Part shown: piece after piece, positions 1 through 64,000 of the stretch
Layout of the letters: every line of letters starts with the position of its first letter
How positions within the stretch are numbered: position 1 is the stretch's first letter
Assembly: GCF_022014595.1 (NCBI RefSeq)
Contig: NZ_CP091740.1
Location: 2,964,200-3,028,199 of the forward strand
DNA from: Solitalea lacus
GTDB taxonomy: Bacteria > Bacteroidota > Bacteroidia > Sphingobacteriales > Sphingobacteriaceae
DNA length: 64,000 nucleotides
Direction of reading: 5' to 3'
Program-made: the position numbers and the translations under genes
Notes under the pieces: model-generated
What the model was told of the DNA's origin: nothing
The model's database searches: none
The model's input: the letters and a program-made list of their open reading frames with translations, nothing else

Positions 1-2
1 TT

Positions 3-1685
3 GGCGCCTGGCGATTAATGAATTTGGGGATTGTGGTTAAGCAAACCCAAACCATTGAAACGCTGGGTTCATCAACTGTAATTTGTACAGATAAAACGGG
101 TACTATTACTGAAAATCGCATGGAACTAGCACGGGTGTACTGTCCCAAAACAAAACAAGTGCTGTTACCGGAACAATTCCATCAAACTGAAGCCTTAACT
201 ATAATTACAACAGCAATGTGGGCAAGCGAACCCATTCCATTTGACCCAATGGAAAAGTCGTTGCATTCTGCTTACCAAAAATTAACATCAAGAGATTTGC
301 GAAAGGATTTCAAAATGTATCATGAATATCCTCTTTCAGGTACACCACCGATGATGACACATATTTTTGAAAACTCCTTACAAGAACGCATTGTTGCAAC
401 CAAAGGTGCTGTTGAAGGAGTTTTACCATCATGCGAACTTTCGGAAACTGCAATCAAAGAAATACTTCGAATTTCAAGAGGACTTTCAGCGCAAGGTTAT
501 CGAGTTTTGGCTGTAGCTGAAACCATTTTTATAGGTGACGATTTCCCTGAAATCCAACAATCATTTCAATTTAAATTTATTGGATTGGTAGCTTTCTTTG
601 ACCCTCCTAAAGCCAATATCATGCAAACATTTGACAGTTTTTACAAGGCTGGTATCAACGTAAAAATTATCACGGGAGATAATTCGGAAACAACCGGCGC
701 AATTGCTCGATTAGTGAATTTCAAAGGCATAGAAAACTCCATAAACGGCAAGGAGCTCATGCAATTAACCGACGTGGAATTATCTGAACGCATTAAAACC
801 ACCAATCTGTTTAGCAGAATGTTTCCGGAGGCAAAACTACGCATCATTAACGCGCTCAAAGCAAACAATGAAATTGTAGCCATGACTGGTGATGGGGTAA
901 ATGACGGACCGGCCTTAAAAGCGGCTCACATTGGAATTGCTATGGGTCAAAGGGGAACTGAAATTGCAAAAAAAGCATCTGCGTTAATTTTATCAGACGA
1001 TGATTTAGGAAAAATGGTTGATGCTGTCGCTATGGGTCGAAAAATATACAGCAATCTAAAAAAAGCAATTCAGTATATAATTTCCATTCATATTCCCATT
1101 ATCTTAACGGTTGCACTGCCCTTATTCCTGGGTTGGAAATTCCCGAATATCTTTAGTCCCATACATGTGATTTTTATGGAATTGGTAATGGGGCCTACCT
1201 GTTCTATTATCTATGAAAACGAACCGATCGAAAAGAACCTGATGTTGCAACCTCCTCGAAAAATGACAGATACGTTTCTTACTCTTCACGAATTAAGCAT
1301 CAGTATTTTTCAGGGTTTGGTAATTACTACTGGCTGTTTTTATATTTATCACTTCGCTCTTCAAAACAATTACACTGAAAACCTGACACGTACACTTGTT
1401 TTCAGTACATTAATCACTTCCAATATATTTTTAACTCTAGCCAACCGCTCGTTTTACTACTCATTTCTTTATACATTTCGTTATAAGAACAGGTTTTTTC
1501 CATTAATTATCGCAATAACGTTAATTGCACTTTACCTGTTAATCACACAACCTTTTTTACTCCAACTATTCTACTTTGAGCAACCAACTATAGATCAGTT
1601 TAGCCATTGTGCAATTATCGGGGCTCTATCAATAGTACCTTTTGAGTTATTTAAACTAGCTAAACGTATTAAGTTAATACGCTAG
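3..1685 (+). CDS. Cation-translocating P-type ATPase, C-terminal part (5' end outside the window)
   Basis: ATP-driven cation pump of the inner membrane, P-type ATPase family with Ca2+-ATPase-like architecture. The frame is open to the left edge: codons before the first ATG at 18 read GAWRL, matching the conserved stretch ahead of the phosphorylation site, so the gene starts upstream. Visible parts are the phosphorylation motif CTDKTGTIT (about residues 23-31 counted from base 18), a nucleotide-binding domain, the KIITGD motif, the hinge TGDGVNDGPALKAAHIGIAM (about 290-310) and a C-terminal set of hydrophobic helices from about residue 350. The N-terminal helices and actuator domain are missing only because of the window edge. 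Ion specificity cannot be decided because the ion-binding helix M4 is not included. Confidence 0.9.
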   Translation, partial: GAWRLMNLGIVVKQTQTIETLGSSTVICTDKTGTITENRMELARVYCPKTKQVLLPEQFHQTEALTIITTAMWASEPIPFDPMEKSLHSAYQKLTSRDLRKDFKMYHEYPLSGTPPMMTHIFENSLQERIVATKGAVEGVLPSCELSETAIKEILRISRGLSAQGYRVLAVAETIFIGDDFPEIQQSFQFKFIGLVAFFDPPKANIMQTFDSFYKAGINVKIITGDNSETTGAIARLVNFKGIENSINGKELMQLTDVELSERIKTTNLFSRMFPEAKLRIINALKANNEIVAMTGDGVNDGPALKAAHIGIAMGQRGTEIAKKASALILSDDDLGKMVDAVAMGRKIYSNLKKAIQYIISIHIPIILTVALPLFLGWKFPNIFSPIHVIFMELVMGPTCSIIYENEPIEKNLMLQPPRKMTDTFLTLHELSISIFQGLVITTGCFYIYHFALQNNYTENLTRTLVFSTLITSNIFLTLANRSFYYSFLYTFRYKNRFFPLIIAITLIALYLLITQPFLLQLFYFEQPTIDQFSHCAIIGALSIVPFELFKLAKRIKLIR

Positions 1686-1758
1686 AATTAAAAACTTAAT
1701 CCCACTCTGGTTTTAAGCAAGAATTTTATTTATCTTAAAATACCAATCAATTTTCAGT

Positions 1759-2814
1759 ATGTCTCTCCAAAACATCTCTCAAGTGTTAGGCGATAAAGCC
1801 GAATCACTATTAACGTATAAAGCCAAGGTAAGCAAAGAGGGTTTACACCTACCGGGGGCTGATTTTGTTGATCGAATGTTTGCTGGAAGTAATCGCACTA
1901 ACCAAGTTTTAGGAAGCCTGCAAGCCCTCTATGGACATGGAAGGCTTGGAAATTCAGGTTATTTATCCATATTACCTGTTGACCAAGGCATAGAACATAC
2001 GGCAGGAGCTTCTTTTGCCCCAAATCCTATTTATTTCGACCCGGAAAACATTGTGAAACTGGCCATTGAAAGTGGTTGTAATGCTGTAGCCTCTACATTT
2101 GGTGTTTTAGCAGCTGTCTCGAGAAAATATGCCCACAAAATTCCGTTTTTAGTAAAAATAAATCACAACGAGCTACTTACCTACCCTAATAAGTTTGATC
2201 AAATATTATTTGGAAGTGTTGAAGATGCCTGGAACATGGGGGCTGTGGCCGTTGGTGCCACTATTTATTTTGGCTCCGAGGAATCATCTCGACAAATTAT
2301 TGAAATAGCAGCAGCCTTTGAACGTGCACATGAGCTGGGCATGGCAACTGTCCTTTGGTGCTATGCACGTAACAATGCTTTTAAAAAAGATGGCATTGAC
2401 TATCATGTTGCAGCAGATATTACTTCACAAGCCAATCATTTAGGCGTAACTATTCAGGCTGATATCATTAAACAAAAGTTACCTGAAAACAACGGAGGTT
2501 TTACTGCCATAAACTTTTCTAAAAGTAATCCCAAAATGTATTCTGATTTAAGTTCAGACCACCCGATAGATTTATGTCGCTATCAGGTGTTAAATTGCTA
2601 TGCTGGCCGTATTGGGCTTATAAATTCGGGCGGGGAATCAAAAGGTGCTAGCGATATGACAGAGGCCGTAACTACTGCTGTAATTAATAAACGAGCAGCT
2701 GGACAGGGACTCATAATGGGACGAAAAGCATTTCAACGTCCCATGAAAGAAGGCATTGAGCTTCTAAATGCAGTGCAGGATATTTACTTGAATAAGGAGA
2801 TTACAATTGCATAA
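1759..2814 (+). CDS. fbaB: Class I fructose-bisphosphate aldolase (FbaB/DhnA type)
   Basis: Glycolytic/gluconeogenic Schiff-base aldolase splitting fructose 1,6-bisphosphate, cytoplasmic. At 351 residues it has the usual length of the prokaryotic class I (FbaB-like) family. Supporting stretches are [15 protein letters not shown] near residue 70, KINHNELL near 135, the VLWCYARN segment near 195 and the C-terminal [14 protein letters not shown] and [12 protein letters not shown] phosphate-binding segments. The start is the ATG at 1759. It stands alone, 73 bp after the ATPase gene and convergent with yeiH. A second, unrelated class II aldolase lies only about 4 kb away at 6855-7946, so both mechanistic classes are present. 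Family assignment is firm; the symbol is by family. Confidence 0.88.
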
Positions 2815-2860
2815 AAACTTTCAGGCAAAGCCTCAAAGACACCGGCGACTTTACATCCTA

Positions 2861-3790
2861 TTACCAATTGATGCAGTAAATTAATGCTATAGCCGAAATA
2901 AATACCCATGTAAACAGTCCCTGCAATAAAGGCTTAATACCTACTTGTTTTAGTGCTGACTTTGACAATCCTGTGCCCACCAAAAATAAAGAAAGAGAAA
3001 AACCTGATTTGGCAAGACCGGTAATTCCTGTAGAAAGTTGATGAATTTGTGGAACATACGTACTGATAATCATTGCCATTACATAACCAAAAATAAAGTA
3101 AGGCACGGAGATCTTTTTAACATCACCTCTAAACCTGAATGCAAAAATCAGCGATACTGGAATGATCCACAATGCCCGGCAAAGTTTTACCGTTGTGGCT
3201 ATCTGCAAGGCTTCAGAGCCATAGTTGGCCGCCGCTCCAACCACCGAACTGGTATCATGAATGGCAATGGCTGCCCATAAACCAAACTGCCTCTGCGAAA
3301 GCCCGAAATAATGCCCAATTGCAGGAAAAACAAATAAAGCCACGCAATTAAGCAGAAAAACGACTCCCAATGCGACTGAAATTTGTTTGGGATTGGCTTC
3401 AATAACCGGAGAAATAGCAGCAATAGCACTTCCACCGCAAATAGCTGTTCCACTTGAAATCATTAATGAGGTTTTCTTTTCTGTACGGAACAGTCGCCCC
3501 AGTGCCAAACCTAAAATGATGGTGAGTAAAATTGACAATACTGTTAACTCAAGACCCTCCTCTCCAATTTTTAAAGCCTCCTGAAAATTTACTCCAAACC
3601 CCATCCCTATTATCGAATATTTCAACAATTGATGCATTAAACCGGAAGTATGATTTACAAAAGGATTTCCAAAGATGTTAACTACCACAACACCCAATAA
3701 TAATGCTACAGCAGAATCAATACCTGGCAAAAAACTGAATAAGGCCAAAAAGATAAAAGCTATTTTATGAAGAGAAGTCCCTGTCGACAT
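2861..3790 (-). CDS. YeiH-family putative sulfate exporter (UPF0324)
   Basis: Polytopic inner-membrane protein of 309 residues with about ten hydrophobic segments. It matches the YeiH/UPF0324 family, which is annotated as putative sulfate exporter although transport is weakly established. Recognisable segments are LKYSIIGMGFGVNFQ near residue 57, the glycine/serine-rich SSGTAICGGSAIAAISPVI near 110, AIHDTSSVVGAAANYG near 175 and LFLVGTGLSKSALK near 270. It lies 78 bp downstream of a LysR-family regulator on the same strand, a pairing that recalls yeiE/yeiH in enterobacteria, so control by that regulator is likely. Sulfur or sulfite stress is a reasonable but unproven role. Confidence 0.85.
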   Translation of the reverse strand: MSTGTSLHKIAFIFLALFSFLPGIDSAVALLLGVVVVNIFGNPFVNHTSGLMHQLLKYSIIGMGFGVNFQEALKIGEEGLELTVLSILLTIILGLALGRLFRTEKKTSLMISSGTAICGGSAIAAISPVIEANPKQISVALGVVFLLNCVALFVFPAIGHYFGLSQRQFGLWAAIAIHDTSSVVGAAANYGSEALQIATTVKLCRALWIIPVSLIFAFRFRGDVKKISVPYFIFGYVMAMIISTYVPQIHQLSTGITGLAKSGFSLSLFLVGTGLSKSALKQVGIKPLLQGLFTWVFISAIALIYCINW

Positions 3791-3868
3791 AACTGATGAT
3801 TGATTTTACAACCTTACAAAACTACCTCTGCAAGATCTGTCAATCAAATCACTAATTACTATAAACCA

Positions 3869-4765
3869 TTACCTGAAGTTATAGAAGTCTAACAAAAACC
3901 GATAAAAACGCTCAATAATTTTAGTTGACTTCCCCAATGGAAGCACAACATCAAAACTTCTGATTATGGCTAAATCTTTTACAGGTATAACCTGAAACAT
4001 ACCGTTTTCTAAATCACGTTTCACTATGAGTTTAGAAAGGAAAGCTAAACAGGATGAATGTTCAAGAAATGATTTTATACTTTCGGGACTTCCCAATTGC
4101 ATTACAATCTTCAAGTCTGAAAATTTAACGCCTTTTTCCTGTAAAGCCGCTTCTATAACTTCGGAGGTTCCCGAACCGGGCTCTCGCATCACTAAATCAA
4201 AGTTTCTTAATTCTGCAAGGGAAATCTCTTTAGCAAAAGCTTTTTTGTTGTTTTGATGAGCCACTAACACCAACTCGTCGGCCATAAAGGTTTTGTATTG
4301 CAAGTCATTTCGATGGCTTTTCCCTTCTACCAAACCCATATCTATCTCACCCCTCAATAGCATTTCTTCAATGGCTTGCGTATTGTTTGTCAACAATTGA
4401 ATTTTTACTTCAGGAAAGCGCTCATGATATACTGCTAAAGCCGCAGGCAAAACATATTGCGCCACTGTAGTACTCGCCCCCAGACGGATTTGCCCGCTCA
4501 CTTTTTCCTTCAACAGCCCCAACTCATATTCCAACTCACGATTTAACTCAATCACCTTTTCAATGTAAGAAAAAAGCACTTTTCCTGTTTGGGTTAAAAA
4601 TATTTTGGAACCACTGCGTTCAAACAGGCGGACATCCATTGTCGATTCAAGCTCCTTAATATGTTTGGTTATAGCCGGCTGCGAAATATATAGTTCTCGA
4701 GCAGCACGGGTAAAACCGGCTTGCTTTGCAACGGTATAAAACACTTTTAATCTAAAATCAAGCAT
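3869..4765 (-). CDS. LysR-family transcriptional regulator
   Basis: LysR-type DNA-binding regulator. From the chosen start (MLDFRLKVFYTVAKQAGF) it is 298 residues, the normal family length. The open frame extends 22 codons further upstream, but that extension is hydrophobic and unlike the family, so the ATG at 4765 is preferred. The N-terminal winged helix-turn-helix reads FTRAARELYISQPAITKHIKELE (residues about 18-40). A periplasmic-binding-like effector domain follows with the LGASTTVAQYVLP segment. It is directly upstream of yeiH in the same orientation, suggesting it regulates that gene, possibly within one transcript. It resembles the CysB/YeiE branch; the effector is unknown. Confidence 0.88.
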   Translation of the reverse strand: MLDFRLKVFYTVAKQAGFTRAARELYISQPAITKHIKELESTMDVRLFERSGSKIFLTQTGKVLFSYIEKVIELNRELEYELGLLKEKVSGQIRLGASTTVAQYVLPAALAVYHERFPEVKIQLLTNNTQAIEEMLLRGEIDMGLVEGKSHRNDLQYKTFMADELVLVAHQNNKKAFAKEISLAELRNFDLVMREPGSGTSEVIEAALQEKGVKFSDLKIVMQLGSPESIKSFLEHSSCLAFLSKLIVKRDLENGMFQVIPVKDLAIIRSFDVVLPLGKSTKIIERFYRFLLDFYNFR

Positions 4766-4881
4766 GAGGTATAGATTTGAGCATTGCAAGTTGGAATATG
4801 AGATGAAAAAACAAAAGAATTCAAATAACAATCATTTCAACACAAAACCACCCTACTAATTATTGACTTATCATACTAAGC

Positions 4882-6294
4882 TTAATGCTCATTAATATGT
4901 TGTTTCAACCAATCACCAATAAGTTGAAGGGCTTTAGGAGAAAACGTTTCAGCACTGGATTGGTATTCATCAACAGTTCCCTTATTTGCTGTCTGAAATA
5001 AATGATTCAAACCTTCCATAGCAGCAAATGTGCAACGTTTGTTTCCTGCTCTATCAAGAGCAGATTTCAAGGCGGAGAGATTTGATTGATAAGGAACCTG
5101 CAAATCTTTAGTGCCATTTAAAGCCAAAACGGGGCATTTTATTTTAATGAGATAAGGGGTAGGATCAAATTTCAGGAAATTAACAAACCATGGTGCCATC
5201 CATATATTTATTCTACTGGCTATAAAAGCATCTTTATTCAGATTCCCTAATGATTCCAACTGACTAAGTTTCGTAAAGTAGTTGTCAAACTCTTTTTTCA
5301 ACTCATATTCTTGATTCTTGTCTGCTTCCTTGATGATAGAAGCACATCTTTCAATTGTTTCCAGTTCCAGATCAATTCTGTTTTGAGGTGCATTATTGGC
5401 TCTCATTAACAATGCTGATTGCTCAAGTAAAACCTGTTCTCCCTTAGTTCCTGGAGCAGCCAAAAGTACCAAATAAGCAACATCTTTATTAGTAGAGGCA
5501 ATCAACGGAGCAATATAACCTCCTTCACTATGTCCAACCAAGCCAATTTGTTTTACATTTACATCTGATCGTTTTTTCAAGTACTCAATAGCACTCCTTA
5601 CATCATCTGCAAAGTTATATAATGAAGAGTTGGCGAATGAACCGGTAGATTGACCAAATCCCCGATCGTCAAAACGTAAAACAGCAAACCCCTGGTTGGT
5701 CAAATAATCTGCAATAACTAAAAATAGTTTATGACCAGAAATAGTTTCATCTCGGTCTTGAGGTCCTGAGCCTGAAATCAATACAACTGTGGGGTATTTA
5801 CCTTCAGCTTTAGGCCGGGTAAATGTTCCGGAAAGCCTTATATTATCAATTGTGTTATCAAAACCTATATCTTCCGTATAATAAGCAAATGGTGGCTTAG
5901 GCTCTTGAAAATGCTTCACATCAACACGTGGTGCAAGCTCTTTTCTGCTTAAATTCATCTCTTTGGTTAATAGGTTTTGAGAGAATTTTCCTTGAATTGT
6001 TTGTTGAGAGGGATTAAAAGAACCATGGTAACTGAAATTTATCCTATTAATTTTCAACCTAATAGAATCTCCTAAAACAGTTACCTCGTCAACTGGAATG
6101 CCGAAAGCTTTTTGATCAGGGCTATCCATAGTGGCTTTTAAGCCGTTTTCAGTTTTAGTTATATGAAAGCTGATCCGTAAGAATACACCTACATCGACAC
6201 CTCCAAACCAGTCTCCTGAAATATCAACTTGTTGAGCATAAGAAAATGAGATCAAGTGAATGAACCCAAGAATAAACGAAAGTTTTTTTTTCAT
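4882..6294 (-). CDS. Exported alpha/beta hydrolase (serine hydrolase)
   Basis: Secreted or periplasmic serine hydrolase of 470 residues. An N-terminal signal peptide (MKKKLSFILGFIHLISFSYA, cleaved near residue 20) precedes a beta-rich domain (about 25-125) like those before many Bacteroidota alpha/beta hydrolases. The catalytic domain has the oxyanion segment VVLISGSGPQDRDE near 170, the nucleophile elbow GHSEGG near 255, an acid in LALNGTKDLQVP near 395 and a late histidine in EGLNHLFQ near 430. Substrate unknown; esterase/peptidase families look alike here. The gap to the downstream GNAT gene (6317) is 22 bp, both on the minus strand, so they probably share a transcript that starts upstream of the GNAT gene. 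Confidence 0.85.
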   Translation of the reverse strand: MKKKLSFILGFIHLISFSYAQQVDISGDWFGGVDVGVFLRISFHITKTENGLKATMDSPDQKAFGIPVDEVTVLGDSIRLKINRINFSYHGSFNPSQQTIQGKFSQNLLTKEMNLSRKELAPRVDVKHFQEPKPPFAYYTEDIGFDNTIDNIRLSGTFTRPKAEGKYPTVVLISGSGPQDRDETISGHKLFLVIADYLTNQGFAVLRFDDRGFGQSTGSFANSSLYNFADDVRSAIEYLKKRSDVNVKQIGLVGHSEGGYIAPLIASTNKDVAYLVLLAAPGTKGEQVLLEQSALLMRANNAPQNRIDLELETIERCASIIKEADKNQEYELKKEFDNYFTKLSQLESLGNLNKDAFIASRINIWMAPWFVNFLKFDPTPYLIKIKCPVLALNGTKDLQVPYQSNLSALKSALDRAGNKRCTFAAMEGLNHLFQTANKGTVDEYQSSAETFSPKALQLIGDWLKQHINEH

Positions 6295-6316
6295 AAGATG
6301 TTGATTAGCTAACCTA

Positions 6317-6742
6317 TCATCGTTTTAACTGCATTTGAAAATGTTCAATTCCCGCCTCAACAAATATATTTCCAACTTTATGAAAACCTAGTCGTTCATA
6401 AAACTCTACCGCTTTGAGCTGAGAGTTTAAGTAAATTTCTTTGTCGCTTACAGGAATATCATTTAGAACATTTTTCACCAACTCAACTCCTATTCCTTTG
6501 CCTCTAAATTCTTTAAGCACAGCGAAACGCTCCAATTTAAATCCTTTTTCAGTTTCTCGCCAGCGTGCGGCTCCAACAGGCTTTCCATCCATCTCGGCCA
6601 GATAATGAGCAGCTCCCTCATCATCATGCTCATCATACTCCAAATCAGCAGGAACACCCTGCTCTTCTACAAAAACCTTTCTCCTGATTTTAAAAACCTC
6701 TTCTAAATCGGTTCGTGCATGGACATGTTTAACAGTTATCAT
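6317..6742 (-). CDS. GNAT-family N-acetyltransferase
   Basis: Small acetyl-CoA-dependent N-acetyltransferase of 141 residues, a complete single GNAT domain. The acetyl-CoA pyrophosphate-binding loop is FRGKGIGVELVK near residues 79-90, preceded by the beta4 strand KLERFAVLKE, and the C-terminal FYERLGFHKVG motif is typical of ElaA/YjcF-like members. The early segment VRKVFVEEQGVP-like (RRKVFVEEQGVPADLEYDEHD) is characteristic of that subfamily. Acceptor substrate unknown. It is immediately upstream of the exported hydrolase on the same strand and downstream of the fbaA terminator. Confidence 0.88.
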   Translation of the reverse strand: MITVKHVHARTDLEEVFKIRRKVFVEEQGVPADLEYDEHDDEGAAHYLAEMDGKPVGAARWRETEKGFKLERFAVLKEFRGKGIGVELVKNVLNDIPVSDKEIYLNSQLKAVEFYERLGFHKVGNIFVEAGIEHFQMQLKR

Positions 6743-6797
6743 GGATTAAAAATAGAAAATTTGAACATTATATCCCTCGGCTAAACCCTAAAAGCAA

Positions 6798-6827
6798 CAA
6801 AAGCTTTCCGATGCCGGAAAGCTTTTG
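6798..6827 (-). terminator. Intrinsic terminator after fbaA
   Basis: Perfect 13-bp stem CAAAAGCTTTCCG with a 4-nt loop, lying 27 bp beyond the fbaA stop codon. The T-rich side is best on the plus strand, but on the minus strand the hairpin is also followed by a TTGCTTTTA stretch, so termination of fbaA mRNA is the likely use. Confidence 0.7.
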
Positions 6828-6854
6828 TTTTTTATTTAGTTTCAACAATATAGC

Positions 6855-7946
6855 TTAAACTCTACTGTGTACATCTTTTGCATTCAAATCTTCAAATGCC
6901 TGAATTAAGCGCTTAACAAATGTTTCTTCGCCTTTACGCAACCAAACACGTGGATCATAGTATTTCTTGTTAGGAGCATCTTCACCTGTAGGGTTACCAA
7001 TTTGACCTTGCAAATAGTCTTTTTTATCGTTATAGAAACCTAAAACACCTTCCCAATATGCCCATTGTAAGTCTGTATCAATGTTCATTTTGATAGCTCC
7101 GTAAGAGATTGCCTCACGAATTTCTTCTTGAGAAGAACCTGAACCACCATGAAATACGAAGTTAACCGGTTTCTCAGCTGATAAATTATGTTGTTTCTTG
7201 ATATACTCTTGTGAGTTTTTGAGAATAATCGGAGATAATTTAACATTACCTGGCTTATACACACCGTGAACATTACCAAAAGCAGCTGCAATAGTAAAGC
7301 GGTGGCTGATTTTACTTAACTCGGTATAAGCGTAATCAACTTCTTCAGGTTGAGTATATAATTTTGAGCTATCCACATCAGAGTTGTCAACACCATCTTC
7401 TTCACCACCTGTAACTCCAAGTTCAATCTCTAAAGTCATACCCATTTTGCTCATACGCTCAAGGTAAGTTTTGCAGATTTCAATATTCTCATGCAATGGC
7501 TCTTCTGACAAGTCAATCATGTGCGACGAGAATAAAGGTTTGCCATGCTGAGCATAAAACTTTTCGCCTGCTTCTAGCATACCATCAATCCAAGTCAATA
7601 ATTTTTTAGCAGCATGGTCTGTATGAAGAATAACAGAAACTCCATACATTTCAGCCAGTAAGTGTACGTGTTGTGCAGCAGAAACAGCACCGGCAATACA
7701 GGCCTGCAGATTATCATTATTTAATGATTTACCAGCATAAAACTGAGCACCACCATTTGAAAGCTGAATAATAACCGGAGAGTTAACCGCTTTAGCAGCT
7801 TCCATTACCGCATTAATAGTATTGGTTCCAATAGTATTCACAGCTGGTAATGCAAATTGATGTTGCTTTGCTAATTCGAATAATTCCTGCACTGCATCTC
7901 CGTGCAAAACGCCCTTTGAAATAGCTGTTTGAGTCTGATCTGACAT
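6855..7946 (-). CDS. fbaA: Class II (zinc-dependent) fructose-bisphosphate aldolase
   Basis: Metal-dependent cytoplasmic aldolase of glycolysis and gluconeogenesis, 363 residues, close to the E. coli FbaA length. Motifs include VSVILHTDHAAKK near residue 108 (catalytic Asp and zinc-binding His), the second class II signature LEIELGVTGGEEDGVDNS near 172-190, AAFGNVHGVYKPGNVKLSP near 220 and VFHGGSGSSQEEI near 265 (glycine-rich phosphate and metal site). The start ATG at 7946 follows a recognisable Bacteroidota promoter. A strong hairpin ends the transcript. It coexists with the unrelated class I enzyme at 1759-2814. Confidence 0.95.
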   Translation of the reverse strand: MSDQTQTAISKGVLHGDAVQELFELAKQHQFALPAVNTIGTNTINAVMEAAKAVNSPVIIQLSNGGAQFYAGKSLNNDNLQACIAGAVSAAQHVHLLAEMYGVSVILHTDHAAKKLLTWIDGMLEAGEKFYAQHGKPLFSSHMIDLSEEPLHENIEICKTYLERMSKMGMTLEIELGVTGGEEDGVDNSDVDSSKLYTQPEEVDYAYTELSKISHRFTIAAAFGNVHGVYKPGNVKLSPIILKNSQEYIKKQHNLSAEKPVNFVFHGGSGSSQEEIREAISYGAIKMNIDTDLQWAYWEGVLGFYNDKKDYLQGQIGNPTGEDAPNKKYYDPRVWLRKGEETFVKRLIQAFEDLNAKDVHSRV

Positions 7947-7987
7947 ACGAGATTAGTTTTAATAGAAGATTTTTTAAATTGAGTGGC

Positions 7988-8016
7988 TAAATATAGTTAT
8001 TAAAACCGTTTTTCAA
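7988..8016 (-). promoter_or_regulatory. Predicted fbaA promoter (Bacteroidota type)
   Basis: Reading the minus strand, TTG (8014-8016) is followed after 18 nt by TATATTTA (7988-7995), close to the Bacteroidota -33 TTG / -7 TAnnTTTG consensus. It would give a 5' leader of roughly 35-40 nt before the fbaA ATG. Confidence 0.5.
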
Positions 8017-8218
8017 TCGATTTTTTACGAATTTGACAATTACTAACCATTGGTAGTGAGAACCTAAGATTAAATTAAGAACTATATGCCGACGAGTTAC
8101 AGATTTTTACTATTTTGCAGCCCTTTTTATTGTAGCTATACACCGGATTAGTTTCCATTGTTTAACTTTATATAAAAAACTGATTAACAACTAAAACAAA
8201 CACATTACATAACAAATC

Positions 8219-9064
8219 ATGAGTTGGTTTAAACGTGCAAAAGAAGGTATCACAACCAAAACCGAAGAAAAAAAGGAAACCCCGGATGGTCTTTGGAATA
8301 AATGTCCTTCTTGCAAAAAAGTTTTGCATAATTCAGAGCAGGTAGAAAACAAGTATGTTTGCCACCATTGCGGCTACCACATCCGTATAGGCTCTAAAGA
8401 ATATTTTGAGATTTTATTTGATGATAACCAGTTTACTGAGTTATTCTCCAACCTTACTTCCGGTGACCCGTTACACTTTGTAGACAGTAAGAAATACACT
8501 GATCGAATTATTGAAACCATGGCCAAAACTGGCCTAAAAGACGCGATTCGTGCCGGTGTTGGTAAAATTGAAGGACAAGACTTGGTTATTGCTTGTATGG
8601 ACTTTGATTTTATCGGCGGTTCAATGGGTTCAGTTGTGGGAGAAAAAATAGCCCGCTCTATCGATTACTCATTAAAGAACAAAATTCCATTCCTGATGAT
8701 TTCTAAATCAGGTGGGGCCCGTATGATGGAGGCTGCTTTCTCGTTAATGCAAATGGCCAAAACATCAGCTAAACTGGCATTATTAGCTGAAGCTAAAATC
8801 CCTTATATTTCGTTATTAACGGATCCTACTACAGGTGGCGTTACAGCCTCATATGCAATGCTGGGTGACATTAATATCTCGGAACCTGGAGCGATGATTG
8901 GCTTTGCCGGACCGCGTGTAATTAAAGAAACCATTAAAAAGGATCTTCCTAAAGGTTTTCAGAGTGCTGAATTTGTATTGGAACACGGCTTTTTAGACTT
9001 CATTGTTGACCGTCGCCAAATGAAATCCAAAATTGCTTCGTTTTTAAAAATTGTTCAGAAATAA
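8219..9064 (+). CDS. accD: Acetyl-CoA carboxylase carboxyltransferase subunit beta
   Basis: Beta subunit of the carboxyltransferase component of acetyl-CoA carboxylase, making malonyl-CoA for fatty acid synthesis; it works with AccA, not seen here. The 281-residue protein has the N-terminal four-cysteine zinc ribbon (C29, C32, C48, C51) and a crotonase-fold carboxyltransferase domain with [20 protein letters not shown] near 160 and [18 protein letters not shown] near 195. It is a single gene with a roughly 100-nt AT-rich leader and its own terminator. An insertion sequence now sits directly against that terminator. Confidence 0.96.
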
Positions 9065-9084
9065 AGTAAATACTTAAAAAAATT

Positions 9085-9121
9085 AACGGATGGAGGGGTT
9101 ACTGCTTCATCCGTTTTTTTT
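9085..9121 (+). terminator. accD intrinsic terminator, abutted by an insertion sequence
   Basis: Eight-bp stem AACGGATG/CATCCGTT (9085-9092 with 9108-9115) followed by an unbroken T run to 9121. The left inverted repeat of the insertion sequence begins at 9122, so the element sits in the T-tract itself; the run resumes as TTTT after the right end at 10808. Confidence 0.8.
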
Positions 9122-9141
9122 AGGGACTCTTGGGAAATTCC
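9122..9141. repeat. Left terminal inverted repeat of the IS
   Basis: AGGGACTCTTGGGAAATTCC; pairs with 10788-10807 at 16 of 20 positions and sets the left boundary of the element. Confidence 0.8.
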
Positions 9142-9144
9142 GAA

Positions 9145-9183
9145 GAAAGCGGCAATCCAAATAAAATTTGGGTTGCCGCTTTC
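9145..9183. terminator. IS-borne hairpin inside the left end
   Basis: A 17-bp stem (9145-9161 with 9167-9183, one G-T pair, 5-nt loop) inside the left inverted repeat. Pyrimidine-rich sequence follows on both strands. It lies downstream of the transposase gene and probably terminates its mRNA, and it would also stop accD read-through entering the element. Confidence 0.6.
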
Positions 9184-9333
9184 TTTCTTTGTGGCAGTTT
9201 GAGTAGGCCAGCACGACCAACTTGTGGATAACTGGGCAGGATTTGTGGAAAAGGGTCGAAATTTTGAAAAAAACGATGCAACAGGGCACACTTTGCCCTT
9301 GCGGGATTGCTTGGGCAGCTGTGGCAGGAGGTT

Positions 9334-10668
9334 TTAGGCGGCTAAATCGGGAGCTTGGGCCTTCTCCCGCTTAGTGACCATGCGCACGGCGTTGGCGGTC
9401 ATCACCCCAAAGAACATCCAAAGGGTTTCATTAGCCTGGTTACGTGCCTTGATGCGCCGCAGATCGTAGTGATTCTTTTCCGTTCCAAAGCTACCCTCCA
9501 GCCGGGTGGAACGTTCTTTATTCAACAGGGCTCTCAGGGTTTTCTTTTCCGGCGTATCGCCTCTGCCTTTTTGCACAAAGCCGGTAGCAATCTTCCGCTC
9601 GCTCAGGTATTTTCGATTGGCATTGGTGGCATAAATCCGGTCGCCTGCAAATTGATGACAGGTACCGAACAGGCGCCCATGTAGGGCTAGCGAAGCTTCT
9701 ACTCGCTTACATTCATTATAAGCCGCATAGCTGTAATGTTCAATGATATTGATCCCATCCACCTGCAGCATGTGCACTTTGGCCCCAAATTCACAGGGTT
9801 TGTTTTCCTTGCCCCGTACAATGGAACGCACAAAAGGCTTGTACAGGGACAATACCCTGTCGGGTAGTTTCTTACCGGGATTTTCCAACAAGAACCGCTG
9901 CTCCTTTAACACTTGCTCCACCAAGTCAAAGCGTTCCCGGAGCCGCCCGGCCAGTTGCAGCCTGTCGCCCATTAAGCGAAAAACATCCTTAATCAGGCCA
10001 TTCAAGCGGGTGAGTAACTTGATTAACTGCTGGCAGCGACGACGTGACTTGCGCTGGCTTTTCTTACGGAGTAAATTGAAAGTCGATTGTTTGAGTTGTT
10101 GTTCATTAAAAGCGTTTTTAGCCCGCTTTAGCTTACAGGATTTCAACAAATCTTCGTATAACTCATGACTGAACAGGCAGCAATCCCACAGCAGTTTCAC
10201 GCTGGTAGGGTATTTCATGTCGCTTTCATACACGGTGGCATCGCAGAACAAAACCTGCGTTTCCTTCAGCTGCGGCTTCCAATAACGAATCAGTTCTTCC
10301 TGAAACAGCTGCAGATCCAGGTGTTTGGCCACATAACTGCGGATTCTGGAGACCAGGGTGACATCCTTGATTTGTTCATTATCGGCCAGGCGCATGCCGC
10401 AAAACAACTGCATTTGCCAATTCCCGTTCAGGTGTTCAATCAACTGCTCATCACTCAGACCAGTATAGGACTTCAAAAACAACAAGGCCAACATGCCCTC
10501 TGGAGCCAGCCAGGCTTTAGCGCCACGTGCACTGCCCTTAGCCGGTAAGAGGGCTGCCAAGCGGTCCAGTGGAAGTACCTGGCGGAGTTTGCCCAAGCTG
10601 GTCGTCTGAAAAATAATTTCGCGGGGACTTTGCAGTTCGTTGACAGGAAATAAGTAGTTTTGCAGCAT
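9334..10668 (-). CDS. DDE transposase (IS5/IS1182-like)
   Basis: A 444-residue intact transposase that cuts and joins the ends of the surrounding insertion sequence. The N-terminal third has the DUF772-like region (LAPEGMLALLFLKSYTGLSDEQ near 55-75). The first catalytic Asp is in LFCDATVYESDMKYPT near residue 140, the second in FAGDRIYATNANRKYLSE near 345 and the Glu in RLEGSFGTEKNHYDLRRIKA near 395. A basic, arginine/lysine-rich insertion lies near 200-215. The exact IS family (IS5, IS1182 or ISNCY) cannot be fixed without a database search. Codon use is more GC-rich than in accD or the cysteine desulfurase gene beside it. Confidence 0.88.
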   Translation of the reverse strand: MLQNYLFPVNELQSPREIIFQTTSLGKLRQVLPLDRLAALLPAKGSARGAKAWLAPEGMLALLFLKSYTGLSDEQLIEHLNGNWQMQLFCGMRLADNEQIKDVTLVSRIRSYVAKHLDLQLFQEELIRYWKPQLKETQVLFCDATVYESDMKYPTSVKLLWDCCLFSHELYEDLLKSCKLKRAKNAFNEQQLKQSTFNLLRKKSQRKSRRRCQQLIKLLTRLNGLIKDVFRLMGDRLQLAGRLRERFDLVEQVLKEQRFLLENPGKKLPDRVLSLYKPFVRSIVRGKENKPCEFGAKVHMLQVDGINIIEHYSYAAYNECKRVEASLALHGRLFGTCHQFAGDRIYATNANRKYLSERKIATGFVQKGRGDTPEKKTLRALLNKERSTRLEGSFGTEKNHYDLRRIKARNQANETLWMFFGVMTANAVRMVTKREKAQAPDLAA

Positions 10669-10704
10669 ATTATTTTGTTGTTTCGCAAAACCAAAATAAT
10701 GAAA

Positions 10705-10742
10705 AACCCCGATTTGGCCTCATTTGAGACTTTTTCGGGGTT
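10705..10742 (+). terminator. IS-borne terminator upstream of the transposase
   Basis: Stem AACCCCGA/TCGGGGTT (10705-10712 with 10735-10742) followed by ATTTTTTT on the plus strand. It points out of the element, opposite to the transposase gene, and would stop plus-strand transcripts crossing the IS. Confidence 0.55.
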
Positions 10743-10787
10743 ATTTTTTTGAATTCAACACAATTAATAGCTGTGTTTCAGGGAATT

Positions 10788-10807
10788 GTAATTTTCAAAG
10801 ACTCCCT
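10788..10807. repeat. Right terminal inverted repeat of the IS
   Basis: Read on the minus strand AGGGAGTCTTTGAAAATTAC, 16 of 20 positions matching the left end. Confidence 0.8.
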
Positions 10808-10821
10808 TTTTATTACAAATA

Positions 10822-10857
10822 AAAAAGTGAATTATCTATAATGATAATCCACTTTTT
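10822..10857 (-). terminator. Intrinsic terminator of the cysteine desulfurase gene
   Basis: A 15-bp stem (10822-10836 with 10843-10857, one G-T pair, 6-nt loop) with A/T runs on both sides, 20 bp past the stop codon. It can act in both directions, so it originally formed part of a convergent terminator region with that of accD. Confidence 0.75.
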
Positions 10858-10877
10858 AAAATATTGCTAAAAACAAA

Positions 10878-12023
10878 TTACTTCACTGCAACTTCCACAG
10901 GAACAATCTGTTTTAATTTTTCGATTGTATAGTCGATCTCTTCTTTAGTCGTCATTTTACTGAAAGAAAAACGAATAGCCGGACGGTTTGGATCAGCTCC
11001 AATACCCGAAAGCACATGCGAACCAATGTTTGAACCTGAAGAACAAGCACTTCCACCTGAAGCCGAGATACCGTTAATATCTAAGTTAAACAACATCATA
11101 TCGCCCATATCAGACTCAGGGAATGACACGTTTAATACTGTATATAAACTCTTTTCGGGGTTAGTTTCACCATTAAATTGAATGTCTGGGAAATTTTGAA
11201 GTAATTGCTCTTTCATGTACGATTTTAAATCTTGAACATGTTGAGCATGTTGCTCCATCTCATTATAAGCAATTTCCAATGCCTTAGCCAAACCTACAAT
11301 GCCATAAACATTCTCAGTTCCACCACGCATGTTACGCTCTTGAGCTCCACCGTAAATTAAAGGTTTAATTTTAACATTATGGTTTACATATAAAAAGCCA
11401 ACTCCTTTAGGTCCGTGCAATTTATGTGCTGCACAAGCCACAAAATGCACTTTAAGCTTGCTTAAGTCATGCACATAGTGTCCCATGGTTTGCACTGTAT
11501 CACAATGGAATAATGCATTGTACTGCTCACAAAGGTTGCCAACTCGCTCAATATCCAATAAAGTACCTATTTCGTTATTGGCATGCATTAACGAAACAAA
11601 GCTTCGTTCGTTGGTTTTAAGCAATTCTTCAAGGTGGTTATAATCGACATTTCCCTTATCGTCAATGTTTACATAACTTAGCTTGATAATGCCCTTTTTC
11701 TCCAGTTCTTCAAAAGTGTGACCAACTGCATGGTGCTCAATTTTTGAAGTAATGGCGTGAGTAATACCATTATCAATAATTCCACAACGGATTGCCGTGT
11801 TATCGGCTTCGGTTCCTCCAGAAGTAAAGAAAATCTCAGCAGGTGAAGTATTCAACAATTTTGCAATAGTCTTGCGCGCCATTTCAACTGCAGAACGCAC
11901 CTCGCGACCGTGTGCATGGATGGAAGAAGGGTTCCCAAATTGATTCTCCATCATGTTGAACATCACCGCCAATACTTCCTTATCAATTGGAGTAGTAGCA
12001 GCATTGTCTAAATAAACTCTCAT
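10878..12023 (-). CDS. Cysteine desulfurase (NifS/IscS family)
   Basis: PLP-dependent enzyme that removes sulfur from cysteine to feed Fe-S cluster, thiamine or tRNA thiolation pathways. The 381-residue protein begins MRVYLDNAATTPID, carries the HCDTVQ segment near 175, the PLP lysine in CAAHKLHGPKGVGFLYV near 205, the RGGTENV motif near 235 and the catalytic cysteine in SASGGSACSSGS near 325. No IscU or other iron-sulfur genes are adjacent, so whether it serves as the general IscS or a dedicated sulfur donor is open. It lies 113 bp downstream of glmM on the same strand, separated by an imperfect hairpin. Confidence 0.92.
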   Translation of the reverse strand: MRVYLDNAATTPIDKEVLAVMFNMMENQFGNPSSIHAHGREVRSAVEMARKTIAKLLNTSPAEIFFTSGGTEADNTAIRCGIIDNGITHAITSKIEHHAVGHTFEELEKKGIIKLSYVNIDDKGNVDYNHLEELLKTNERSFVSLMHANNEIGTLLDIERVGNLCEQYNALFHCDTVQTMGHYVHDLSKLKVHFVACAAHKLHGPKGVGFLYVNHNVKIKPLIYGGAQERNMRGGTENVYGIVGLAKALEIAYNEMEQHAQHVQDLKSYMKEQLLQNFPDIQFNGETNPEKSLYTVLNVSFPESDMGDMMLFNLDINGISASGGSACSSGSNIGSHVLSGIGADPNRPAIRFSFSKMTTKEEIDYTIEKLKQIVPVEVAVK

Positions 12024-12061
12024 TTTTAGGTTAAGTTAAATTAATTGGTATTGGTTCAATA

Positions 12062-12130
12062 AAGTGAAATGTATGAGATAAAATGTGCAAGTTACCTGGC
12101 ATGTTTCATCTCAAATCCCTCATTTCACTT
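12062..12130 (-). other. Imperfect long hairpin between glmM and the cysteine desulfurase gene
   Basis: Outer arms AAGTGAAATG (12062-12071) and CATTTCACTT (12121-12130) pair perfectly, and inner arms TGAGAT/ATCTCA (12074-12079 with 12108-12113) stack inside with an asymmetric bulge. It has no strong T run. It may be a weak glmM terminator, an RNA-processing site or a leader structure of the downstream gene. Confidence 0.45.
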
Positions 12131-12136
12131 CATTCA

Positions 12137-13516
12137 TTATATCATTTCTTTAAAATCTGCAATTATCTTGTTTGCCAATGCATCAGCAACCGTTTCTGAA
12201 TTGCCTTCAGAATAAATACGGATAATTGGTTCAGTATTAGAACGACGCAAATGTACCCATTCCTTATCAAATTCTATACGAACTCCATCAATTGTATTTA
12301 TTGGCTGCTTTTTGTATTTATCTTGAATTTTCTTCAACAAACTATCAATATCCATATCAGCCGTTAAGGTGATCTTATTTTTTGAAATATGATAGTTAGG
12401 ATAAGAGTTTCTTAATACTGAAATACTTTTACCAAATTTAGCCAGGTGCGTTAAAAACAGAGCGATTCCCACCAGAGCATCTCTTCCGTAATGCAACTCA
12501 GGATAAATTACCCCTCCGTTACCTTCTCCTCCAATTACTGCATTGGTAGCTTTCATCATTTCAACCACATTAACCTCTCCTACTGCAGCGGCACTGTATT
12601 TACCACCATGCTTTTCAGTAATGTCTTGCAAAGCACGTGTCGATGAAAGGTTGGAAACTGTATTACCTTTTGTATGCTGGAGCACATAATCGGCAACAGC
12701 TACAAGGGTGTATTCTTCACCAAATAAGTTACCATCCTCACTCATAAATACAAGACGATCAACATCCGGATCAACTGAAATACCTAAACTGGCATGCTTA
12801 GCAGTAACTGTTTTAGAAAGCTCTGTTAAGTGTTCTGCCAAAGGCTCTGGATTATGGGGAAACTTACCATCAGGGGTACAATACAACTCATGAACAGTTT
12901 GTACTCCTAAGGCTTTTAACAATCTTGGAACAAAAATTCCGCCTGTTGAATTCACAGCATCAACCACCACACTGAAATTAGCTTTTTTAATAGCTTCAAC
13001 ATCTACCAATGGTAATGCCAAAATCATTTCAATATGTTTATCAACATAAGTACTGTCTACCTTATATGAGCCCAATGAATCAACATCAGCATATTCAACA
13101 GCGGCTTGTTCGGCAATATCCAAAACCTCCTGTCCATCAGCTGCTGAAATAAATTCACCTTTATGATTTAACAATTTTAATGCATTCCACTGCTTAGGAT
13201 TGTGACTGGCTGTAAGGATAATACCACCACCGGCGTTTTCTAAAGGAACCGCAATTTCAACGGTTGGAGTGGTTGATAGATCTAGGTCAACTACATCTAT
13301 TCCTAAACCTTGCAAGGTCCCCACCACCAGGTTGCGTACCATTTCGCCTGAAATACGAGCATCTCTACCAATAACAATCTTTTTGTTACCGGTTTTATTA
13401 ATTACCCATTGGCCAAAAGCCGAAGTAAACTTTACTACATCAACAGGAGTAAGAGCATTACCTGGGGCGCCACCAATTGTACCCCTAATACCTGAAATAG
13501 ATTTAATTAGTGTCAA
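12137..13516 (-). CDS. glmM: Phosphoglucosamine mutase
   Basis: Interconverts glucosamine-6-phosphate and glucosamine-1-phosphate for UDP-GlcNAc, peptidoglycan and lipid A synthesis. The 459-residue alpha-D-phosphohexomutase has all four domains: the active-site serine S104 in ILTASHNPKQWNALK, the metal loop SVDPDVDRLVF near 250, the sugar-specificity loop GGEGNGGVIYPELHYGRDA near 330 and the phosphate-binding RRSNTEPIIRIYSE near 430. The GEGNGG loop points to GlmM rather than phosphoglucomutase, though Bacteroidota paralogues can blur this. It has its own predicted promoter. Confidence 0.9.
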   Translation of the reverse strand: MTLIKSISGIRGTIGGAPGNALTPVDVVKFTSAFGQWVINKTGNKKIVIGRDARISGEMVRNLVVGTLQGLGIDVVDLDLSTTPTVEIAVPLENAGGGIILTASHNPKQWNALKLLNHKGEFISAADGQEVLDIAEQAAVEYADVDSLGSYKVDSTYVDKHIEMILALPLVDVEAIKKANFSVVVDAVNSTGGIFVPRLLKALGVQTVHELYCTPDGKFPHNPEPLAEHLTELSKTVTAKHASLGISVDPDVDRLVFMSEDGNLFGEEYTLVAVADYVLQHTKGNTVSNLSSTRALQDITEKHGGKYSAAAVGEVNVVEMMKATNAVIGGEGNGGVIYPELHYGRDALVGIALFLTHLAKFGKSISVLRNSYPNYHISKNKITLTADMDIDSLLKKIQDKYKKQPINTIDGVRIEFDKEWVHLRRSNTEPIIRIYSEGNSETVADALANKIIADFKEMI

Positions 13517-13542
13517 TGTTATTAATTTTAAATTAGAGTGAA

Positions 13543-13573
13543 CAAAATTATAATATTAAATCAGAATAGGCAA
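13543..13573 (-). promoter_or_regulatory. Predicted glmM promoter (Bacteroidota type)
   Basis: Minus strand: TTG (13571-13573), 20-nt spacer, then TAATTTTG (13543-13550), an exact match to TAnnTTTG with the usual -33/-7 spacing. It predicts a leader of about 20-25 nt before the ATG at 13516. Confidence 0.6.
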
Positions 13574-13698
13574 TTATGCCCTTGTAAAGATATTGCCCAG
13601 TTTTTAAATTGGATATGAAGTATTGCACGCAAACGATTGTCAAAATTTTATACAATTAAGATATTTTAATTAGCCTGAAATTGCTCATATTGGTTTTA

Positions 13699-13706
13699 TA
13701 TATTTG
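13699..13706 (+). promoter_or_regulatory. -7 promoter element abutting the methyltransferase start
   Basis: TATATTTG, an exact TAnnTTTG match, ends only 5 nt before the ATG at 13712. Transcription from it would begin at or next to the start codon, giving a leaderless or near-leaderless mRNA. Confidence 0.5.
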
Positions 13707-13711
13707 TTGCT

Positions 13712-14455
13712 ATGCCTGATAAACAACAGAAGTGGTACCAGAATTGGTTCAATTCGCCTTATTATCATATACTTTATAACAAAAGAGATGAACGCGAAGC
13801 AGAACATTTAATTGACAACCTTTGCGAATATCTGACGCCCTCAATCAAGGAACGTATGCTTGATATTGGTTGTGGAAAAGGACGACACGCCATCTACCTT
13901 AATAAAAAGGGGTACGATGTAACCGGTATTGACCTTTCAGAGGAAAATATCAAGTTAGCCACTGCTCATGAAAATGCTAAATTGCATTTTTACGTTCACG
14001 ATATGAGAAATTTGTTTTTCATAAACTATTTCGATGTCGTTCTTAACCTATTTACCAGTTTTGGCTTCTTTGAAAAAGACCGCGACCATCAACATGCCAT
14101 TAACATGTTTGCTAAATCACTGAAAACAGGAGGTGTTCTGGTGCTTGATTTTATGAATGCTGAAAAACTTAAAAACAATTTGGTATTTAGAGAGATTCAG
14201 ACGGTTGAAAACATCGAATTTCACATTCAACGTAAAATTGAAGACGGGGCAATTATCAAAAAAATAGACTTTGAAAATAAAGGCCGCCATTTTGCCTTTA
14301 AAGAAGAAGTTAAAGCTTTAATGATGACGGATTTTGAACGTTATTTTAAGAATGCAAATTTTGATATTGAAGCAACATTTGGCGACTATGACTTACGTCC
14401 ATTTGACCCGTTAAAGTCAGACCGATTACTTTTCATTTGCAGAAAAACCCAATAA
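13712..14455 (+). CDS. Class I SAM-dependent methyltransferase
   Basis: A 247-residue methyltransferase with a Rossmann fold. Motif I is [27 protein letters not shown] near residues 48-75, the acidic end of beta2 is GIDLSEENI and motif II is [17 protein letters not shown] near 110. Substrate unknown; a similar arrangement is seen in small-molecule methyltransferases. First gene of a tight three-gene group: its TAA overlaps the ATG of the PAP2 gene by one base (TAATG), implying translational coupling. A -7 promoter element lies immediately before the start codon. Confidence 0.85.
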
Positions 14456-15030
14456 TGCTTAATCAATTAAACACCTTTGACCAAAAAGCTTTCTTTTTCA
14501 TAAATACAGGCCTTTCCAATTCTTTTTTTGATTTGTTAATGCCTTTACTGCGTAACCAATATTTTTGGACACCTGTATATGTATTCCTTATTGTTTTCTT
14601 TATCCGAGAATACAAGAAAAAAGGGCTTTATCTTATCGGTTTCCTTCTTTTAACGTTTGCAATTGCTGATTTTACAAGTGCAAGTATTATAAAAGAATAT
14701 TTTCAACGCCTCCGGCCTTGTAACGATCCGGCATTAGTCGGCTTGGTAAAATTACGTCTTAATCGTTGTGGCAATGGTTTTAGCTTTGTATCATCACATG
14801 CCGCAAATCATTTTGCCATTTCCATGTTTTTAATCGGCACGTTTTACCAACGCTGGAAATGGGTTTTACCGGCAGCTTTAATTTGGGCAGCCCTTGTTTG
14901 CTTTGCTCAGGTTTATGTAGGTGTTCATTATCCGTTTGATGTAACCTGCGGAGGAATTTTAGGTTTATTAATTGGTTATGGAGTTTCTTCGCTCCGTAAA
15001 ACACTTGTACCAATAGATGGAATTAATTAA
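14455..15030 (+). CDS. PAP2-family membrane phosphatase
   Basis: Type 2 phosphatidic acid phosphatase-like membrane enzyme, 191 residues from the ATG at 14455; the open frame extends to a TTG at 14437, but the overlapping TAATG junction favours the ATG. The three signature motifs are KEYFQRLRP near residue 80, SSHAAN near 108 (in place of the common PSGH) and VYVGVHYPFD near 158, supplying the acid-base and nucleophile histidines. About five hydrophobic segments place it in the inner membrane. Likely substrates are undecaprenyl pyrophosphate or phospholipid phosphates; which one cannot be told. It overlaps the ZIP gene by 14 bp. Confidence 0.85.
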   Translation: MLNQLNTFDQKAFFFINTGLSNSFFDLLMPLLRNQYFWTPVYVFLIVFFIREYKKKGLYLIGFLLLTFAIADFTSASIIKEYFQRLRPCNDPALVGLVKLRLNRCGNGFSFVSSHAANHFAISMFLIGTFYQRWKWVLPAALIWAALVCFAQVYVGVHYPFDVTCGGILGLLIGYGVSSLRKTLVPIDGIN

Positions 15031-15757
15031 AAGTTTAATATTATTTGGCAGTGCCTTTTTAGGCGGTATAGCTGTATTTTTCATTCAAAAAGGGACCACC
15101 AAACAACTTAAGCTAATACTTTCATTCAGTGGAGCTTATTTATTTGCCATTTGTGCACTTCATCTAATGCCCGAAGTATACAGCTCTCATAATCCACTTG
15201 TTGGTTTATTTGTGTTGGTAGGCTTTGCCTTTCAAATAATTTTAGAGCAATTCTCTGAGGGTGTTGAGCACGGTCACATTCATGTTCATAGCCATGAACA
15301 TGGTTCTGCTTTTCCAATTGGGTTAATGATAAGCTTATGTCTACATGCTTTTCTGGAAGCCTTGCCTTTAGCAAGCTCAGAAGCTCAAAATGAATTATTA
15401 TTTGGTATTGCCGTACATCATATTCCGGCAGCATTTGCACTAGGAAGTATTTTAGTTCAGAGTCATGTTAGCAAACAAACTACTATTTTAATGTTGGTAT
15501 TGTTTGCCATTATGTCGCCGGCAGGATTCATATTAAGTAAGAATTTAGGACCTAATGCCTCGGGAGTACTATCACAGTATTTTGACTACATTATGGCTGT
15601 GGTGATAGGTATTTTTCTACATATCTCCACCACCATTTTATTTGAAGCTAGTGAAGACCATAAATTCAATTTCTACAAAACCATTGCTATCTTTTTAGGG
15701 GCGGGTATTTCCATAACATTGTTCTTTTTACAAGGAGCTCATGCACATAGTCATTAG
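15017..15757 (+). CDS. ZIP-family metal transporter
   Basis: Divalent metal (probably zinc) uptake permease of 246 residues and eight hydrophobic segments. A histidine-rich cytoplasmic loop (EHGHIHVHSHEHG, about residues 81-93) is the usual ZIP metal-sensing loop. TM4 has LCLHAFLEALPLA near 107-119 and TM5 AVHHIPAAFALGS near 130-142, supplying the conserved HxxxE-like and HxxP metal ligands. The C-terminus ends in AHAHSH. Start overlaps the PAP2 stop by 14 bp, so the three genes form one operon ended by a strong hairpin. Confidence 0.88.
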   Translation: MELIKSLILFGSAFLGGIAVFFIQKGTTKQLKLILSFSGAYLFAICALHLMPEVYSSHNPLVGLFVLVGFAFQIILEQFSEGVEHGHIHVHSHEHGSAFPIGLMISLCLHAFLEALPLASSEAQNELLFGIAVHHIPAAFALGSILVQSHVSKQTTILMLVLFAIMSPAGFILSKNLGPNASGVLSQYFDYIMAVVIGIFLHISTTILFEASEDHKFNFYKTIAIFLGAGISITLFFLQGAHAHSH

Positions 15758-15775
15758 GAGTGTGAATAGAGCACT

Positions 15776-15817
15776 AAATAATAAAGCTCATGATTTTTCT
15801 CATGAGCTTTATTATTT
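15776..15817. terminator. Bidirectional intrinsic terminator after the ZIP gene
   Basis: Perfect 18-bp stem (15776-15793 with 15800-15817) with a 6-nt TTTTTC loop and A/T-rich feet on both strands, between the convergent ZIP and MarR genes. Confidence 0.85.
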
Positions 15818-15855
15818 ATAACTAAAGCAGAATTATCAATTATGAAACCTTTGGA

Positions 15856-16302
15856 TTACCCTCTAAATTTATCCAAAAGATTATTTAGTGTTTCAAGTTC
15901 ATCACTGGTAAGATTTTCATGAACATATCCTTGAATTTTGTCATTACTTAAGGTCGACAATAACTCCAAACCTTTGGGAGTGATGAGTAAGTCAACTGCT
16001 CGACGGTCGCTTTTGCATATTTTCCGTTCGATCAATTCTTTTTTCACTAATCTATCAACAATACGAGAAACGTCAGACATTTTATCAATTATCCGATCTT
16101 TAACCAGATTTAAAGTAGCCGGTTTAGGGTATTGCCCTCTTAATATACGCAATACATTGAATTGTTGAGGGGTAATATCGAAGGGATCAAGCACATTTCT
16201 CATGTTCGACATGATCCAGCTTTGTGTAAAGACAATATTTACAATTGCTTTCTGGTAATTGTTCTCAAACTTATCCTGAACAATTTCTTTCTCAATTTGC
16301 AT
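15856..16302 (-). CDS. MarR-family transcriptional regulator
   Basis: A 148-residue winged-helix repressor-type regulator. The helix-turn-helix is PQQFNVLRILRGQYPKPATLNLVKDRI near residues 43-70, followed by the wing KKELIERKICKSDRRAVDLLITPKGLELL near 95-123, whose DRRAVDL is the MarR wing signature. A 43-bp near-perfect palindrome lies 33 bp upstream of its start codon, so it probably represses itself. No resistance or efflux gene is adjacent on the minus strand to hint at the ligand. Confidence 0.88.
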   Translation of the reverse strand: MQIEKEIVQDKFENNYQKAIVNIVFTQSWIMSNMRNVLDPFDITPQQFNVLRILRGQYPKPATLNLVKDRIIDKMSDVSRIVDRLVKKELIERKICKSDRRAVDLLITPKGLELLSTLSNDKIQGYVHENLTSDELETLNNLLDKFRG

Positions 16303-16335
16303 GGTAGGTATTTTTGTGTAAGTGGTTGAGTTACA

Positions 16336-16378
16336 AATATACTAAGCAACAACACTAATTGTTATTGCTTAGTATATT
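16336..16378. promoter_or_regulatory. Large palindrome upstream of marR-type gene (candidate operator)
   Basis: Two 19-nt arms, AATATACTAAGCAACAACA (16336-16354) and its inverted copy (16360-16378), matching at 18 of 19 positions around a 5-nt centre. It overlaps the region where the MarR promoter should lie. Without a flanking T-run pattern typical of terminators, autoregulatory operator is the better reading, but it could also terminate the upstream DUF5522 transcript, which ends at 16394. Confidence 0.55.
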
Positions 16379-16393
16379 TTATTCAAAATATTT

Positions 16394-16561
16394 TCATTTT
16401 TCTTTAGGCATGTACTGGTTTGCTTTAAGCTTTTCAGCGTAATTCCAAGGACAGTTCAAGCACTGATTTTTACAACAGTATCCCCTTTTGAGGTGATATT
16501 GCCGTGTAAAAACCATTAGTCCATTTTCATTAATTGTATAATCTTCTCCAAGCTTGAGCAT
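16394..16561 (-). CDS. Small cysteine-rich DUF5522-type protein
   Basis: A 55-residue protein encoded on the minus strand from an ATG at 16561 to TGA at 16394-16396. It begins MLKLGEDYTINENGLMVFTR and has a four-cysteine core, GYCCKNQCLNCPW (about residues 28-38), the hallmark of the DUF5522 family, often found with DNA- or RNA-processing genes in Bacteroidota. Its ATG overlaps the TAA of the MBL-fold gene (TAATG), so the two are translationally coupled. The cysteines suggest metal or Fe-S binding; function unknown. Confidence 0.75.
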   Translation of the reverse strand: MLKLGEDYTINENGLMVFTRQYHLKRGYCCKNQCLNCPWNYAEKLKANQYMPKEK

Positions 16562-17499
16562 TAGTCATTCAATATTTTAACCTTGTGAGTATGCTGTAAA
16601 TGCGCTTTTAATTCATTTCCATCTCCATGAAGTGTCCATATCTCCGCGGCTTCTGTTTGCTCTATCAGTCTTAAAATTTGACTCCAATCAGCATGATCAC
16701 TAATAAACAGCTTCTCATCACAATATTGCTGAAGATTTTCCCATCCGGAAGCAAAAACTTTAAATACGTCTCGACTATGCTTATAGCTAGAAAATGTTAA
16801 AGGGGGAACTACATAAACATTATTAGAGCTATGCTTCATAGTTTTACGATCATATAACTGCCACTTACCCAATTCAACCCCAAATTGCTCATATAAGCGA
16901 TGTATAGGCGCAATAGAGTAATGAATCAACACATTAAATTCAGGACAATATTTATTGATCAACTGTGTTATCCGCTGAGCCTTCCCTAATGCATATGCTC
17001 CAAAAATAACATTGCCCTTTAAACGCTGTAGCTTCTGAATTTCCATTGCTGCATCCGGGTGTTCAGTTTCTTTTGAGGCAAAAGTTGTTTCGGTAATTAA
17101 AACATCTGCTTTAACAAACTCAAAAGGCTCAGCTGTGGCATCAGGGTCTAATTTAAAATCACCAGTGTACAGCATTTTTACACCATCAATTTCAATCAAA
17201 ACCTGAGCAGACCCAAGAATATGTCCAGCACCATAGAAAGTAATTCGAGCCTCTCCGATCACAAATGTTTGCCCGTAAGTTTTTACATGAAAAAACTTAC
17301 CAGCATTTTTTTTATAGCGAAGCTCCATGACGGCACGTGTAAAATCGGTGCAATATACATTTTCAGAACCGGCCACTGCATGGTCAGCATGAGCATGCGA
17401 TACAACCGCATTTTGCACCGGCTTCTGAGGGTCTAGGTAAAAATTATAACGCTGACAATACAGCCCTATTTCTGTTAACTTAAAATATTCTTCAATCAT
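16561..17499 (-). CDS. MBL-fold metallo-hydrolase / exonuclease-like protein
   Basis: A 312-residue metallo-beta-lactamase-fold nuclease-like protein. The metal site is SHAHADHAVAG near residues 34-44, followed by FYGAGHILGSAQVLIEIDG near 89, the LYTGDFKLDPD aspartate near 115 and a late FISDHADW near 265, the layout of beta-CASP-type and ligase-associated exonucleases. Stretches TETTFAS and FGAYALGKAQRITQLI resemble the ligase-associated group. DNA or RNA end processing is likely, substrate unproven. It overlaps coaE by 8 bp upstream and is coupled to the DUF5522 gene downstream. Confidence 0.82.
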   Translation of the reverse strand: MIEEYFKLTEIGLYCQRYNFYLDPQKPVQNAVVSHAHADHAVAGSENVYCTDFTRAVMELRYKKNAGKFFHVKTYGQTFVIGEARITFYGAGHILGSAQVLIEIDGVKMLYTGDFKLDPDATAEPFEFVKADVLITETTFASKETEHPDAAMEIQKLQRLKGNVIFGAYALGKAQRITQLINKYCPEFNVLIHYSIAPIHRLYEQFGVELGKWQLYDRKTMKHSSNNVYVVPPLTFSSYKHSRDVFKVFASGWENLQQYCDEKLFISDHADWSQILRLIEQTEAAEIWTLHGDGNELKAHLQHTHKVKILND

Positions 17500-18088
17500 T
17501 TGCTCTAATCAAAAAATGACGATGCAAGTTCAACACTTGGGGTATCAATGCACTTTTTTCATCATTTACAATCACAAAATCAGCAAGTTTTAGTTTTTCA
17601 TCCTCACCAAGCTGATTATTAATACGGCTGCGCACCTGGTCTTCAGTACTTCCATCACGTTGAATTACCCGTTTTATCCGTGCTTCTTCAGGCGCTGTTA
17701 CCAATATGTTTATATCATTTTGCTTGTAAGCACCGCTTTCAAAAAGAACAGCCGCCTCTTTCAATACGTATTTACGATCAATCTGTTTCTGACACCATTC
17801 TTCAAAAGCTCTCAAGGTAGCTGGGTGTATTAGTGAATTTAAAACAGACAGCCGCACCTTATTGTTAAAAACCAAAGAGGCAAGCCGTGCTCTATCAAGA
17901 GTCCCATCCGCTGTATACACCTCATCCCCAAATTCTTTCTTTATGCTCTCAACAAGTTGCTTGTCTTCAACCATAATACGCTTGGCTTCATCGTCTGCAA
18001 TAAAAACAGGCACACCTAACTGCTTAAAAATACTCACCACAGTACTTTTTCCACTGCCAATACCTCCGGTTAAACCTACTTTCAACAT
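17492..18088 (-). CDS. coaE: Dephospho-CoA kinase
   Basis: Last step of coenzyme A synthesis: phosphorylates the 3'-hydroxyl of dephospho-CoA. The 198-residue P-loop kinase has the Walker A GGIGSGKS at residues 8-15, the FIADDEAKRIM segment near 30, the HPATLRAFEEW motif near 84 and the lid VIQRDGSTEDQVRSRINNQ near 138. Its ATG overlaps the ybbR stop (TAATG), the usual Bacteroidota arrangement. Confidence 0.95.
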   Translation of the reverse strand: MLKVGLTGGIGSGKSTVVSIFKQLGVPVFIADDEAKRIMVEDKQLVESIKKEFGDEVYTADGTLDRARLASLVFNNKVRLSVLNSLIHPATLRAFEEWCQKQIDRKYVLKEAAVLFESGAYKQNDINILVTAPEEARIKRVIQRDGSTEDQVRSRINNQLGEDEKLKLADFVIVNDEKSALIPQVLNLHRHFLIRAND

Positions 18089-19047
18089 TATTTTGTGACT
18101 AAAAAATCAACTAATTGAGGTTGAACACTGATTACACGAATAAAATCAGGCGAACGAAGCATTTTAACATCAAGTCGATTTTTTCGCTGCAGTTTCCATT
18201 GGTTTAAATCGACCTGGGCATGAAACATATCCTCATCCACTAAAGCATATTTACTAATCGGACACAGGTACTTTATTCTTATTTTACCAGGCAACAGATT
18301 CACATCAAAATTTTCTTTATTATTCACCAAGCTAAGTGGTATTTCTATCAGCCCTTCTGTAAATTTTTCAACCGGAATATGAAGAGAAATCACGTTTGGG
18401 CTAATTTGTATATTATCAGTCTTTCGATCTACCAGTTTAACAATGGAGAAAACGCTGTCGCTTAAATTAGTAAGCGATAATTTTGGTGTTGACCAAGATT
18501 TCACTTTTGAAATCTCATCAAAAGGTCCGCTAATGGTTATACTATCAGGATCCAGCGTGAGGTTAGAAGAATAAAAATATTGCTTTTTAAACGTTATATC
18601 AGCTAACAATTCTACTGGCACCTTTTTAACGACTCTACTCGAAAAATCCAAGTCAATGCTTACCGGAGCTATTCCTATAATTTTAATGCCATCAGGCATC
18701 TGGTGATTAAAGGACTCCGCATATTTCATCAACTTAATATTGGAATCATTTACTTTAGCCAAATCCAAATGTAAAGGCTGCTTAAATAAATCGATTTTAG
18801 AAAACAACAATTGCCAGCCTGAGCCCTGAACAGTTAAGGTAACAGCCTCAACGTTTTTGACATTTAAGGTCTTATCTTCTGGTATATTAATTAAAATGAG
18901 CTCCGTATTGACATTAAAGGTGTACTTGTTAGAAAAAGAAGATATCAGCCAAAAGCCAACAGCTAATAGTAAGCAAACGATAAAAAGACTCGCTCTGCGT
19001 TGATCTCGTTTACTTAAATTAAACCATGTATTATTCTTTTCTAACAT
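18088..19047 (-). CDS. YbbR-like domain protein (CdaR-like)
   Basis: A 319-residue envelope protein with one N-terminal transmembrane segment (ASLFIVCLLLAVGFWLISSF, about residues 20-39) and an extracytoplasmic beta-rich region made of YbbR-like repeats, for example the segment with DSITISGPFDEISKVKSW. In Firmicutes such proteins (CdaR) modulate diadenylate cyclase; in Bacteroidota the gene sits beside yajC and coaE, and its function is not established. A terminator hairpin separates it from yajC upstream, so it may have its own promoter or depend on read-through. Confidence 0.85.
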   Translation of the reverse strand: MLEKNNTWFNLSKRDQRRASLFIVCLLLAVGFWLISSFSNKYTFNVNTELILINIPEDKTLNVKNVEAVTLTVQGSGWQLLFSKIDLFKQPLHLDLAKVNDSNIKLMKYAESFNHQMPDGIKIIGIAPVSIDLDFSSRVVKKVPVELLADITFKKQYFYSSNLTLDPDSITISGPFDEISKVKSWSTPKLSLTNLSDSVFSIVKLVDRKTDNIQISPNVISLHIPVEKFTEGLIEIPLSLVNNKENFDVNLLPGKIRIKYLCPISKYALVDEDMFHAQVDLNQWKLQRKNRLDVKMLRSPDFIRVISVQPQLVDFLVTK

Positions 19048-19076
19048 GAAGCTATTTTATATGCAATATAATCGAA

Positions 19077-19105
19077 AAAGCCATCCTTGTTATAAGGATG
19101 GCTTT
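19077..19105 (-). terminator. Intrinsic terminator between yajC and ybbR
   Basis: Perfect 12-bp stem AAAGCCATCCTT/AAGGATGGCTTT with a 5-nt loop; on the minus strand it ends in GGCTTTTTC. It lies inside the conserved gene block and should separate the nusB-DUF1573-yajC transcript from ybbR-coaE-MBL-DUF5522. Confidence 0.75.
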
Positions 19106-19126
19106 AAAAAATACATTTTAGCTTGA

Positions 19127-19447
19127 TTAAGCTGTTGTTTCTGTTGAAGTTAAGTTCTTAGAATTATCCAAAGAAATGGCTGTTTTTTGAACTTTTAGGC
19201 GCACGTTATGATCAACTTCAATCATAAAATATTCATTGCCAACTTCAGAAATCTTGCCATGAATGCCACCGACGGTAATTACTTTATCACCTTTCTTCAA
19301 TTCTTCAATAAATTTTTTCTGATCCTTCATTTTTTTGGTTTGAGGACGGATCATGAAGAAATAGAATACTACGGCAATCAACACCATCATAATAATTGAT
19401 GAAATGGAGTTGGTTCCACCGGCTTGTAATAAAACGTTAGCTGTCAT
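19127..19447 (-). CDS. yajC: Preprotein translocase accessory subunit YajC
   Basis: Accessory membrane protein associated with SecDF in Sec-dependent export. At 106 residues it has a single transmembrane segment (ISSIIMMVLIAVVFYFFMIRP, about 16-36) with the YajC signature FMIRPQTKKMKDQKKF directly after it, then the small cytoplasmic SH3-like domain with LKKGDKVITVGGIHGKISEV. It is 23 bp downstream of the DUF1573 gene. Confidence 0.94.
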   Translation of the reverse strand: MTANVLLQAGGTNSISSIIMMVLIAVVFYFFMIRPQTKKMKDQKKFIEELKKGDKVITVGGIHGKISEVGNEYFMIEVDHNVRLKVQKTAISLDNSKNLTSTETTA

Positions 19448-19470
19448 TTCTAAATATGGGGTTTATAGAT

Positions 19471-19893
19471 TTACTGTACTTCGCCAAATAATCTTAATTC
19501 AGTAATGTTAGGATTTGTATTGGCAACAATTGTAATGTTTTTTTCTTGCAAGCCTTTGCGGCCTTCGCTATTAAACTTCACCATAATCTCACCAGTTTCA
19601 CCAGGTTGAATTGGCTTATCAGGTTTACTTGGTACTGTACAACCACAGCTAGCTGTAGCACTGGTTATAATAAGTGGAAACTGGCCTGTGTTAGTAAACT
19701 TATACGAGTGCTCCACCACTTCCCCTGCTGCTACTTTACCAAAGTCGTATTTGGCCTCTTCAAATTTAATTGTGGTAAACTTTGATGAGTCAATCTCCAC
19801 CTGGGCACCTTTGTCGTTTGAGTCGGCACTTTTACCACTATTACAAGCCGCCAATATTCCGGCTAAAACAATTGTTAATGCAATTTTTTTCAT
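19471..19893 (-). CDS. DUF1573-domain lipoprotein
   Basis: A 140-residue predicted lipoprotein (signal MKKIALTIVLAGILAAC, lipobox LAAC near 13-16) with one Ig-like DUF1573/ASH-type beta-sandwich: FEEAKYDFGKVAAGEVVEHSYKFTNTG, then SATASCGCTVPSKPDKPIQPGETGEIMVKFNSEG. The CGCT motif is typical. Function unknown; it is a constant member of the nusB-yajC block in Bacteroidota, 17 bp after nusB. Confidence 0.88.
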   Translation of the reverse strand: MKKIALTIVLAGILAACNSGKSADSNDKGAQVEIDSSKFTTIKFEEAKYDFGKVAAGEVVEHSYKFTNTGQFPLIITSATASCGCTVPSKPDKPIQPGETGEIMVKFNSEGRKGLQEKNITIVANTNPNITELRLFGEVQ

Positions 19894-19910
19894 TTGGGTT
19901 TAAACGTTGA

Positions 19911-20849
19911 TTATTCTACCAATCCTCTGCCCACTTTTCTGATCTTATTTTGCGACTTCAAATCTAATAGAATCTTATCAAGAATTCCATTAATAAACAC
20001 TTTACTTTTGGGAGTACTGAATTCTTTTGAAAGATCGATATATTCATTAATGGTTACCTTAACAGGAATCTCATTAAAGTTCATTAATTCACAAATAGCC
20101 ATTTTCATTAAAATGGTGTCCATGTAAGCAATGCGCTCCGGATCCCAATTTTGAGTTTTCGATGATATATAATCCTGATACTCACCATTATTGCGGATAG
20201 TCAGACGAAACAAATCAATCATAAAGTCTCTATCATCAAGCCAATTAGCTGAAATAGGAGCCAGTTTTTGTTTAGTTTCTCCAAACTCCTTTATAGTTTT
20301 CAGCATCATACTGATTACTGAATCTTTATCTATAGGCCAGTTAATGAAGCGATCCTCCATCATTTGCTCAAATAAAACTGATTGAGGCAATACTTTTTTG
20401 GTAAAGAAGATTAATATATCGCGTTCTGCATTCATGTTATGATCAGCATCAATGCAATAAGCCTTGTATTCAGGAGTTGCACAAAAATCTTTAAACAAAG
20501 TCCTGATTACTTCCTGATCATTGGCAAAATCTATTTTAAGTTTTTTTACCTCATCGGTATATGTAGGAAATGTGTCTAGCAATTTAACCAGTTTATTTTC
20601 AGAAAGTCGAACACTGGCATTTAAATCTTCTTCAGTAGGAATGTATTTAGAGGCTCTTTCCTGTGCATCAATTATCGAATATTTTGCAACTTCAATAGTA
20701 AGGGTTAATACTGTTAGGTACGCTTCATTCACCTTTGCCACACTCTGTAACAAACTTTTCTCAAACCCCTGGATATCTTTGGTTTCTGCCTGATAAAAAG
20801 CATACAATGTTTGTAATGCTTTAATACGCAAGTGCCTTCTGTTTAGCAT
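19911..20849 (-). CDS. nusB: Transcription antitermination factor NusB (long Bacteroidota form)
   Basis: RNA-binding protein of rRNA antitermination and ribosome biogenesis. The 312-residue form is about twice the E. coli length: it begins MLNRRHLRIKALQTLYAFYQ, has a lineage-specific insertion in the middle, and ends with the NusB core WDPERIAYMDTILMKMAICELMNFNEIPVKVTINEYIDLSKEFSTPKSKVFINGILDKI. First gene of the transcript with DUF1573 and yajC, with a -7 element just upstream. Confidence 0.92.
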   Translation of the reverse strand: MLNRRHLRIKALQTLYAFYQAETKDIQGFEKSLLQSVAKVNEAYLTVLTLTIEVAKYSIIDAQERASKYIPTEEDLNASVRLSENKLVKLLDTFPTYTDEVKKLKIDFANDQEVIRTLFKDFCATPEYKAYCIDADHNMNAERDILIFFTKKVLPQSVLFEQMMEDRFINWPIDKDSVISMMLKTIKEFGETKQKLAPISANWLDDRDFMIDLFRLTIRNNGEYQDYISSKTQNWDPERIAYMDTILMKMAICELMNFNEIPVKVTINEYIDLSKEFSTPKSKVFINGILDKILLDLKSQNKIRKVGRGLVE

Positions 20850-20876
20850 CTAAAAGAACAATTAAAAATAAGGCCG

Positions 20877-20884
20877 CAAAGGTA
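20877..20884 (-). promoter_or_regulatory. -7 promoter element of the nusB operon
   Basis: TACCTTTG on the minus strand followed by CGG, an exact TAnnTTTG match, 28 nt before the nusB ATG; a clear -33 TTG is not seen. Confidence 0.55.
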
Positions 20885-21037
20885 CAATTTTAAGTTATAT
20901 TTTAGAAGTACGAAATGTAATTTTAGATTCGCCAGATGCATAAGCTTCCTTAAATAGTTTAAACCACTATGCCATTTAAGAAATTGCCATGCATCTGTAA
21001 TCTAAAATCTAAAGCCTTCCCTTTCCTATCTTCTTTC

Positions 21038-22138
21038 TTAACTATTGGCTTTCAACTGCCTGATATCTTCAATACGTTTCTCTGCTATTTTCAATGCTGC
21101 CTTATGCGGGGTAATTTGCTCCTTTTTCGACATGCGGAAAATATCTTGAGTAACCTTGTAAATATCTTCTGTTAATTGCATTGCTCTTTTTTTTCCGGCA
21201 CCACTTAATTCAGCATAAACACTAATTAATCCGCCAGCATTAATCAAAAAGTCGGGAGCATATAAAATACCCATGTCCATTAACATTTGCCCGTGCAGTT
21301 CTTCATCTTCCAATTGATTATTTGCAGAACCTGCAACGATTGAACATTTTAATCGCTTTAATGTATCCGAATTTACGGTTGCCCCTAATGCACAAGGAGC
21401 GTAAATATCCACATCTAAATCATATATCTGATTATTGGGAACTATTATAGCGTCATGTTTACGGGCTACATGCGTTAGTCTGTCTTCATCCAAATCGGAA
21501 ATGTACACCCGGGCTCCTTCTTCTCTAAGATACTTCACTAAGTGCTCACCAACATTGCCGATACCTTGAACTGCAACCGACTTATTTGATAAGCTATCAT
21601 TCCCCCATTGCTCCTTTGCACTGGCTTTCATTCCCATGTAAACACCATATGCTGAAACCGGACCGGTATGTCCTGTTCCCCCTACAGCTTCTGAGATTCC
21701 AGCTACATGATTAGTCTCCATTCGAATGTATTCCATATCACGAAGGTTCGTACCAACATCCTGAGCTGCAATAAATTCACCACTCATATTATTAACAAAC
21801 TTTCCAAACCGGCGCATTAATGCTTCAGACTTTCCTTTATTCGAATCACCGATGATAACAGCCTTTCCTCCTCCAAAATTCAACCCTGTAATGGCAGCTT
21901 TATAAGTCATCCCCCTTGAAAGTCGTAAAACATCGTCTAACGCATCAGCTTCAGATCGATAATTCCACATGCGTACTCCACCAATTGCAGGCCCTAAAGT
22001 AGTATCATGTATAGCAATGATGGCTTTTAACCCTGTTGATTTATCAAAACAATAAACGATGTTTTTGTGCGAGTTTTCAAACATTTTCCCGAACACCGGG
22101 TTCAGCTCAAGGGAATTGATTTCTTTGGTTTCGAACAT
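21038..22138 (-). CDS. Glu/Leu/Phe/Val dehydrogenase (leucine dehydrogenase-like)
   Basis: NAD(P)-dependent oxidative deaminase of branched-chain or related amino acids, 366 residues. Residues include the catalytic lysine in GMTYKAAITGLNFGGGKAVI near 91-110, the aspartate in IAAQDVGTNLRDMEYI near 141-156 and the nucleotide loop VAVQGIGNVGEHLVKYL near 195. Length and the hydrophobic substrate pocket pattern fit leucine dehydrogenases better than glutamate dehydrogenase, which is about 450 residues. No clear partner genes. Confidence 0.85.
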   Translation of the reverse strand: MFETKEINSLELNPVFGKMFENSHKNIVYCFDKSTGLKAIIAIHDTTLGPAIGGVRMWNYRSEADALDDVLRLSRGMTYKAAITGLNFGGGKAVIIGDSNKGKSEALMRRFGKFVNNMSGEFIAAQDVGTNLRDMEYIRMETNHVAGISEAVGGTGHTGPVSAYGVYMGMKASAKEQWGNDSLSNKSVAVQGIGNVGEHLVKYLREEGARVYISDLDEDRLTHVARKHDAIIVPNNQIYDLDVDIYAPCALGATVNSDTLKRLKCSIVAGSANNQLEDEELHGQMLMDMGILYAPDFLINAGGLISVYAELSGAGKKRAMQLTEDIYKVTQDIFRMSKKEQITPHKAALKIAEKRIEDIRQLKANS

Positions 22139-22367
22139 ACGAAAGAGTTATTTCTGCGTTAAAGATTTTGATAAAGCCTTATAAACAAATCTATTAATTT
22201 TCACGCTTTTGAAACAAAAGCCGCACCAAATCATTACTAATAAAGACATTAAACAGCTTTTAGTTATCAACAGCTGTTAAAAAATATTTTTCGACCAATG
22301 ATCTCAGCTTTTTATTAGTCAGAGTATTTTTTAAATCGATATTTTTGTTTTCGTATATCTCTTAAAA

Positions 22368-24161
22368 ATGGGTGAATTAAAATACCTTAATAAATACCTT
22401 TTCCGTTACCGCTATCGCTTGCTTTTAGGAATTTCCTTCGTGATTATTTCGAATTTTTTCGGAGTTATCCCTGCTCGAATTATAAGACGGGCCTTTGATT
22501 TGGTAAATGAGAACATAACCCTCTATAAACTATTTTCTGGATTTAATAGCCAAGAAAGCATTTACTCCGTTTTCGGAAAAACCATGTTGATCTTTGGACT
22601 AACCCTGTTATTGATGGCCATTTTAAGGGGAATATTCTTGTTCTTTATGCGCCAGACTATAATTGTTGTGTCACGCTTAATTGAATATGACCTTAAAAAC
22701 GACATTTATAACCATTATCAACAATTGTCTTTGGCGTTTTACCGTCGCAACAATACAGGCGATTTAATGAATAGGATTACAGAAGATGTAAGCCGGGTTA
22801 GAATGTATCTGGGACCCGCTATTATGTATACCATAAACACGATAGTGCTGTTTTTATTGGTCATCTCAACAATGGCAAGCATCAATTTAAAGCTCACATT
22901 ATTTTCGTTACTACCCTTACCGTTAATGGCTGTCATCATTTACTATGTAAACTCCATTATTCATCGTAAAAGCGAACATATTCAGGAACAGCTTTCCAAC
23001 TTATCTACCTTTACTCAGGAAACTTTTGCCGGAATGAGAGTTTTAAAGGCATATGTACGAGAAGAAACCGTTCGAAAAGATTTTGAACAGCAAAGTGAAG
23101 AGTATAAAAAACGTTCTCTGAGTTTGGCAAAGATCCAGGCATTCTTTTATCCAACTGTATTGCTGCTGGCTGGTATGAGCGTGGTGTTAACTGTTTACAT
23201 AGGCGGCATCGAAGTTAACAATGGCAATATAACACCCGGAAATATTGCGGAGTTCATTGTTTATGTAAACCAGCTCACCTTTCCGATGATGTCACTAGGC
23301 TGGGTTACTTCCCTTATACAAAGGGCTGCAGCATCCCAAAAACGAATTAATGAATTCATGAATATTGAACCTGAAATTCAATCAGCTATCAGTCAACAAG
23401 TTCAAATTAATGGAAAAATTGAATTTAAAAACGTAAGCTTCACGTACCCTGATACAGGTATTGAAGCATTAAAGGATGTAAGCTTTGTAGCTGAACAAGG
23501 TAAGTTTATTGCATTTATAGGACGTACAGGATCGGGCAAATCAACTATTGCCAATTTAATTGCCCGTATGTATGATACGACCGAAGGCATGGTGTTAATA
23601 GATGATAAAAGCATTAAAAACTATGAAATTAATAACCTGCGAAACTCAATGGGGTTTGTTCCGCAAGAAGTGTTTTTATTCTCTGATACAATAAGTAATA
23701 ATATTTCTTTCGGAATACATAATATTGAAAAGGAGCAGGTGTATGACGCTGCAAAGAAAGCTGCTGTTTACAATAACATTCAGGCATTTCCACAAGGCTT
23801 TGAAACCACAATTGGCGAACGGGGCATAACACTTTCGGGCGGACAGAAGCAACGTATCTCAATTGCAAGGGCAATAATTAAAGAACCTCAAATTATGATT
23901 TTTGATGACTGCCTTTCCGCAGTAGATACAAAGACTGAAGAAGAAATTTTAAGCAATTTGGGACAAATAATGCAAAATAAGACCAGCATTATTATAAGTC
24001 ACAGGGTTTCATCGATAAAAAATGCCGATAAAATATTTGTTTTAGACCAAGGATCAATCATTGAAAGCGGAAATCATGAGACTTTATTGGACCTAAAAGG
24101 CGAATATTATGAATTATATGAAAAACAATTATTAGAAGAAGAGGAGTTATTAGATAATTAG
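22368..24161 (+). CDS. ABC exporter, fused permease and ATPase (MsbA-like)
   Basis: A 597-residue half-transporter: six transmembrane helices in residues about 15-310, then the ATPase. Walker A is GRTGSGKST near 385, the Q loop MGFVPQEVFLFSDT near 430, the signature LSGGQKQR near 492, Walker B IMIFDDCLSAVD near 512 and the switch histidine IISHRVSS near 547. The residue after the Walker B aspartate is Asp instead of the usual catalytic Glu, seen in one half of asymmetric exporters such as the YheI/MdlA type, so it may need a partner. Substrate could be lipid, drug or peptide. Confidence 0.88.
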   Translation: MGELKYLNKYLFRYRYRLLLGISFVIISNFFGVIPARIIRRAFDLVNENITLYKLFSGFNSQESIYSVFGKTMLIFGLTLLLMAILRGIFLFFMRQTIIVVSRLIEYDLKNDIYNHYQQLSLAFYRRNNTGDLMNRITEDVSRVRMYLGPAIMYTINTIVLFLLVISTMASINLKLTLFSLLPLPLMAVIIYYVNSIIHRKSEHIQEQLSNLSTFTQETFAGMRVLKAYVREETVRKDFEQQSEEYKKRSLSLAKIQAFFYPTVLLLAGMSVVLTVYIGGIEVNNGNITPGNIAEFIVYVNQLTFPMMSLGWVTSLIQRAAASQKRINEFMNIEPEIQSAISQQVQINGKIEFKNVSFTYPDTGIEALKDVSFVAEQGKFIAFIGRTGSGKSTIANLIARMYDTTEGMVLIDDKSIKNYEINNLRNSMGFVPQEVFLFSDTISNNISFGIHNIEKEQVYDAAKKAAVYNNIQAFPQGFETTIGERGITLSGGQKQRISIARAIIKEPQIMIFDDCLSAVDTKTEEEILSNLGQIMQNKTSIIISHRVSSIKNADKIFVLDQGSIIESGNHETLLDLKGEYYELYEKQLLEEEELLDN

Positions 24162-24356
24162 ATTACATAGTGTAATTATTTTAGTATAATTAAGAAGTAG
24201 CCTTTTAAAATTTGCATTAAACTCATTTTTAAACACACTGATTTTCAAATGATTATTTTTTTTAAAAAAAGTTCAAAAAATACCTATTTTTAATATTTGG
24301 AATTTTGAAAATTATTACTTTATATTTACGCCAAGCTAAACTTATTGACACTAACA

Positions 24357-24680
24357 ATGGGAGATTTTGATAACAAAGAGCGCGAAGAAGTATTCTCTAA
24401 AAAAGTAAGAGCAGGAAAACGTACTTATTTTTTCGATGTAAAATCGACACGTGCGGGAGATTATTATATTACCGTAACAGAAAGTAAAAAACGCATGGAA
24501 GATGGGGTGTTTGTGAAACACAAGATTTTCCTTTACAAAGAAGACTTCGAAAAATTCGCTGAAGGCTTGAATGAGGTGGTTGATTATATCAAATCGAACC
24601 AGGATGTTGTTGAAAAACGCTACGAAGCTTACGAAAGCAATGGCGTTCATGACAAAATTGATGACGATTTCTCATTCTAA
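24357..24680 (+). CDS. DUF3276 (PUR-alpha-like) protein
   Basis: A 107-residue protein from the ATG at 24357 (a TTG four codons earlier is less likely). MGDFDNKEREEVFSKKVRAGKRTYFFDVKSTRAGDYYITVTESKK is the DUF3276 domain, a small PUR-repeat-like fold that binds single-stranded nucleic acid in characterised relatives (Borrelia BpuR). It is common and highly expressed in Bacteroidota; its exact role here is unknown. Single gene ended by a shared hairpin with the convergent TetR gene. Confidence 0.85.
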   Translation: MGDFDNKEREEVFSKKVRAGKRTYFFDVKSTRAGDYYITVTESKKRMEDGVFVKHKIFLYKEDFEKFAEGLNEVVDYIKSNQDVVEKRYEAYESNGVHDKIDDDFSF

Positions 24681-24701
24681 CCCCAAAATATTAAGATTAA
24701 G

Positions 24702-24737
24702 ATAAAAAAAGCATGATTAGTACCATGCTTTTTTTAT
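24702..24737. terminator. Bidirectional terminator between DUF3276 and TetR genes
   Basis: Perfect 14-bp stem ATAAAAAAAGCATG/CATGCTTTTTTTAT with an 8-nt loop, giving a T run on either strand. Confidence 0.85.
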
Positions 24738-24741
24738 GCCT

Positions 24742-25317
24742 TTATTTTTTAATGCTTAACCAACAAGATTCAATAATATCCCCTAAAATGATATCTTCAT
24801 TTAAGTTAATTTCATTGTTATGATGAAAACGAACTAATGCTATTATTGGCCCATATACCAATGACAACAAAGCGGTTAAATGCATTGGCTTTAAATAACC
24901 TTGATCTATTCCAACACCTAAAATTTCATAAACCGGAGCAAGTATTCGTTCTCCTTTTCTTTTAGTGGCTTCAACAATAAACGGAGAACTCGAATATTGT
25001 TCAATAAATTTAAAAACCTGATCGTTATTTAAATAAAAGTCATAAAGAGCGTGCCAAATCGATGTAAAATTGACTTTATAATCAACTCCTTCATCATAAG
25101 CATTTTGCACAACGTCATTAATTCTATGACGAATTTCCAAGAACAGATCATTAATCAACTCTTCTTTACTTTTAAAATACAAATAAATTGTTCCTGAGGC
25201 TACCCCTGCCTTTTCCGCTATTAATTTCATAGACGACCCATGAAATCCATTTTCAGTTATTATTTCTAAAGATGCATTTAAAATCGACTGACGTTTATCA
25301 GTTATTTGGGTCTTCAT
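24742..25317 (-). CDS. TetR/AcrR-family transcriptional regulator
   Basis: A 191-residue regulator from the ATG at 25317 (MKTQITDKRQSILNASLEI); the frame is open for 25 more codons, but these are not family-like. The N-terminal helix-turn-helix is GFHGSSMKLIAEKAGVASGTIYLYFKSKEELI (about residues 24-55), a classic TetR signature. The C-terminal ligand domain is unremarkable and gives no effector hint. The divergent gene at 25443 is a plausible target. Confidence 0.88.
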   Translation of the reverse strand: MKTQITDKRQSILNASLEIITENGFHGSSMKLIAEKAGVASGTIYLYFKSKEELINDLFLEIRHRINDVVQNAYDEGVDYKVNFTSIWHALYDFYLNNDQVFKFIEQYSSSPFIVEATKRKGERILAPVYEILGVGIDQGYLKPMHLTALLSLVYGPIIALVRFHHNNEINLNEDIILGDIIESCWLSIKK

Positions 25318-25361
25318 TATACATTTATTTGGAACATAAAGATAGAAGTAAATACCAAAAA

Positions 25362-25381
25362 ATGAACAACCATTCATATTT
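25362..25381. promoter_or_regulatory. Short inverted repeat in the TetR divergent region (possible operator)
   Basis: ATGAA-6 nt-TTCAT inside the 125-bp gap between the TetR gene and the divergent exported protein, a typical size for a TetR half-site pair. Arms of 5 bp in AT-rich DNA could arise by chance. Confidence 0.25.
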
Positions 25382-25442
25382 TGTCGAAACAATATTTTTA
25401 ACGAATTTTAGTTTCTACTCAAACCCAAAACATAACTCTATC

Positions 25443-25907
25443 ATGAAAAAATTATTAACGACAACACCTACATCGAGATTTATTTTCGTTCTTGGATTTT
25501 TAATTTCCTTAACAACCTTCGTTCATGCACAGCATTTCCGATCAGGCTATCTCACACTAATAAACAATGATTCAATTCTGAAGCTAGATAGCTCAAAATT
25601 TAAGTTAGATAATAGCAAGAAAATCGATCTCAGCAAAAAATCGTCTAAAAAGTTGTTTAACCTGGATCATAATCTTGACCTCAATGAAGCTTTGCAATTA
25701 AATCCAAATTGCTCTGAATGTAAAGCAGCATCAAATGAAAAACCTCTTTATATTTTAGACGGGAAGGAGATAGACAATGACACCTTTTCAAAACTGCCGT
25801 CGGATAAAATTAAATCCATTTTATTTTACAAAGGAGAAAAAGGTATTTTGTTATATGGCCAAAAGGCCAAAGACGGAGTGATTTGTATCACTACAAATAC
25901 AGAATAA
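25443..25907 (+). CDS. Exported protein with a TonB-plug-like C-terminal segment
   Basis: A 154-residue exported protein from the ATG at 25443; the frame is open further upstream but that runs over the TetR promoter region. The signal peptide is hydrophobic (FIFVLGFLISLTTFVHA, cleaved near residue 30). The middle is lysine/serine-rich and low in complexity. The end, PLYILDGKEIDNDTFSKL followed by KSILFYKGEKGILLYGQKAKDGVICITTN, resembles the plug-domain tail of SusC/TonB receptors and the C-terminal repeats of Bacteroidota BlaR/M56 peptidases. It has no barrel, so it is not a transporter. Function unknown. Confidence 0.65.
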   Translation: MKKLLTTTPTSRFIFVLGFLISLTTFVHAQHFRSGYLTLINNDSILKLDSSKFKLDNSKKIDLSKKSSKKLFNLDHNLDLNEALQLNPNCSECKAASNEKPLYILDGKEIDNDTFSKLPSDKIKSILFYKGEKGILLYGQKAKDGVICITTNTE

Positions 25908-25927
25908 CAAAAACAGAATAATAAGTA

Positions 25928-25960
25928 ATGCCCAATCTATTTATTCAAAAGATTGGGCAT
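25928..25960. terminator. Terminator between the exported protein and asparaginase genes
   Basis: Perfect 11-bp stem ATGCCCAATCT/AGATTGGGCAT with an 11-nt loop, between convergent genes. Confidence 0.75.
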
Positions 25961-25987
25961 TTATATTGAATACAAGGTACTGCTAAA

Positions 25988-27001
25988 CTAAAACAAATTT
26001 TTGCCTTTTAACACGATATCTTCATCGTTTGACTTTACAGCATAGGTAAATCCAGCCTGCAAGCAATAAGCACCGTATTCGCCACGCTTATTAAGAGCAA
26101 TAAAACCTATTTGAACTTCTTTTGCTTTTTTAGGATCTCTTTTAGCAATGCGTTCAACAGCTTCTTGACAGGCTTGTTGTGGGGTTCGACCTTGACGCAT
26201 CAATTCAACCACCAAAAAGGAACCTACAATTTTAATAACCTCTTCTCCTACCCCAGTAGCTGCAGCCCCTCCTATTTCGTTATCTACAAACATTCCGGCA
26301 CCTATAATCGGCGAATCGCCCACTCGTCCATGCATTTTGAATGCCATTCCACTTGTGGTACACGCCCCCGAAAGATTTCCATTTGCATCCAAGGCAATCA
26401 TGCCAATGGTATCGTGATTGTCTTTCCCTCCAGGAAGCTTCTTAGGAGCAGCTTTTCGGTTTTCGATATTCATTACTGGCTCATACTTTGAAGTTTTAAG
26501 CCATTCTTTCCATGCTTTTTCAGACTCAGGAGTTAGCAAATTTTCTTTTTTAAAGCCATTTTTTAAAGCGAACTGCAAAGCGCCTTCTCCAACCAACATC
26601 ACATGAGGGGTCTTTTCCATAACCATGCGTGCCACTGAGATGGGATGAACAATATGCTCCAGTGCCGCAACCGAACCAGCATTACCATGTTCATCCATAA
26701 TGCAGGCATCAAGCGTTACGCGCCCATCACGATCTGGAAATCCGCCCAATCCTACACTTTGATTACTTGGGTCTGCCTCAGGAACACTCACCCCTTTTTC
26801 TACTGCATCTAGTGCTCTACCTCCGGTTTTCAGCACATCCCAAGCTGCTGCATTTGCGGCTTGGCCAAAATCCCAGGTAGAAATAACAATAGGCTTAGCA
26901 TTGACTTTTTTGCTATCAGATTTGGCTAATGCATCTAAAACATAGGTTGAAGACACAGCAGCTAAACCTGCAGCCTTAACAAATTTCCTTCTATTAATCA
27001 T
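25988..27001 (-). CDS. Exported N4-glycosylasparaginase / isoaspartyl peptidase-family Ntn hydrolase
   Basis: Self-cleaving N-terminal-nucleophile hydrolase, 337 residues from the ATG at 27001. The N-terminus MINRRKFVKAAGLAAVSS is a twin-arginine-type signal, implying export of a folded enzyme. The autocleavage site is in GGKDNHDTIGMIALD (about residues 195-209): HD|TIG makes the threonine the new N-terminus of the beta chain. The substrate loop SGMAFKMHGRVGDSPIIGAGMFVDN with RVGDSP and the TGVGEE segment fit aspartylglucosaminidases. Likely cleaves GlcNAc-Asn or isoaspartyl bonds from scavenged glycoproteins. Confidence 0.87.
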   Translation of the reverse strand: MINRRKFVKAAGLAAVSSTYVLDALAKSDSKKVNAKPIVISTWDFGQAANAAAWDVLKTGGRALDAVEKGVSVPEADPSNQSVGLGGFPDRDGRVTLDACIMDEHGNAGSVAALEHIVHPISVARMVMEKTPHVMLVGEGALQFALKNGFKKENLLTPESEKAWKEWLKTSKYEPVMNIENRKAAPKKLPGGKDNHDTIGMIALDANGNLSGACTTSGMAFKMHGRVGDSPIIGAGMFVDNEIGGAAATGVGEEVIKIVGSFLVVELMRQGRTPQQACQEAVERIAKRDPKKAKEVQIGFIALNKRGEYGAYCLQAGFTYAVKSNDEDIVLKGKNLF

Positions 27002-27143
27002 GTTTAAAGATTCTAATTGATTTTGCAATAAAATTAAAATCCACATTTATATTTGGCAATCTTTTTAAAATAATTTTAATGCTCGGACATTGATTCCATA
27101 TTACTATTATTGAATCATTGAAATAACCATTAATATTTATCCA

Positions 27144-27941
27144 TTGAAACTGAGATTTTTACTATTTAGTTGCTTACTGCTAAATGCAATAAACAGCTTT
27201 TCACAACATGCTATCAACAATTCAAAGCGATTCAATCATTTTTATCAATATGGCGTAGCTGATGCCTTTATAGGAGGATTATACAAAGGCTCACTCACGC
27301 TAAAAGAATTAAAACAACATGGAAATTTCGGACTGGGAGCGCCAAATTTGCTCGATGGGGAACTGATCATTTTAGATGGAAAAGTGTATCAATCGAAAGC
27401 AAACGGAGAAACCATTGAACCCAATAATCAAACCACCACATCACTTTCATTTGTTACCTTTTTTAAAGCCGATACCAGTTTTACTGTCAAAGATGAGTTA
27501 AACCAGAAAAACTTTTCAACCTCTATTATGAATTTCCTAAAAGACAAGAACGGGATGTATGCGATTAAAATCACTGGAAAATTCAATACTGTAAAAACGA
27601 GGGCATTTCCTCCCTTCAGCCAGGAACCCTTTCCGCCTCTGTCAACCGTACTTGACAAACAACAATTCTTTAATTTACAGAACATTGACGGCACTTTAAT
27701 TGGTTTTTATCTGCCGGGTTATTTAAATAGTGTAAGTATCAGTGGATTGCATTTTCATTTCCTATCAAATGACAAGAAACACGGAGGTCATGTTTTGGAT
27801 TATGGAGGCAGCAATTTTAGAATTGAAATAGCACGACTTTATGGATTTCAATTAGACGAGCAAAATGACCCTTCACTACAACGATTCGAATTTAAAAAAC
27901 AGGTTAATGAATCATTAGATAAGGTTGAAAAAGGCCATTAA
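27144..27941 (+). CDS. Alpha-acetolactate decarboxylase with a signal peptide
   Basis: Converts acetolactate to acetoin; 265 residues. The core matches the family: FYQYGVADAFIGGLYKGSLTLKEL near 34, FGLGAPNLLDGELIILDGKVYQ near 60, then the catalytic region SISGLHFHFLSNDKKHGGHVLDY near 200-222, whose histidines (HFHF, GGH) bind zinc. The first 20 residues (KLRFLLFSCLLLNAINSFSQ) are a signal peptide, so it should be exported, unlike most BudA proteins. The only start that includes the signal is TTG at 27144; no suitable ATG exists nearby. No acetolactate synthase gene is adjacent. Confidence 0.83.
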   Translation: MKLRFLLFSCLLLNAINSFSQHAINNSKRFNHFYQYGVADAFIGGLYKGSLTLKELKQHGNFGLGAPNLLDGELIILDGKVYQSKANGETIEPNNQTTTSLSFVTFFKADTSFTVKDELNQKNFSTSIMNFLKDKNGMYAIKITGKFNTVKTRAFPPFSQEPFPPLSTVLDKQQFFNLQNIDGTLIGFYLPGYLNSVSISGLHFHFLSNDKKHGGHVLDYGGSNFRIEIARLYGFQLDEQNDPSLQRFEFKKQVNESLDKVEKGH

Positions 27942-28008
27942 CTGATTTAAAATAAATATGTAAAGGCAGATTCTTTGTCATGCTTTCCTTTATCCTTTAA
28001 TAAAACCG

Positions 28009-28016
28009 TATCTTTG
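28009..28016 (+). promoter_or_regulatory. -7 promoter element of ychF
   Basis: TATCTTTG followed by CGCC, exact TAnnTTTG match, about 31 nt before the ychF ATG; no -33 TTG at the expected distance. Confidence 0.5.
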
Positions 28017-28047
28017 CGCCTGATTTTAAAAACCGTACAGATAGAAT

Positions 28048-29145
28048 ATGGCTTTACAATGTGGTATCGTGGGACTACCAAACGTAGGTAAATCTACTTT
28101 ATTTAACTCTCTTTCAAATGCAAAGGCACAAGCGGCAAATTTCCCGTTTTGTACCATTGAGCCAAATGTTGGGGTAATTACCGTTCCTGATGAACGTTTA
28201 AATAAACTGACCGAGTTAGTTAACCCTCAACGTGTGGTTCCTAACACGGTTGAAATTGTTGACATTGCCGGATTGGTAAAAGGTGCAAGTAAAGGAGAGG
28301 GATTAGGCAATCAATTTTTGGCAAATATTCGTAATACCAATGCTATTTTGCACGTATTGCGTTGTTTTGATGATCCTAATGTTGTGCACGTTGATGGTTC
28401 GGTTGACCCAATCCGCGATAAGGAAATTATTGACACTGAGCTTCAGCTGAAAGATTTAGAGTCAGTTGAAAAGAAATTACAGAAAGTTGAAAAATCAGCC
28501 AAAACTGGCGATAAAGATGCTAAAAGAGCCGTTGAGGTTTTAAGCGCTGTTAAAGAAAAACTACTTTCAGGGCAATCAGCACGTGCAGCACAATTAGAAG
28601 AAAAAGACTTTGAACATGTTGACGACATTCACTTATTAACCCTTAAGCCGGTTATGTATGTTTGTAATGTTGACGAGGCATCAGTAAATACCGGCAATAA
28701 ATATGTTGATATTGTTCGTGAAGCTGTTAAGAGTGAGAATGCTGAAGTATTGATTATCTCTGCTAAAATCGAGTCTGAAATTGCAGAACTTGACAATTAT
28801 GATGACAAACAGCTTTTCTTGGCTGATTTAGGCTTAGAAGAATCTGGTGTAAATAAATTGATCCGTGCAGCTTACCGCTTATTGAACCTGGCTACTTATT
28901 TTACAGCAGGAGTACAGGAAGTAAGAGCCTGGACCATTACCTTAGGAATGACAGCCCCTCAAGCGGCTGGAGTTATCCATACTGATTTTGAAAAGGGCTT
29001 TATCAGAGCTGAGGTAATTAAATACAATGATTTTGTAAACTTAGGTTCGGAAAATGCCTGTAAAGAAGCAGGAAAACTTGGTGTAGAAGGAAAAACCTAT
29101 GTAGTGGAAGATGGTGATATTATGCACTTCCGTTTTAATGTGTAA
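28048..29145 (+). CDS. ychF: Redox-regulated ATPase YchF (Obg-family)
   Basis: Universally conserved Obg/TRAFAC-family ATPase that binds ribosomes and is linked to oxidative-stress tolerance. The 365-residue protein starts MALQCGIVGLPNVGKSTLFN with G1, has G3 DIAGLVKGASKGEGLGNQFL near 68, then a coiled-coil insertion (ELQLKDLESVEKKLQKVEKS, near 130-150), the NVDE G4-like segment near 208 replacing NKxD (ATP rather than GTP preference), and a C-terminal TGS domain ending GDIMHFRFNV. Confidence 0.97.
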   Translation: MALQCGIVGLPNVGKSTLFNSLSNAKAQAANFPFCTIEPNVGVITVPDERLNKLTELVNPQRVVPNTVEIVDIAGLVKGASKGEGLGNQFLANIRNTNAILHVLRCFDDPNVVHVDGSVDPIRDKEIIDTELQLKDLESVEKKLQKVEKSAKTGDKDAKRAVEVLSAVKEKLLSGQSARAAQLEEKDFEHVDDIHLLTLKPVMYVCNVDEASVNTGNKYVDIVREAVKSENAEVLIISAKIESEIAELDNYDDKQLFLADLGLEESGVNKLIRAAYRLLNLATYFTAGVQEVRAWTITLGMTAPQAAGVIHTDFEKGFIRAEVIKYNDFVNLGSENACKEAGKLGVEGKTYVVEDGDIMHFRFNV

Positions 29146-29158
29146 TTGAAATTCCTTT

Positions 29159-29204
29159 ATAAAAAGCGAGGCCGATTCATCACAGAATCGGCCTCGCTTT
29201 TTAT
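29159..29204. terminator. Bidirectional terminator between ychF and the HMA gene
   Basis: Perfect 20-bp stem (29159-29178 with 29185-29204), 6-nt loop, A/T runs on each side; serves both convergent genes. Confidence 0.9.
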
Positions 29205-29212
29205 TTACCTGG

Positions 29213-29818
29213 TTATTGTTTCACAACCTCGGCATGATACTTCAATGATTCACCTTCAGGACTAAAGCCCTCAATAATTTTCTTCATTTCCTCAACAGAA
29301 AGCTTCGATTGATCAAAAACAACTTTAGCAATTCCGGATTCAAAGTTCACCTCACTTTGCTTTACACCTTTATGCTTATACAAAGCCTTTTCAATTCCTT
29401 TAGCGCAACCGTCAGGACATGTCATCCCTGTTACTTTAAAGTATACAGTTTGAACTTTTCCTTTCGATACCTCCTGATTGCTAATCTCGCGCGGATATTG
29501 ACAGCAACCGTGAAGTTTGTCATATACCTTATCCGGTGCTTTTATACCATCTGTATCATGACCTGCATCTGCAACAGCCTTCTGAATACTCAGTAAGCTT
29601 GCAGGGGCTGTAAAGCTAACCTTCAACTGTTTGGTAGCACTGTCCCAATCTGCAGCTTGAACACCTTCCACCTTTTTAGCAGCACCTTCAATCCTGTTTT
29701 CACACATGCCACAATTACCCCAAACCTTAAAACTTTCTGTTTTAATATCCTGAGCTACTGAATATTGAGCAACAAAACTCAATAAAGCAGCTGATAAAAT
29801 AAATTTCATTTTTTTCAT
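29213..29818 (-). CDS. Exported protein with two heavy-metal-associated (HMA) domains
   Basis: A 201-residue periplasmic protein with signal peptide (MKKMKFILSAALLSFVAQYSVAQ) and two ferredoxin-like HMA domains. The first carries WGNCGMCENRIE (C36, C39), a standard CxxC metal site. The second has TGMTCPDGCAKGIE (about residue 130), where the cysteines are spaced CxxxC. A linker CCQYP lies between. It is the last gene of a likely operon HYC_CC_PP - TonB receptor - HMA, 41 bp after the receptor gene. The role is probably copper or another soft metal, chaperoning in the periplasm; the exact ion is unknown. Confidence 0.85.
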   Translation of the reverse strand: MKKMKFILSAALLSFVAQYSVAQDIKTESFKVWGNCGMCENRIEGAAKKVEGVQAADWDSATKQLKVSFTAPASLLSIQKAVADAGHDTDGIKAPDKVYDKLHGCCQYPREISNQEVSKGKVQTVYFKVTGMTCPDGCAKGIEKALYKHKGVKQSEVNFESGIAKVVFDQSKLSVEEMKKIIEGFSPEGESLKYHAEVVKQ

Positions 29819-29859
29819 TGTTTTTCTTCGTGTTAAATTGATTAAACTGGTTTACTATT

Positions 29860-32082
29860 TTAACGATCTATTTTATATCTGAATCCTGCATAAACTCTTC
29901 TCCCTTCAATTGGCCCCCAAATGTATGAAGCATCAAAAAAGCCTGTATTGGGATTTGATGCACCCACAATGTAATTCTGTTGACGGAAATCCAATAAGTT
30001 TTCAGCACCCAAATACAATTCAAAATTTCTCCAATTACGTGTGAGCTGAAGATTTATAGTCGAATAAGATCTTGAATAATTATTGTAGTCGCTAATTTCT
30101 GGTTGAAATATTTCATTCAAATAAGGCATTCTCTTGCTACCAAACCATTGCCAGGTAAAGTTGGCGTTCCATTTACGATTAAATGATTCATAAAACAAAG
30201 ATGCTACTGTTCTGTGCTTAGGAACAAAAGGTTCAACAATCCGTTGTCCATCCGTTTTACGAAATACATCAAGGTACTTGTAAGCCACTTTTAACTCTAC
30301 AGGTTTCAAAATGAAATAAGCAGCTTCTACCTGAATGTTATTAGCAAACGACTTACCTGTTAAATTGTGAAAGAATACTTTTGTTGGGTCAGTATCATAG
30401 TCGGGAATAATTTTGTTGGAAAATTGCGTTTTGTATAGATCAATTCCGATACTCCCTTTTCTATAATCAATTTCGAACTTTCTATTAACGTTGAAACCGT
30501 AGTTAAGTGCCTTTTCAAACTTTAAAGGTTCTTGAATAACAACTTCACGGTTACTAACCTTAATATTGGCATTTTCGGCTAGAATATTGGCTGTTTTAAA
30601 ACCTGTTCCTACAGAGAAACGTAAGTCCGTGTTTTTATCCACTGACCATTTCACATTGCCTCTTGGCGTAAATACCAACTCACCGTTGGCCCAATCGGCA
30701 CGTCCGCCAACAATTACCGACAGAGGCCTATTACCAGAACTGGTATAAGTATTCTCAACAAATACTCCTGGCATATTCAAATCGTTGTTCAGCATTAAAG
30801 TACCAAACTGCTCATTAATTTTATCCAAACGATAGCTTGCCCCTGCATTAATTGAATTATGCTTACCTATGGCTTGGTTATAGATTAAACGAAGGTTTAA
30901 GCTTTGCTGACGGCCATTATTGCTGCGAGGACCATAAAACCCACTTAAATCGTGCAGAACATACGAATATTGTAATCCCAGACTTTTATAATTACCTGAA
31001 GGAACTACAAAACCTGTACGACCATAGAATTCGAATCTAGTTGTTTTTAACTGCTGCCCATAAATTGATTGGTCAAGCTGATTATTATTGAAATTAAAAT
31101 GAGATTGTCCTCCCTGACGGTTTTCATTCAAGTATTTTATAGAATTTTGAGAAAACCAACCATTACCCGCTTCATATTTCCATTTGCTCAATACATTAAT
31201 ATTTTGCAACATAGGCATATCAAGGAAGGAGTCTTCATTTTGATCCATCTTTAACTTAAAACGATCAATATGAAATGAAAATAAGGAACTTAAGTCTTGG
31301 TTAATCTTAAACGTTTTATCAACATTTAGTTCAGCGCGAGCATAACCATCTAAATACCCGTTAACAAATAGTTTATCTGCCCTCATTGGATCCTTTAACT
31401 CCACATTGATCATTCCACTAATTGACTCCGGACCAAAAACTACTGAGCCAGGCCCTTTAACAACGTGAATTTGATCAATTTGAGTTCCCGGAATACCATA
31501 TACTCCATAAGTAGTACCCAATCCTGTAATAACGGGTGCGTTTTCCGTCAATATTTGAGTATAAGAGCCGGCCAGTCCAAGTACCTGCAATTCTTTGCTA
31601 CCTGTAACACCATCCCTATAGGTAACATCCACAGTGGTATTAGTTTGAAAACTCTCACCTAAATTACAACAAGCAGCTTTCTTAAGCTCTTTCGACGTAA
31701 GGATCTCGGTCTTTCGTGGTTGTACGGAAACCATAGTCGATTCACGCTGTTGAGCAACCACCACTTCGTCAAGTTGCTTTCCGTTAGATTTTAAAACGAT
31801 TTTAAGACTCTTGTTATCGTTTACTAAAATTGTATCAGTTTGTAAGCCCACAAACGATACAATCAGCCTGCGATCGGCAATACCTTGAGCATTAATTGCA
31901 AACTCACCATTTGCATTTGAAAATATCCCTTTCGAAGTATTAATCCATGATATGCTTGCTCCTTCGAGCAAAACTTCTTTATTCTTGGTATCGAGCTCAT
32001 ACACCTTTCCTTTAACAATTTGCTGTGCACTTACCTCAAAACCAATTAAAGCTATTATTAAAGCTATTAAAAATGGTTTCAT
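29860..32082 (-). CDS. TonB-dependent outer-membrane receptor of a metal cluster
   Basis: A 740-residue TonB-dependent receptor. After the signal peptide (to about residue 19) comes a carboxypeptidase-like beta domain (about 22-105), the plug (about 115-235) with AACCNLGESFQTNTTVDVTYRDGVTG and IDQIHVVKGPGSVVFGPESISGMINVEL, then a 22-strand-type barrel ending YAGFRYKIDR. The paired cysteine AACCNL stretch at the plug start is typical of Bacteroidota receptors that neighbour HMA proteins. The size is similar to siderophore/copper receptors, not the 1000-residue SusC type. Neighbours argue for import of a metal or metal complex; the substrate is inferred only. Confidence 0.87.
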   Translation of the reverse strand: MKPFLIALIIALIGFEVSAQQIVKGKVYELDTKNKEVLLEGASISWINTSKGIFSNANGEFAINAQGIADRRLIVSFVGLQTDTILVNDNKSLKIVLKSNGKQLDEVVVAQQRESTMVSVQPRKTEILTSKELKKAACCNLGESFQTNTTVDVTYRDGVTGSKELQVLGLAGSYTQILTENAPVITGLGTTYGVYGIPGTQIDQIHVVKGPGSVVFGPESISGMINVELKDPMRADKLFVNGYLDGYARAELNVDKTFKINQDLSSLFSFHIDRFKLKMDQNEDSFLDMPMLQNINVLSKWKYEAGNGWFSQNSIKYLNENRQGGQSHFNFNNNQLDQSIYGQQLKTTRFEFYGRTGFVVPSGNYKSLGLQYSYVLHDLSGFYGPRSNNGRQQSLNLRLIYNQAIGKHNSINAGASYRLDKINEQFGTLMLNNDLNMPGVFVENTYTSSGNRPLSVIVGGRADWANGELVFTPRGNVKWSVDKNTDLRFSVGTGFKTANILAENANIKVSNREVVIQEPLKFEKALNYGFNVNRKFEIDYRKGSIGIDLYKTQFSNKIIPDYDTDPTKVFFHNLTGKSFANNIQVEAAYFILKPVELKVAYKYLDVFRKTDGQRIVEPFVPKHRTVASLFYESFNRKWNANFTWQWFGSKRMPYLNEIFQPEISDYNNYSRSYSTINLQLTRNWRNFELYLGAENLLDFRQQNYIVGASNPNTGFFDASYIWGPIEGRRVYAGFRYKIDR

Positions 32083-32159
32083 AAAATATCAAAATCTGTA
32101 TGACAATAAAATTCTAGGCAAAAACAACATGTTTTCGCAAATACATCAACAGAAAATGA

Positions 32160-32558
32160 TCAAATAAGAAAAGTTTGAGTAAGAAGAATAATAGGGCAAT
32201 TTCGGGGCGGAGGGCCCTTTAAATTAACAGAAATTGCAGAATGGAGATCGGTTAAGCTATTCTGAAAAGAAATACGGTATGCAAAAAGGAACAGTTCAAC
32301 CGGAAATAGTTTTGCCTGTTCAAACTTTGCTATTGAAAGAAAATCATCTTTGACTTTGAATGTTTCCACCTTATTATGGCAACAATCGCTTTTAGTTTCA
32401 GTAGAAGAGTTATCAGTGTCATCGTCGCAACAGCTGTCAGCAGCAATCATGACACTTGCGCTCTGTAATTTATTGCCACAATAATGAGCATAGACACTCA
32501 CTCCTACTACATTGAATAGAAATAAAATGCTCATTAGTATAGCGATAAATTTTTTCAT
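32160..32558 (-). CDS. HYC_CC_PP-family small exported protein
   Basis: A 132-residue protein with an N-terminal hydrophobic segment (about residues 4-22) followed by AHYCGNKL (H25, Y26, C27), two CC pairs (C43-C44 and C59-C60) and a late GPPPR near 113, which is the pattern naming the HYC_CC_PP family of Bacteroidota. The cysteines and histidines suggest metal binding on the periplasmic side. It is the first gene of the group with the TonB receptor, 77 bp upstream of it. Function is not known. Confidence 0.8.
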   Translation of the reverse strand: MKKFIAILMSILFLFNVVGVSVYAHYCGNKLQSASVMIAADSCCDDDTDNSSTETKSDCCHNKVETFKVKDDFLSIAKFEQAKLFPVELFLFAYRISFQNSLTDLHSAISVNLKGPPPRNCPIILLTQTFLI

Positions 32559-32625
32559 TGCTGCAAATCTAAAAAAATATAATTAGAATGAGGTAAAGCT
32601 ATTGTTACATATCCCACTGATTATA

Positions 32626-32670
32626 TTATAATTACACAGGAAAACAAGAAAGCACCCTGTGTAATTATAA
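32626..32670 (-). terminator. Hairpin directly after the histidine decarboxylase stop codon
   Basis: Perfect 15-bp stem TTATAATTACACAGG/CCTGTGTAATTATAA with a 15-nt loop, adjacent to the stop at 32671. The T run is modest, so it could also be an mRNA-stabilising structure. Confidence 0.65.
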
Positions 32671-33801
32671 CTATTTAAGCACAACCTCTTGTTGTTTTTG
32701 AATGTCTGAAATCAATTCATCAATTTGTTGTTCAGTCACATTGGGCATACAAATAACATGAGACCATCCTTTTTCTGATGCCAATTGCCATTTTTTACGA
32801 ACCATTTCGTGAGGTTGAGGAAATACTACCGTAATGGCATTAGGATTTCTCCAAGCCTCAATACCGATAGATTTTAATCGCTCCTCAACATAATTTGCCA
32901 CCTTTAAACTATGTTCAACACGTTTTTTTAATCCTTCATAACCCAGTGTTTTAATGGCATACCATAAAAAAATTGGACTATGACCATTTCGTGATCCGGT
33001 AATAGTGGTATCTAAGCTACCAATATAAGCCACTGAGCGTGCAATACGATCACGATGTGATTTCTTTACCAGTAATACTCCAGAAGGAATTGGAGAGCCT
33101 ATAAATTTATGTCCGCTCACAGCTATGCTATCAGCACCATCCATAAAGTCAAAAGCCGGGCGCGGTTCTAAAAACGGACTGATACTACCCGATAAGGCTC
33201 CATCACAATGAATATAATAATTCTGTATGGCTGCATCGTTTAGAATAGCTTTGATTTTATTGATATCGTCTTTAGCCTCAGTCATCGTGGTGCCAATATT
33301 TGCCATAATAATCACCGGCATATGACGATTCATTCGAATGGTATTGCTCAAATCCTCGTAATCGATTTCCCCATTTTTTTGAGTTCTGATCACGATGTTA
33401 GGCATATTGAGCAAATGAAGATTTTTGTGTACACTATAATGTGTTGCAGCAGAATAATACACCATTCCTTTCGGGTGGAGTTCCCTGGCCATATACAATC
33501 CGTACATATTGCCTTCCGAACCGCCATTGGTCACATAACCCCACCAATCGCTTTTTGGTGCACGGAAAATTTGTGCAAAAAACTCAAGAACTTCCCTTTC
33601 CATTTCACGAGAATCAACTGCGTAAGTGCATTCGGCAAAGGGATCTCCTAAGTTATTGATCGGGAATTTTAACAGGTTAACAAGCTCAGAATAATCAAAA
33701 TCTTTAGAAACTGGATAGCCTAAAAAATTTCGCGTATTAGTTTCGATTTTCTCGCATAACGACTCTAGTTTGCGCTGATCTTCGGCACTTAATCTATTCA
33801 T
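32671..33801 (-). CDS. hdc: Histidine decarboxylase (PLP-dependent)
   Basis: Group II PLP decarboxylase, 376 residues, matching the length and pattern of bacterial PLP-type histidine decarboxylases (Morganella type): NFLGYPVSKDFDYSELVNLLKFPINNLGDPF near 22-55, REMEREVLEFFAQIF near 65, YVTNGGSEGNMYGLYMAREL near 84, the aspartate in YIHCDGALSG near 197 and the PLP lysine in SVSGHKFIGSPIPSGVLL near 228. It makes histamine; a related serine or other aromatic decarboxylase activity cannot be excluded. No histidine/histamine antiporter lies beside it. Confidence 0.82.
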   Translation of the reverse strand: MNRLSAEDQRKLESLCEKIETNTRNFLGYPVSKDFDYSELVNLLKFPINNLGDPFAECTYAVDSREMEREVLEFFAQIFRAPKSDWWGYVTNGGSEGNMYGLYMARELHPKGMVYYSAATHYSVHKNLHLLNMPNIVIRTQKNGEIDYEDLSNTIRMNRHMPVIIMANIGTTMTEAKDDINKIKAILNDAAIQNYYIHCDGALSGSISPFLEPRPAFDFMDGADSIAVSGHKFIGSPIPSGVLLVKKSHRDRIARSVAYIGSLDTTITGSRNGHSPIFLWYAIKTLGYEGLKKRVEHSLKVANYVEERLKSIGIEAWRNPNAITVVFPQPHEMVRKKWQLASEKGWSHVICMPNVTEQQIDELISDIQKQQEVVLK

Positions 33802-33933
33802 AAATTATAATTGATTGGTGCGCAAAGATGTAAAATAAATGAGGATTAAAGAGACAAAAAATCCTACAAAATACATTCAAACTTAGAACTATTAACTTGA
33901 CATTCCGCTGAAATAGTTCTTGTCCTACAGTTT

Positions 33934-35229
33934 TTAACGCATAATAAAATACCCTCTTGAATTAAACCTCCTTACTCCTACCAATTCATCATACCTCTTA
34001 CCGGGAGGTTTATAATACACGTAAATTGTGTATACATTATCGGTTTCAAAATGACAACCCTCGGTTTGGCACATATCGGAGACCGTTTGATCGTTAGGCA
34101 CAAAAACATATGAGAAATCATAATAACCTTGTTTAAATAACTGTTGTGTTTCAAGCTTTTGAGTTATTTCATTAAAATGCAACTGATAATCTTCTTTTAT
34201 CTGATAATCTGTTAGCTTTCCAAACAGATAATAGGCCCCAGCATTTGAAGGTGGTGTATCAATCAATGAAAAATGCACGCAAGTATAATCTGCATCAGTT
34301 TCTGCACTGCCTGAACCATCTTGATTACGAATGGCGTAACCTCCATTCAAATCAATAAAAGTTGAATAAGCTGATTGTCCATAGTTGGCATCTGGAAATA
34401 GAAAAACATCCGTTTTATTTTTCTCTTTTACAATATCTTTAATTCGCTGACTAAAGAATCGCAAACTGCGCGTATCAAAATTTCTGAACTCACTCCCGCC
34501 TGGAAATGTTCCCGAATCCATATCATTATATACTAACTCGTTTGTGCGGATAAATGTTGGTTTCAACCCTGTTATTGCGTTATCAGGTCTATCATTTTGG
34601 GTGATGACCACTTTTACTTCGGCCATAGGGTTAGAGATATTCAGGGCGGGATGCAAAATATTAAAATTGATTTTTTGCGTTTGCGTTCGAGCTTTTACCA
34701 CAGTACCTCGGGTTACTTCAGCTGTAATATTTACCAATGATTTGGCAACGCAAAACCTTCGTGTAAGCACTAACTGATCAGGATCATTATTCAGATATAC
34801 TTTTAGCAAATAGTTACCTGAAATAATCGGCTTCATGGTGTTTGAAGGAAACTTTAACGAATAATGAGTGTATGACTTAATTGTATTAAATGAGTAACTA
34901 TAATCAACTATCCGATCTTCGGTATAACCATCCAAATAATCAATAGTTGAAAGATTACTGGGTTTCCAATCGGCAGTGCAATGCACAATGGTGTAGTAGT
35001 AATCTTGATTACCTGCATTTATATCATCAAACTGAAGGAGTAATTGTTCTCCGCTTGCAAAGATTATAATTGGTACCGTAGACTCTTTATTGATTATATT
35101 TTCAAACTGAACAGTTTTAATATTTGTTTTATAAATCCAGTCCTGGTACCTAAGCTTCTCATTTTGTGCATAAGCAAATGAGAACACCCCTATCATAACT
35201 ATACATAAAACAACAAGCCTAATTTTCAT
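33934..35229 (-). CDS. Type IX secretion system Plug protein (DUF5103)
   Basis: A 431-residue periplasmic protein of the DUF5103 family (T9SS_plug), whose Flavobacterium member closes the periplasmic side of the SprA translocon. The signal peptide is MKIRLVVLCIVMIGVFSFAYA. Conserved stretches are LRYQDWIYKTNIKTVQF near 26, YYYTIVHCTADWKPSNLSTIDYLDGYTEDRIVDY near 80 and YQLHFNEITQ near 350. It is a single-gene unit located about 14 kb from the PorP/adhesin block, so T9SS parts are scattered, as usual. Family firm; role from family. Confidence 0.85.
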   Translation of the reverse strand: MKIRLVVLCIVMIGVFSFAYAQNEKLRYQDWIYKTNIKTVQFENIINKESTVPIIIFASGEQLLLQFDDINAGNQDYYYTIVHCTADWKPSNLSTIDYLDGYTEDRIVDYSYSFNTIKSYTHYSLKFPSNTMKPIISGNYLLKVYLNNDPDQLVLTRRFCVAKSLVNITAEVTRGTVVKARTQTQKINFNILHPALNISNPMAEVKVVITQNDRPDNAITGLKPTFIRTNELVYNDMDSGTFPGGSEFRNFDTRSLRFFSQRIKDIVKEKNKTDVFLFPDANYGQSAYSTFIDLNGGYAIRNQDGSGSAETDADYTCVHFSLIDTPPSNAGAYYLFGKLTDYQIKEDYQLHFNEITQKLETQQLFKQGYYDFSYVFVPNDQTVSDMCQTEGCHFETDNVYTIYVYYKPPGKRYDELVGVRRFNSRGYFIMR

Positions 35230-35263
35230 TCGTAGTTGATTTTTTTACTAACGTAATAAAAAA

Positions 35264-35289
35264 AAACCGTCATCAACGGATAACGGTTT
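35264..35289 (-). terminator. Terminator of the PhoD-like gene
   Basis: Seven-bp stem AAACCGT/ACGGTTT followed on the minus strand by a run of nine T residues, in the gap before the Plug gene. Confidence 0.7.
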
Positions 35290-35311
35290 AACTTAGGGTT
35301 TGGTAATTGGT

Positions 35312-36877
35312 TTATTTTTCTAAAACAGGTTTTCCGTTTGGAATGCTTAGTTCTGTTTGTGACTTTAATTTGAACTGGCCATCAGTTAATATTTCTTTTG
35401 AATAATGCCACTTTACTGCAATTTTTTTCTGACTTATATTCATCTCAACAAAACCATGATCTTTTAAATTAGCCATTTTAATTTGTGGATTATATGTTTT
35501 ATTTAGACAACGAACTTCAGCAGCTATACCATTTGTTGAGTTAACATCTGTTAAGCTCGGGCTAGAAATAGAAGGAACAACAATTTCTACAGCCTGTGCA
35601 AACCTACCAGTTGCAGGGTTGTATTTTTCGGTTAAATCAGCAACTTCGGATGCCAGAGAGCCATTAAAACCGCCACTTATAAATACAATATTTTTTAATT
35701 CAAACGCTTTCAAAAAACCCAATAAGCTCTCTTTCTCCTTGGGATGATTATCCCAATAATCAGAAGATTTGATACTAGCCCAATCTACATTTACTGAGTT
35801 CAAGGAACTTAATAAATTTTGAGAGGCTAAAAGTTTCCAGTTAGCTGTTGAATAATTTAATTGTTTGGTGAGCCATTCTTTATGCAAAGGATCAATAAAC
35901 AAAGCTTCTTTTGCAACTGCACCTTCGGTACTGGCAACAAGATTACCTTTTTCAAATGGCTGGGTATCAATCATTATAAGATCCAACATTTTTCCAAAAC
36001 TGAACTTACGCTGAAGTTCGGTCTTCTTTACACGTACTGGCAACCACTCAACATAAGCCTGTTCTGCAGCTTTGCTTTTTTCAGTCCAGTTAATAGCATG
36101 ATCATTTGAATTGTTTAAGGATTGATTCTCCCAAACGGCAATAAAGGGATACTTTGCATGAGCCAACATTAGGTTCTTATCCAAATGGTATTGTGCATAC
36201 CTGTTTCGATAATCCTGAATTGTTACTGGTTCGGCACCCGGAATTTGTCTACGATCGGCCAGATCTCCGGAATGTTCTTGATCATCAATATATCCAGAGA
36301 GAACAACAACAGCACTTAATTCTTTCAATTCGGTAATACGCTGATAGGCACTGAAGTAACCGACTGAATAATTATTGCCATCAACAAAAGCCAATTTTAT
36401 TGGTAAATCAGATGTGGGGTCAACAGCTGTTTTGGTGGTTCCTATAATGGACCGTTTGCCAAAAGCTTCAAATTGATAATAGTACGTTTGATTGGGATCA
36501 AGACCATCGACATCCACTTTTACAGTAAAGTCTTTGGATTCATCAGTTGCAATGTCTCCGGAACGAACAATATGATCAAATGCCGTATCGGTTGCCATTT
36601 TCCAGCTGACCGAAAATGCCAACTTCCAATCGTTATTGGAAGCCTCTTTATGCGTTGGGGTAACCCGAGTCCAGATTACAACCCGATCTGGTAAGGGATC
36701 TCCAGAAGCAACGCCATGATAAAAAGGAGCCATTGATTCAGCTAATTGAAATCCCTGGTTTTTAAGATAATCTATATAGGTTAAACGTTTAATTTGCGCA
36801 TGAACAGTTTCTATTTGAATCAAAATAAAAACCAACGATAACAGAAGAGGGTTAAATAATTTAAAAGGTTGTTTCAT
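35312..36877 (-). CDS. Alkaline phosphatase D-like exported phosphoesterase (PhoD family)
   Basis: A 521-residue exported phosphoesterase from the ATG at 36877, whose next residues MKQPFKLFNPLLLSLVFILIQIETVHA form a signal peptide; an ATG 12 codons upstream is less likely. The Fn3-like PhoD N-domain (FYHGVASGDPLPDRVVIWTRVTP near 52) is clear. The metallophosphatase core is present but drifted: the usual DxxxY and GDxxY motifs appear as AFVDGNNYSVGYFSAYQR and VVLSGYIDD, so some metal ligands may be missing and activity is uncertain. Other PhoD-type parts are WLPVRVKKTELQRKFSFGKMLDLIMIDTQPF and ISGGFNGS, where HxH is normally found. Confidence 0.75.
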   Translation of the reverse strand: MKQPFKLFNPLLLSLVFILIQIETVHAQIKRLTYIDYLKNQGFQLAESMAPFYHGVASGDPLPDRVVIWTRVTPTHKEASNNDWKLAFSVSWKMATDTAFDHIVRSGDIATDESKDFTVKVDVDGLDPNQTYYYQFEAFGKRSIIGTTKTAVDPTSDLPIKLAFVDGNNYSVGYFSAYQRITELKELSAVVVLSGYIDDQEHSGDLADRRQIPGAEPVTIQDYRNRYAQYHLDKNLMLAHAKYPFIAVWENQSLNNSNDHAINWTEKSKAAEQAYVEWLPVRVKKTELQRKFSFGKMLDLIMIDTQPFEKGNLVASTEGAVAKEALFIDPLHKEWLTKQLNYSTANWKLLASQNLLSSLNSVNVDWASIKSSDYWDNHPKEKESLLGFLKAFELKNIVFISGGFNGSLASEVADLTEKYNPATGRFAQAVEIVVPSISSPSLTDVNSTNGIAAEVRCLNKTYNPQIKMANLKDHGFVEMNISQKKIAVKWHYSKEILTDGQFKLKSQTELSIPNGKPVLEK

Positions 36878-37085
36878 TTCTCCAGGAGTTTTATCCTTGA
36901 TTTGTTGACACAAACTTCTAACTCCAATGTTAATACGGGGTTGATAAATTTTTATTAAAAGGTAAATGTTTTGTTAAAAATTAATCAACTATTAAACAAT
37001 TAATTTAACAATAATTTATATAAAACAAATTAAAACTAGTTTAATTTCAATTTTGTATATTGATAACCGTCTGATATAAATAACG

Positions 37086-37670
37086 ATGTCTCAATTTGAA
37101 ATACAGCCTTATTTATCACTTTTTCATCCTTTAAGTGATGATGCGCGAAAGGCCATACTAAACGTTGCCGAACTTAAAGAATATCCTGCCAAAACTGTAT
37201 TGTTATCAGAAGGTTCGATTCAAAAGAATGTGCTTTACCTAAACAAAGGTTTAGTTAGAGGATATTTTCATATGGAAGACAAAGAAGTTACACTGTGGAT
37301 TTGTTACGACCCTGATTCATTCGGCGATCCGGAGAGTTTTTTTCATCAAGTACCAACCGACCTTACAATTGAGACTCTTGAACCTTCACAAGTGGTACTC
37401 ATTCCCCGGCAGTCATGGCTCGAACTTTTTGATAAATTTCCAGAAATTGAACGCGCCAGTCGCTTAGTTAGTCAGTCTAATGTTCAGAAGCTGTACCGTA
37501 GAATTAAAGTGTTAAACTATTCTACCCCTGAAGAAAAATACAGGTACCTATTAGAAAACGAAGCTCAGATTATTCAGCGTACACCTTTAAAATTCATTGC
37601 CTCCTACCTTAACATTACTCCGGAAACATTGAGCAGGATCAGGGCCAAAATTTATCAAACCAAAGAATAG
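37086..37670 (+). CDS. Crp/Fnr-family transcriptional regulator
   Basis: A 194-residue regulator with a cyclic-nucleotide-binding-like sensor (about 10-125) and a C-terminal helix-turn-helix (RTPLKFIASYLNITPETLSRIRAKI, about 166-190). The sensor lacks the full cAMP-binding RSA cassette, as in most Bacteroidota members, so the signal is unknown. It is followed by a possible 47-residue membrane protein. Confidence 0.85.
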   Translation: MSQFEIQPYLSLFHPLSDDARKAILNVAELKEYPAKTVLLSEGSIQKNVLYLNKGLVRGYFHMEDKEVTLWICYDPDSFGDPESFFHQVPTDLTIETLEPSQVVLIPRQSWLELFDKFPEIERASRLVSQSNVQKLYRRIKVLNYSTPEEKYRYLLENEAQIIQRTPLKFIASYLNITPETLSRIRAKIYQTKE

Positions 37671-37745
37671 AATTAACTAATTTGATATAAATCAACACAT
37701 TATATACACAAAGTAATTATATTTGCAGTGTTGGGGAGATATATA

Positions 37746-37889
37746 ATGCGGAAAACAAGGAAGTTTTTGAATTACTATTCGGGCGTGTTGCTTTGTATAA
37801 TTTTGCTTTTGTTTGTGTTTTATAAAATGACAACATACAAACCCGAAAGAGGTTCTGATAATTTAAAAGCAGTGCTTTTAAAGCATTAA
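37746..37889 (+). CDS. Possible 47-residue single-pass membrane protein
   Basis: A short frame from ATG at 37746 to TAA at 37887-37889, preceded by TTGGGGAG at a fair distance for ribosome binding. The product MRKTRKFLNYYSG then VLLCIILLLFVFY then KMTTYKPERGSDN has positive residues, one transmembrane helix and a short outside tail. A 20-bp terminator hairpin starts at the stop codon. I do not recognise it; small size makes it uncertain. Confidence 0.4.
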   Translation: MRKTRKFLNYYSGVLLCIILLLFVFYKMTTYKPERGSDNLKAVLLKH

Positions 37890-37934
37890 AAAATAAAGCG
37901 CTAAATCATAAGAAGATTTAGCGCTTTATTTTTT
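37888..37934. terminator. Bidirectional terminator between the small ORF and the ABC-F gene
   Basis: Perfect 20-bp stem (37888-37907 with 37915-37934), 7-nt loop, T runs on both strands. Confidence 0.9.
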
Positions 37935-37951
37935 CAAAGAGCATCTATAGA

Positions 37952-39874
37952 TTATGCTTCAAGCTCCATAATTTTTTCAGCAATATTTTCCCACTCTTGA
38001 TGTGTTTCGTTTAATTGCACTTTTATCTTTTCGTAAGCACTATTTATCTCATTCAACTTTTGTGAATTTGAATACACTTCTTCTTTAGCCATTTCATCTT
38101 CAAAAGCTTTCTTCTGTTTCTCAAAATCCTCAATTAGAGACTCAAGCTTTTCAAGTTCCTGACTCAGCTTTTTCAACTCACGGGATTTCTCCTTGCTTTC
38201 ACTTCGATTGTCTTGCTTTTCAACCTTTGCCTGCTCAACTTGTTTTTTAGACTCCTGAGGAGCTTTAGCTTGGTCTTTCAATCGTTTCTCTTGCCATTCT
38301 TCGTATTCGTGATAAATGCCCGGATATTCTTTAATTTCCTTATTCTCTATGAACCATATTTTATTGGCAACATTTTCAATCAGGTAACGGTCATGGGAAA
38401 CAAGGATAAATGTTCCTTCATACTGCTGTAAAGCCTGAATTAAAATATTTACAGATTGAATATCAAGGTGGTTGGTAGGCTCATCCAGAATAAGAAAATT
38501 GGCGTCAGAAGTTAACACCTTTGCCAAGGCTACACGTGATTTTTCACCTCCTGATAACACTTTAATTTTTTTAAACACGTCATCGCCTGTAAACAAGAAA
38601 CAGCCCAATAACGACCGTAATTCTGTATCAGTACGTGTAGAAGCAAAAGCTTGCAACTCTTCCAAAATGGTATTTTCGAGATGCAAAGACTCTAATTGGT
38701 GCTGAGCAAAGAAGGATTGAAACACATTGTGCCCTCTGGTAACTTCACCTTGTGCCTTTTCGGCATCAGCAACAATGCGTAGTAAGGTTGATTTACCTTT
38801 ACCGTTGGCACCAATCAATGCAATTTTATCACCTTTTTCAATATCGCCATCTGTATTCTTTAACAATTCAAGATTCGGATAAGCTTTAGAGATATTACGC
38901 AACTGCACTACACTACGACCTGAAGGCCGAGAAAAGCTGAAACGGAAAGACACTGATGGATTATCATCGTCTACATCTGAAACACGATCCATACGCTCAA
39001 GGGCTTTAATACGCGACTGTGCCATCTTGGCCTTAGAAGCTTTTGCACGGAAACGCTCAATCAAGCGTTCTTCTTCCTTAATTTTTTGCTGTTGGTTTTT
39101 AAATTGATTACGTTGAAGTTCCTCTCGAAGTGCTTTTTCTTCGAGATAAAAACTGTAATTACCTGCATACTGAATCAGTTGACCTCCTTTTGATTCTACG
39201 ATCTTTTGAACAGCGCGATCAAGAAAATATCGGTCGTGAGAAACAATAATATAAGCACCATCAAAACCATTCAGATAGTTTTCCAGCCACTTAATGGATG
39301 GTAGATCCAAGTGGTTGGTAGGCTCATCGAGCAATAGCAGATCAGGTTTTTGCAGAAGGATTTTAGCAAGCATTACCCGCATACGCCATCCACCTGAAAA
39401 CTCTTTTAGGGGACGGGCTGAATCCTCAGGGCTAAAACCTAATCCCGCTAAAATTTGCTCTGCTTTATATTGAATGTTATACCCATCCAGGTTTTCAAAT
39501 TCGTGTTGCTTATCACTTAATTTATGAAGCAAGTCCTCTGAATAATCCGTTTCCATTTTTTTCAGCAAAGCTTCTATTTCATCATGCAACTGATTTTGGC
39601 GCTCAAAAGCTTCCATTGCCACATGCAAAATGCTGAAATCAGAATGAACAGATAACAGATCCTGATTGAGGTAACCAATCTTCATATCCTTCGATTTAGA
39701 GATGGTTCCGGATGTTGGTGTATAATCACCCACCAAAATTTTCAACAAAGTGGTTTTACCGGTTCCATTGGCTCCGATTAACCCAATCTTCTCTCCGGGT
39801 TTAATATGCCAGTTAGCTTCATCATATAAAGCTCGGGCTCCAAATTCAAACGTAAGGTCGTTTAATGCAATCAT
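37952..39874 (-). CDS. ABC-F family ATPase (ribosome-associated)
   Basis: Soluble protein with two ABC ATPase domains, 640 residues from MIALNDLTFEFG at 39874; the 19 upstream codons overlap the promoter region and are discarded. Walker A motifs are GANGTGKTT (about 37-45) and GANGKGKST (about 352), with two signatures (LKEFSGGWRMR, VLSGGEKSR) and Walker B LLLLDEPTNHLD and FLILDEPTNHLD, both with catalytic Glu. The inter-domain linker is basic and helical, and a C-terminal coiled coil (about 560-640, rich in Lys/Glu) is as in Uup. The family acts on translating ribosomes or DNA processing. Its -7 element abuts the start. Confidence 0.9.
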   Translation of the reverse strand: MIALNDLTFEFGARALYDEANWHIKPGEKIGLIGANGTGKTTLLKILVGDYTPTSGTISKSKDMKIGYLNQDLLSVHSDFSILHVAMEAFERQNQLHDEIEALLKKMETDYSEDLLHKLSDKQHEFENLDGYNIQYKAEQILAGLGFSPEDSARPLKEFSGGWRMRVMLAKILLQKPDLLLLDEPTNHLDLPSIKWLENYLNGFDGAYIIVSHDRYFLDRAVQKIVESKGGQLIQYAGNYSFYLEEKALREELQRNQFKNQQQKIKEEERLIERFRAKASKAKMAQSRIKALERMDRVSDVDDDNPSVSFRFSFSRPSGRSVVQLRNISKAYPNLELLKNTDGDIEKGDKIALIGANGKGKSTLLRIVADAEKAQGEVTRGHNVFQSFFAQHQLESLHLENTILEELQAFASTRTDTELRSLLGCFLFTGDDVFKKIKVLSGGEKSRVALAKVLTSDANFLILDEPTNHLDIQSVNILIQALQQYEGTFILVSHDRYLIENVANKIWFIENKEIKEYPGIYHEYEEWQEKRLKDQAKAPQESKKQVEQAKVEKQDNRSESKEKSRELKKLSQELEKLESLIEDFEKQKKAFEDEMAKEEVYSNSQKLNEINSAYEKIKVQLNETHQEWENIAEKIMELEA

Positions 39875-39880
39875 TGGGCA

Positions 39881-39888
39881 CAAAGATA
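39881..39888 (-). promoter_or_regulatory. -7 element abutting the ABC-F start codon
   Basis: TATCTTTG on the minus strand, 6 nt before the ATG at 39874, implying a leaderless or almost leaderless transcript; back to back with the pyrD promoter. Confidence 0.5.
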
Positions 39889-39994
39889 GGGCAAACCATC
39901 TTGAAAATGAGTAATATTCAAAATTTGACAATCAAAAAACTTATTTGCCAGCTCAATCAGACCTATCACTCTCTTCTACTTTCATTCAATGATG

Positions 39995-40002
39995 TATATT
40001 TG
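39995..40002 (+). promoter_or_regulatory. -7 element abutting the pyrD start codon
   Basis: TATATTTG then CGGC and the ATG at 40007: an exact TAnnTTTG match 4 nt before the start codon. This geometry favours the ATG at 40007 over the earlier in-frame ATGs, which lie within or ahead of the promoter. Confidence 0.55.
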
Positions 40003-40006
40003 CGGC

Positions 40007-41038
40007 ATGTATAATCTCATTAAGCCTATATTCTTCAAATACGACCCCGAAGAAATTCACCACAAAGTATTCAATTGGATTAAATCCGCTAATAAATTCC
40101 CTGGAGCTTCGGCATTAATCAGATCTATTTACTGTCTGAATGACAAACGTTTAGAACGCGAGGTATTTGGTATAAAATTCAAGAATCCAGTTGGTTTAGC
40201 CGCTGGTTTTGACAAGGATGCAAAACTTTTCGAAGAGCTTGATAATTTCGGTTTTGGTTTTATAGAAGTAGGTACCATTACTCCGGTAGCTCAACCTGGA
40301 AATGATAAACCCCGTATGTTTCGCCTGATTGAAGACGAAGCTTTAATCAACCGAATGGGCTTTAATAATGAAGGTGTTGATGAAATGGTAAATCGGTTGA
40401 AAAACCGAAAAAATCGTTCATTAATTATTGGTGGTAATATTGGAAAAAACAAAGTTACCCCTAATGAGGAAGCCGACGATGATTTTGTAAAGTGCTTCGA
40501 AAAGCTTTTTGATTATGTTGACTACTTTGTAGTGAATGTAAGCTCTCCAAACACACCTGGTTTACGCGATTTGCAGGACAAAGAACCACTTAAAAAGCTC
40601 TTATTCAGACTTCAAACTCTTAATACTGCCAAACCTAAATCAAAACCTATTTTATTAAAAATAGCCCCCGATTTAACCAACGAGCAGCTTGATGATATTA
40701 TAGAAATTGTTCAGGAAACAAAAATTGCTGGCGTTATTGCCACTAACACCACAATTTCTCGTGAGGGCTTAAACTCAGATCAGGAGTTAGTAAAGCAGAT
40801 GGGAGGCTTAAGTGGCAAACCGGTACGTAAACGTTCTACCGAAGTAATTCGTTATTTATCTGAAAAATCTAACAAAGCATTCCCTATTATAGGCGTTGGA
40901 GGTATACATTCTGGAGAAGATGCTATTGAAAAACTAAAAGCAGGAGCCTCTTTGGTTCAGATCTATACTGGCTTTATCTATGAAGGTCCAGGTCTTGTAA
41001 AGAAAATAAACGAGAAGATTTTAGAAAAAGGATTATAA
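40007..41038 (+). CDS. pyrD: Quinone-dependent dihydroorotate dehydrogenase (class 2)
   Basis: Membrane-associated flavoenzyme of pyrimidine synthesis, oxidising dihydroorotate with quinone. At 343 residues it has the N-terminal membrane-docking helices ([18 protein letters not shown]), [21 protein letters not shown] near 50, the FMN region [18 protein letters not shown] near 75, FNNEG near 115, the catalytic serine in [15 protein letters not shown] near 173, [10 protein letters not shown] near 217 and the phosphate site [28 protein letters not shown] near 288-315. Confidence 0.95.
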
Positions 41039-41056
41039 TTTATTCACCAACCGGCT

Positions 41057-41110
41057 AAATTGTTTCATTATTCTGTTGTTAGAAATTTCAATTTAATAAT
41101 GAAACAATTT
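41057..41110 (+). terminator. Hairpin after pyrD
   Basis: Perfect 16-bp stem AAATTGTTTCATTATT/AATAATGAAACAATTT with a 22-nt loop, 18 bp after the stop. The T run is weak on the plus strand, but the position supports pyrD termination. Confidence 0.6.
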
Positions 41111-41185
41111 AACAGTAACTAATAAAATCGAGTAGGAGGAAAAATAAAATAGGTTTTCCTCCTATTTCATTTTCCGACCTCTCAC

Positions 41186-41217
41186 ACCACCGTACGTACC
41201 GTTCGGTATACGGCGGT
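41186..41217 (-). ncRNA. Group II intron domain V (catalytic hairpin)
   Basis: Minus strand: ACCGCCGTA, TACCGAACGGTA loop region, CG bulge, then TACGGTGGT. It folds into the canonical domain V hairpin with a two-base bulge. At the position of the AGC triad it has CGC, the variant described for group IIC introns. It is followed by GTGAGAGG and an A/T- and G-rich domain VI hairpin (about 41130-41175). Confidence 0.8.
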
Positions 41218-41320
41218 TTCTTAATTTACACAACGCAATTTTTGATAGTAGTCAGTAAAGAACAGGTAACCCGACTGCTTAAGGCGTTCATTGGTGATAC
41301 TTCTGCTAAGGATTGGACTA

Positions 41321-42628
41321 TTAGCTGTATGCCAGTAGCTTTTCCTTGTGTTGCCGTATTCCTTTGCCTTGTTTTTTCGGGATATCCAGTTTTATCAGAT
41401 TCCTAATTCGGGTTTTGATACTTTTCCATTGTTTCCATATCAATGACCTGATTCTTCTTCGATACCATTCATCTATGCGTTCCAACAATCCTTTCATGTC
41501 TGCCAGCTGAAAATAGTTAAGCCAGCCTGTGATGTACTGTCTTATTGCTTCCTTTCGGCGTTCATTGCCCCATCCGTTGCTCCGTGAGGTCAGTTCTCGG
41601 ATTTTCTCTTTCATCTTTTCAACACTTTTCTTATGGGCGCGCATTTTGCAACCATTTTTGTTGAAGTAAAATCCATACCCCAAGAACTTAACGTCCTTGA
41701 TGTGTGCAACCTTGGTTTTCTCCCTATTGACTTTCAGATAAAGCTTTTGTTCAATGTAGGTTGTAATGCCGACAAGCACCCTCTGGGCGGCTCGGCGGCT
41801 TTTACAGAATACCATACAATCATCAGCGTATCTGACAAAACGATGTCCTCTTTCCGTTAGCTCCTTGTCCAATTCGTTAAGCATTACATTACTCAATAAT
41901 GGACTTAAATTCCCTCCCTGCGGAACCCCCATCGATGTCGCTTGAAAAACTCCATGCGTCATTACCCCTGCCTTTAGGTATTTATGTATCAATGACACCA
42001 CCCTGCCATCAGGGATGGTTCGGGATAAAATCTCTATCAGCTTGCTTTGGTTAACAGTATCGAAGAATTTTTCCAAATCCATATCCACAACGTAACGATA
42101 ACCCTCATTTGCGTTGACCTGGCATTGTTTTATTGCCTGATGAGCACTGCGTTTTGGACGAAAACCGTAACTGTTGGACGAGAACTGTCGTTCGTAAATA
42201 GGTGTTAATTGTTGGGTGATTGCCTGCTGAATGACCCTATCCACTACCGTGGGGATGCCTAAGGCTCGCTTTTTGCCGTTCTCTTTGGGTATTTCAACCC
42301 GGCGAACAGCTTGAGGCTTGTACCTCCCATTTTGTAGTGAATGAAGCAATACTTCTCGGTGGGAGTGTAAGTAGGGTAAAAGCAATTCTACGCTCATCCC
42401 GTCAACCCCACCTGTTCCATCATTACGCTTAACTTGTTTGTAGGCCGCATTAAGGTTCGACGGCGAGAGTATGTACTCCAGAAGTTGGGCTTGTTGCCCT
42501 TGCGTTGTGTTGGTGTTTCCTTTTTCAGTCATCCATAGATATGTCTGCCCTCCAGAGCTTGATTCGGTTGCCGACCTAGTTCCGCTCTGCCAGGTGTCTT
42601 GCTCCGTTTTCTGCTTTCTACCATTCAT
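41321..42628 (-). CDS. ltrA: Group II intron reverse transcriptase/maturase, C-terminus frameshifted
   Basis: Intron-encoded reverse transcriptase and splicing factor, 435 residues as read. RT blocks are present: NLNAAYKQVKRNDGTGGVDGM near 57, RRVEIPKENGKKRALGIPTVVDRVIQQAI near 107, SSNSYGFRPKRSAHQAI near 147, QGGNLSPLLSNVMLNELD near 235 and the active site FVRYADDCMVFCKS near 262, then the maturase X domain up to IRQYITGWLNYFQLADMKGLLERID. After IKLDIPKKQ the frame becomes unrelated. One fewer A in the A6 run (41372-41377) restores the family tail KEYGNTRKSYWHTANSPIL, running on to a stop at 41221-41223. So the gene is probably damaged by one base. No endonuclease domain is present. Confidence 0.85.
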   Translation of the reverse strand: MNGRKQKTEQDTWQSGTRSATESSSGGQTYLWMTEKGNTNTTQGQQAQLLEYILSPSNLNAAYKQVKRNDGTGGVDGMSVELLLPYLHSHREVLLHSLQNGRYKPQAVRRVEIPKENGKKRALGIPTVVDRVIQQAITQQLTPIYERQFSSNSYGFRPKRSAHQAIKQCQVNANEGYRYVVDMDLEKFFDTVNQSKLIEILSRTIPDGRVVSLIHKYLKAGVMTHGVFQATSMGVPQGGNLSPLLSNVMLNELDKELTERGHRFVRYADDCMVFCKSRRAAQRVLVGITTYIEQKLYLKVNREKTKVAHIKDVKFLGYGFYFNKNGCKMRAHKKSVEKMKEKIRELTSRSNGWGNERRKEAIRQYITGWLNYFQLADMKGLLERIDEWYRRRIRSLIWKQWKSIKTRIRNLIKLDIPKKQGKGIRQHKEKLLAYS

Positions 42629-42975
42629 ACAGTAACTTTCAGTTGATGCTCACCTCTTAAGATTCGACCCTTCCCCTGCTAGCTCGTAGCAGCGTACTTT
42701 GGTCTCTGCTGACTTCTGACAGCAATTGTTAGCCGTGTTTCATACTGCTTGTTTCCGCACGTCTGTCAGACCTCCCGTGGTAAACCTATACACTTTCTCC
42801 CCATGTAACCGCCTTATTTACACTCCAGTATCCGGGTAGTTATTGGACTTCGATTTGTGTTGCAATCTCATCCTGCTGGATATGCCTGATAGGGTTCGTG
42901 TGCCTCGGTTCAGGGATTTGCCTCAAGCTTCCTTCTATGTTGTAAAGCAAGAGATCTGGAAGTTTTTTTAATGAT

Positions 42976-42983
42976 TACCTTTG
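42976..42983 (+). promoter_or_regulatory. -7 element of the candidate RNA in the IS right end
   Basis: TACCTTTG, an exact TAnnTTTG match, placed to start a transcript near 42988, exactly at the base of an 8-bp closing stem. A -33 TTG is not evident. Confidence 0.4.
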
Positions 42984-42987
42984 TGAT

Positions 42988-43092
42988 ATAAATCCGAAGA
43001 GGAAGTGGGCGCTGCTGGAGAGCAACTCACCAGCAATAGGATTTATGACGGTGAATATAGCTTTGAAGCCCCACAATGACAGGGGCTTTTTT
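42988..43092 (+). ncRNA. Candidate structured RNA in the non-coding end of the IS1111-type element
   Basis: About 105 nt with three stems: ATAAATCC/GGATTTAT (42988-42995 with 43039-43046), an inner TGCTGG/CCAGCA (43013-43018 with 43030-43035) leaving a 17-nt one-sided internal loop, and a terminator stem AAGCCCC/GGGGCTT (43066-43072 with 43082-43088) ending in T6. Position in the long transposase-distal end matches where IS1111-group guide (bridge/seek) RNAs are encoded. The promoter and terminator face the plus strand, opposite to the transposase, so identity with the guide RNA is uncertain. Confidence 0.4.
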
Positions 43093-43168
43093 GCTGTATT
43101 CATTGTCCTAAATGGCTAAAGAAAACTCTCTTGCCCTGAATCTTCAGACACACCTGTCTTTTCAATGA

Positions 43169-43350
43169 ACTAAAAGCCTATAAAAACATCCTTCTATTAG
43201 CAGAACCGGTAAATCGGGCTGCAATGCCGTGTTTAATTTTTTATAGATAGTGAGCTGTAGCCTTCAGATAGCAGATACAGAATGACCAGCACTGCAGGAA
43301 GCGTGTTATCAGTCTCAGATTAAAAGGATGTTTTTATATGGCGTTTTAGT
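43169..43350 (-). repeat. Long inverted repeat enclosing about 130 bp after the IS110-type transposase gene
   Basis: Arms 43179-43193 and 43324-43338 pair perfectly over 15 bp and extend with small bulges to about 25-27 bp (43169-43193 with 43324-43350). The right arm ends two bases from the transposase stop codon. As RNA it would form one long stem closing a 130-nt inner region that contains further small palindromes. It may be part of the element's guide RNA, a transposase mRNA terminator, or a small nested element. Confidence 0.55.
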
Positions 43351-43351
43351 T

Positions 43352-44431
43352 TTATTTAACCACTGCACACTCATATTCTTGTTTGTTTATTAATACATAC
43401 CTGATTCTGTTGAGTAATTTCCGGGCTATTCTTACGATGGCCTTATTCGGTTCCATTCGCCGGCAATACTCATGAAAACTTTTAGTCAGTGCCGGATCCA
43501 GGCGTGCGGCTACCCATGCACTTTCAATCAGGGCGCTGCGCAGCACGCTATGCCCCCGTCGGGTGATAGTACCGGCTAGTTCTTTTTCCCCACTTGAATG
43601 CGTCGAGGGGATGAGTCCTATAAAACTGCAGAGTTGATCCGTGTTTTTAAACCGGTTAATCGTCTCCAGCTCGGTTAATAAGGTCATGGCCGTTAATAAT
43701 CCGATGCCAGGGATACTTCGCAGTAAAGCGATGGCTTCCTGGTAAGTACCTGTTTTTGATAGCTCTAGTAAATGCCGGGTGAGTTGCAATACAGAGGCTC
43801 TCAAATGTTTCGCTTCTAAAATCATGGCCTGCAGGGCCGTTTTACTACTCTGCTCAGCCATAGCGATGCTTTCCAGCCAATCAACAAAAGGTTTCGACCA
43901 GTGGGACTGTTTTTTGGTGAAGGGCGCAGGTAGTTCAATGCCATGAAAGTACAGGAACGATTTTACCCGGTTTTTATACCGGGCAAGGTCCTTGGTCAGT
44001 ATGGACCGGGTGCGAACTAAACAACGGTCCTCTAGGGTTTTACTGGAAGGAACATAAATCGGGATTAAGGCGCCACTTCTTAATGAGTGTGCGATTTTAC
44101 GGCTATCCCTGGAATCCTCTTTTTGCACTTTTTCTTTATCGGTGGTGGGAATATCGGCAGGATTGACCACGATGGAGTGAATGCCCAGAGCCTCCAAGCG
44201 GTTATGGATCCAGTAGCCGCAGAAGCCTGCTTCGTAGGCGGAATGATAGGTGCCGCCGGGGAAATTCTGCCGGAGATACTGGTGTAATACTTCGGGTTTA
44301 GGTGGCTGCGAAAAGGTTTTATGGGTGAGCAGTTCAGTCATAACGGTAACCTGCCAGCTTTTTAAGTGCACGTCAAAACCAACATAAATGTTTTGACCGC
44401 TAAAATCTAATTGATTAACTTGTGGTTGCAT
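43352..44431 (-). CDS. IS110-family transposase (IS1111 group)
   Basis: DEDD-type recombinase of 359 residues, apparently intact. The RuvC-like N-domain begins IYVGFDVHLKSWQVTVM (catalytic Asp near 19), with YEAGFCGYWIHNRLEALGIHSIVVNPADIPTT near 62 (Glu) and KVQKEDSRDSRKIAHSLRSGAL near 98 (Asp pair). After a helical middle the C-terminal Tnp_20 domain has LRSIPGIGLLTAMTLLTELETINRF near 237 and CSFIGLIPSTHSSGEKELAGTITRRGHSVLRSALIESAW near 270-308, with the nucleophile serine in the SS/SG segment. It moves DNA under RNA guidance in studied relatives. The start codon lies at the foot of a hairpin. Confidence 0.9.
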   Translation of the reverse strand: MQPQVNQLDFSGQNIYVGFDVHLKSWQVTVMTELLTHKTFSQPPKPEVLHQYLRQNFPGGTYHSAYEAGFCGYWIHNRLEALGIHSIVVNPADIPTTDKEKVQKEDSRDSRKIAHSLRSGALIPIYVPSSKTLEDRCLVRTRSILTKDLARYKNRVKSFLYFHGIELPAPFTKKQSHWSKPFVDWLESIAMAEQSSKTALQAMILEAKHLRASVLQLTRHLLELSKTGTYQEAIALLRSIPGIGLLTAMTLLTELETINRFKNTDQLCSFIGLIPSTHSSGEKELAGTITRRGHSVLRSALIESAWVAARLDPALTKSFHEYCRRMEPNKAIVRIARKLLNRIRYVLINKQEYECAVVK

Positions 44432-44495
44432 AAGTTCCAGTGTTATAAAATTTTAGGGGTTCTTTCTTAAATTTACATAACTTCCTGGAACTTAT
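44430..44495 (-). promoter_or_regulatory. Hairpin overlapping the transposase start codon
   Basis: ATAAGTTCCAG (44430-44440) and CTGGAACTTAT (44485-44495) pair perfectly. The lower arm includes part of the transposase ATG (44429-44431), so a transcript entering from outside would hide the start codon, a known way to protect insertion sequences from read-through expression. Confidence 0.45.
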
Positions 44496-44628
44496 TCCTT
44501 TACAAACATACGGCCTTCAGATTCCGCTTCGCAACGGACACCCTTGCTCTTGGCTAATGGTTGGTAACTACCGACCCCCATAGAGGACTTGCACCTCCTA
44601 GTTTATAGATATGCACGGCACACAACAA

Positions 44629-44657
44629 AAGTCCCGACCAAAAATTGATCGGGACTT
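44629..44657 (-). terminator. Terminator of the small basic-protein gene, split from its T-tract by the intron
   Basis: A 12-bp stem AAGTCCCGACCA/TGATCGGGACTT (one G-T pair) followed on the minus strand by TTGTT and then the intron start GTGTG at 44623. Joining the exons would give an extended tract TTTTGTTTTTATT, so the intron sits inside the U-tract. Confidence 0.8.
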
Positions 44658-44678
44658 AAATATCATTAAAAAACAGAA

Positions 44679-44858
44679 TTACTTCGCTGCTTTCTCTAAT
44701 TCAGCAATGATAGCACGGTTTTTAACAACTTGGCTACTTGCTTTTTCTTTTGAACGGCTTCCTAACTCTAAGTTAGTAGCTAATTTCAAATGCTGAACCT
44801 CTAAACGCGAAACAGTTTTATTTCTTCTGTCTTTTCTTTTTAATCTTGTAACTGCCAT
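44679..44858 (-). CDS. Small conserved basic protein (59 residues)
   Basis: From ATG at 44858, MAVTRLKRKDRRNKTVSRLEVQ and onward to a stop at 44679; the open frame extends 24 codons upstream but that part is not conserved-looking. Very basic N-terminus and helical C-terminus (NRAIIAELEKAAK). It resembles short hypothetical proteins found in Sphingobacteriales near tRNA genes; nucleic-acid binding is plausible from charge, otherwise function unknown. Its terminator is the intron target. Confidence 0.7.
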   Translation of the reverse strand: MAVTRLKRKDRRNKTVSRLEVQHLKLATNLELGSRSKEKASSQVVKNRAIIAELEKAAK

Positions 44859-44954
44859 GATTTCCCTGAAGTTAATATTGTTAATAGTTGTTGTTAATCG
44901 TATTAATTTATGGTTTACATCTATTAACAATTAACCATTTCGATTAACAAGTTG

Positions 44955-45025
44955 AGGTCGAGAGCGGATTCGAACCGCTGTACAAGGTTTTGCAGACCTC
45001 TGCCTAGCCACTCGGCCACCCGACC
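44955..45025 (-). tRNA. tRNA-Cys (GCA)
   Basis: A 71-nt cloverleaf: acceptor GGTCGGG pairs with CTCGACC (one G-T), anticodon loop CTGCAAA gives anticodon GCA, T arm GCGGTTCGAATCCGC is perfect, and the discriminator base is U as usual for tRNA-Cys. CCA is not encoded. Confidence 0.95.
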
Positions 45026-45042
45026 TTTATTCAACGAGGTTG

Positions 45043-45072
45043 CAAATTTAAGAATTAATATTTGTTTGACAA
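45043..45072 (-). promoter_or_regulatory. Promoter of tRNA-Cys
   Basis: Minus strand TTG (45070-45072), 19-nt spacer, TAAATTTG (45043-45050): exact Bacteroidota -33/-7 consensus and spacing, about 17 nt before the mature 5' end. Confidence 0.7.
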
Positions 45073-45149
45073 GTCCTCTTCAAAAATATTTTCTTTCCTT
45101 ATTGATTATCAAACTACTATTTTTTCAAACATTCGCATTTTGCATCTTT

Positions 45150-45911
45150 TTATTGCCTGCGACGCATTTCTGAACAAAAAATAGCTGTTGCAATACCCAC
45201 ATTTAATGACTCTGCTTGACCAAAACTAGGTATGCTTAAAGGTGCAGTTATGTATTTCCTGATACGATCCGATATCCCTTTTGATTCATTGCCCATCAAT
45301 ATTACTCCAGGCTTGGAAAATTCGGCTTTGTATAAATTATCTCCTTCGAGCAAGGCCCCATAAACCGGTACTTTTGCCGCTTGCAATATTTGTTCAATAT
45401 CTATCCGCAGCACTTCAACTCTAAAAATAGAACCCATGGTTGATTGCACCACTTTCGGATTATATGCCTCAACAGAATTAAGAGAGGTTATCAAGGTTTT
45501 AATACCAAACCAATCTGCAATACGAATTATGGTTCCTAAATTTCCCGGATCTTGAACATCATCAAGCATTATTGTCCACTTATCCTTAATTTGAGCAATG
45601 TCGAAGTGATTTTTCCGAAAGTCAAATGGAATTTGAGCCAGGGCTATCACTTCGTTCGGCGTTTGTAATGTGCTAATTTTTTGAAGTTCGGGTTCTGTAA
45701 CTAAATTAACATCTATTTTTTTTGCCTTTGGATTTATATTTGTAAGGTTTTTTAGATAATTTTCAGTCGTAAAAATTGATTGAATAATAAAGGAAGACGC
45801 CAAGAGTTCATTCACCATTTTAACCCCTTCAACAATAAACAAACCGTGCTCTTCACGGTATTTTTTATTGTGAAGAGATTTAACAAAACTTATTTGTGAC
45901 TTTGAAATCAT
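45150..45911 (-). CDS. SpoU/TrmH-family RNA 2'-O-methyltransferase
   Basis: A 253-residue SPOUT methyltransferase of rRNA or tRNA. The N-terminal substrate domain (ISFVKSLHNKKYREEHGLFIVEG, L30e-like) is followed by the knotted catalytic domain with motif 1 DDVQDPGNLGTIIRIADWFG near 137, motif 2 VILMGNESKGIS near 205 and motif 3 LSIPSFGQAESLNVGIATAIFCSEM near 225. RlmB-like or TsnR-like; the modified nucleotide is not predictable. Its start overlaps the divergent tamL start by 16 bp. Confidence 0.9.
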   Translation of the reverse strand: MISKSQISFVKSLHNKKYREEHGLFIVEGVKMVNELLASSFIIQSIFTTENYLKNLTNINPKAKKIDVNLVTEPELQKISTLQTPNEVIALAQIPFDFRKNHFDIAQIKDKWTIMLDDVQDPGNLGTIIRIADWFGIKTLITSLNSVEAYNPKVVQSTMGSIFRVEVLRIDIEQILQAAKVPVYGALLEGDNLYKAEFSKPGVILMGNESKGISDRIRKYITAPLSIPSFGQAESLNVGIATAIFCSEMRRRQ

Positions 45912-48268
45912 TTATACCTGAAAATTTTAACAAAACTATATTTATATTTTTAATCTCCCTAACTCTGGGCAGTTGTAACCCTTCCCGATATTTAAAACAA
46001 AACGAATCACTGATAGACAAGGTTGAAATTAAAGGAGTTGAAAAGGATTTAACTGAAGACGCCAAATCGTTTGTTCCTAATCCCAATGCCAAAATTTTAG
46101 GTCAAAAGTTTGCACTGGGCTTATACAATACCTTCAATACAAAAAAAGGACAATACAAAACCAAAACAAAAAAAATTGGTGAACCACCTGCAATTTTCGA
46201 CAGTGCACAAGCTTTTTCTGCTGTAAAGAAAATGAGCAGATTTTTATTGAACAAAGGTTATTTTAACAATACAGTTAAGCTTAAAATTGACACATTGGGC
46301 AAAAAAAAAATCAGGCTTACCTATGAAGCCAAACAAGGCCCTGTGTATAAAGTCAGAAATTATAAATTTAACATACCCGATACTGCTTTAAATAAACTCT
46401 ATACCAAAGAATACAAAACACCAATTGATTCCGGAAAAAATTACGATTACTATTTATTAGAACGTGAAGCAAGTCGGGCCAACAATACTTTTAAACAAAA
46501 CGGATATAAAGATTTTGAAAAATCTTATGTAAGATTCAGACTTGACACTTTATTTAATGACAGCATAAGAGCAAGTACCAGCAAAAATGTTCATTCAGTC
46601 GATATTATTACCATTATCAACAACCCAAAGGGTGAGGATCATCATCAGGTATATACAATGAACAATACTTTTGTGACCATCACTCCCGGAATTAAACGTA
46701 GAGAAGTTGAAGCCGATACTATTCGATCCCGCGAAGACTTGTACTTTCTTGACAAAGAAGGAAGATATAAACCTCGGCATTTCTCCAATTTAATCTTCTT
46801 TAAAAAGGGAACGCTCTATAACAATGATGATTTTCTTAAAACCTATACCCGTTTGGGCGATCTGAACTTATTTAAATTCATCAATGCTGATTTTAAAAAG
46901 GTGCCGGGTGATAGCACTAAACTTGATACTTACATTGAGCTTATACCAGCAAAGAAGCGAACTGCTACTCTTGAAGGCGAGTTTACTTTAAGTGGAAGTT
47001 ATTTAGGTACTAATGCCGGAGTTACTTACATGAACAAAAACTTTTTTGGTGGCGGTGAAATTTTTGAATTTAAACTAAAAGGTGGATTGGAGTTTCAACC
47101 GGATAATTTCAATGGCGTTCCTCAGCCAAACATCCGGTCCAAAACCGTTGAAACTAGTGCAAGTGTATTATTTCCTCGTTTATTAGCTCCATTTAATGTA
47201 AACATCAGCAAGTATTCGTTACCCAAAACAAGGATAAGCTTAGGGTATTCATATGAAGACAGGCAGCAGTATTTTAAATCAGGTAATACCAACACCAATA
47301 TTAGCTACGAATGGCGGGAAAATTTACAAAAAAGCCATTACTTAACACCTTTAAGCGTGTCGTTGGTAAATGCTAACTTAAATGATTCTTTAGAGAAAGC
47401 TTATATCCGTGCAGGAAATATTGCGGCTGTTGAACGTTACGACTCCTATTTTTCACTTGGTTCACAATACACTTATTTATTTAATGATTTTAGACTGAGA
47501 TTTGGTGGTAATTTTATTTATTTCAAGGGTAATTTTGACATTGCAGGTAACACGCTTTACCTCGGATACAAAATCGCAGGGGCTTCTAAAGACACAACAG
47601 GAAGATATAACACCTTTGGAAGACCTTTTTACCAATATGTAAAACCTGATGCTGAAATCCGGTATTACAAATCAATTAACAAACGACAAATAGTTACGCG
47701 GTTTAATTTGGGTGTAGGTATTGCATATTTAAACTCATCTTCAATGCCCTATCAAAAACTTTATGGTTCAGGGGGAGCCAATAGTTTAAGAGCCTGGCGG
47801 GCCCGACAGGTAGGTCCGGGAGCATTTCCCCGAAACGATATAATCCCACAAAATGCATATGATACCGTACTGGTTAGTCAGGAACAATTAGGAGAAATGA
47901 AACTTGAAGCTAATCTTGAATATCGGTTCAATATTACAACCAATTTCTTTGGATTTAAGTTAAACGGAGCCACATTTATAGATGCCGGAAATGTTTGGAA
48001 CGTTAAAAAAGATTTGGATTTTCTATATCCACAAGGGCAATTTAAATTCAATAGCTTTTATAAAGAGCTGGCAATAGGAACTGGTTTGGGAGTAAGACTT
48101 GATCTGACATTCATGATAATTAGGTTTGATGCCGGTTTAAAACTGCATGACCCCCAATTTCAGAATGACCGTTGGGTAATAAAGAACTGGTTTAATAAAG
48201 ATTTCAAAAATCAATATCCCAGCTTCAGGTTTATAAATTATAACATTGGTATTGGTTATCCTTTCTAA
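45896..48268 (+). CDS. tamL: Translocation and assembly module lipoprotein TamL (BamA/TamA superfamily)
   Basis: Outer-membrane Omp85-family protein anchored by lipid, 790 residues. The N-terminus has a lipoprotein signal (FIFLISLTLGSC, Cys near 27), then POTRA-like regions (about 40-350) and a C-terminal 16-strand barrel with LYGSGGANSLRAWRARQVGPGAF near 622, the Omp85 lid-lock-like VRGF-equivalent, ending FINYNIGIGYPF. Start codon is GTG at 45896 or TTG at 45902. Partner TamB is not next to it. The downstream gene overlaps it by 4 bp on the opposite strand. Confidence 0.85.
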   Translation: MTLKSFIPENFNKTIFIFLISLTLGSCNPSRYLKQNESLIDKVEIKGVEKDLTEDAKSFVPNPNAKILGQKFALGLYNTFNTKKGQYKTKTKKIGEPPAIFDSAQAFSAVKKMSRFLLNKGYFNNTVKLKIDTLGKKKIRLTYEAKQGPVYKVRNYKFNIPDTALNKLYTKEYKTPIDSGKNYDYYLLEREASRANNTFKQNGYKDFEKSYVRFRLDTLFNDSIRASTSKNVHSVDIITIINNPKGEDHHQVYTMNNTFVTITPGIKRREVEADTIRSREDLYFLDKEGRYKPRHFSNLIFFKKGTLYNNDDFLKTYTRLGDLNLFKFINADFKKVPGDSTKLDTYIELIPAKKRTATLEGEFTLSGSYLGTNAGVTYMNKNFFGGGEIFEFKLKGGLEFQPDNFNGVPQPNIRSKTVETSASVLFPRLLAPFNVNISKYSLPKTRISLGYSYEDRQQYFKSGNTNTNISYEWRENLQKSHYLTPLSVSLVNANLNDSLEKAYIRAGNIAAVERYDSYFSLGSQYTYLFNDFRLRFGGNFIYFKGNFDIAGNTLYLGYKIAGASKDTTGRYNTFGRPFYQYVKPDAEIRYYKSINKRQIVTRFNLGVGIAYLNSSSMPYQKLYGSGGANSLRAWRARQVGPGAFPRNDIIPQNAYDTVLVSQEQLGEMKLEANLEYRFNITTNFFGFKLNGATFIDAGNVWNVKKDLDFLYPQGQFKFNSFYKELAIGTGLGVRLDLTFMIIRFDAGLKLHDPQFQNDRWVIKNWFNKDFKNQYPSFRFINYNIGIGYPF

Positions 48269-48798
48269 AAAAGGGTAACCAACCAATTCCAAACAACTTC
48301 AGTGTAATTACCAGGACTAAGCCCACTACTGAATACAAAAACTGCAACTACAATTCCGATTAATAGAACAAAAAGCTTTCTAATAAAATATCCAATTATA
48401 AAGAATGCTAAAGGAATAATTAACAGTAAAGCAATCGGTATATTAAAAGGCCAATAGCTATCCCCGAAATGAAATAGGTAGTATAATCTTATCGAACCAA
48501 TCGACTTTGCTTGGGGATAAATATAGGCGAAGGTTGAACCTGAAAACTTCTGATTTACAGGAGCCTCACCTGCTGTAAACTTAAGTGGTACATCTAATCC
48601 GTTAACCACAAATGAATGAACGCCTATTATTCTTCGGCTTATTGATTCATCGTTCCCAAGGGCAACTACTTTTAAATTTCCATCAACCTCAACTAATTTA
48701 AATTTATCAATGATAGTTTGATTTTCTCCTTGTGCTTTGACAGTTGAAAAAAGATTAATGGATAGAAAAAATATAATTGCGGTAATTATCGGTTTCAT
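48265..48798 (-). CDS. Uncharacterised exported membrane protein
   Basis: A 177-residue protein that I do not recognise. It has a signal peptide (MKPIITAIIFFLSINLFSTVKA), a roughly 95-residue extracytoplasmic segment and then two or three hydrophobic helices (IPIALLLIIPLAFFIIGYFI and KLFVLLIGIVVAVFVFSSGL) near the C-terminus. Its stop codon overlaps the end of tamL by 4 bp in a convergent arrangement. No known partner nearby. Confidence 0.6.
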   Translation of the reverse strand: MKPIITAIIFFLSINLFSTVKAQGENQTIIDKFKLVEVDGNLKVVALGNDESISRRIIGVHSFVVNGLDVPLKFTAGEAPVNQKFSGSTFAYIYPQAKSIGSIRLYYLFHFGDSYWPFNIPIALLLIIPLAFFIIGYFIRKLFVLLIGIVVAVFVFSSGLSPGNYTEVVWNWLVTLF

Positions 48799-48960
48799 TC
48801 TAATGTTTTTTATTGTGCAATAGACAACCCAAATGTAAGAGATTGCCCCATCTTTTCAATAGTTGCTAAAATCAGAAAAACCGCTTTATTATTTTTTTAT
48901 TGTGGATGTAAAAAACAGTTGAACAAATTCACATCCATGATTAACATTTCTTGTTTCCAA

Positions 48961-51900
48961 TTACCTTAATATCGTTACATGACCTATTATCTGTTGAACA
49001 CTATTATGCTCATTTTTCATTGAGATCACATAATAATATGTAGCAATAGGTAATAGATTACCATCCCAATCATTTTGATAGTTCGCAGCTTTAAACATAA
49101 GTTGGCCAAAACGATTGTACACCGTCAGCTCAGCTCCAATTGATTCTATTCCCTTGATAACAAAGTAATCATTTACTCCGTCATTATTAGGGGTAAACAC
49201 ATTAGGGATTGCAAAGCCATTAATTAACTTACTTGCTGATGCCGTATTATTCTTTAAATTTTTATCAACAAGACGGGTTGAAACACTTGCGGTGTTAATA
49301 TAAATTCCTGCCTGATTCACTTTCACTCTTAATGTTAGAGATTGTTCTTCACCTTTTTGCAAACTGTCAATTGCCCAAAACAGCTTGTGAGTTACAGGAT
49401 CGTAACTAATAGCACCTTTTAATGCAACAGCACTTATAAACTCAAGACCTTCCGGTAGACTGTCTCTTACAGCTATCGAATCAACTGTTACGTTAGAAAG
49501 GTTTGCTGCAGTAATCGTATAATTAAATTCTTCATCCACCTTTACTTCTTTATTTTCCACGATTTTATAAACAGCAAGATCTATACTTGGAGCTATTAGT
49601 GTATCGTTATCAATAATGGCAACTACGGCCTTATCAAGCCCAGGGATGATGCTGGAACCAACGGATGGATTAGAAAGGTTAATTATAAAATCTTCATTGG
49701 GTTCATCAATTGCATCATCAACTATATTAACCGTAATATCTTTATAGGATTCGTTATCCGCAAAATCTAAAACAGCTGTATAATTTGCTGCTTTAAAGTC
49801 AGATTCTTGTTTTGCACTCCCATCAGTTATCTGATAAGTTACACTTCCTGGACTATTACCTAACTTATAAACCCGGTATTTTATCGTGCCAGAATTTTCA
49901 TTGATAGAATCATTCTTAATATAAAATTTACTGATATCATCATCAATAATTGTTACAATACCGTTTGCCTTACCTATTGTGGCACCAACAGGGTTGGTCA
50001 ATATGACATTAAAAATTTCATTAGGTTCTGGAATTAGATCATTCACAATTGGAACCTTAATGGTTTTAGAGGTTTCCTCAGGAAGAAACGTAATTTTTAT
50101 TGAAGGTATTGAGGTGTAGTCATTCAATGCAGTTGCTGTCCCATTTGATGTTTCATAGTTAACTTCAGCATTGAGCTCGGTCATGCCCGTTTTGTTAAGA
50201 GTTAAAGTTACTGTTCCAGCATTTTCATTGACCTCAACGTCTCCAATGGAAATAACAGGTTGATTATCGTCGTTAACAATCGTCCCTACACCCGAGCGTT
50301 TTGCTCCCAAATTCGCAAACTGAGCATTCTGAAGTGATACGGTAAATGTTTCATCAGCTTCATACTTTGAATCTCCATTTATGGTGACATTAACCGTTGC
50401 CCCCGATTGGCCGGCGGGAATGATAACCGAATTTGATACGATATTTTCATAATCGGAATCTGTGGCCGTAGCTGTACCGGGTAATATCACATAGTTAACT
50501 TTAATATCGCGAAGCGTGGGGATAGTGGTTGTTTTAGTAATATTAAACGTGATCACTTTTGTACCGGTATTACCTTCAATTACAGATGGTGGATCATCAA
50601 TGGTTAATAATGGAGCCGAGTCATTATCCAAAATAGCTAATTGCGTTGTTGTAAGCCCTGCTTGGGCATTAGAACTAAGTGAGGTCAGATCTGCCTGCAC
50701 CGTCTCATCATAAAATTCGAAAATATTATCTGCCAAGGCCGAAACTGTAACAGCGATAGAACTCTCAGTTAAACCAGCTGGAATAACTAATGTTACCGGA
50801 CTGGAAATAGTTGCATAATCAGTTCCATTTACTGCTGATCCGGAAAGATTTACAGTTACTGTAATATCGGAAGCTGATGTCTGACTTGAATTGGCAAGTC
50901 TTGCCCTGATTTTAGCTGCAGTCGGTTGAGAATGTGTACCGGGCTCACGAATTGAGGTATAATCAATTGTTAAGCTAACCGTGGGCATGCCGTCATCGTC
51001 AATTATAATACCTGTAGCTACATTATCAGGAGCCGCAGCTAGCGTGTAATCGGTTCCTGACAGCAATGATATTACAACGGTTTCCAGTGCAGGTGTTTCT
51101 GCAATATTATCTCCCAATACAGGAATCAAAATAACTCCTGAAACCTTGCCTGCTTCAATTTTCAGTTGCGTAACCGAATTATCATAGTCGGTTACGCCAG
51201 TAGCCGTTCCGGAAAATGAATAATTCAGAATAATATCCTTTGTACTCTGCCGGCTTAGAGTTATTGGAAACTGCAAATAACGGATTTCTCCCAGTGATCC
51301 TTCAATAACTGTAGGAGCATCATTAATTCTCACTACTGGAGGAGAGTTAGTATCAACAATTTCAATGGTTAATTTATTATTGACCGTATTTTGTATACTC
51401 CCCCCACCCTGTACCGATAAAATACCAACATTAATCGTTTCATTAGGCAGACCTTCAAAAAAACCATCATTAATAGCAGCAACAGTTACACTTGCAGATG
51501 AAGCCCCTATTGGGATTACCACGCTTTGGTTATTTGCTGAGTAATCGACACCTAATTGGGCTGTGCCTATCAGGCTAAGATTTACCTTAACTGGTTCATT
51601 AGTAGGATTTGAAAGTGAAACAGTAATAGTAGCCACATTAGGACTACCAACTTCATTAATCTTCAAATTATCTGTCGAAATACTAACTAATGGCGCTGAT
51701 TGGAGATCTCTAATTTGAAGAATAGCTCCCGCTCCTGCAGTAGCATTGGCTGCAGAAGTTATTGTAGCAATAACAGTTTCTGGTAATGTGCCTTCAAAAC
51801 TATTATCCTTAACTGCACTTAGATTTATACTATTGCTTTGAGTTGATCCTTTTGGAATAATAAAAGTTAGGGTTCCGGAAATAATATTATAATCTATTCC

Positions 51901-53613
51901 CCTGATTGCTGAGCCGCTAAGATTATTGATTGCTACCGTTACCGTGACATCAATAGGAAAAGGTGATTGGACCTGCGCATATATTGTTGCGTTTTGTCCT
52001 TCATCAATTGTGGTTTTGTCAAACACAAGGTTCACCGCATTATCGTCATTTTGAATTACTCCTTGTGCCGAATCCGCACCAATTACAACTCCACTTTCTG
52101 GCGTTATCTTCACCATAAACTCTTCAATAGGCTCTGTATTGCTATCCTTATTTACAGGAATTGAAATTAATACAGAACTTTGTCCGGCAGGAATAGTACC
52201 TGATACATTCGTCGGGAAACCAGAGGGAAAATCGCCTGCATCTGCCGAAGTTGATCCGCTTGGCGATACAGAATAAGTAAAATTGATTGGCTGATTAAGC
52301 GGGGTGTCTCCATCACGCTTTACTACAAAAGTAAAATCAGTAACACCTCCTCCAGTCCCTTCTGCCATACTAGAAGCTTGCGGAGCTACGCTTATCTGCG
52401 TATCATCATTTACAATTGTAAGGGTATGTACTCTATTGCTCCCAAGTATTGCTGAAGAGTTTAAGGGTGTTTCCAAAGAAAAAACAACAGTCTCATTGGG
52501 CTCAACCAGGTTATCACTGGTAATTATCAATGTGATATCCATTACTCGTTGGCCTGGAGTCATAGTAAAAGGATCTTCCCTGTTAAAAACTAATTGAGAG
52601 GCACCTGAGGTGATTTGGAAATCATAATTTGAAGCAGGAGATTCCAATGCTGTTCCGCTAATTGAATACGGCACTCTAACTGTTCGTTCGGTAATGTTAC
52701 CTGTCAGGGTTACCCTAACTGTGACAGCAGTACCAATCCCCTCTGTATAGAAAGAGGAGATTTGTTCAAAAGCTACTGTAGGTGGAGCATCTGTATCTAA
52801 GACTTGCACTGTGGCTCTACGACTTGCCGCAGTTGAACCTAAGACAGCCGCTAATGAAACCGAATTTAAAGTGATAATGATTGTTTCTGTATTTTCATCC
52901 CTAACATCGCCAAAAACAATTACAGGAATTATTGCTGAGGAGTTTCCAGCAGGAATAATAATGGATGTCATAGAATTTTTATAGTCAACACCAGGACCTG
53001 CTGATGCTCCACCAAAAGCAGTTCCACTATAGGAAAAATTAAGTACCAGATCAACTGATGATGGATTACTTAAATTAACTGGAAAATTTATTACGCCATT
53101 TGCTTCCTTAAACTGAGCAGGGCTTGAAATTGTAACCACCGGCTTCTTATCATCGTCAGTAATAGTTCCTATTGCTGAATTAGCAGGAGCAGCTATAATT
53201 GAAGCGGTTCCGGTTGTGCCTGTAAGATTTACCTTAATATCCTCATTAGGTTCATCAATTATGTCACCCTTAATAGGTATTGATACGGTGACAGAGCTTG
53301 TATTTGCAGGAATAGTGATTGAAGTTACAGCATTATCAAAATCAATTCCCGGAATTGCTGTACTTGCTGAAAAATCATATGTTACCGTTACATCTGTTGC
53401 GCTTACCGGAGCTATATTAATCTTAAAAACTAAGGAATTGGAAGTACCTGAATTACCTTCCATTACAGTAACTGCATTTTCAATACTAACTATTTGTGCC
53501 TTACTTTGGACTACTACTAGCAATAAAAGAGCACAAAAAAGGTATCTAACGGCATTTTTATAAAACAATGCTGTATTTAAAGAGAGAGGCGAGAGTGTAA
53601 ATTTTTTAACCAT
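48961..53613 (-). CDS. Giant Calx-beta repeat surface protein with T9SS type-B sorting domain
   Basis: A 1550-residue secreted or surface protein. After a signal region ([20 protein letters not shown], about 21-40) it consists of about eleven Calx-beta domains of roughly 115-130 residues, recognisable by recurring NEDI/NETV stretches and DDD or DND calcium-binding turns (for example [24 protein letters not shown]). A DUF11-type domain ([31 protein letters not shown]) precedes the C-terminal gliding-motility sorting domain: [24 protein letters not shown] ... [22 protein letters not shown] ... GHVTILR. Export by the type IX system follows from that tail; calcium-dependent adhesion is inferred. 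Confidence 0.9.
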   Translation of the reverse strand: [1550 protein letters not shown]

Positions 53614-53981
53614 AAAATAACCAATAACTAATGATTAATTCATAGTGAGACTATCAAAGAAGCACAATAAGTTTTGTTGCAAAAACAATTCCTTAAAAAG
53701 CAATATGAGTACTATTGGGTTCATTAATTTATCATTGCTTAAAACCCTTTGAGCAAAGTGACTTTAAAACAATAAGTAATAGCTTTTTAAAGAATTATTA
53801 TTTAGATTCTTCCACAAAACCTTGAGCCCTTATGACCTTGTATTAATACGACGTTTAGTATTTTATACAGCAAAAACTCATATAAAAAAGATAAAGTAAG
53901 TAAATGAAAAAAGCTGTCTCCTACATTTGACAAAGCAAACATAGGAGACAGCCTCTTCATTATTCAACAACTTTAAACAGC
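53614..53981. other. 368-bp intergenic region
   Basis: AT-rich DNA between the OmpA-like gene and the Calx-beta gene. Apart from the terminator at 53913-53952 I see no open frame, repeat or clear TAnnTTTG promoter; it must hold the Calx-beta gene's leader and promoter. Confidence 0.5.
53913..53952 (-). terminator. Terminator of the OmpA-like gene
   Basis: Perfect 11-bp stem GCTGTCTCCTA/TAGGAGACAGC followed on the minus strand by TTTTTTC; ends the porP-ompA transcript 29 bp after the stop codon. Confidence 0.85.
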
Positions 53982-55970
53982 TTAATATCTTAGAATAGTA
54001 AATTCTGTCCTTCTATTGAGCTGAAACTCATCCTCGGTACAATTTGATCCATTTGTACATCCATTAACTGGTTTTGATTCTCCATATCCCTTAGCTGTAA
54101 TTCTTCTTGCTTCAATACCTTTAGAAATAATGTAATCAACAACTGATTGCGCTCTTTTTTGGCTTAATTTCAGATTGTAATTATATGCGCCACGCGAATC
54201 AGTATGAGAACCGAGTTCAACAATTACGGTTGGATTATCCTTCATGATTTGAACCAGCCTATTTAGCTCTGTTGCTGCATCATTTCTAATATCCCACTTA
54301 TCAAAGTCATAATAAATATTTTCTAGCTTTATGCCTTTATACAATTCTATTGAATCAATAGCTAAAGCTAGTTTAGCATAAATTGTTTTTGATTCTTTAT
54401 AGCTTTTAGTACTCAAAATGGCTGAGCGACCGGTAATAAAATTGGTTTTTTCAGCAGTAACAAAATAATCACTATTCCCGTCCAAATTAAAAGTAAAAGC
54501 ACCAATATTATCAGTAGTGGCTTTTAAATTGGAATTAAGCTCCTGATTGTACAATGTAACAATAGCATTGTTTAGAGGCTTACCTGTTTTTCTATTTACG
54601 ACAGTACCCTCTAATCTAAATTGCAACACTTTTTCAGCAAATTGATAGATATCATCCATTCCAACACCTCCCTTGCGATTGCTTGACAAATACCCGCTTT
54701 TTCCATCAACGGCGAATACCAAGTTAAAATCATCCTGAGGAGTATTTACCGGATAACCCATATTTTTAGGTTCAGCCCAGTTATTAACACCTGTCGATTT
54801 TGCGACGAAGACATCAAGACCGCCTAAGCCGATTAAGCCATTACTTGCAAAATAAAGATTATTCTTATTATCAAAACCTGGAAAACGATCAGCCCCCGGA
54901 GTATTGATTTTTTTTAAATTAACAGGTTCGTCCCAACTGCCATCGCTTTTACGTTTACAATAATATAAATCAGATTGGCCCAAACCACCAGGCATATCCG
55001 ATGCAAAAAACAGATATTTCCCGTCGGCACTTAAACATGCATCACCTACAGAATATTCCAAAGGAGAGTTGTACTCAAATGCTTTAGGTTCACTCCAACT
55101 CTTTGTTTTTTCATCATATTTTGATGAGTACAATTCTAATTTGATGGTATAATCTTTACGCTTTCGCTTATCATCAGTATACATTTTGCTATTTGTAATA
55201 CCACGTGTACGGGTAAAATAGACTTCTTTTCCATCTTTAGAAAAACAAGCCGGACCGTTATGGAAATTTCCATTCAAAGAGTTTGAAAACGGAACGAACT
55301 CCCATTGATTTTCTCTTTTCTCAGCATAAAATAATTTCAGGTATGGCAGACCTGTCCAACCATAAACACTCCTATTTAAGTTATTATTGGAGTCGAAGTA
55401 AAGGATAGGTTTATTATTTTTAGCAGTACTTGCAATAATCCTATCAGATGTAAAGACTACCCCATTTTTAAATGGTATTGCCCCCCAGTCACTTTGACGA
55501 GTATTTAAAGTAGTATCTAATTGAAACAAATAATCTACAGGGTTCTGCATCCAAATTTTGGCCGAATCACATGAGGCAATTAGTAGATCTATATTGGGAA
55601 AAGCATCTGCTCCTACCTGTTTCTTATAAAATTGGTACCAACTTTTTGCCTCACCATATTTAGAATTATTGCGAAGAGCTTCGGCATAATAAAATTCATC
55701 AACAGGCTCATGTCCATCCATTTGTACCACTTTAGCGTACCAACTTTCGGTAAACTGATAATTATTGAGTTGACGATAACTTTCGGCCAGCCCTTTTGCA
55801 GCCACTAGCGATATCTTTTTATTGAAAGCTTTTTCGAATAAGCTTATAGCATCATTGTAGTTCAATAATTCAATTTGACGTTGCGCCTCACGTAAACTTG
55901 CCTGAGCGAATACGGCTTGAACACCTGAACAAACTATGAAAATTGATATGTATAGTGCACGTTTTAGCAT
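53982..55970 (-). CDS. OmpA-family protein with TPR, PD40 and carboxypeptidase-like domains (PorE-like)
   Basis: A 662-residue envelope protein from MLKRALYISIFIVCS at 55970. Order: signal peptide, TPR-like helices (about 25-130; EAQRQIELLNYNDAISLFEKAF), a WD40-like PD40 beta-propeller (about 150-440; repeats such as ACFSKDGKEVYFTRTRG and ACLSADGKYLFFASDMPGG), a carboxypeptidase-regulatory-like fold (about 450-530) and the C-terminal OmpA peptidoglycan-binding domain (IYYDFDKWDIRNDAATELNRLVQIM ... LGSHTDSRGAYNYNLKLSQKRAQSVVDYI). This is the architecture of PorE-type T9SS envelope anchors. It follows porP on the same strand with a 48-bp gap. Confidence 0.88.
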   Translation of the reverse strand: MLKRALYISIFIVCSGVQAVFAQASLREAQRQIELLNYNDAISLFEKAFNKKISLVAAKGLAESYRQLNNYQFTESWYAKVVQMDGHEPVDEFYYAEALRNNSKYGEAKSWYQFYKKQVGADAFPNIDLLIASCDSAKIWMQNPVDYLFQLDTTLNTRQSDWGAIPFKNGVVFTSDRIIASTAKNNKPILYFDSNNNLNRSVYGWTGLPYLKLFYAEKRENQWEFVPFSNSLNGNFHNGPACFSKDGKEVYFTRTRGITNSKMYTDDKRKRKDYTIKLELYSSKYDEKTKSWSEPKAFEYNSPLEYSVGDACLSADGKYLFFASDMPGGLGQSDLYYCKRKSDGSWDEPVNLKKINTPGADRFPGFDNKNNLYFASNGLIGLGGLDVFVAKSTGVNNWAEPKNMGYPVNTPQDDFNLVFAVDGKSGYLSSNRKGGVGMDDIYQFAEKVLQFRLEGTVVNRKTGKPLNNAIVTLYNQELNSNLKATTDNIGAFTFNLDGNSDYFVTAEKTNFITGRSAILSTKSYKESKTIYAKLALAIDSIELYKGIKLENIYYDFDKWDIRNDAATELNRLVQIMKDNPTVIVELGSHTDSRGAYNYNLKLSQKRAQSVVDYIISKGIEARRITAKGYGESKPVNGCTNGSNCTEDEFQLNRRTEFTILRY

Positions 55971-56018
55971 GTTTTCATTTTTTGGTATTAACACAATCTA
56001 TTGAACATCAAGTTTACT

Positions 56019-56993
56019 TTAAAAATACCGTGGTGATAACATTCTAATTTTCTTCGGTATAAATGAATATCCTAGAGAGATTTCATGGGTTCCGTAGTTA
56101 AAATCCCTGAACTTATTGAATGCAAAGTCGTAAGCATAACCGATCCTTAATCTATCTGTGACATACACCTCTGCTAAAGCCACCACAGCATCTGTAGTAC
56201 TTAGATTAGATTGCAGGTTATCTTTCTTAAACAGTTTCATTCCCGTTCTGTAAGATGCCCCCAGCCACAGTTTTTCGTAAAGAAGCACAAATGTATTTAA
56301 ATCTAAATTGGTTGGTCCTTTTGATTCGTTCTTGAGCAAAAATGACGGTTTCAATAAAACAGACTTCGTTATTGTAATTAAGCCGCCCGCGGTTAAATAA
56401 AGGTGTGGCATTTTAGTTGGGATCAAAATCGAAGGATCCTTGGTATAATTCATATACTTCCCAATAAGATTATCTACTGATGCACCTGCATACCAACGAT
56501 CAGAGGAATAATAGATCCCAGCTCTAATGTCAGGGACTATAATTGACTGCATTCCATTAAACTGACGTGGATCATCGGGTTGATTGAATTTAAGCTTATT
56601 GCCGTCAAGGCCATATTGTGAAACTCCAACCCCTAAGCCAAAAGCCAATCGGGATACATCACCAACTTTTAACCTATAGGCATAATTTGCATAAGCGGCT
56701 AATGTACTTTCAGCACCCAATTGATCCTTTAAAACCATTAATGCTAAACCTACATTTCCGTCATTAGCTATTGCGTCTAAGGCTAAACTGAATGTCTCCG
56801 GATTTCCTTCCAATCCCCCACTCCATTGATTCCTGTAAAAAGTATGCAAGTTCAACTGCTCTTTGTAACCTGCGTAAGCAGGGTTTATATATATGCCATT
56901 AAACATGTACTGAGAAAACTGTGCATCCTGTTGCGCATAACCAGCTGTTGCCCACAAGACGAACATTAGCGAAAAAAAAGATATTTTTCTCAT
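56019..56993 (-). CDS. PorP/SprF-family T9SS membrane protein, copy 1
   Basis: A 324-residue outer-membrane beta-barrel-like protein. Signal peptide to about residue 20, then QQDAQFSQYMFNGIYINPAYAGYK, the hallmark PorP/SprF N-terminus, and a C-terminus RIGYAYDFAFNKFRDFNYGTHEISLGYSF. SprF-type proteins attach or guide a dedicated adhesin such as SprB during type IX secretion. It is closely similar to copy 2 at 57941-58918, especially the first 100 residues. Directly upstream lies a decayed adhesin remnant; downstream is the PorE-like gene. Confidence 0.9.
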   Translation of the reverse strand: MRKISFFSLMFVLWATAGYAQQDAQFSQYMFNGIYINPAYAGYKEQLNLHTFYRNQWSGGLEGNPETFSLALDAIANDGNVGLALMVLKDQLGAESTLAAYANYAYRLKVGDVSRLAFGLGVGVSQYGLDGNKLKFNQPDDPRQFNGMQSIIVPDIRAGIYYSSDRWYAGASVDNLIGKYMNYTKDPSILIPTKMPHLYLTAGGLITITKSVLLKPSFLLKNESKGPTNLDLNTFVLLYEKLWLGASYRTGMKLFKKDNLQSNLSTTDAVVALAEVYVTDRLRIGYAYDFAFNKFRDFNYGTHEISLGYSFIPKKIRMLSPRYF

Positions 56994-57003
56994 ATCAAGA
57001 TCT

Positions 57004-57815
57004 TTATAAATCTATTTTAAATGTTATATAACCAATATACTTGGCTACTTTACCGTCTGCAGAAATTCCATTAATGATGAAACTATTGTTACCACCATCA
57101 CCATTAGGAGTAAATGCATTTGGAATTTTAAACCCTTGGACCGGAACAACTATTAGAATAGATAAGTCTAATTTTGGTTGTGTTCCATATTACTACTGCA
57201 GTATTTGTTACGCCATAATTGGCCTTTATTTTAGATTAAGGGTTTCTGACTTATTCATATCAAAGCACTCAGATTCCAGATTACTTTTTAGAAGTTACAT
57301 TACCTTCGGTTGTATTAGTGCTTACAAAATCCAACTCTTTAGATAAAATATCATTAACTACAAATTCTTTAGCTTTAACATGTCCTGTATTTGAAACAAC
57401 ATTGTGTATACAAAATCTTCATTAATATTAACCCAGCGCCCAAAAGTACTCTTGTTTTTCGAAAGATCAACATAGTTATCTATCACATTTACAACTAGTT
57501 CACCTATATCTCAGTCAGAACTACCTGGAAGGCCGATTTCACAAAACCGAATATAGTATACAATTTCAATACCATAGTGTCCGTTAAACGGTTTATAAGT
57601 CACTTTACTATCATTACCTATTTCAATTGTACCATGTAAAGGCTTAATAATTCCATAAGTTTAAAGTTATTCGTTCCATCAGGTAGGTATAAGGAGACTT
57701 TTCTCCTGTTGGGGTTAGCATGTAAAAAAGGGGGACCTCGCAAAGCTGGTGAACTAAAAGAAATGGTCTCCTTTGATTCAGGATAAACATTTGTTTTTTT
57801 GAAAAGCCAATTCAT
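57004..57815 (-). pseudogene. Decayed adhesin remnant (C-terminal part of an HYR/gliding-motility protein)
   Basis: Translating the minus strand in shifting frames recovers pieces parallel to the adhesin at 58937: HGTIEIGNDSKVTYKPFNGHYGIEIV (compare HGTISVGSDGKIQYTPTNGYYGTEII), VDLSKNKSTFG (VDLVIKKSTSP), VSNTGHVKAKEFVVNDILS (VSNLGHVSAHDVVVLDPLS) and the sorting-domain stretch GFKIPNAFTPNGDGGNNSF, then YIGYITFKI and a stop at 57004. Several stops and frameshifts break it and the sorting domain has an internal deletion. It lies between the two porP copies and has no usable start. Confidence 0.8.
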
Positions 57816-57852
57816 TGGTCTTCGTTATAGAGATCGTTAATTTTCCTTTTTA

Positions 57853-57890
57853 AAAAAGGGACTAACTCTCCTTGGAGTCAGTCCCTTTTT
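57853..57890 (-). terminator. Terminator of porP copy 2
   Basis: Stem of about 18 bp with one mismatch (57853-57870 with 57873-57890) flanked by A/T runs, 50 bp after the porP stop; it isolates that gene from the decayed adhesin. Confidence 0.8.
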
Positions 57891-57940
57891 AAATGAAGCT
57901 TTAGTGAATAATTCACTCAAAGATTTTAAATGATTCCATA

Positions 57941-58918
57941 TTAAAAATACCTGGGCGTCGACATTCTACATTGTCTGGCAATCAAGGAAAATCCTAATGA
58001 CAGTTCATGGGTTCCGTAATTGAAGTCTTTAAACTTGTTATACGAGAAGTCATAGGCATAGCCGATGCGCAGACGATCAGAGATAAACACCTCAGCCAGA
58101 CCAACAAGTGCATTGGTTGTCGACAAATCCTGTTGCAGGTTCTCCTTCTTCCAAATACTAATTCCTGTCCGGTATGACCCTCCTAACCACACCCGCTGGG
58201 CAAACAACATAAACACATTTAAATCCAGACTTGCAGGACCTTTGGATTCATTTTTTAACAGAAAGGACGGCTTCACCAAAAAGTGCTCAGTGAATGACAT
58301 TAATCCTCCTGCAGTTAGATAAAAGTGGGGCATTTTTTTAGGGATCAATATAGAGGGATTCTTGGTATAACTCATATACTGGGCAATCAAGTTATCCATC
58401 GAAACCCCGGCATAGAAGAAATCATTGCTGTAATATAGCCCAGCTCTGATATCAGGAACAAATACCGATTGGTTTGTTTTGGGCACAGTAGGATCCTCCA
58501 ACTGATTTGGACTTAGTTTTGAGCCGTTGATCGCATATTGCGAAACTCCCGCACCCAATCCAAAGGCCAGACGAGCGCTTTCACTAACTGGTAATCTATA
58601 AGCATAATTCAGATATCCAGAAAGCGTACTTTCAGCTCCTAGTTGATCTTTTAAAACATTTAATGCCAGACCCACATTCCCATCATTGGCTATGGCATCC
58701 AAGGCCAAACTAAAGGTTTCCGGGTTACCATCCAGGCCGCCGGTCCACTGACTGCGGTAAAAGGTGTGCAAGTTCAATCGTTCCTTATATCCGGCATACG
58801 CGGGATTAATATAGATTCCATTGAACATATATTGCGAAAACTGGGCATCCTGTTGGGCATAGGTAACCGAAGAGAACAACATGAACCATAGGAGTGGGAC
58901 AATAATTAATGTTTTCAT
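57941..58918 (-). CDS. PorP/SprF-family T9SS membrane protein, copy 2
   Basis: A 325-residue paralogue of copy 1 with the same layout: signal peptide MKTLIIVPLLWFMLFSSVTYA, then QQDAQFSQYMFNGIYINPAYAGYK, LALDAIANDGNVGLAL and the C-terminal RIGYAYDFSYNKFKDFNYGTHELSLGFS. It directly follows the giant HYR adhesin with an 18-bp gap, so it is its likely dedicated secretion or attachment partner, like sprB-sprF pairs. The transcript ends at the hairpin 57853-57890. Confidence 0.9.
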   Translation of the reverse strand: MKTLIIVPLLWFMLFSSVTYAQQDAQFSQYMFNGIYINPAYAGYKERLNLHTFYRSQWTGGLDGNPETFSLALDAIANDGNVGLALNVLKDQLGAESTLSGYLNYAYRLPVSESARLAFGLGAGVSQYAINGSKLSPNQLEDPTVPKTNQSVFVPDIRAGLYYSNDFFYAGVSMDNLIAQYMSYTKNPSILIPKKMPHFYLTAGGLMSFTEHFLVKPSFLLKNESKGPASLDLNVFMLFAQRVWLGGSYRTGISIWKKENLQQDLSTTNALVGLAEVFISDRLRIGYAYDFSYNKFKDFNYGTHELSLGFSLIARQCRMSTPRYF

Positions 58919-58936
58919 ATCAAAAAATTTAAAATC

Positions 58937-61900
58937 CTAACGTAAAATGGTTACATAACCCGTGTATCTCACCGACTTATTGTCAGATGCTGTAACAGTA
59001 AGCACGTAGAAGTAAGTACCATCGTGCAGCTGTGAACCGTCCCAATCGTTGCGGTAGTTGTCGCTTTTATAGACCTCATTCCCCCAGCGGGAAAGCACCA
59101 CCAACTGCGTTTTCAGATCATCAATGCCATCAATAACAAATGTGTCGTTAATGACATCCCCGTTGGGCGTAAAGACATTCGGAATCTTAAAGCCCAACAC
59201 GGTTTTAATAACCTGCGCCGTGTTGCTCGAAGGATCCATTTCGGGTTGCGCGCCCTTCACCTCTACCGTATTGAGTACATTGCCTCCTTTAATTGCCTTC
59301 ACCCTGAGCGTCAAGCTGGCCGAGCCATTCACATCCAAACTGGCTAGGTTCCAGGTAACTTTATGCGAAACCGGATCATAGGTCACTTGTCCATTGGTTG
59401 CATTGCTGCTCACATAGACCAGTGCAACCGAGAGAGGATCCAGTACCACCACATCATGCGCTGATACATGACCCAAGTTGGAAACATCGATCATGTACTC
59501 AAACTCTTCATTTAAGTCAACTGAGTTAGGCGATGTGCTCTTTTTGATCACCAGATCCACATTGTCGTCCAAAACCTTGATTGTCAATTTTCCGGTAGCA
59601 CAAAGAGCGGGGTTCCCCTTGTCGCATACGGTGTATGAGATGATTTCGGTACCGTAATAACCATTGGTCGGAGTGTATTGAATTTTTCCATCGCTACCTA
59701 CGGAGATTGTTCCATGGCTAGGCTGCGATACATTGGTCAACGTCAAGCCGGCTGCTCTTCCCTTTGACGGCACATTGTCCGGATCGCTGGCACTTTCCAT
59801 AGGATCAGCGGAGACCTCATGATTCATCAAGGTACTTACCTCCACATCAGGGGCAATGGGCGGCAGATTAACAATTGTTACATGCTGCACAGCGTTTGAC
59901 TGCAAGCCGTTCACATCCGTTACCGTCCAGATTACTGTGGTGGTCCCTTCAGGGAAAACGGCAGGGGCATTATTGATTACACTAGCCACTCCACAGTTGT
60001 CAGAAGTTACCGGCGTGCCAAGATTAATGGCCGAACCAGTATTCAAGCCCTGCGAAGTGATGTCGGCCGGCGGGGTAATCTGCGGCAGAGTCACATCTTT
60101 AACGATCACATTTTGGGTGGCCGTTTGCACGTTGCCATTGCCATCATCAAACGTCCAGGTAATAATATAGGTACCTTGGGCAGTATAAGCAAGCGGATCG
60201 GAGGTCGTTCCGGTTATAGTTGCATTATTATAATTATCAGAAGTGGTAGGCGCAGTTGCAGTCACTGAACACTCACCATTCAGATCAGGTAAACTAGGCT
60301 TGATCGGTTTGATCTTATCCTCCACTGTCAACACCGATTGACAGGTGGACACGTTGCCATGGTTATCTGTCACGGTCAGCGTAACAGTAATGGTGCCCAG
60401 ATTCGAGCTATCGAAATTAGTCTGACTGACTACCATTGACTGTATGCCGCAATTATCCCATGAGCCATCGTTGATGTCTGCTGCCGAAATGCTTACCTTA
60501 CCCGATTCATCCAATTGAATGGTGATCGGTTTACAGATTACAACAGGGGCGGTATCATCCACTACGGTCACCACTGTCTGACAGGTAGAAACGTTGCCGT
60601 TATTATCTGTTACCGTCAATGTCACAGGATTCTCGCCCACATTTGAGCAATCGAATTGCGTTTGACTTAACTCCATTGATTTGATGCCGCAGTTATCAAA
60701 CGAGCCGTTATCAATGTCTGCTACAGTTATACTGGCCTTGCCATTGGCATCCAGTGAAATTGTCAGCGGCTTGCATTTCACAACCGGGGCGGTGTTATCC
60801 ACCACTGTCACCGTCGCCTGACAGATGGAAACATTATTGCTGTTATCCGTAATTGTCAACGTCACGGTATTCTCGCCTATATTCGAGCAATCAAAAACGC
60901 TTTTGCTTATAGTCCATGATTTAATACCATCGTTATCCGAAGAACCATTGTCGATGTCCGCTGCCGTGATGACGGCCTGTCCGTTGGCATCCAGTTGAAC
61001 CGTCAGCGGCTTGCATTGTACAACCGGAGCTATATTATCCACCACCGTCACACTCGCCTGACAAGTAGAAACATTACCGTGGTTATCAGTAACTGTCAAA
61101 GTCACAGTAATGGTACCCAGGTTTGAGTGATCGAAATTAGTCTGACTGACTACCATTGATTGAATCCCACAGTTGTCCCATGACCCATTGTTAAGGTCTT
61201 CTGCTGTGATACTTACATGGCTTGCAGCATCCAATTGAATGGTGATCGGTTTGCAGATTACAACAGGGTCGGTATCATCCACTACAGTCACCACTGTCTG
61301 ACAGGTAGAAACGTTGCCGTTATTATCCGTTACCGTCAAGGTCACCGCATTAGCTCCTACATTGGAGCAATCAAAATCGGTTTTACTTACAGTAAGGGAT
61401 TTAATACCGCAGTTATCAAAAGAACCGTTGTTGATATCAGCTGCCGTGATACTGGCTTTGCCCGTAGCATCCAATGGAATTGTTACCGGTTTGCATTTTG
61501 CAACTGGAGGGATATTATCTACTACCGTAACTACAGCCTGACAGGTGGAAACATTATTGCTGTTATCTGTTACGGTAAGCGTCACGATATTCTCGCCCAC
61601 ATTCGAGCAGTCAAAAACGCTTTTGCTTATAGTCATTGATTTAATACCATCGTTATCCGAAGAACCGTTATCGATGTCCGCTGTCGTAATGTGGGCTTGT
61701 CCGTTGGCATCCAGTTGCACTGTCAGTGGTTTACATTTTACAACCGGAGCTCCCTCATCCACTATCGTTACTGATGCTTGACAAGTGGAAACATTACCGT
61801 GGTTGTCTGTAACTGTCAGCGTCACTATAATGGTGCCCAGGTTCGAACTATTAAAATGTGTTTGACTTATAACCATTGACTGGATACCGCAGTTGTCGAA

Positions 61901-64000
61901 AGAACCATCATTAAGATCTTCTGCCGTAATGCTTACCTGGCCTGCTGCATCCAATTGAATCGTAATCGGTTTACATCTTACAGTGGGTGCGGTATTATCC
62001 ACTACGGTTACTACTGCCTCACAGGTTGAGACATTATTGTTATTATCTGTAACAGTCAATGTCACTGCATTGGGGCCTACATTCGAACAATCAAAATTGG
62101 ATTTATTTATAGTCAGTGATTTTATACCGCAATTATCTGACGAACCGTTGTTGATATCAGCTGCGGTAATCGAGGCTGAGCCAGTGGCATTCAGCTGAAT
62201 TGTAATGTTTTTGCATTTGGCAATTGGAGCAACCTTATCTTCCACTGTCACCACAGTACTACAGGTTGAGGAATTACCATGAGAATCGGTAACCGTTAAG
62301 GTAACATTGTTCGGGCCAATGTTCGAACAATCGAAAGCATTCTTGCTTAATGAATAGGTAAGCGCCCCCCCCGCTGTACAGTTATCGCTTGAACCATTGT
62401 CGATATTTACTCCAGTGATTGTTGCCGTACCATTGGCCCCTAACTGAACCGTAATATTTTTACAAACAACTGTAGGAACAACCTTATCTTCTACTGTCAC
62501 CACTGCCTCACAAGTTGAAGAATTGCCATGAGAATCGGTAACTGTTAAGATAACCTTATTCTGGCCGATGTTGGAACAATCGAAAGTGCTCTTGCTTACT
62601 GAGAAAGTGAGCAAACCAACCGCTGTACAGTTATCGTTTGAACCATTGTCGATACTTACTCCAGTGATTGTTGCAGTACCATTGGCCCCTAACTGAACCG
62701 TAATATTTTTACAGATAACGGTTGGCGCTACCTTATCTTCCACTGTCACCACAGTACTGCAGGTTGAGGAATTACCATGAGAATCGGTAACCGTTAAGGT
62801 CACATCGTTCGGACCGATGTTCGAACAATCGAAAGTGTTCTTGCTTAATGAATATGTAAGTGGACCACCCGCTGTACAGTTATCGCTTGAACCATTGTCG
62901 ATATTTACTCCAGTGATGGTTGCAATACCATTGGCCCCTAACTGAACCGTAATATTTTTACATATAACGGTTGGTGCAGCCTTATCCTCTACAGTTACTA
63001 CGGCCACACAAGTTGAAGAATTGCCATATGCATCGGTAACTGTTAAGGTAACATTGTTCGGACCGATGTTGGAACAATCGAAACTGGTTTTGCTTGCCGA
63101 TAGTGTCACAGAACCACAATTATCAGTCGAACCATTGTTTATATCCGCAGGCGCAATACTTACTGTCCCATTGGAACCCAACTGAATAGTAATATTTTTA
63201 CAAAGAGCTGCTGGTGGAGTAATGTCCCCTACTGTTACTAATGCAGATCCATCTCCTACATTGCTACAATTTGAATCTGAAACATTACCAATCGTGTATG
63301 TTTTGGTAGAAGAAGGAGAAACTGAAAATTGATACGGACTCGAGTTAATCCCGTTTACAGTAACAGGTGTAGTTCCATCTGTATAGGTTATTGACCAAGG
63401 AGCTGTTCCACTTAGGGCAATGCTTAATTGTGTTGAGATCCCCGGACAAATAGTTACCCCTCCACCACTAATGGTTGCAGTGGGTTTTGAACTTTGAGTA
63501 AGCACAAAAGGAGGGCTTGAAACAACTGAAGGACAACTTGTAATTTGATCCTGTACCTCAACTGTATAAGAACCGGGTGTATTAGTTGTATAGGTACTAC
63601 CGGTTGCTCCTGAAATATTATTACCATTAAACTTCCATTGATAAGAATAAGAAGGTTTCCCTCCTCCTGCATTGGCAGTAAGTACTGCTGAAGCTGAACC
63701 ACATAAAACAGGAACATCTGATGTAATAACTGCTGTTAAAGCTGGATAATTATTAACCTTAAATGAACCTGTCACAGGCAACAAATTGCCACAACCATCC
63801 TTGATTGTGCCAGTTACTGAATAAGTAAGCACCGCAGGCGAACCAGCTACCGAGGTATATGTGGCGTACCTGGATGTTACAGGATTAGGAATTATCAAGG
63901 AATTATACTGACCTGGAGTAGGACCTGTAGTAGAGTTAATTGTCAATGAGGTACCTGATGCAACGGCTCCGAAATCAAGCTGAGCAGAACAATTGACCCT
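58937..64000 (-). CDS. Giant HYR-repeat adhesin with T9SS type-B sorting domain (5' end outside the window)
   Basis: Minus-strand frame open through the right edge; at least 1,687 residues are visible and the N-terminus is missing. Order seen: an Ig/PKD-like region (about the first 240 residues), twelve HYR-type repeats of about 80 residues (60310-63222), two divergent HYR-like domains (CSVTATAPTTSDNYNN; ITPPADITSQGLN), a cadherin-like region (QPSHGTISVGSDGKIQYTP), a DUF11 domain (VDLVIKKSTSP) and the sorting tail GFKIPNVFTPNGDVINDTFVIDGI ... RYTGYVTILR. Exported by the type IX system, probably displayed on the surface with PorP copy 2. Confidence 0.92.
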   Translation of the reverse strand, partial: RVNCSAQLDFGAVASGTSLTINSTTGPTPGQYNSLIIPNPVTSRYATYTSVAGSPAVLTYSVTGTIKDGCGNLLPVTGSFKVNNYPALTAVITSDVPVLCGSASAVLTANAGGGKPSYSYQWKFNGNNISGATGSTYTTNTPGSYTVEVQDQITSCPSVVSSPPFVLTQSSKPTATISGGGVTICPGISTQLSIALSGTAPWSITYTDGTTPVTVNGINSSPYQFSVSPSSTKTYTIGNVSDSNCSNVGDGSALVTVGDITPPAALCKNITIQLGSNGTVSIAPADINNGSTDNCGSVTLSASKTSFDCSNIGPNNVTLTVTDAYGNSSTCVAVVTVEDKAAPTVICKNITVQLGANGIATITGVNIDNGSSDNCTAGGPLTYSLSKNTFDCSNIGPNDVTLTVTDSHGNSSTCSTVVTVEDKVAPTVICKNITVQLGANGTATITGVSIDNGSNDNCTAVGLLTFSVSKSTFDCSNIGQNKVILTVTDSHGNSSTCEAVVTVEDKVVPTVVCKNITVQLGANGTATITGVNIDNGSSDNCTAGGALTYSLSKNAFDCSNIGPNNVTLTVTDSHGNSSTCSTVVTVEDKVAPIAKCKNITIQLNATGSASITAADINNGSSDNCGIKSLTINKSNFDCSNVGPNAVTLTVTDNNNNVSTCEAVVTVVDNTAPTVRCKPITIQLDAAGQVSITAEDLNDGSFDNCGIQSMVISQTHFNSSNLGTIIVTLTVTDNHGNVSTCQASVTIVDEGAPVVKCKPLTVQLDANGQAHITTADIDNGSSDNDGIKSMTISKSVFDCSNVGENIVTLTVTDNSNNVSTCQAVVTVVDNIPPVAKCKPVTIPLDATGKASITAADINNGSFDNCGIKSLTVSKTDFDCSNVGANAVTLTVTDNNGNVSTCQTVVTVVDDTDPVVICKPITIQLDAASHVSITAEDLNNGSWDNCGIQSMVVSQTNFDHSNLGTITVTLTVTDNHGNVSTCQASVTVVDNIAPVVQCKPLTVQLDANGQAVITAADIDNGSSDNDGIKSWTISKSVFDCSNIGENTVTLTITDNSNNVSICQATVTVVDNTAPVVKCKPLTISLDANGKASITVADIDNGSFDNCGIKSMELSQTQFDCSNVGENPVTLTVTDNNGNVSTCQTVVTVVDDTAPVVICKPITIQLDESGKVSISAADINDGSWDNCGIQSMVVSQTNFDSSNLGTITVTLTVTDNHGNVSTCQSVLTVEDKIKPIKPSLPDLNGECSVTATAPTTSDNYNNATITGTTSDPLAYTAQGTYIITWTFDDGNGNVQTATQNVIVKDVTLPQITPPADITSQGLNTGSAINLGTPVTSDNCGVASVINNAPAVFPEGTTTVIWTVTDVNGLQSNAVQHVTIVNLPPIAPDVEVSTLMNHEVSADPMESASDPDNVPSKGRAAGLTLTNVSQPSHGTISVGSDGKIQYTPTNGYYGTEIISYTVCDKGNPALCATGKLTIKVLDDNVDLVIKKSTSPNSVDLNEEFEYMIDVSNLGHVSAHDVVVLDPLSVALVYVSSNATNGQVTYDPVSHKVTWNLASLDVNGSASLTLRVKAIKGGNVLNTVEVKGAQPEMDPSSNTAQVIKTVLGFKIPNVFTPNGDVINDTFVIDGIDDLKTQLVVLSRWGNEVYKSDNYRNDWDGSQLHDGTYFYVLTVTASDNKSVRYTGYVTILR
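60310..63222 (-). repeat. Array of twelve HYR-coding repeats with a 720-bp higher-order unit
   Basis: Twelve in-frame repeats of about 240 bp, each coding CK(N/P)(I/L)TxQL ... NGSxDNC ... FDCSN ... VTLTVTD ... STCxxVVTVxD. Repeats 2-4 form one subfamily. Repeats 6-8, 9-11 and 12 follow an A-B-C, A-B-C, A order, so the DNA repeats with a 720-bp period (for example the stretch near 60500-60610 recurs near 61220-61330 almost unchanged). This points to recent duplication of three-repeat blocks. Confidence 0.88.

Follow-up and report, generated by a model that had tools for sequence, protein, structure and literature searches.

The window analysed here is the whole of a stretch of 64,000 nucleotides, positions 2,964,200 to 3,028,199 of the forward strand of contig NZ_CP091740.1, from the single-contig, 4.40 Mb genome of Solitalea lacus (GCF_022014595.1). 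In it, an insertion sequence (IS) lies between two convergent genes. We take the gene on its left to be accD; that on its right (10878-12023) is presumably a cysteine desulfurase. Both names are putative, that of accD following an earlier note on this DNA. The features of the locus are:

9085-9115, plus strand: hairpin of the accD terminator, intact (sequence and folding prediction)
9114-9121, plus strand: T8 tract belonging to that terminator, whole on the accD side (sequence)
9117-9122, no strand: target duplication TTTTTA, 6 bp, left copy, the end of the accD T-tract (sequence)
9123-10806, minus strand (that of the transposase): insertion sequence, 1684 bp, IS5-like (four genome copies with the same ends)
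9123-9136, plus strand: terminal inverted repeat GGGACTCTTGGGAA, agreeing with the opposite end at 11 of 14 bases
9143-9185, plus strand: terminator-like hairpin with a 20-bp stem, inside the accD-side IS end (predicted -31.5 kcal/mol)
9334-10668, minus strand: transposase gene, 444 aa, the sole gene of the IS (DUF772, weak DDE_Tnp_1_2; nearest NCBIfam profile IS5_1, below cut-off)
10707-10740, minus strand: transposase leader hairpin, terminator-like, CCCCGAAAA, inner stem, AAAACGGGG (CCCCG...CGGGG), with counterparts in the family
10793-10806, minus strand: terminal inverted repeat, complement GGGAGTCTTTGAAA, imperfect partner of 9123-9136
10807-10812, no strand: target duplication TTTTTA, 6 bp, right copy (exact repeat of 9117-9122)
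10822-10857, minus strand: terminator-like hairpin belonging to the convergent gene at 10878-12023 (sequence and folding prediction)

Read from accD, the order at the junction is the hairpin (9085-9115), eight T's (9114-9121), an A (9122), and then the IS, which begins GGGACTC... at 9123 and finishes ...GACTCCC at 10806. The earlier note had described this hairpin, with its T run to 9121, as adjoining an IS, and in this it was right. It erred in starting the left repeat of the IS at 9121, and in supposing that the insertion split the T run, which then resumed as TTTT on the far side. Here, the T's to the right of the IS are the 6-bp target duplication (10807-10812), which copies 9117-9122. Therefore, the accD terminator is complete on its own side, where the hairpin with T8A has a predicted folding energy of -16.0 kcal/mol. 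Both ideas, of a T run that resumes and of a terminator that is damaged, were dropped once the duplication was recognised. The hairpins that the note placed close inside both IS ends are indeed seen (9143-9185 and 10707-10740), as is a terminator-like hairpin of the convergent neighbour beyond the right end. The proposal that the IS hairpins replace a damaged accD terminator is not needed, the accD terminator being intact, yet many members of the family carry such end hairpins.

An accD locus without the IS, the comparison that the note had recommended, is available from sister species rather than sister strains. In one congener (G046), accD is 84% identical over 829 of 892 bases, and is followed by a similar terminator and, across a spacer free of any IS, by the convergent gene. 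The remaining two congeners have the accD terminator and different DNA beyond it.

The element and its relatives

The element has a transposase gene between inverted ends, an exact 6-bp duplication, and several copies in its genome, as generally expected of an insertion sequence. It is a DDE insertion sequence, from a group of Bacteroidota elements that resemble IS5. Of the domains expected in IS5/IS1182-like DDE transposases, DUF772 is matched at 39.6 bits, above the Pfam cut-off of 23.1, and the DDE domain (DDE_Tnp_1_2) at 26.5 bits, below the cut-off of 29.2. Three residues, D143, D343, and E391, are invariant in an alignment of six related transposases, and we take them to be the candidate DDE catalytic triad. 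The likeness to the IS5 family lies in the DUF772 and DDE domains and in the best NCBIfam score, which goes to IS5_1 (NF033578) over nearly the full length; the difference is that this score, 144.5 bits, is below the cut-off of 275, a cut-off that the transposases of relatives miss as well (P. vulgatus 168, Belliella 186, G953 158 bits). The cut-offs of the IS1182 family (NF033551, 47.7 bits against a cut-off of 270) and the ISNCY family (NF033593, 119.8 against 325) were not reached.

The genome holds four copies, 99.0-100% identical over their aligned pieces. All have common ends (the end repeats of the window IS were also scored in two other copies, L016 and L017, with the same result), and each has its own exact 6-bp repeat: TTTTTA in the window, and TAGGAC, GAAAGC, and TACATT elsewhere. 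Three lie between convergent genes (the window copy and copies 2 and 3). Copy 3 (L017, 1432400-1436500 of the same genome) sits at the foot of a 14-pair terminator stem; it lacks an equivalent of the hairpin at 9143-9185, which was deleted between short direct repeats. Copy 4 (L018, 1722900-1728700) splits an ORF, presumably that of peptidase E. Thus, the remark in the note that the element disturbs no gene holds for the window copy, and fails for copy 4. Copy 4 is itself broken by another IS, whose transposase frame has 497 aa and whose insertion left a direct duplication of 30 bp.

Scans of genome and viral contig collections with the single protein gave no relatives. A search of two overlapping samples, 301 genomes from the family and 400 from the order, with E up to 1e-60, yielded one relative besides the S. 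lacus copies, 37% identical, in G282. The G+C content of the IS is 48%, against 38% for the window; this contrast, together with the distance of all relatives found in the searched genomes, suggests that the IS may have arrived recently from elsewhere.

To reach relatives, a profile (A1) of six transposases, 36-43% identical to that of the window, was needed. It gave 441 related loci in genome contigs, of which the best 80 were used, and 3 in viral contigs. Ends were located by rule for 42 of these 83; the other 41, where the rule found no ends or no duplication, were dropped. Two of the dropped loci (L072 and L094) may be real, having an exact 6-bp repeat but end repeats that are weak or begin differently. 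Five others (L035, L036, L043, L044, L045) were excluded with ends weak or not found. The first set of 54 sites contains the 42 scan loci, the 4 copies in S. lacus, 5 sites from G953 (which had 7 matches, the other 2 being one diverged, broken copy), and L034, L037, and L046. Further copies were then sought in genomes that carry some of these loci, and in 301 members of the family to which P. vulgatus belongs. Among 32 hits in the regions so obtained, 13 were accepted (2 of them duplicates) and 19 rejected; the 11 sites added by rule, with 5 restored by hand, bring the set to 70. The 5 are rejected matches from G1240, whose ends agree among copies and whose 6-bp repeats are exact; 2 more G1240 copies, with 5 of 6 repeat bases, were left out. 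The set was drawn without phage matches H42-H45, plasmid matches beyond H1-H4, and H1 (L038), which lacks ends. That last record (OY726060.1, 1531 bases, deposited as a circular Phocaeicola massiliensis plasmid) was considered as an IS circle and rejected; it is a 1530-nt family IS fragment, at 99.5% identity, and the plasmid record is probably an assembly artefact.

Hairpins carried by the family

The survey of end hairpins, under a lenient rule, covered 32 elements of the family; among these are two pairs whose members differ solely by a small deletion. Near the 5' end of the transposase gene, a terminator-like hairpin was found in 28 of the 32 reading into the gene, and in 31 reading out. 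Near the opposite end, 27 elements have one that reads in, and 17 one that reads out. The baseline of the rule, from 96 mid-element windows, was 3 and 19 on the two strands.

The leader hairpin has a further character. Under a loose pattern, it is found just upstream of the transposase start in all 32 elements, whose transposases are only ~40% identical. For each of its 30 different sequences, folding predicts an outer stem rich in G/C. The outer stems of L034 and L076 differ yet remain paired, and inner stems vary among elements; the alignment of the leader hairpins (A2) is shifted by one column between subgroups. These patterns suggest that the leader hairpin may be under selection, and make it a candidate for a regulatory RNA or a transposase-binding element.

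Concentration between convergent genes

The hexamers duplicated at the 70 sites have the consensus TA[AT][AT]TA, its six positions being matched by 58 (T), 58 (A), 59 (A/T), 60 (A/T), 56 (T), and 56 (A) sites. Comparing the 300-bp empty sites all against all by blastn gave no long match shared across the insertion point.

Classed by surroundings, 36 of the 70 empty sites lie in convergent spacers, 15 in tandem spacers, 3 in divergent spacers, and 14 in ORFs, with 2 unclassed. In the surrounding DNA, convergent spacers make up 2.6% of bases, tandem spacers 6.2%, divergent spacers 2.8%, and coding sequence 87%. The share of convergent spacers rises to 3.9% when only AT-rich T....A hexamers are considered. 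(Genes were called as longest ORFs, with a minimum of 90 aa, by a simple script; this gene caller, the hairpin finder, and the terminator finder were all custom-made.) All counted sites belong, of course, to copies that were retained, and such copies do not separate target choice from selection.

The control was formed by other ISs: seven groups in S. lacus, P. vulgatus, and B. bouchesdurhonensis, for which 53 regions were taken and 52 sites used, L148 having no partner. Many control ends are approximate, no duplication having been found (most of own_C541, Pv_E590, and Bb_G600); Pv_E590 and Bb_G600 may represent the same kind of IS, present in two genomes, and a run of N flanks L165. Of these 52 sites, 9 are convergent, 22 tandem, 5 divergent, and 16 coding. 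The difference in convergent placement, 36/70 against 9/52, has a Fisher p of 1.3e-4 overall, and of 2.1e-4 when only spacer sites are compared. As multiples of background, the family reaches 19.8-fold in convergent spacers, where the controls reach 5.5-fold; in tandem spacers, the figures are 3.5-fold and 6.3-fold. The contrast repeats in each genome (family against control, convergent): 3/4 against 3/18 in S. lacus, 7/15 against 2/16 in P. vulgatus, and 4/5 against 4/18 in B. bouchesdurhonensis.

These numbers hold under several changes. An ORF minimum anywhere from 60 to 150 aa gives 33-36 convergent sites of 70 (p 2e-3 to 1.3e-4). Without P. vulgatus, 29 of 55 are convergent; without the five hand-restored copies from G1240, none of which is in a convergent spacer, 36 of 65. 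In tandem spacers, family sites are no closer than control sites to the 3' end of the upstream gene (10/15 against 14/22 are nearer to that end). The family is thus firmly biased toward convergent gene ends, more so than the other ISs of the three shared genomes.

The earlier note had left two readings of the window copy: chance, or target choice for terminator T-tracts. As to the first, an accidental landing in one T-tract by a family without preference would fit a genome that has only four copies, one of them in an ORF. The family-wide distribution, its contrast with the control ISs (some 20-fold against 5.5-fold), and the 12 of 70 sites that lie in T-tracts make chance a very improbable explanation. 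The note had also held that copies in coding DNA, inserted without bias, would refute target choice. Copies in coding DNA exist, copy 4 and others among them; the bias persists regardless.

Could the hexamer itself deliver the bias? One of the control ISs in P. vulgatus (L149-L154), unrelated-looking and with a 305-aa transposase frame, duplicates TAAATA-like hexamers, and 5 of its 6 copies are in ORFs. A preference for such hexamers is thus not enough to bring an IS into convergent spacers.

Target choice, selection, and terminators

On a rival reading, intrinsic terminators, hairpin and T-tract together, are what the transposase specifically recognises, in the manner of group IIC introns. 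Here, a T-tract means the 12 bp that follow the core stem of a terminator prediction; the predictions come from a strict finder, which may have overlooked some terminators. Family sites fall in a predicted T-tract in 12 of 70 cases, against 2 of 52 for the controls (p 0.024), and within 12 bp of a predicted terminator in 18, against 4 (p 0.016). As background, T-tracts occupy 0.6% of bases, 2.4% of intergenic bases, and 4.7% of convergent spacer; the zone within 12 bp of a terminator occupies 2.2%, 7.4%, and 14.8%. Some sites (L083, L125, and copy 3 of S. lacus) are in a hairpin loop or at a hairpin foot.

The signal weakens, however, as the comparison narrows. Among spacer sites only, T-tracts hold 11 of 54 family sites and 2 of 36 control sites (p 0.067), and the zone within 12 bp holds 16 and 4 (p 0.043). 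Placing insertions uniformly within the same spacers, 8 of 36 sites are in T-tracts where 2.8 are expected (p 0.002), or 11 of 56 where 3.6 are expected in a larger set (p 2e-4). When positions are weighted by hexamer preference, expectation rises to 5.7 for the 8 (p 0.14) and to 7.2 for the 11 (p 0.05), and terminator nearness gives p 0.02-0.17; the weights derive from the same sites, which makes this test conservative. Tests of distance to hairpins, threshold-dependent and uncorrected for multiple testing, gave p 0.004-0.64 in 48 tests on 54 family sites and p 0.33-0.77 in 6 on control sites. Once the hexamer preference is allowed for, the T-tract excess within a spacer is borderline. With 58 of 70 sites outside predicted T-tracts and 14 of 70 in ORFs, a strict form of the T-tract choice raised in the note is not supported, and a transposase that specifically recognises intrinsic terminators is unlikely.

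Selection by itself might, of course, produce the same map. Any suitable hexamer would be hit; copies in operons, tandem spacers, and genes would be lost, their end terminators cutting downstream sequence off from its promoter, and convergent copies would survive. Most family elements do carry terminator-like end hairpins, and since an element brings its own terminators, selection against tandem positions is plausible; tandem spacers are indeed less favoured than by the control ISs. A passage of PMC9208149, which reports an excess of convergent placement for ten IS families, points the same way. The copies that should be purged first, however, are those in ORFs, and these are not much rarer than among controls (14/70 against 16/52). 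This argues against selection alone, which we regard as a possible account, and not the probable one.

The explanation that we prefer, with confidence a little better than even, is that an IS5-like DDE element with AT-rich hexamer targets concentrates between convergent genes at least partly by target choice, and silences its insertions with its own terminators. The duplications show that the transposase duplicates 6 bp at AT-rich, near-palindromic hexamers, TA[AT][AT]TA. Surviving copies are strongly concentrated in short convergent spacers, where intrinsic terminators lie. The T-tract of a terminator is one AT-rich hexamer among those available in such spacers, and the window copy used one. 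Part of the bias, at least, may be target choice; the transposase might, for instance, prefer AT-rich DNA that melts or bends easily at the points where transcripts end. The end hairpins, in turn, may stop transcription into and out of the IS, keeping its insertions transcriptionally silent.

A bolder version is that the transposase senses the ends of transcription units (as a terminator hairpin, a paused or colliding polymerase, or convergent topology), giving insertions safe for the host, and that the end terminators and conserved leader hairpin insulate host and element from each other. This we consider doubtful.

To our knowledge, few one-gene DNA transposons pick places harmless to the host. 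The IS group is present in gut and environmental Bacteroidota, where named strains, P. vulgatus ATCC 8482 among them, carry several nearly identical copies, and it offers a simple system for separating target choice from selection. Were target choice true, it might become a tool for placing DNA between genes. On a convergent or terminator preference of these elements, nothing was found in the open-licence literature, by a search that was in part weak.

Known systems resemble parts of this picture. In the passages of Tobes and Pareja (2006; PMC1525189) on such insertions, REP palindromes, which often lie between convergent genes, are targeted by some ISs, such as ISNm1106 of the IS5 family. The likeness is in the extragenic, palindrome-associated, often convergent sites, and in the reasoning about a harmless place; the difference is that a REP is a repeated sequence, whereas the sites of the present family share, as far as tested, just an AT-rich hexamer. 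The present family is over-represented in the ->IS<- placement in the same way as the ten families of PMC9208149, in a passage that does not include IS5. That passage reads the placement as possible regulation; here, the excess is measured against other ISs of the same genomes. Group IIC introns, according to the statement in PMC4424553 that cites Robart 2007, insert at intrinsic-terminator motifs, as some copies here do. Those introns, however, are retroelements, whereas the present IS is a DNA transposon with a looser link to the terminator itself.

Follow-up and report, generated by a model that had tools for sequence, protein, structure and literature searches.

The window, a stretch of 64,000 nucleotides of the Solitalea lacus genome, ends in an open frame for a surface protein whose stalk is built from tandem HYR/Ig-like repeats, and since some of these repeats have lost one or the other of their cysteines in a regular order, the locus raises the question of which cysteines are bonded to each other and what the losses mean for the stalk.

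Domain layout and cysteine pattern

The frame has a signal-peptide-like start followed by several Ig-like domains, of which the one preceding repeat 1 carries two cysteines of its own, and then by 12 repeats, each 80 or 83 aa long (window 60296-63202, minus strand). The cysteine columns of a repeat are numbered C0 (CK), C13, C28 (DNC), C42 (FDCSN) and C64 (STC). The features, all on the minus strand, are:

58937..64000, T9SS type B surface protein, the window part of an open frame of 1847 codons
G000:C1:3023139-3028679, the complete open frame, reaching ~480 nt past the window end
62963..63202, repeat 1, four cysteines
62714..62962, repeat 2, four cysteines, 83 aa
62465..62713, repeat 3, four cysteines, 83 aa
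62216..62464, repeat 4, four cysteines, 83 aa
61976..62215, repeat 5, C-like, four cysteines, C42 at 62087-62089
61736..61975, repeat 6, A-type, C28 present at 61889-61891, C42 replaced by AGT (Ser) at 61847-61849
61496..61735, repeat 7, B-type, C28 replaced by GAT (Asp) at 61649-61651, C42 present at 61607-61609
61256..61495, repeat 8, C-type, C28 at 61409-61411, C42 at 61367-61369
61016..61255, repeat 9, A-type, C28 present at 61169-61171, C42 replaced by CAC (His) at 61127-61129
60776..61015, repeat 10, B-type, C28 replaced by GAT (Asp) at 60929-60931, C42 present at 60887-60889
60536..60775, repeat 11, C-type, C28 at 60689-60691, C42 at 60647-60649
60296..60535, repeat 12, A-type, C28 present at 60449-60451, C42 replaced by AGC (Ser) at 60407-60409
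60083..60295, domain 13, HYR of the classical type, C13 present at 60269-60271, C28 changed to DNY (TAT) at 60230-60232
59870..60082, domain 14, HYR-like, last of the array, C28 at 59993-59995 as its sole cysteine, without a far-pole cysteine
59579..59869, Big_9 Ig-like domain (47.4 bits, cut-off 23.6)
59210..59557, DUF11 domain (73.9 bits, cut-off 24.6)
58943..59188, T9SS type B C-terminal sorting domain by profile match (TIGR04131, 41.1 bits, cut-off 35; CHU_C, 75.5 bits, cut-off 27)

Two of the repeats (25.0 and 24.0 bits) and the whole protein (90.9 bits) score above the Pfam cut-off of 21.7 for HYR (PF02494), but the window repeats are of a four-cysteine FDCSN subtype with C42 in place of C13. 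The classical column C13 is absent from all of repeats 1–12, most of which have C42 instead, and is found in domain 13; possession of C13 does not as such define the Pfam family. This domain, directly after the C42-less repeat 12, shows DNY where its relatives in a paralogue have DNC. The repeats also match the LapB 80-residue repeat (NCBIfam NF033932; 88 bits, cut-off 45), and the repeat length is equal.

All four cysteines (CK, DNC, FDCSN and STC) are found in repeats 1–5, 8 and 11. The A-type repeats 6, 9 and 12 keep DNC but have FNSSN, FDHSN and FDSSN respectively for FDCSN, and the B-type repeats 7 and 10 have DND instead of DNC with FDCSN present. This pattern had been described in the initial annotation and is borne out by the codons. 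The 720-nt period that was also described there is real and extends one repeat further, the order of types in repeats 5–12 being C-A-B-C-A-B-C-A. Among these repeats the mean nucleotide identity is 79% (75–83) at lag 3 and 66–71% at lags 1, 2, 4, 5 and 6, and the first and second A-B-C units are 81% identical across 720 nt. The period is, judged from these identities, an old three-repeat (higher-order) duplication. The two units are thus copies of each other and had to be rejected as independent evidence, so their regularity does not by itself argue against random loss, as had been claimed.

Covariation of cysteines between neighbouring repeats

Homologous arrays were collected from the genomes of relatives and by a scan of species genomes, with the repeats called by an iterated profile. 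The hypothesis was formed on a discovery set of 115 non-redundant reading frames with ~1,700 repeats in all, and the frozen rule was applied without refitting to a fresh set of 36 reading frames from other genomes; the combined survey comprises ~2,260 repeats in 150 non-redundant reading frames from Bacteroidota. Each joint was scored for a far-pole cysteine (C42 or C13) in domain i and for C28 in domain i+1.

Among 1157 adjacent pairs in the discovery set both cysteines are present in 1113, only the far-pole cysteine in 3, only C28 in 10 and neither in 31, which leaves 13 discordant pairs (lag +1, phi 0.825, Fisher p 9e-49). Within the domain and at lags -3, -2, -1, 2 and 3 phi stays within -0.04 to 0.07, and for C28 against C42 or C13 of the same domain it is 0.047 (z 1.0 in the pairing map). 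The fresh set has 398 joints with both, 1 with the far-pole cysteine only, 3 with C28 only and 7 with neither (4 discordant, phi 0.778); it is the cleaner test, though of smaller size, and one protein, L190, accounts for five of its seven co-losses. The odd lags correlate too in the fresh set, because this single protein alternates A B A B. In the combined survey the corresponding counts are 1503, 4, 13 and 38, and the 17 discordant joints of 1558 are mostly array starts behind another domain type. When C28 was shuffled within arrays (2000 shuffles) the discordant joints averaged 96 and never fell below 78, against the 17 observed.

The next C28 is present after C13 in 379 of 379 and after C42 in 1124 of 1128 cases (combined), while C13 and C42 occur together in only 3 of 1459 C28-bearing domains, and this near-exclusion suggests that the two are alternatives in the same role. 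Two column pairs stand out in a pairing map of 30 tests, C0–C64 at lag 0 (z -15.4), which acts as the positive control for a bond inside the domain, and the far-pole cysteine with C28 at lag +1 (z -13.7); the third in strength has z -3.6. We infer from this covariation that the canonical middle pair of cysteines is an inter-domain staple, from C42 or C13 of domain i to C28 of domain i+1. Under this rule 17 of 3023 half-cystines are left unpaired, and with intradomain pairing 124. Pairing of C28 with C42 inside the repeat, with leftovers, was rejected on the covariation.

The 18 proteins with co-losses are not 18 independent events, as L064, L067, L084, L089 and L105 are mutually homologous. 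An A-state repeat directly followed by a B-state repeat is found beyond chance in the unrelated proteins L047, L114 and L135 besides the window protein. L047 (G037:C73:160000-174802, minus strand) is a 3008-codon ORF with an array of 35 domains and has A|B at six joints, the first of them with a slightly irregular A, unevenly spaced by 6, 6, 4, 5 and 4 domains. Many surveyed arrays open with a B-state repeat behind a cysteine-free domain and some close on an A-state repeat, as would be expected if C28 pairs with the preceding domain and C42 or C13 with the following one. At array starts C28 of the first repeat tends to be kept only where the upstream non-HYR domain has a cysteine (Fisher p 2.6e-4).

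Probable bonding of the stalk and its joints

The stalk of the window protein is with high probability a rod of HYR/Ig-like domains joined head to tail and stapled by disulfides, with no staple at the A|B joints 6|7 and 9|10 and at 12|13. The first and fourth cysteines (CK and STC) should form the intradomain disulfide of each domain. C28, in the loop preceding strand C, would be bonded to the previous domain, and C42, in the loop following strand C, to C28 of the next domain, with C13 in the A-B turn replacing C42 as the forward-bonding cysteine in classical HYR domains, so that an ordinary joint would have one inter-domain disulfide staple. By covariation and topology, from which the bonds are deduced, repeats 5–9 should be connected by 5.C42–6.C28, 7.C42–8.C28 and 8.C42–9.C28 with none at 6|7, and repeats 10–14 by 10.C42–11.C28, 11.C42–12.C28 and 13.C13–14.C28 with none at 9|10 and 12|13. 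Both half-cystines of a single staple would then be gone at an A|B joint, and every remaining C28, C42 and C13 cysteine of repeats 5–14 would have a partner with zero leftovers; C28 of repeat 1 has no partner assigned in this scheme. The stapled segments would be of 6, 3, 3 and 2 domains, divided by unstapled and probably more flexible joints that come every three domains in the C-terminal half of the stalk. In the T9SS, type B proteins are anchored at the surface via their C-terminal domain (PMC12635249), so the half with the unbonded joints should be the one nearer the cell. The genome encodes DsbA and VKOR homologues, which makes oxidation before export plausible.

The AlphaFold2 output was used for confidence and secondary structure. 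For repeats 5–8 (54 alignment rows) pLDDT was 96.6 and pTM 0.72, and the predicted secondary structure has one single strand between C28 and C42, which by topology would place these on opposite poles of the domain, with C42 facing the next domain and C28 the previous one. Bridge residues are predicted in the linker and just ahead of C28 only in domains preceded by another, which locates the C28 region at the joint. The model shows no looser A|B joint, with pTM 0.72 for the block containing the unstapled joint and 0.73 for a fully stapled block. An Ig-like beta-sandwich is predicted from the pLDDT of 96.6, the strand pattern and the matches to Ig-like rods; the fold is matched best by tandem rods, namely RTX extender repeats, cadherins and Rib domains, with 6xi1 and protocadherins as the top whole-length matches, and among solved structures a close relative was not found, the best PDB sequence matches being weak.

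Selected hinges and tolerated decay are about equally likely as explanations of the unbonded joints. We regard it as a tentative reading, slightly short of an even chance, that HYR-type arrays of Bacteroidota are disulfide-stapled rods in which coupled loss of cysteines sets hinges at chosen joints, so that flexibility could be read from the sequence; that the chosen joints would be every third in the window protein and every second in L190 is held with the same reserve. The decay explanation, which competes with the role as hinge and not with the staple itself, is also a little under evenly probable: after one loss the free thiol would be harmful and the partner lost, and the duplication would have copied the defect without any hinge. 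It would fit the varying residues at the C42 site of the A repeats (Ser, His and Ser), as expected of an unconstrained site, the absence of a three-domain phase from the arrays of same-family relatives, the uneven (L047) or every-second (L190) unstapled joints elsewhere and the zero unstapled joints in arrays of 50–60 repeats. Against decay, the unstapled joint survived duplication, L047 has it six times, L190 has it at five places in strict alternation, and the cysteine change in domain 13 matches its neighbour. In L190 (G380:C181:32000-39443), a minus strand ORF of 1293 codons, the A and B states alternate strictly five times, and under the staple rule the domains would be stapled in pairs with every second joint unstapled. 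L044, L080 and L176 have ~50–60 consecutive repeats that are all stapled under the same rule with zero unstapled joints, indicating that hinges are no general need of long arrays.

It is improbable that a shared metal site or a packing contact of C42(i) with C28(i+1), and not a disulfide, is behind the lag +1 covariation: the chemistry is not readable from covariation alone, but there are just two cysteines per joint in a secreted protein, genes for oxidative folding are present, C0–C64 behaves alike within the domain, and C13 stands in for C42.

Most improbable is the scheme of the initial annotation, with DNC and FDCSN paired inside the repeat and the leftover cysteines of A and B joined across a rigid A-B joint. 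Almost all A-state repeats in the surveyed arrays do precede a complementary domain, but within a domain C28 is not usefully associated with C42 or C13, and the scheme leaves 59 of the 3023 half-cystines unpaired against 17, gives no account of the B-state first domains after cysteine-free domains or of the A-state last domains, and would have to pair two cysteines that flank a single strand and hence are predicted on opposite poles. The scheme was correct in expecting bonds between domains, in so far as losses are coupled between neighbours and a disulfide between domains is probable, but by the lag +1 covariation it placed the bond at the wrong joint: DNC of A should pair with the repeat before A and FDCSN of B with the one after B, and the A-B joint should be one without a disulfide, the opposite of rigid.

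Relation to known systems

The domain family is known; in the openly licensed papers searched no description of inter-domain stapling of HYR arrays or of its coupled loss was found. RTX adhesin extenders and cadherins are likewise tandem Ig-like rods, and PMC7493085 describes Ca2+ in the linkers of RTX extenders as stiffening the rod, whereas the joints of the window protein are probably stiffened by disulfides and not by calcium, and with ~14% identity the family is not shared. The stapled joints would be the disulfide counterpart of the calcium-stiffened joints in these proteins. The giant adhesin of Mobiluncus has Ig repeats and covalent cross-links too, but there the links (ester, isopeptide and disulfide) all lie inside single domains, and a flexible linker connects one domain to the next (PMC10619420). 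Fragments of the grappling hook protein of Aureispira solved by cryo-EM are found among the VIA-align rows (Z about 7) and are absent from the sequence matches, and this fold match may reflect a common arrangement only; the literature searched gave no paper on the structure of that protein. The plasmid searches gave one weak match in one and none in the other.

The cysteine pattern gives a simple rule for which domains of huge surface proteins would be tied covalently and where the chain would bend, and the rule is testable on a four-domain fragment. If true, the flexibility map of a giant adhesin would be legible from its cysteines. The middle two cysteines of HYR-type repeats should in any case not be presumed to be an intradomain pair.

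The protein has a T9SS type B sorting domain, as SprB-type gliding adhesins do, but different repeats. The gene that follows it, a 325-aa ORF at 57941-58918, is a candidate PorP/SprF-type carrier as judged by eye. SprF has a twin-cysteine tail (PMC12635249), and the two PorP/SprF-like ORFs of the window, 56019-56993 and 57941-58918, differ from it in having the C-tails KKIRMLSPRYF and ARQCRMSTPRYF without a cysteine pair. Another surface protein of 1550 aa, apparently a type B T9SS substrate, is encoded at window 48961-53613 and has Calx-beta-like repeats without the cysteine pattern described here. The same genome encodes a 3121-codon paralogue that has a long array of classical HYR domains (G000:C1:3032507-3041869, in L010). 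Next to it are an ORF of 332 codons, which is the size of PorP/SprF, and one of 748 codons, and a cassette of adhesin, carrier and third gene seems to recur along the region.
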